Below, one piece after another: positions 1-13,468 of a stretch of 13,468 bases of DNA (its first letter is position 1; each line of letters begins with the position of its first letter). Made by a program: the position numbers and the translations under genes. The notes under the pieces were generated by a model that was given only the letters and a program-made list of their open reading frames with translations, did not search any database and was not told the origin of the DNA. This DNA is from Desulfobacterales bacterium. Lineage in GTDB: Bacteria > Desulfobacterota > Desulfobacteria > Desulfobacterales > Desulfobacteraceae. The stretch spans positions 1 to 13,468 of the forward strand of contig JAKSAU010000968.1 of NCBI GenBank assembly GCA_022361535.1, written 5' to 3'.

Positions 1-169
1 CAAAATCCTTGAAATCCCCAAACCGCGATATTCCTTAACGTTCAATTCAATTCCGACTTTTCATTTGTAAACATTAAAAAAACGATACACGAAAGTATCA
101 AATAAATCAAAAAATTATTAAAGGAAATTAAGAAGATAAAAAAGAAGGATGCAGTACTAAAGACATTGC

Positions 170-218
170 AAAAAGAATTACTTAAATGAATTACTTAGTT
201 GCTAAGTAATTCTTTTTT
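170..218 (-). terminator. A/T-rich hairpin terminator at operon end, overlapping the mttB-like stop codon
   Basis: A perfect 11-bp inverted repeat (188-198 with 202-212, 3-nt loop) contains the TAA stop of the last gene (195-197). A second copy of one arm at 175-184 allows an alternative, longer pairing: 170-184 with 203-217, 15 bp, with a run of T at the end of the leftward transcript. Both structures are directly visible. That they end the leftward operon is inference. The + strand reading also ends in six T, so the element could work in both directions. The stem is very A/T-rich, so efficiency is uncertain. Confidence 0.65.
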
Positions 219-1622
219 CCGCATAGCAACAAATTCCAGCAACGCTTTTTCGATTCCGGAATCAATGTATGGCCTTTCATAGGCATCCAGACGGTCTGCA
301 ACTTTTTGTGACGCACACTCATGAACTGCCTTTCCATTGCTTGAAAGCCATTTGGAATAGTCTTTGCGATTAAACAATATAGGCTGGGATAACTGCTTGA
401 ACTGATCAAATGTTTTAGGATGGGTTAGGTATTGTCCGCCGATACCGATATCATGAATCAAATCGGTATCAAAGGAATCAGGGGATAAATCAATCGGACA
501 GATTAATTCTCGAACCGTTTTACAAATTTCTTCATCTATCATCCATTTTTCAAAGCTCATGGAAATGAATGATCCCATCTGTCCACAGGAATGGTAGACC
601 ACATTTACCCCGTTCCTGACCACTGTGCTGAGCATTAATGCACTTTCAGCAAATGCCTGGCCGTCTGGCAAATGTGCATCGGTTAACCCGCCGCCGCATC
701 TGGAAGGCAATTTATAATATCGGGCAAGCTGGGTAGTTGCATTTGCAATCTTAAGGGTTTCAGATGCGCCTACAGCAGATGTCATGGTTTTCATATCCAT
801 AGGTGCTGAGGTGGACCCGAAGACGACAGGGGCACCTGGCGATACCAGTTGAGACAGAACGATTCCTGCCAGAATTTCTGCATTCTGCAGTGCTAAAAGG
901 CTTGGCAAAGAGATAGAACCGCTGGCACCGGCCAGAATCATATTGGTTAAAATTGTCGGCTGATTGTATTCAGCCATAGCGACAATTACCTCGGTTTGCT
1001 CTTCTGAAAACTGCAGGGGTGAGGCTACATTGGCAACCGCGTTCATCACAGGCTTTTGTTTAAGAGCCTCTTTTCCACCAAAAAACAATCCTGCCATCTC
1101 AATGGTGTCCAGGGCTGCTGTAACTGTAGCTGACCCACCGAAAACCGGTTTGTCACAAAACAAAAAGTAGTTGGAAATCATATCCAGATGTGATGTTTCT
1201 GCCGGAATATCATTGGGCTGAACCATAATGTATCCGCCCATATCAAGCTGGTCTGACGTATGAACCAGTTTGCAACAATTTATAAAATCTGCGAGTGTGG
1301 CCGGCCGCTGTGAGCCGTCGGGTTCTGCCACGTTGGGTGCTCCGCCTGTCGGCATAAAGATAAAACTATCTTCTCCAACATCCACACTCTTTTCAGGATT
1401 TCTTGCGTGTATTTTGAATTTGGAAGGTACGGTATCCAGCGCTGCAAGGACTTGTTTTTCGGTTAGAAAAACCTTTGTTCCCTCTGTCTTGATACCGTGA
1501 GAGTTAAATAATCGGGCTGTTTTTTCATGGTTGAAATCCATACCGGTACGGCCAAGAATCTCCATGGAGGCATTGTGAAGCATGTCCAGTTCCTGGCGGG
1601 TAAACGTCTGCATCCGGTCCAT
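195..1622 (-). CDS. MttB-family (trimethylamine methyltransferase-like) corrinoid-dependent methyltransferase, non-pyrrolysine, paralogue 1
   Basis: A 475-residue protein, near full length for the MttB superfamily (about 480-495). Recognisable features are an N-terminal helical start (residues 6-30), the glycine-rich core with a GGGLTDAHLPDGQ segment (309-321) and HSCGQMGSFISMSFEKW (344-360), which aligns with the matching segment of the second paralogue in this operon. Family members move a methyl group from a methylated amine to a cobalt corrinoid protein. True trimethylamine enzymes carry an in-frame amber codon for pyrrolysine. This frame has none, so it belongs with MtgB-type enzymes that act on quaternary amines; that substrate class is inference. 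The ATG start has AGAGGA at 1632-1637. It is the last gene of the operon, 60 nt after the ATPase gene. Overall similarity to the other paralogue looks low outside these core motifs, so the two probably differ in substrate or step. Confidence 0.88.
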   Translation of the reverse strand: MDRMQTFTRQELDMLHNASMEILGRTGMDFNHEKTARLFNSHGIKTEGTKVFLTEKQVLAALDTVPSKFKIHARNPEKSVDVGEDSFIFMPTGGAPNVAEPDGSQRPATLADFINCCKLVHTSDQLDMGGYIMVQPNDIPAETSHLDMISNYFLFCDKPVFGGSATVTAALDTIEMAGLFFGGKEALKQKPVMNAVANVASPLQFSEEQTEVIVAMAEYNQPTILTNMILAGASGSISLPSLLALQNAEILAGIVLSQLVSPGAPVVFGSTSAPMDMKTMTSAVGASETLKIANATTQLARYYKLPSRCGGGLTDAHLPDGQAFAESALMLSTVVRNGVNVVYHSCGQMGSFISMSFEKWMIDEEICKTVRELICPIDLSPDSFDTDLIHDIGIGGQYLTHPKTFDQFKQLSQPILFNRKDYSKWLSSNGKAVHECASQKVADRLDAYERPYIDSGIEKALLEFVAMRKKELLSN

Positions 1623-1682
1623 TTTCTTTTTTCCTCTACCTGTACATGTGTTTCATGCAGAATGTCTTTAATTCAAAGATCC

Positions 1683-3845
1683 TTATTTAGCCAGTGTCAT
1701 CCGCCGGTCGTTTCTTTCCAGGGCCAGTTCGGTAAGCTGTTCTGCCGGAATGTGGCACATAATCTTATGCCCGGATTTAAGCCGCTGGTATGGCGGTTCA
1801 TGGAGTTCGCAAATCCGTCCATTATCCGGAAGCACGTTTCTTCTCGGGCATCGCGTATGAAAATAACAACCCGAAGGTTGGTTCATGGCAGACGGCACAT
1901 CCCCAGATAAAACAATGGATTTTCTTTTTGAACTTGGGTCCGGTATGGGAACCGAGGACAGCAGGGCCTCTGTATAAGGATGATAAGGCGGAGGATATAT
2001 GGATTCAACCGGTCCGAACTCAACCACCTGACCAAGGTACATAACTGCCACAAAATCCGATATAAATTTAACAACACTCAAATCGTGCGCAATAAATATC
2101 ATGGTGGTGCCAAGTTCTTCTTTAATTTCATTTAGAAGATTAAGTACCGCAGCTTGAACAGACACATCCAATGCAGATACCGGCTCATCACAAATAACCA
2201 TAGAAGGCCTTGAAGCCAGAGCCCGGGCAATCCCGACACGCTGTTTTTCACCACCTGACAACTGTCTAGGATACCGATCATAATAGTAAGCAGCCAGTTT
2301 TACCGATCTTAGGAGCCGCTCAACTTCCTGCCGAACCTGTCCCTTGGGAACGGTCTTAAATTTGCGGATAGGTCGTGCAATCTGTTTACCAATGCAATAA
2401 GACGGGTTCAATGTGGAATCCGGATTCTGGAAAACCATTTGCAGCTCCCGGATCAAAGACAGATCCCGTTGTTTTACGGGCATGGTAATATCCAGTCCCA
2501 TTAGATCTGACTTGCCGTCAGTGGGTGTTTCAAGACCGATAATTCCTTTCACCAAGGTTGATTTACCACATCCCGACTCACCAACTACCCCGACGGTACT
2601 GCCTTTTATCACCTTTAAAGAAATATCATCCACAGCTTTGATATGCCTTCGTTTTTCCATACCCAGCATGGCTTTCAAAGATGGATTGCGTTCCTTGTAC
2701 CAGACTTTTAAATTGTCCACGTTGAGAAGCTTATCAACGGTGTCAAAGTCATCATCATCTTCAGGCACATGGACCAGGCTTTTTTTCTGGCCTCTTGCAT
2801 ATTCATCCCAAGGCACTTTTAACGTTTCTTTGCCAAGAAAACACCTTGATTTATGATCCTCACCAATGTCAACAAGTTGTGGATGCTCTTTGTCGCATTT
2901 GGCAACTAAGTTTTTATTTATCAGTCCAATACCGTCTTTGTACCAGTCGCACCTTGGAGCAAAAATACATGAATCTTTAGCCCGTTCTGACGGATGCGGA
3001 ACCCTGCCCCTGATAGACCACAGCCGGTTATTGGTTAAACTGTCTCCAAGCCTGGGAACACAACACAGCAGCCCACGCGTATAAGGATGAGCCGGATTGG
3101 TGAACATCTCATCAATGGGTCCGCGTTCCACCATTTCCCCGCCGTACATGACGCAAAGCCGGTCACTGACCTTGGCCACAACGCCAAGGTTATGGGTGAT
3201 GAAAATGATGCCTGTGTTAAAATCTTTTTTAAGGTCTTCGATAAGTTCCAGGACGGCCGCTTCTACCGTAACGTCAAGTGCAGTTGTCGGCTCATCCATG
3301 ATCAGCAGAGCCGGATTATTTAAAAGCGCCATGGCAATAATAACACGCTGCTGCTGGCCGCCGGAAATCATGTGCGGGTACCGGTTCATGACGTTTGCCG
3401 CATCCGGCATATAGACCCGTTCCAGCATGGCAATACATCTGTCCCAGGCCTCATTACGGGTCATATCCGTATGGGCAGTCAGCACTTCTGAAAGCTGGCT
3501 GCCAAGGGTCAAGGAAGGATTCAAGGCCTGCATGGGATCCTGGTAGACCATGGAGATGTTATTACCCCGAATCTGGCGCAGCTCTTCTTTTGGCGTGCCC
3601 ACCATTTCCTTGCCCATAAACTTGATTGAGCCACCTACCACCCTGCCGTTGGCACCAAGAAAATCCAGGATACCAAAGGCAATGGTACTTTTACCGCACC
3701 CGGATTCACCTACAACACCAACGGTTTCACCCTGATGAACAGTAAAATTCACGCCCCGGACCGCAGGCACATCCCGTTTCCTGGTTTTGTAGGAAATGGC
3801 AAGGTCTGTTATTTCAAGTACAGGTACTTTAGATGTATTTTCCAT
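1683..3845 (-). CDS. Fused peptide/nickel-type ABC transporter ATPase (DppD-DppF in one chain)
   Basis: A 720-residue cytoplasmic protein with two complete nucleotide-binding domains. Domain 1: Walker A GESGCGKST at 46-54, Q-loop Q102, signature SGGQQQ at 161-166, Walker B LLIMDEP at 180-186, H-loop H218. Domain 2: Walker A at 422-430, Q473, signature LSGGEKQ at 529-535, Walker B MVICDEP at 549-555, H587. Both catalytic glutamates are present, so both sites should hydrolyse ATP. Each domain is followed by the Opp/Dpp C-terminal extension with four cysteines (C293, C299, C317, C335; and C660, C666, C679, C697), a pattern known to hold an iron-sulfur cluster in some family members. In E. coli Dpp the two ATPases are separate genes; fusions such as GsiA and YejF are known. 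It powers the two permeases encoded just upstream. The ATG start has only a weak Shine-Dalgarno sequence and lies 110 nt after the DppC-like gene. Confidence 0.95.
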   Translation of the reverse strand: MENTSKVPVLEITDLAISYKTRKRDVPAVRGVNFTVHQGETVGVVGESGCGKSTIAFGILDFLGANGRVVGGSIKFMGKEMVGTPKEELRQIRGNNISMVYQDPMQALNPSLTLGSQLSEVLTAHTDMTRNEAWDRCIAMLERVYMPDAANVMNRYPHMISGGQQQRVIIAMALLNNPALLIMDEPTTALDVTVEAAVLELIEDLKKDFNTGIIFITHNLGVVAKVSDRLCVMYGGEMVERGPIDEMFTNPAHPYTRGLLCCVPRLGDSLTNNRLWSIRGRVPHPSERAKDSCIFAPRCDWYKDGIGLINKNLVAKCDKEHPQLVDIGEDHKSRCFLGKETLKVPWDEYARGQKKSLVHVPEDDDDFDTVDKLLNVDNLKVWYKERNPSLKAMLGMEKRRHIKAVDDISLKVIKGSTVGVVGESGCGKSTLVKGIIGLETPTDGKSDLMGLDITMPVKQRDLSLIRELQMVFQNPDSTLNPSYCIGKQIARPIRKFKTVPKGQVRQEVERLLRSVKLAAYYYDRYPRQLSGGEKQRVGIARALASRPSMVICDEPVSALDVSVQAAVLNLLNEIKEELGTTMIFIAHDLSVVKFISDFVAVMYLGQVVEFGPVESIYPPPYHPYTEALLSSVPIPDPSSKRKSIVLSGDVPSAMNQPSGCYFHTRCPRRNVLPDNGRICELHEPPYQRLKSGHKIMCHIPAEQLTELALERNDRRMTLAK

Positions 3846-3955
3846 AGGCTTTATTTAGTTCTTTTTCCAAACGCACACCCCAAGCTGTGCTTTTGAATGG
3901 TTTTTCAACGTCCGTAGCGTGTCTCGCTTGCGAACTGGTATCATCTGCCTGAAAC

Positions 3956-4873
3956 TTACTGGTATCTCATTGACTCCTCACGAATGCCGTCTGCCAGAAG
4001 ATTCAAGCCTACAACCAGGGAGGCAATGGCCAAAGACGGCCAAAGTGCAGCCCAGGGGCTTCCCATAAGGATAAAAGCACGCCCCTTGGCCACCATGGAA
4101 CCCCAGTCCGGCGATGGTGGGGGCATGCCAATACCTAAAAATCCCAAGGTTCCCATGGCAAAAATGGCATATCCGATCCTGAGCATGGCATCTATGATGA
4201 TAGGGCCGCGCGTGTTAGGAAGGATCTCAACGAACATAATATACCAGGCACTTTCACCACGGGTTTCAGCCGCCCGAATGTATTCGCGGGTTTTTATATC
4301 AAGGGTTAAACTTCGCACCAGACGGGCAATGCCCGGTACACCAACAATGGAAATGGCAATCACGACATTAACAGCGGAAGCACCAATGGCTGCAACAATT
4401 ATAAGATAGAGTAAAATAACCGGTATTGCCATCATTGCATCCAGCAAGCGCATGACAATTTCATCTATCCATCCGCCTTTATATCCGCCGATCAAACCTA
4501 ATGTGGAGCCGATCAACAAGGCGACCAATACGCCCCAGATGGCTGTACCTCCAGGTAGTACAAGCGTTTCAGATACCGGCATGACCACCAGCACCACTCT
4601 TGCGCCGTAAATAAGACGCGCCCAAAGATCCCTTCCCAACTCATCTGTTCCAAGAATATGCTGAGCTGACGGTCCCTGGTTCGGTGCCTTCCAATCCTGG
4701 TCATAAGGGCCGTATTCTGTAAGGTACGGGGCAAAAACTGCCACAAATACCCAGAAAAAAACGATGGCAAGACCTACCATGGCAATTTTTGAGCTATAGA
4801 GTATTGCCAACGCTTCCTTAATTTTCTGTATCCGTGTTCTGCCTTGACTGTTTGTTTCGTTGTTTTCAGGCAT
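3956..4873 (-). CDS. DppC/OppC-like ABC transporter permease
   Basis: A 305-residue inner-membrane protein with a cytoplasmic N-terminus, a first membrane helix at about 29-50, the family hallmark HILGTDELGRDLWARLIYG (72-90) in the first periplasmic stretch, and further helices at about 110-130, 145-165, 167-188, 232-250 and 277-297. The EAA loop that docks to the ATPase is seen at 197-220 (EYIRAAETRG onward). About 13 residues (around SETLVLPGGTAIWG, 101-114) look additional compared with typical members, judged from memory. The start codon overlaps the end of the DppB-like gene (ATGCCTGA, 8 nt), so translation is probably coupled and the two permeases are made in equal amounts. It forms the heterodimeric channel with the DppB-like protein. 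Confidence 0.94.
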   Translation of the reverse strand: MPENNETNSQGRTRIQKIKEALAILYSSKIAMVGLAIVFFWVFVAVFAPYLTEYGPYDQDWKAPNQGPSAQHILGTDELGRDLWARLIYGARVVLVVMPVSETLVLPGGTAIWGVLVALLIGSTLGLIGGYKGGWIDEIVMRLLDAMMAIPVILLYLIIVAAIGASAVNVVIAISIVGVPGIARLVRSLTLDIKTREYIRAAETRGESAWYIMFVEILPNTRGPIIIDAMLRIGYAIFAMGTLGFLGIGMPPPSPDWGSMVAKGRAFILMGSPWAALWPSLAIASLVVGLNLLADGIREESMRYQ

Positions 4874-6164
4874 ACCGTATCCTTGGGTTTAAAAAGGTGT
4901 AAATAATGTCTGCGGCAAGCTGGGTGCCTACGGCAACTGTAACCATAATCATGGCACCGGCTTCAAGCGCATTAAAATCTTTGTAAAGAGCGGACTCCAA
5001 AAGGTATGCCCCAAGGCCGGGGTAGCCGAACACAACCTCTACAATAACAATACCTCCCAGAAGCCAGTTAACATGCAGCATGATCACGGTAATGGGGGCG
5101 ATTAAAGCATTTCGTACCGCATGCTTTAATACCACTTGTTTATAGGGAAGCCCTTTTAAAAAAGCTGTTCTGATATACGGTGATTTCATGACCTCCACCA
5201 TTGACGCCCGCGTGATACGCAGCACATACCCCAATTCGATCAAAGTCAGGGTAAGCACCGGTAAAACGAGCATCATGGGTTTTTCCCAAGGTGCAGCCTC
5301 TCCTAAAATGGATGCACCGGGCAGCCATCCAAGCCACATTGAAAATATCAGTGTTAGAAAAATTCCTGTTGCAAACTCGGGAACCACAGAAAACATCATT
5401 CCGCCGACAGAAAGGACCCTGTCTTTGAAACTGCCTTCACGAAGGCCTGCAATCACGCCTAAAAGCAATGCCAGGGGCATCACGATAACAAATGCAGTGC
5501 CAGCCAGTACCACGGAATTTCTCAACCGAATGTACAGGCTTTTGGATACCGGACGGCCGGTACGAAACGAAATACCTGGATCCCCTCTGATAAATCCTTT
5601 TTTCAATGGAATATACTCTTTAGGGCCGCCGGAAGATTCCATCCAGCCTTTACCCATGATAAAGGTCCAGACTTTTTCCGTATCCCCTTTTACCCAGCGA
5701 ACGGCATGGTTCTGGCGATCTAACCCCCAAAATTCATGGGTGCCGTCTTCTAAAGGAACCCAGCGCTCATTGTCCGTATACTCAGTGCGGGTACCGTCCT
5801 GAGCCATGTTTACTGCTACAATATCGTCTCCTGATATTTTCCATCGAAGCAGACTGCCGTCCTCTTTTACCGCCCACCACTCTTCAAACCCTTCTTTGGT
5901 GGTGATTCGTTTCAACGGCATACCAACCTTGTCCTTTGCAATCCAGTCATTGCCGGCAACCCAATAAAGATAACGGGTTGCCATGGATTTATCCAACCCA
6001 TTTTGTTTGAGAAATGAGGCTTCCTGTTCAGGGGTAATAAAAGCGCCAAGTACGTTCTTGGCAATATTACCCGGAGAGGATTCAGCAATGATAAAGACAG
6101 CCACGGATACGAGAACCATGGTCAATAAAAGCAGCAAAAAACGTCTTAAAATAAAAACAAGCAT
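4866..6164 (-). CDS. DppB/OppB-like ABC transporter permease with a large inserted periplasmic domain
   Basis: A 432-residue membrane protein, about 100 residues longer than usual DppB/OppB (about 306-340). TM1 is at about 8-28; the remaining helices lie at about 216-240, 250-275, 297-320, 353-378 and 402-425. The EAA motif is at 329-358 and the conserved GDPGISFRTGRPV segment at 194-206. Between the end of the normal TM1-proximal region (about 68) and GDPGISF lies a hydrophilic, tryptophan-rich insertion, about 69-192 (bases 5589-5960). By topology it should face the periplasm, next to where the binding protein docks. The insertion contains two similar units about 49 residues apart (92-114 and 141-163). 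The ATG start has AAGGA 5 nt upstream. Permease identity is secure; the role of the insertion is unknown, perhaps contact with the binding protein or substrate gating. Confidence 0.93.
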   Translation of the reverse strand: MLVFILRRFLLLLLTMVLVSVAVFIIAESSPGNIAKNVLGAFITPEQEASFLKQNGLDKSMATRYLYWVAGNDWIAKDKVGMPLKRITTKEGFEEWWAVKEDGSLLRWKISGDDIVAVNMAQDGTRTEYTDNERWVPLEDGTHEFWGLDRQNHAVRWVKGDTEKVWTFIMGKGWMESSGGPKEYIPLKKGFIRGDPGISFRTGRPVSKSLYIRLRNSVVLAGTAFVIVMPLALLLGVIAGLREGSFKDRVLSVGGMMFSVVPEFATGIFLTLIFSMWLGWLPGASILGEAAPWEKPMMLVLPVLTLTLIELGYVLRITRASMVEVMKSPYIRTAFLKGLPYKQVVLKHAVRNALIAPITVIMLHVNWLLGGIVIVEVVFGYPGLGAYLLESALYKDFNALEAGAMIMVTVAVGTQLAADIIYTFLNPRIRYA

Positions 6165-6190
6165 ATATGTCCTTGTTTTTCTAAATGGCT

Positions 6191-6225
6191 ACATCTGCCG
6201 GACCAAAAAAACACCCGGCAGATGT
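6191..6225 (-). other. Intercistronic GC-rich stem-loop between binding-protein and permease genes
   Basis: A perfect 11-bp inverted repeat (6191-6201 with 6215-6225, 13-nt loop) lies in the 74-nt gap after the binding-protein stop. In the leftward transcript no U-run follows it, so it is more likely an mRNA-stabilising or attenuating structure than a full terminator. Similar elements elsewhere raise binding-protein yield over permease yield. A competing A/U hairpin (ACCAAAAACA with TGTTTTTTTGGT) uses the same bases, so the two folds exclude each other. Read on the + strand the stem is followed by five T. Confidence 0.7.
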
Positions 6226-6238
6226 TTTTGGTTTAGAT

Positions 6239-7882
6239 CTATGCCAAGCTGACATTATTGAAAAGCATATATCCGTTGGGATGGCCTTCAAGACCATTAA
6301 CATTAGCTCCTGCTGCCATCCATACAGCACGCCAGTAGGCAATGGCAATCGAGCCTCTCTCATACTGGATCCGTTGCAGGTCACAGAATATCTTGCGCCG
6401 TTTTTCAACATCAAGAGTACCGTTTGCCTTATCAAGAAGCTCGGAGAACTCTTTGTCTACCCAGCGGGACTCATTCCAGGCAACAGGTTTTCCATTTTCA
6501 TCGGCTGTGTAAGCAAGGGTCAGGCACATGGTACCAAGGGGTCTGTGGGTCCAGGGTGTAACACCGAGGTCAACTTCAGTCCATTTTTCCCAGTATTGAG
6601 AGTTGGGCATGGTCTGAATATTAATCCTGAATCCCCCTGCCATAGCATCTTGTTTTAGAATTTCAGCATAGCGGACAATATCAGGCCATCCGGAACCGAC
6701 TGCCAGGTTGACTTCCACACCGTTTGGATATCCCGCTTCTGCTAAAAGTTTTCTTGACCCTTCAGGATCATAGGCAGGCGTTTTGGTAGGACAATACTCC
6801 GGGTGGAGCTGGTAAACGTGAAAGTCTTGCCCTTCAAGTCCCTGGCCCATCTGTGCAAGGGCGAGAATCTTTTCATGGTTGTGACATTTTTTAAGGGCGA
6901 GACGTACTTTTTCATTATCCCATGGTTTCAAGTCTACCCGCATGCGAAGAACGCGGGCAGACCCTGTAGGCGCTGTGAGAATCTGGGCCTTGGGATCATC
7001 TTTCAATGCAAGGTAAATATCAGTTCCTGCAATATCAGACAGGTCGATAAAATCAATGTCGCCGCTCTTCATGGCAGAAATCATGGGTGCGGTTTCCGTA
7101 CCCATATCAATGAATTTCATACCATCCAGATAAGGCAGGGGTTTACCGTCTACCCCTTTACCCCAGTAATCCGGGCGAGCCTTTATAGTTGCAATTTCGC
7201 CTTCACGGTAAGTTTCCAGGACATATGGACCTGTGCCATGTGGCGCTTTGAGAAAATCACCTTCAAAGGTTTTATGGTTAAGAATCTGGGCAGGATATTG
7301 GAAAAGATGTTCAGGTACTGCTATTTCAGATTTGTTCAAATGAAGTTTGACCTGGTGGTCGTTAACCCGCTCAATCCCGTTGGCATCCAGATATCCGCCG
7401 ATCATACCACGCATGGAGGACCCGACCTTTTCATCCAACCACTGTCCCATGGTAAAAATAACATCGTCTGAAGTAAAGGCATCCCCATTATTAAAGGTTA
7501 CGCCTTTTCTTAGATTCAGAGTCCAGGTTTTCAGATCGTCACTGGCTTCCCAATTTTCCAAAAGATAAGGATGAGTGATGTTTTTACCGTCAGTCATTGT
7601 CAGGTATTCTGCAACCTGGCGAGTTACGTTTGAACCTGCAATCCATGAATAGGTCGCAGGATGTGCAATTTTCTGCAGGGCAGTTGCAACACGCAGGGTA
7701 CCGCCACGTTTTACATTGCCTGCAAAAGCTTTTGCAGTCCATGACAGTCCGGCCATCTGGGTCGCAGTAAACGCAGATACGCCGAGCAGGGTTGCCATTC
7801 TAAGGAATTCCCGTCTAGAAAGTTTCCCCTTATCCATGTCACTTTTCAGATCTTGTACTGCTGGGTGCATTTTTTTCTTCAT
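6239..7882 (-). CDS. Peptide/nickel-type substrate-binding protein (SBP_bac_5) with Tat signal
   Basis: The periplasmic solute receptor of the transporter. I place the start at the ATG ending at 7882 (547 residues) because GAGGAGG (7887-7893) sits just upstream; the open frame extends to a GTG at 7927 that has no such signal. The N-terminus carries a twin-arginine motif SRREFLRM (22-29 in this numbering), a hydrophobic stretch and a likely AFA/GN cleavage site near residue 54, so the protein is probably exported folded. Family segments follow: RGGTLRVA at the mature start, a central GTGPYVLETYREGE segment, and the typical YDPEGSRKLLAEAGYPNG. Family members bind peptides, nickel, opines, sugars or other solutes; the ligand is not deducible here. 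The neighbouring methyltransferases suggest an N-methylated compound (inference). The stop is TAG. The 143-nt gap upstream holds a direct repeat CTATTGGTRA (7954-7963, 7988-7997) of unknown meaning. Confidence 0.95.
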   Translation of the reverse strand: MKKKMHPAVQDLKSDMDKGKLSRREFLRMATLLGVSAFTATQMAGLSWTAKAFAGNVKRGGTLRVATALQKIAHPATYSWIAGSNVTRQVAEYLTMTDGKNITHPYLLENWEASDDLKTWTLNLRKGVTFNNGDAFTSDDVIFTMGQWLDEKVGSSMRGMIGGYLDANGIERVNDHQVKLHLNKSEIAVPEHLFQYPAQILNHKTFEGDFLKAPHGTGPYVLETYREGEIATIKARPDYWGKGVDGKPLPYLDGMKFIDMGTETAPMISAMKSGDIDFIDLSDIAGTDIYLALKDDPKAQILTAPTGSARVLRMRVDLKPWDNEKVRLALKKCHNHEKILALAQMGQGLEGQDFHVYQLHPEYCPTKTPAYDPEGSRKLLAEAGYPNGVEVNLAVGSGWPDIVRYAEILKQDAMAGGFRINIQTMPNSQYWEKWTEVDLGVTPWTHRPLGTMCLTLAYTADENGKPVAWNESRWVDKEFSELLDKANGTLDVEKRRKIFCDLQRIQYERGSIAIAYWRAVWMAAGANVNGLEGHPNGYMLFNNVSLA

Positions 7883-7886
7883 TCTT

Positions 7887-7893
7887 CCTCCTC
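7887..7893 (-). promoter_or_regulatory. Strong Shine-Dalgarno deciding the binding-protein start
   Basis: GAGGAGG on the minus strand, separated by AAGA from the ATG at 7880-7882. It favours this ATG over the in-frame GTG 45 nt upstream and puts the Tat motif at a usual distance from the N-terminus. Confidence 0.85.
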
Positions 7894-8025
7894 TTTTGTT
7901 GTCCTTTGATTTTGGTCGGTCGGACACAGTAATTATGGTGGTAGGATGTATTGCTATTGGTAAATCTCTTTTAGAGTTAACGGCCTCCTATTGGTGAGTT
8001 TATTTATTTTTGCGTAGATCGTCTG

Positions 8026-9333
8026 TTATCCAATGACGGAGAAACTTGAATTCTCGTTTATCTGTCGCTTGCGGCTGAAAAACCCGATGTTTAATGTATG
8101 ATTAATATATTTCATTTTATACTGCAAGGGCTCTTTGTCATGATCATTTCCGCCTTCACAATATTGAATCAGCTCAGACATGAAATCCCCCACAGCCGGC
8201 GCATTTTTATACTGATTTCCTGATGTGCCGATGGCCAGATAAAATCCGGGGAGACAGGATTTGTCATAAATAGGATACCAATCGTCTGACAGGTCATACA
8301 AATCTACGATTCCCTGGGTCTGGTTGGGAATCGGCAGGGACGGAATACGCATGGCTTCTCTCATGGCCTGGGTTTTAGCCTGTATGGTCAAATCCGGATT
8401 AAAGTCATCAGGATCTACATATTCTAACGGATCACATTTAGGTTCTTCACTGCCGATAAGAAAATGGTTACCGGTTTCAGGTCGGGTATAGACCCCGGTA
8501 TCTGAATCAGATGTAATCACACCGTCTTTTTCCCAATCCAGCCCTTCAGGACTTGGCACATGGGCAACTTCAACCCGCAGCGCCCGGGTTTTGATATTCA
8601 TGTCATCCAGGACACCGGCCATTTCATTTATTTTATAAGAATGGGGCCCTGCAACATTTACCACAATTGGGGCATGGATCTGAGTACCGTCAGCAAGTTC
8701 GATACCGGCTGCCCTGCCCTCTTCTTTTAAAATGCCTGTCACTTCAGCATTGAACAGAAAATCGCCGCCAACATTTCTTGTGGCCATCTCCACGTTATGG
8801 GTGGACAATTTCGGATCTGAGACATATCCGGACTCGGGTACATAAACCGCCCCTGTGATGCTGTCACCGGTTGGTTCACCAAATCCATCCTCATCCATGG
8901 TTTTCTGGGGATAAAATGAACGCAGGTCTGGTTTAGGTATGTAGTCTTTCATCTGTTCCGGTGTTAAATCAAGGTAACCAACCCCTAAGCTGTCTAAAGA
9001 TTCCTTTACTTTTTCCAGGTTATCGTTAACATCAGATTTAAAGACCATGGCGCCTGTATTCTTGTAATAGGCCATGCCGTCGGGATCTTCAACACCAAGA
9101 TAGCGGTTCCAATCCAACCAGTAATAGTAGCCTTCCCTTGCCAGGGCCACCCCTTCAGGGGAAGAATAATAAAGCCTGATGATAGCGCAGGAACCGGATG
9201 TAGATCCGAATCCGGACCCACCGAGCTTATCAACACTTAAGGTTTTATAACCTTTACGCGCCAATTCGTAGGCAATGCAGTTACCAATGATACCCGCACC
9301 AATGATAATGGCGTCATATTTTTTTTCTGTCAT
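8026..9333 (-). CDS. DAO-family FAD-dependent amine/amino-acid oxidoreductase (sarcosine oxidase/glycine oxidase-like)
   Basis: A 435-residue soluble flavoprotein. An N-terminal Rossmann motif GAGIIG (12-17) follows the first beta strand and binds FAD; SGSCAIIR (46-53) and VVNVAGPHS (224-232) are typical DAO segments; the C-terminal GFYLAIGTSGNQYKNAPAVG (363-382) closes the flavin site. Family enzymes oxidise C-N bonds of secondary or tertiary amines and amino acids such as sarcosine, dimethylglycine or D-amino acids. The length excludes the two-domain dimethylglycine dehydrogenase, which has a folate domain. No cysteine is seen at the covalent-flavin position of monomeric sarcosine oxidase (the region reads DLYDLSDDWYPIYD, 344-357), so FAD is probably non-covalent. 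In an anaerobe it would act as a dehydrogenase (inference). The ATG lies 7 nt after the methyltransferase 2 stop and its AAGGA overlaps that gene's end, so the two should be co-translated. Confidence 0.9.
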   Translation of the reverse strand: MTEKKYDAIIIGAGIIGNCIAYELARKGYKTLSVDKLGGSGFGSTSGSCAIIRLYYSSPEGVALAREGYYYWLDWNRYLGVEDPDGMAYYKNTGAMVFKSDVNDNLEKVKESLDSLGVGYLDLTPEQMKDYIPKPDLRSFYPQKTMDEDGFGEPTGDSITGAVYVPESGYVSDPKLSTHNVEMATRNVGGDFLFNAEVTGILKEEGRAAGIELADGTQIHAPIVVNVAGPHSYKINEMAGVLDDMNIKTRALRVEVAHVPSPEGLDWEKDGVITSDSDTGVYTRPETGNHFLIGSEEPKCDPLEYVDPDDFNPDLTIQAKTQAMREAMRIPSLPIPNQTQGIVDLYDLSDDWYPIYDKSCLPGFYLAIGTSGNQYKNAPAVGDFMSELIQYCEGGNDHDKEPLQYKMKYINHTLNIGFFSRKRQINENSSFSVIG

Positions 9334-9340
9334 TTTTTAT

Positions 9341-10810
9341 CTATCCTTTTTCAAGTTTGGAAAGGATCTCTTTTTCGCCTTCCTTCTTAAGCCGGTCAAG
9401 TTCTGTAATCACTTTATCGCTCAGTGGTTCCGGCGTATGGTTTTCTTTTATGCTCCTGATTTCATCCAAAACCCGGTCAGCCATAGTAGGACAGCCAGCT
9501 TCCTGCCATGGGCCAATGGCCTGGCGATCCATAAGTTTCGAGACAGATAGTTCCTCTTTAAAATGATCCATGGTATGGGGCTGGACCAAAAAATGCCCTG
9601 TCGGTCCGACATCCTCTATTACCTGGCGAGCCAGGGTTTCCCGTGTTACTTCTATGCCACGCACAAACCTTCGGGCCATGCTGATAACCTCATTGCCCAT
9701 AACCAGTTGTTCAATTGAACATGCCATACCCGCAGCCATATAGCCCACATCGTGAATCAGGTTAAGACCTGACATGCCCTGACTGAGGATCGAAAAGCAG
9801 GATTCTATACCTGCTTGTGCATCAAGGCACTTGGCATCCGTTGCTCCGGCAAGCCCCCATGTGGGAAGATTAAAGGATTTTGCAACCTCGGCCTGTGCAG
9901 CTAATCCTAAGCTGTTTTCAGGTGCCCCCATGGTCATCAGGGCATTGCGCATATCCAAAATGCCGACGTTACCGCTCATGGCAACAGGACACCCTTTATT
10001 GCGAAGCTGTGCGATGGTGATATGAATCAAGGATTCGGCCGTCATCTGGGATATCAAGCCTGCCAGGGTGACAGGTCCTGTCGCACCCGCCTGTACTGTA
10101 GATCCGGGCAACTGGGGCATAAACCTGTCTGCAGCAACGAAGATCCTGTCCACTACATCATTTGGGAAAAACAACGGGGCTATGGCCTCGGGATAAGCAA
10201 TGAGAAAAGGCTTTTCCCTAAGTTTATCCTGCCCGCCTGCAACAACAGCAGCCATTTCATATACATATTCCAGACCTAATGCCGAATATCCTATAAAGAC
10301 AGAGGGTTTAGTTGTATTTGAGACCAGTGCTTCAAATTCATGGACCTCTGCAGCATCCTGGGGTACATCCTGTGCTGATCCCATGGGCATGGCAAAATCA
10401 ATACCGTCAAGAGCATCTGCAACCTTGGCCCCAAGGGCGATATCATCAATGGAAGTGGGCCGAATTTCCCCGGAAAACGGATCCCTGTGATTAGGGCTTG
10501 CCGTAGACGTCCCATAATGACTCTTTTCGCCTTCCACTTCCATGGCCCTTTTTCCGTTCCTGTCATAAATGGTCCAGCCTTTTGGAACTGACACCAGGCA
10601 TTCATTCACGATATATCTGGGAATCTTGATATTATTTCCTTGAATCCAGGCACCAGCCTGCTTCATGAGTTTATGGACCCCTTTATGCTCGCACTTGAAT
10701 CCTACCTTTTCAATGATGTCAAAGGCGGCCTGGCGAATTTCCCAGATCTGGTCATCGGTCAGGATTTTCATTCCTACTGACCGGTTGGTTATATTAGATG
10801 ACTGAATCAC
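9341..10810 (-). CDS. MttB-family (trimethylamine methyltransferase-like) corrinoid-dependent methyltransferase, non-pyrrolysine, paralogue 2
   Basis: A 489-residue protein, full length for the MttB superfamily. Recognisable are the helical N-terminus with IIEKVGF (32-38), the GATGPVTLAG strand-turn (242-251), GLAGATDAKCLDAQAGIES (319-337), HDVGYMAAG (353-361) and the C-terminal PTMADRVLDE (441-450). It should transfer a methyl group from a methylated amine to a corrinoid protein that is not encoded here. There is no internal amber codon. The terminal stop is TAG, but read-through would add only 8 codons before TGA, so it is an ordinary stop. The start is GTG at 10808-10810, chosen because GGAGG lies 7 nt upstream; the internal ATG (residue 14) has a poorer site. 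It is the first large gene of the operon, about 240 nt after a sigma-54 type promoter. The substrate is unknown; an MtgB-like quaternary amine is the best guess. Confidence 0.92.
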   Translation of the reverse strand: MIQSSNITNRSVGMKILTDDQIWEIRQAAFDIIEKVGFKCEHKGVHKLMKQAGAWIQGNNIKIPRYIVNECLVSVPKGWTIYDRNGKRAMEVEGEKSHYGTSTASPNHRDPFSGEIRPTSIDDIALGAKVADALDGIDFAMPMGSAQDVPQDAAEVHEFEALVSNTTKPSVFIGYSALGLEYVYEMAAVVAGGQDKLREKPFLIAYPEAIAPLFFPNDVVDRIFVAADRFMPQLPGSTVQAGATGPVTLAGLISQMTAESLIHITIAQLRNKGCPVAMSGNVGILDMRNALMTMGAPENSLGLAAQAEVAKSFNLPTWGLAGATDAKCLDAQAGIESCFSILSQGMSGLNLIHDVGYMAAGMACSIEQLVMGNEVISMARRFVRGIEVTRETLARQVIEDVGPTGHFLVQPHTMDHFKEELSVSKLMDRQAIGPWQEAGCPTMADRVLDEIRSIKENHTPEPLSDKVITELDRLKKEGEKEILSKLEKG

Positions 10811-11036
10811 GCCTTTTCCTCCGCAATATGTATTTCTTTGGTTAACAGGTGGGTATAAACCCTATTTTCATTCCACTCCATGGATTTATAGAATGCTTCA
10901 ACCGTATACTTACAAGTTTTATTGCTTTTTTAATTTTTAGGTATGTCAGGCCGAGCTGGGGTATGGGTGAGAACGAACACTCGTGTGTATCAAGATCTGC
11001 CTTGAGCAATTGTCCGATTTGTTCCGGCCCTGTCAT
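10807..11036 (-). pseudogene. Possible small leader gene (about 76 residues), apparently frameshifted
   Basis: An ORF starts at ATG 11036, with AAAGG 7 nt upstream and about 12 nt after the predicted sigma-54 transcription start; its frame stops at 10842. A second frame, open from 10929 to a TGA at 10807-10809, reads like a helical protein tail (YTVEAFYKSMEW, then LLTKEIHIAEEKA) and overlaps the GTG start of the methyltransferase as GTGA, a typical coupling junction. One missing base between about 10931 and 10842, for example in the six-A run 10926-10931, would join both parts into about 76 residues. I do not recognise the protein. It could be a decayed gene, a sequencing error in a homopolymer, a programmed frameshift, or chance. 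Confidence 0.42.
10818..10822 (-). promoter_or_regulatory. Shine-Dalgarno supporting the GTG start of methyltransferase 2
   Basis: GGAGG on the minus strand, 7 nt before the GTG at 10808-10810. It lies inside the tail of the possible upstream small gene, which fits translational coupling. Confidence 0.8.
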
Positions 11037-11059
11037 TGTTTTGCCTTTTGTCTGTCTTT

Positions 11060-11075
11060 AGCAAGCCCTTTGCCA
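11060..11075 (-). promoter_or_regulatory. Sigma-54 (-24/-12) promoter of the methyltransferase-transporter operon
   Basis: The minus strand reads TGGCAAAGGGCTTGCT, against the consensus TGGCACRNNNNTTGCW: one mismatch, with exact GG-N10-GC spacing. The predicted transcription start is near 11049, leaving a leader of about 240 nt before methyltransferase 2. Sigma-54 promoters need an enhancer-binding activator; a candidate activator site lies upstream. The motif match is seen; activity is inferred. Confidence 0.82.
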
Positions 11076-11157
11076 TTTTTCCCGGATGAACGCTTTGAAT
11101 AATGCGCTTTGGAAAAAACAACTTTCCTTCTGATAAGGCTCTATCCCATATCTATGA

Positions 11158-11183
11158 TATTGTTACAGATAGGCATAACAATA
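11158..11183. promoter_or_regulatory. Candidate activator (enhancer) site: 8-10-8 inverted repeat
   Basis: Perfect arms TATTGTTA / TAACAATA are separated by 10 bp. The centre lies about 120 bp upstream of the predicted sigma-54 start, the usual position of an enhancer-binding-protein site. It shows TGT-N14-ACA symmetry and so is not the classical NifA TGT-N10-ACA. A smaller inverted repeat (ATATC-TAT-GATAT, 11148-11160) abuts it. The cognate activator gene is not in the window. Confidence 0.6.
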
Positions 11184-11223
11184 AATATCGCAATTTGCAA
11201 ACAAAATACTTTCTTTTTTTAAG

Positions 11224-11235
11224 TTGATATATCAA
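11224..11235. repeat. 12-bp perfect palindrome downstream of the kinase gene
   Basis: TTGATATATCAA is self-complementary and sits about 30 nt past the kinase stop. It may be an operator half-site or a chance A/T palindrome; no T-run follows it in the transcript, so it does not look like a terminator. The rest of 11076-11266 has no ORF, but does hold a direct repeat CGCTTTG (11091-11097, 11105-11111) and a TTTGCAAA palindrome (11194-11201). Confidence 0.3.
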
Positions 11236-11266
11236 TTATAAAAATAGAGATGCTCAAAATTGTCTT

Positions 11267-12721
11267 TTATTCATCAACAATAGCGCTTAGTTTTTCCAGT
11301 ATCGGATCAAAATATGGATTTACCTGCTGATACACTTCCCGGTTAATCCGATCATATATCTTTGTGTTATTAAGATTAGCTTCAAACCTGTCATCGGGAA
11401 CAACCATTTTATCCACAGCTGTTTCATAGGATGTAAACGCATTTACTGCCATACCGGCATTAATAACGCACCCCACAGAAGCAGATCCCTTGATACGATT
11501 GCGAAAGGCTGGCACACCGAACACATCAGCAAAAATCCCCATGAATAAATCACTGTTGGCACCGCCCCCTGAAACAATCAGTTTTTTAACAGGTGTGCCC
11601 AATTCTTTCATCATTTTATCCACATGATTTTTCAAGGTAAAGGCAATCCCCTCAAGAATGGAGCGGTACATATGGCCCCGGGTGTGGCGGCCGTCGAAGC
11701 CGAACATCACCCCTTTACGGAACACAGCTTCTGCCGGAGGTGCCCAATCATGAATTGTAATCAAGCCTTCGCAACCCGGTGGTACAGCTTCTCCCTCGGC
11801 GTTGAACATGTCTTCGACAGACACGCTTTTTTGAGCAGCTTCTTTTGTGACACCATCACCAAATTGATCACAGAACCAGGAAACTGTCCACATGCCGCGG
11901 CGAACCCCCATGCACTCGTAAAGGTATTTGTCCGGCATGGAAGCCTGAAAAGTCCAGAAGTGATTTGCATCTGCAACATATTGCTCACCATGAACCATCG
12001 CTCCTATATACGTTCCCAATGAAATCAGCACTGTACCGGCGTCTAGGCTTCCTGCCCCAAGTGCTTCAACCGCCTTATCATGTGCCGTCGCCACCACCGG
12101 CAATCCCTGGGGCAATCCGGTGACATCACTTGCTTCTTTTGTCACATGCCCTAAAACATCCCCTGGCTTTACCAGATCAAAAAGCATATCAGCAGTCACT
12201 CCGCAGTCCTCAAGTGCTTTTGTGTCTGTTTTCCAGTCAAATGTACGGTCATCAATTGGCCATGCACCGATATAATTTGCACACGTATCTTTGAATTCTC
12301 CGGTCAGTCTGTGGGAGATATAACCGGAGGATGTAGTGACATATCCAACTTCACCGTAGGCAGGAATGTGGCAGTAAGGAGAATTAAGGCGCTTGTCCAT
12401 CCAATTTATCACGGGATATGCAAGAGAACCGTCTTTTTTTAACAACGCCCTGCAGCATCGGATAACACAAAGGCCCATTGCCTGAATATCAACAGGATCT
12501 AAATTCAGTTCGTTAACGAACTGTTTCATGGCTTGCCTAAATGCTTTGGTCAGGGCATCCCATATATCATCTTCGGGATGCTCAGCCAGCAGGGGGGCTG
12601 GTATGGCAAGCTTTTTTAGAGGATGGCACCCCTGGCAGACAATTTCTCCTTCCAGGGTAAAAATCAATACTTTTGCACTCTGGGTGCCCACATCCGCACC
12701 CATTAAATACTTAGACTTCAT
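11267..12721 (-). CDS. FGGY-family carbohydrate/polyol kinase (xylulokinase-like)
   Basis: A 484-residue ASKHA-fold kinase. Seen: phosphate-1 loop GADVGTQSAKVLIF (8-21), the sugar-contact motif WMDKR (107-111), RLTGEF (138-143), a catalytic-Asp region ATAHDKAVEALGAG (211-224, D215), SLGTYIG (234-240) and the adenosine motif SGGGANSDLFMGIFADVFGVP (384-404). Family members phosphorylate sugars or polyols such as xylulose, glycerol, erythritol or autoinducer-2; the substrate here cannot be assigned. Compared with E. coli XylB, the stretch between W-x-D-x-R and the RLTGE motif is short by about 29 residues, in a region that helps shape the substrate pocket, so a non-standard substrate is likely. 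The ATG start is 2 nt after the FAD oxidase stop, with GGAAA upstream, so both belong to one unit. No convincing terminator follows; a sigma-54 promoter starts the next operon. Confidence 0.92.
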   Translation of the reverse strand: MKSKYLMGADVGTQSAKVLIFTLEGEIVCQGCHPLKKLAIPAPLLAEHPEDDIWDALTKAFRQAMKQFVNELNLDPVDIQAMGLCVIRCCRALLKKDGSLAYPVINWMDKRLNSPYCHIPAYGEVGYVTTSSGYISHRLTGEFKDTCANYIGAWPIDDRTFDWKTDTKALEDCGVTADMLFDLVKPGDVLGHVTKEASDVTGLPQGLPVVATAHDKAVEALGAGSLDAGTVLISLGTYIGAMVHGEQYVADANHFWTFQASMPDKYLYECMGVRRGMWTVSWFCDQFGDGVTKEAAQKSVSVEDMFNAEGEAVPPGCEGLITIHDWAPPAEAVFRKGVMFGFDGRHTRGHMYRSILEGIAFTLKNHVDKMMKELGTPVKKLIVSGGGANSDLFMGIFADVFGVPAFRNRIKGSASVGCVINAGMAVNAFTSYETAVDKMVVPDDRFEANLNNTKIYDRINREVYQQVNPYFDPILEKLSAIVDE

Positions 12722-12723
12722 AT

Positions 12724-13468
12724 TTATTTTCCATTATTCATATTTCCGGGATTCAATAAATGTGCATTGGCGCTCAGTTTTATTTGATCTATGATCTGTT
12801 TCTTCCTTAACTTTACAGCCGGACTATACAAAATGTGCTGACTCGTTTTCCCTATGCCGTATACCGGGTATATCAAATAATCATTTGATTGGTTGGTTAC
12901 CCAAAAATCGATCCACTTTTCTGCTTGATCGTATTGTTCAGGGTTTAAGTCTGTCAGCGTTACTCTGAAGCGCCCTCTTCCATAGCTCCCAAATACACAG
13001 GCCTTTAAATCGTTTTCAGAAAGGGTGGATGTCACTCTTTCCAGAACAGGTTGTATGAAACCCGGGTTTATTTCCAAATCCAATGTAAAATATGGTTTTG
13101 AATCAGATAGAGTTTCATTGTCACTCTTTTTTGAATAAAAGAGAGCTGAGACCATGGCTTGATGACGCAAGCTTTCAAATTGTTTTATATCGCCAGCGCC
13201 TGAAAACGCCCAAGAATTTGACGGATCAGCGCCTATTGCGGCTGCCTTATCCGTAATATCAGACAAAAGCGGCTCCATATCCTCGAAACTCTTGCCATGC
13301 ATCCCAATAGCAATGGCAGACCCTTGGGGAATCCGGGCCAATCTCCCTTCTCCAGGACGATCTGCCAGATAGCGGGAAATAAGATCAAGACAGGTTTCAT
13401 CCATATAGTCCAAAGACACCACTTGAGCCGTCGAATCAATAAGGTTGTGGCCTGTTTTGTTTAAATCC
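12724..13468 (-). CDS. FAD-linked oxidase, C-terminal part (GlcD/D-lactate dehydrogenase-like), truncated by window edge
   Basis: The frame stays open to the last base of the window (no stop above the GTG at 13420-13422), so only the C-terminal about 248 residues are visible; the N-terminal FAD-binding PCMH domain would lie outside. Pattern matches to the FAD-oxidase C-terminal domain are SLDYMDETCLDLI (family: leE-mD-xal), a long helix ending QFESLRHQAMVSAL (family: lW-xR), and FGSYGRGRFRVTL (family: GH-x-G-D-G-N-x-H). Family enzymes oxidise 2-hydroxy acids such as glycolate, lactate or 2-hydroxyglutarate, or make alkyl-DHAP. Here both histidines of the GHxGDGNxH metal-binding motif are replaced (Ser and Arg), so it may be an atypical or metal-independent member. 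It is directly coupled to the FGGY kinase, suggesting a shared sugar-acid or polyol route (inference). Confidence 0.75.
   Translation of the reverse strand, partial: DLNKTGHNLIDSTAQVVSLDYMDETCLDLISRYLADRPGEGRLARIPQGSAIAIGMHGKSFEDMEPLLSDITDKAAAIGADPSNSWAFSGAGDIKQFESLRHQAMVSALFYSKKSDNETLSDSKPYFTLDLEINPGFIQPVLERVTSTLSENDLKACVFGSYGRGRFRVTLTDLNPEQYDQAEKWIDFWVTNQSNDYLIYPVYGIGKTSQHILYSPAVKLRKKQIIDQIKLSANAHLLNPGNMNNGK

Follow-up and report, generated by a model that had tools for sequence, protein, structure and literature searches.

Six members of the MttB superfamily have an identified physiological substrate according to a 2025 paper (PMC12155760), whose main text does not contain the word 'histidine'. 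Among the members without pyrrolysine that demethylate quaternary amines are MtpB, MtcB, MtyB and MthB of Eubacterium limosum, with proline betaine, carnitine, gamma-butyrobetaine and phosphocholine as their substrates (PMC12155760), and the glycine betaine methyltransferase MtgB of Desulfitobacterium hafniense (2QNE, 9YCE). Histidine betaine is degraded by the ergothionase route, which releases trimethylamine and ends at glutamate (PMC7653990). The beta subunit of heterotetrameric sarcosine oxidase and dimethylglycine oxidase have in common the fold and family of the DAO flavoprotein described below.

We analysed a window of 13.5 kb (the whole stretch of DNA presented here) from a marine-type sulfate-reducing bacterium. 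A cluster of seven open reading frames, all on the minus strand, was found, and the identity of each was confirmed by Pfam:

9341..10810, minus strand: MttB2, non-pyrrolysine methyltransferase of the MttB superfamily, 489 aa (Pfam MTTB 285 bits, model, tree)
8026..9333, minus strand: DAO, FAD-dependent oxidoreductase resembling the sarcosine oxidase beta subunit, 435 aa (Pfam DAO 144 bits, model)
6239..7927, minus strand: SBP5, periplasmic binding protein with W-T-H-R replacing W-T-G-D of DppA (Pfam SBP_bac_5 220 bits, alignment)
4866..6164, minus strand: OppB-type permease, 432 aa (Pfam BPD_transp_1_N at residues 1-71, BPD_transp_1 at 233-430)
3956..4873, minus strand: OppC-type permease (Pfam BPD_transp_1 and OppC_N)
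1683..3845, minus strand: fused OppD-OppF ATPase, 720 aa (two ABC_tran and two oligo_HPY stretches)
195..1622, minus strand: MttB1, MtgB-like non-pyrrolysine methyltransferase, 475 aa (Pfam MTTB 409 bits, comparison with MtgB)

The seven-gene layout described in the initial annotation was thus borne out, and the close spacing of the genes (7, 98, 74, -8, 110 and 60 bp in the order of transcription) makes a single operon plausible. The window contains no hut gene. Gene content and the neighbourhoods of relatives point, with about even confidence, to an operon for the uptake and demethylation of an alpha-amino-acid betaine, of which histidine betaine, as hercynine or as ergothioneine (its 2-thio form), is the most likely; this would be a substrate new to the MttB enzyme family.

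Both methyltransferases exceeded the cut-off of 25 bits for the MTTB profile (PF06253), and their reading frames are open, with no in-frame stop or amber codon. Pyrrolysine trimethylamine methyltransferase was ruled out for both proteins, since at the pyrrolysine position MttB2 has Ala and MttB1 has Leu, and the TIGR02369 scores (385 and 342 bits, respectively) fall below the cut-off of 525. The two are 23% identical to each other. The AlphaFold2 model of MttB2 (pLDDT 89.6) has the TIM-barrel fold of MttB and MtgB, with a TM-score of 0.93 to MttB of Methanosarcina barkeri (7xcl) and 0.92 to MtgB (9yce); the top nine matches of a structure search were 7xcl, 9yce, 2qne and chains of 7xcn and 7xcm (TMq 0.91-0.93). 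MttB2 shares the Gly-Thr pair at 110-111 with M. barkeri MttB, but the window proteins lack Tyr364 of that enzyme, the position being occupied by His as in MtgB. MttB1 is 36% identical to MtgB, has the same Leu at the pyrrolysine position and carries Met-Pro in place of Gly-Thr. MttB2, however, is 29% identical to MtgB and differs from it in the Gly-Thr pair, in having Ala rather than Leu, and in Trp318 rather than Arg. When columns chosen in this analysis, and not a published test, were compared (the W318 column, the pyrrolysine column and H-x-x-G), MttB1 (R, L, HSCGQ) fitted MtgB, and MttB2 (W, A, HDVGY) was not of the MtgB type. The signature of MttB2 comprises P-T-W-G-L-A-G-A-T-D and N-L-I-H-D-V-G-Y, of which W-G and H-D-V-G-Y, an active-site signature, are common to MttB2 and a second subfamily, MttB12, and missing in MtgB, pyrrolysine MttB, MttB1 and the MttB23 proteins.

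The model of the DAO protein (pLDDT 78.6) was closest to 1y56_B and sarcosine oxidases, and in the Foldseek search the first six ranks went to sarcosine oxidases and one beta chain of a proline dehydrogenase (TMq 0.68-0.72). We propose that it is an N-methyl amine dehydrogenase. Copies 54-57% identical occur in SoxA-SoxG-DAO-ETF clusters; the window differs from such sarcosine oxidase systems in having no SoxA, SoxG or ETF gene, whereas loci L002-L006 and L030 carry them. Of the interpretation in the initial annotation, the association of a dedicated importer with flavin oxidation and corrinoid demethylation was supported.

MttB2, DAO and the SBP5/OppB/OppC/OppDF importer form a recurrent set in sulfate-reducing bacteria. 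In 18 of 39 loci the gene immediately after MttB2 is DAO, and contig ends cut off several of the others. The row MttB2-DAO-SBP-OppB-OppC-OppDF is unbroken in L015 (contig end inside OppDF), L016 and L036, the last of which also has a corrinoid protein gene near MttB2. The row is present with one additional ORF in L035 (contig end inside OppDF) and L038 (where the contig has only a fragment of MttB2), and with a divergent importer (38-48%) in L013; in L009 and L012 it begins alike and the contig data stop within it, and the Desulfotignum loci L031, L033 and L034 are without DAO. MttB1 did not follow OppDF in any of the 39 loci, only seven of which (L013, L016, L031, L033, L034, L036 and L038) extend beyond a complete OppDF on that side, nor was it seen near MttB2 in these loci. 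The survey therefore indicates that, of the seven-gene order, the six-gene part is kept in relatives, whereas the full order was not found again. In three other genomes (L142, L148 and L168), members of the MttB1 subfamily (49-52% identical) lie near MttB2 and belong to this set of genes.

Histidine betaine is proposed because of gene neighbours in the window's relatives, the window itself being without hut genes. HutH, the histidine ammonia-lyase gene, was found within 10 kb of MttB2-like genes in at least nine of 67 places, in nine of 47 genomes (291 examined), with 0.47 expected (Poisson P 2e-9, uncorrected for kinship). Since four of the nine places are in Desulfamplus, the independent events are fewer than nine. 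For MttB12, HutH lay within 4 kb in at least 13 of 27 places, against an expectation of 0.12 for a distance of 10 kb (P about 1e-22, again uncorrected for kinship). A strong HutH was present in 40 of the 47 genomes with MttB2 versus 72 of the 244 others; these counts, and all pairings of HutH or SBP with MttB, were made by eye from match tables. Genes for HutU (urocanase), HutI (imidazolonepropionase), HutC or FTCD (formiminotransferase) lie near MttB2 in L017, L021, L022, L027, L136, L137 and L138; L179 and L180 have such genes near MttB12. In genome G082, HutH-U-I and FTCD occur together with MttB12, MttB2 and an importer that is 61-80% identical to the window's, and in G005, G044, G149 and G202 MttB2 is near HutH with no MttB12 found at E 1e-100. 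In a tree of MttB2-like proteins (111 rows, reduced to 75 by dropping near-identical ones; shorter or more distant rows were excluded), the window protein fell in clade A (42 rows, support 97/93) together with hut-linked Desulfamplus proteins, and a 14-row subclade (98/78) united it with the hut-linked copy of Desulforapulum autotrophicum HRM2. MttB2 proteins of group B may have other substrates.

The linked lyases resemble histidine ammonia-lyases (HAL), and ergothionase was rejected as their identity: the one lyase searched, that of L017, scored 447 bits to the best HAL versus 222 to the ergothionase 6s7j, and the HAL Met, at whose position ergothionase presumably carries Lys, was retained by motif in 38 of 41 HutH ORFs from the fetched loci, some of which are not linked to MttB (the other three gave another string). 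The proposed pathway would differ from the ergothionase route in that the methyl groups would leave via MttB and not as trimethylamine.

The steps of this pathway, all of which we infer from gene content, would begin with uptake of the zwitterion, perhaps as ergothioneine, by the SBP5/OppBCDF importer. MttB2 would then transfer one methyl of the trimethylammonium group to a corrinoid protein whose gene lies elsewhere, which would pass it on to a C1 carrier, and oxidation by the DAO flavoprotein would take off the N-methyl groups that remain. This would leave the free amino acid, here histidine, to be degraded by HutH, HutU, HutI and formiminotransferase. An aldehyde-ferredoxin-oxidoreductase-type (AFOR-type) protein that adjoins MttB2 in relatives may oxidise the released formaldehyde. 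MttB1 would act on a further betaine or on another form of this one; the two paralogues may also act in succession, as the initial annotation considered.

A less probable alternative is that a different carboxylated betaine serves as the substrate (glycine betaine, proline betaine or one not listed), the hut linkage arising because genes of amino-acid catabolism cluster in general. Superfamily substrates other than trimethylamine and phosphocholine are carboxylated quaternary amines in the account of PMC12155760, and the DAO protein resembles sarcosine and proline oxidases. In 58 of the 67 MttB2-like places there was no HutH within 10 kb among the matches listed, which both favours this explanation and counts against histidine betaine. 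Also counted against histidine betaine are the support of the HRM2 subclade, which falls short of the thresholds given for the tree tool (95 and 80), the occurrence of HDVGY in four of seven more distant MttB12-like proteins, and the absence of a corrinoid protein gene from the window. The importer gives further points on this side: 26 of 41 full-length binding proteins at least 60% identical to SBP5, those of Desulfamplus included, are not beside MttB2 or MttB12 (three partial matches at this identity, in G218, G236 and G192, were omitted), and the importer adjoining MttB12 in HRM2 is a different one (SBP 27%, W-G-S-R). However, general clustering does not readily account for a hut linkage far over chance that recurs in several arrangements, or for a signature that is common to the two hut-linked subfamilies and absent from MtgB.

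A special form of the histidine betaine proposal, which we regard as doubtful, is that ergothioneine is imported and reductively desulfurised by the AFOR-type protein beside MttB2 before demethylation. In its favour, the gene directly separating HutH from MttB2 or MttB12 is that of an AFOR in L136, L137, L138, L139, L187, L193, L208 and L210, and a metallopterin-dependent ergothioneine synthase is described for Caldithrix (PMC9516567). A conserved motif is common to those AFORs and the AFORs of hut-less loci. However, the one AFOR that was searched matched aldehyde oxidoreductases, the Desulfamplus hut clusters are without AFOR, and the window has none, with no remnant in the gap at 10811-11266. 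It is improbable, to a similar degree, that sulfate-reducing Desulfobacterota use a trimethylamine-free anaerobic ergothioneine route in which a tungsten-type AFOR would yield hercynine, two MttB subfamilies and the flavoprotein would strip the methyls, and histidine would pass to Hut.

The importer parts are complete for a Dpp/Opp system, with SBP_bac_5, two BPD permeases and two oligo_HPY ATPase halves detected by Pfam. The OppB-type permease has about 110 additional residues between its N-terminal segment and the permease core, and its best matches to the OppB-type models of NCBIfam start at about residue 182-192. When SBP5 and 30 relatives were aligned and compared with DppA, the W-T-G-D motif read W-x-H-R in 29 of the 31 proteins, including that of the window. 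The Asp of this motif, which we take to hold the N-terminal ammonium of the peptide in DppA, is thus replaced by Arg, making a peptide ligand unlikely. The larger or peptide-like N-methylated compound put forward in the initial annotation therefore seems very improbable, membership of the Dpp/Opp superfamily being offset by this replacement, by the lack of any peptidase family among 50 scanned locus proteins, and by neighbourhoods that indicate a small amino-acid betaine feeding histidine degradation.

Corrinoid demethylation of histidine betaine did not appear in any title or abstract opening among the matches listed in a literature search that covered mostly papers outside subscription journals, and MttB did not appear in the papers among the matches listed in a further search. 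If the proposal of histidine betaine is correct, the demethylase would add a seventh substrate to the MttB superfamily and would link corrinoid methylotrophy with amino-acid degradation. It would also provide a trimethylamine-free fate for a cyanobacterial betaine, the compound concerned having been described in a cyanobacterium (PMC3826126). Motif and gene context together give a direct list of enzymes for testing; the sulfate reducer Desulfospira joergensenii gave 16 MttB-family matches in one organism.

The initial annotation had described seven genes, a methyltransferase at either end of a flavoprotein gene and a peptide-type importer, and this layout was borne out by ORF and Pfam analysis, on the minus strand from 10810 to 195. 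The order is MttB2, DAO (the flavoprotein), SBP5 (the binding protein), the permeases OppB and OppC, the fused ATPase OppDF and MttB1, with intergenic gaps along this order of 7, 98, 74, -8, 110 and 60 bp. Two ORFs lie upstream of MttB2:

11267-12721, minus strand, FGGY kinase (Pfam and NCBIfam searched)
12724-13467, minus strand, edge-truncated ORF with no Pfam or NCBIfam match

An FGGY gene is also found 5' of a gene for an aldehyde-ferredoxin-oxidoreductase-type protein (AFOR) and MttB2 in the related loci L001 and L035, and the AFOR site of these loci corresponds to a 456-bp gap in the window. The OppB of the window (4866-6164) has 432 aa, with ~110 residues separating an N-terminal segment (1-71) from the permease core; its length is 432-434 aa in L035, L036 and L038, and 311 aa in L137, a locus linked to histidine-degradation (hut) genes.

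A genome scan for MttB2 relatives gave 39 loci, with record titles naming Desulfobacula, Desulfotignum, Desulfamplus, Desulfosarcina, Desulfospira, Desulfocicer, other Desulfobacterales and delta-/proteobacteria. MttB2 was followed by DAO in 18 of the 39, and an AFOR-type ORF, absent from the window, was present in 27. Conservation of the gene order held in relatives for six genes, the row being uninterrupted in L016, L036 and L015 (end cut off), and the order of all seven was not met again: MttB1 followed OppDF in 0/39 loci, only seven of which extend beyond a complete OppDF. The six-gene row carries one extra ORF in L035 and L038, has a divergent importer in L013 and is without DAO in the Desulfotignum loci L031, L033 and L034; in L009 and L012 the same row begins and the contig ends before its completion. 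In three of the later loci (L142, L148 and L168), MttB2, DAO or SBP5 has an MttB1 relative (49-52% identity) nearby, and therefore the gene set recurs, whereas its order does not. Across 291 genomes of the class, all nine full-length binding proteins of at least 76% identity were encoded within ~6 kb of MttB2 or MttB12 (another MttB subfamily); at 60% identity or above this was true of 15/41, and not of 26.

Of the first 39 loci, five from Desulfamplus (L017, L020, L021, L022 and L027) have HutH (histidine ammonia-lyase) next to MttB2, and urocanase and imidazolonepropionase genes are also present in all of these except L020. In the 291 genomes, MttB2-like genes (E up to 1e-150) occupied 67 places in 47 genomes, and HutH was found within 10 kb at nine places, compared to 0.47 expected if kinship is ignored. 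The nine genomes are G002, G004, G005 and G044 (Desulfamplus, G044 by tree kinship), G082, G149, G202, G293 and G173, which we take to be D. autotrophicum HRM2. Arrangements differed. L017 and L027 have MttB12-HutH-MttB2-HutC-HutU-HutI plus one further ORF. In G082, HutH-AFOR-MttB12 faces MttB2 and an importer of the window type. G149 has MttB2-AFOR-HutH, flanked by an SBP5 importer on one side and HutU-FTCD-HutI on the other, and in HRM2 the row is HutU-AFOR-MttB-HutC-HutH-MttB12, followed by another importer and finally MttB2. For MttB12, HutH lay within 4 kb at 13/27 places (0.12 expected within 10 kb, kinship ignored). A search at E 1e-100 detected no MttB12 in G005, G044, G149 or G202, and therefore MttB2 is the hut-linked demethylase there; an MttB23-type gene (a further subfamily) also lies ~8-9 kb away in G149 and G202. 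HutH anywhere in the genome (E 1e-180) was detected in 40/47 MttB2 genomes versus 72/244 others, again ignoring kinship.

Does this link reach the window? In a tree of 79 rows, the window falls in clade A (42 rows, support 97/93) with the Desulfamplus group, and shares a 14-row subclade (98/78) with the HRM2 copy, within a 16-row set (99/94). W-G at 318-319 and H-D-V-G-Y at 353-357 are common to MttB2 and MttB12; the latter motif is present in 69/73 MttB2 and 24/27 MttB12 proteins, the window and 4/7 more distant MttB12-like proteins. The signature is absent from MtgB, pyrrolysine MttB, 17 MttB1-type and six MttB23-type proteins. The G082 importer, which lies in a hut cluster, resembles that of the window (64% identity for the binding protein; 73%, 80% and 61% for the remaining proteins). 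Against the link, the window contains no hut gene, and 58/67 MttB2-like places have no HutH within 10 kb among the matches listed.

MttB1 and MttB2 share 23% identity. MttB1 is MtgB-like (36% identity to MtgB), with Leu at the pyrrolysine column and Met-Pro in the Gly110-Thr111 columns. MttB2 shares 28-29% identity with both MtgB and pyrrolysine MttB; it retains Gly-Thr, and its pyrrolysine column holds Ala (57/76 clade sequences) and its Tyr364 column His (76/76). Roles of Gly110, Thr111, Pyl334 and Tyr364 follow PMC9842639. The predicted MttB2 model (pLDDT 89.6) gave TM 0.93 to 7xcl and 0.92 to 9yce. MttB-family matches numbered 16 in genome G001 and 29 in G006, five with an in-frame stop, each TAG; these counts show large MttB paralogue sets in sulfate reducers.

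The W-T-G-D of DppA, whose Asp takes part in peptide binding, reads W-x-H-R in 29/31 aligned SBP5 proteins (exceptions L043 and L160). We suggest that the substrate would be imported, that MttB2 would move one methyl to a corrinoid protein, that DAO may take off later methyls oxidatively, and that the free amino acid would enter its normal pathway. The predicted DAO model (pLDDT 78.6) is nearest to sarcosine oxidases and the beta chain of a proline dehydrogenase. DAO relatives occur in SoxA-SoxG-DAO-ETF clusters, with G026 and the Desulfamplus genome G004 as further examples. The single AFOR searched matched AOR and FOR enzymes. One motif is common to AFORs near MttB2, MttB12 or HutH, except for the 45% AFOR of HRM2; the pattern returned no stretch or a different one for L012, L023 and L026. 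Formaldehyde oxidation is a plain guess at the AFOR role, and ergothioneine desulfuration a bold one.

The MttB superfamily, its fold and its principle are already known. According to PMC12155760, MthB brings to six the members whose substrate has been identified, and the substrates listed there do not include histidine betaine. Bacteria are also known to degrade ergothioneine through ergothionase, with release of trimethylamine (PMC7653990).

Other genes accompany these loci. In the hut-linked L137 cluster, OppDF and MttB2 have a gene for a DMSP_lyase-domain (PF16867) protein (4751-5356) between them. A recurring protein (323-369 aa, C-terminal 4Fe-4S motifs) is encoded in L035 (7250-8221), L038 (3711-4688) and L137 (11636-12745); Pfam matched nothing in the first 260 residues of the L038 and L137 copies, the two that were scanned. 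MmgE/PrpD-family genes lie beside MttB12 or MttB23 in L142 (3380-4729) and L156 (4468-5811).
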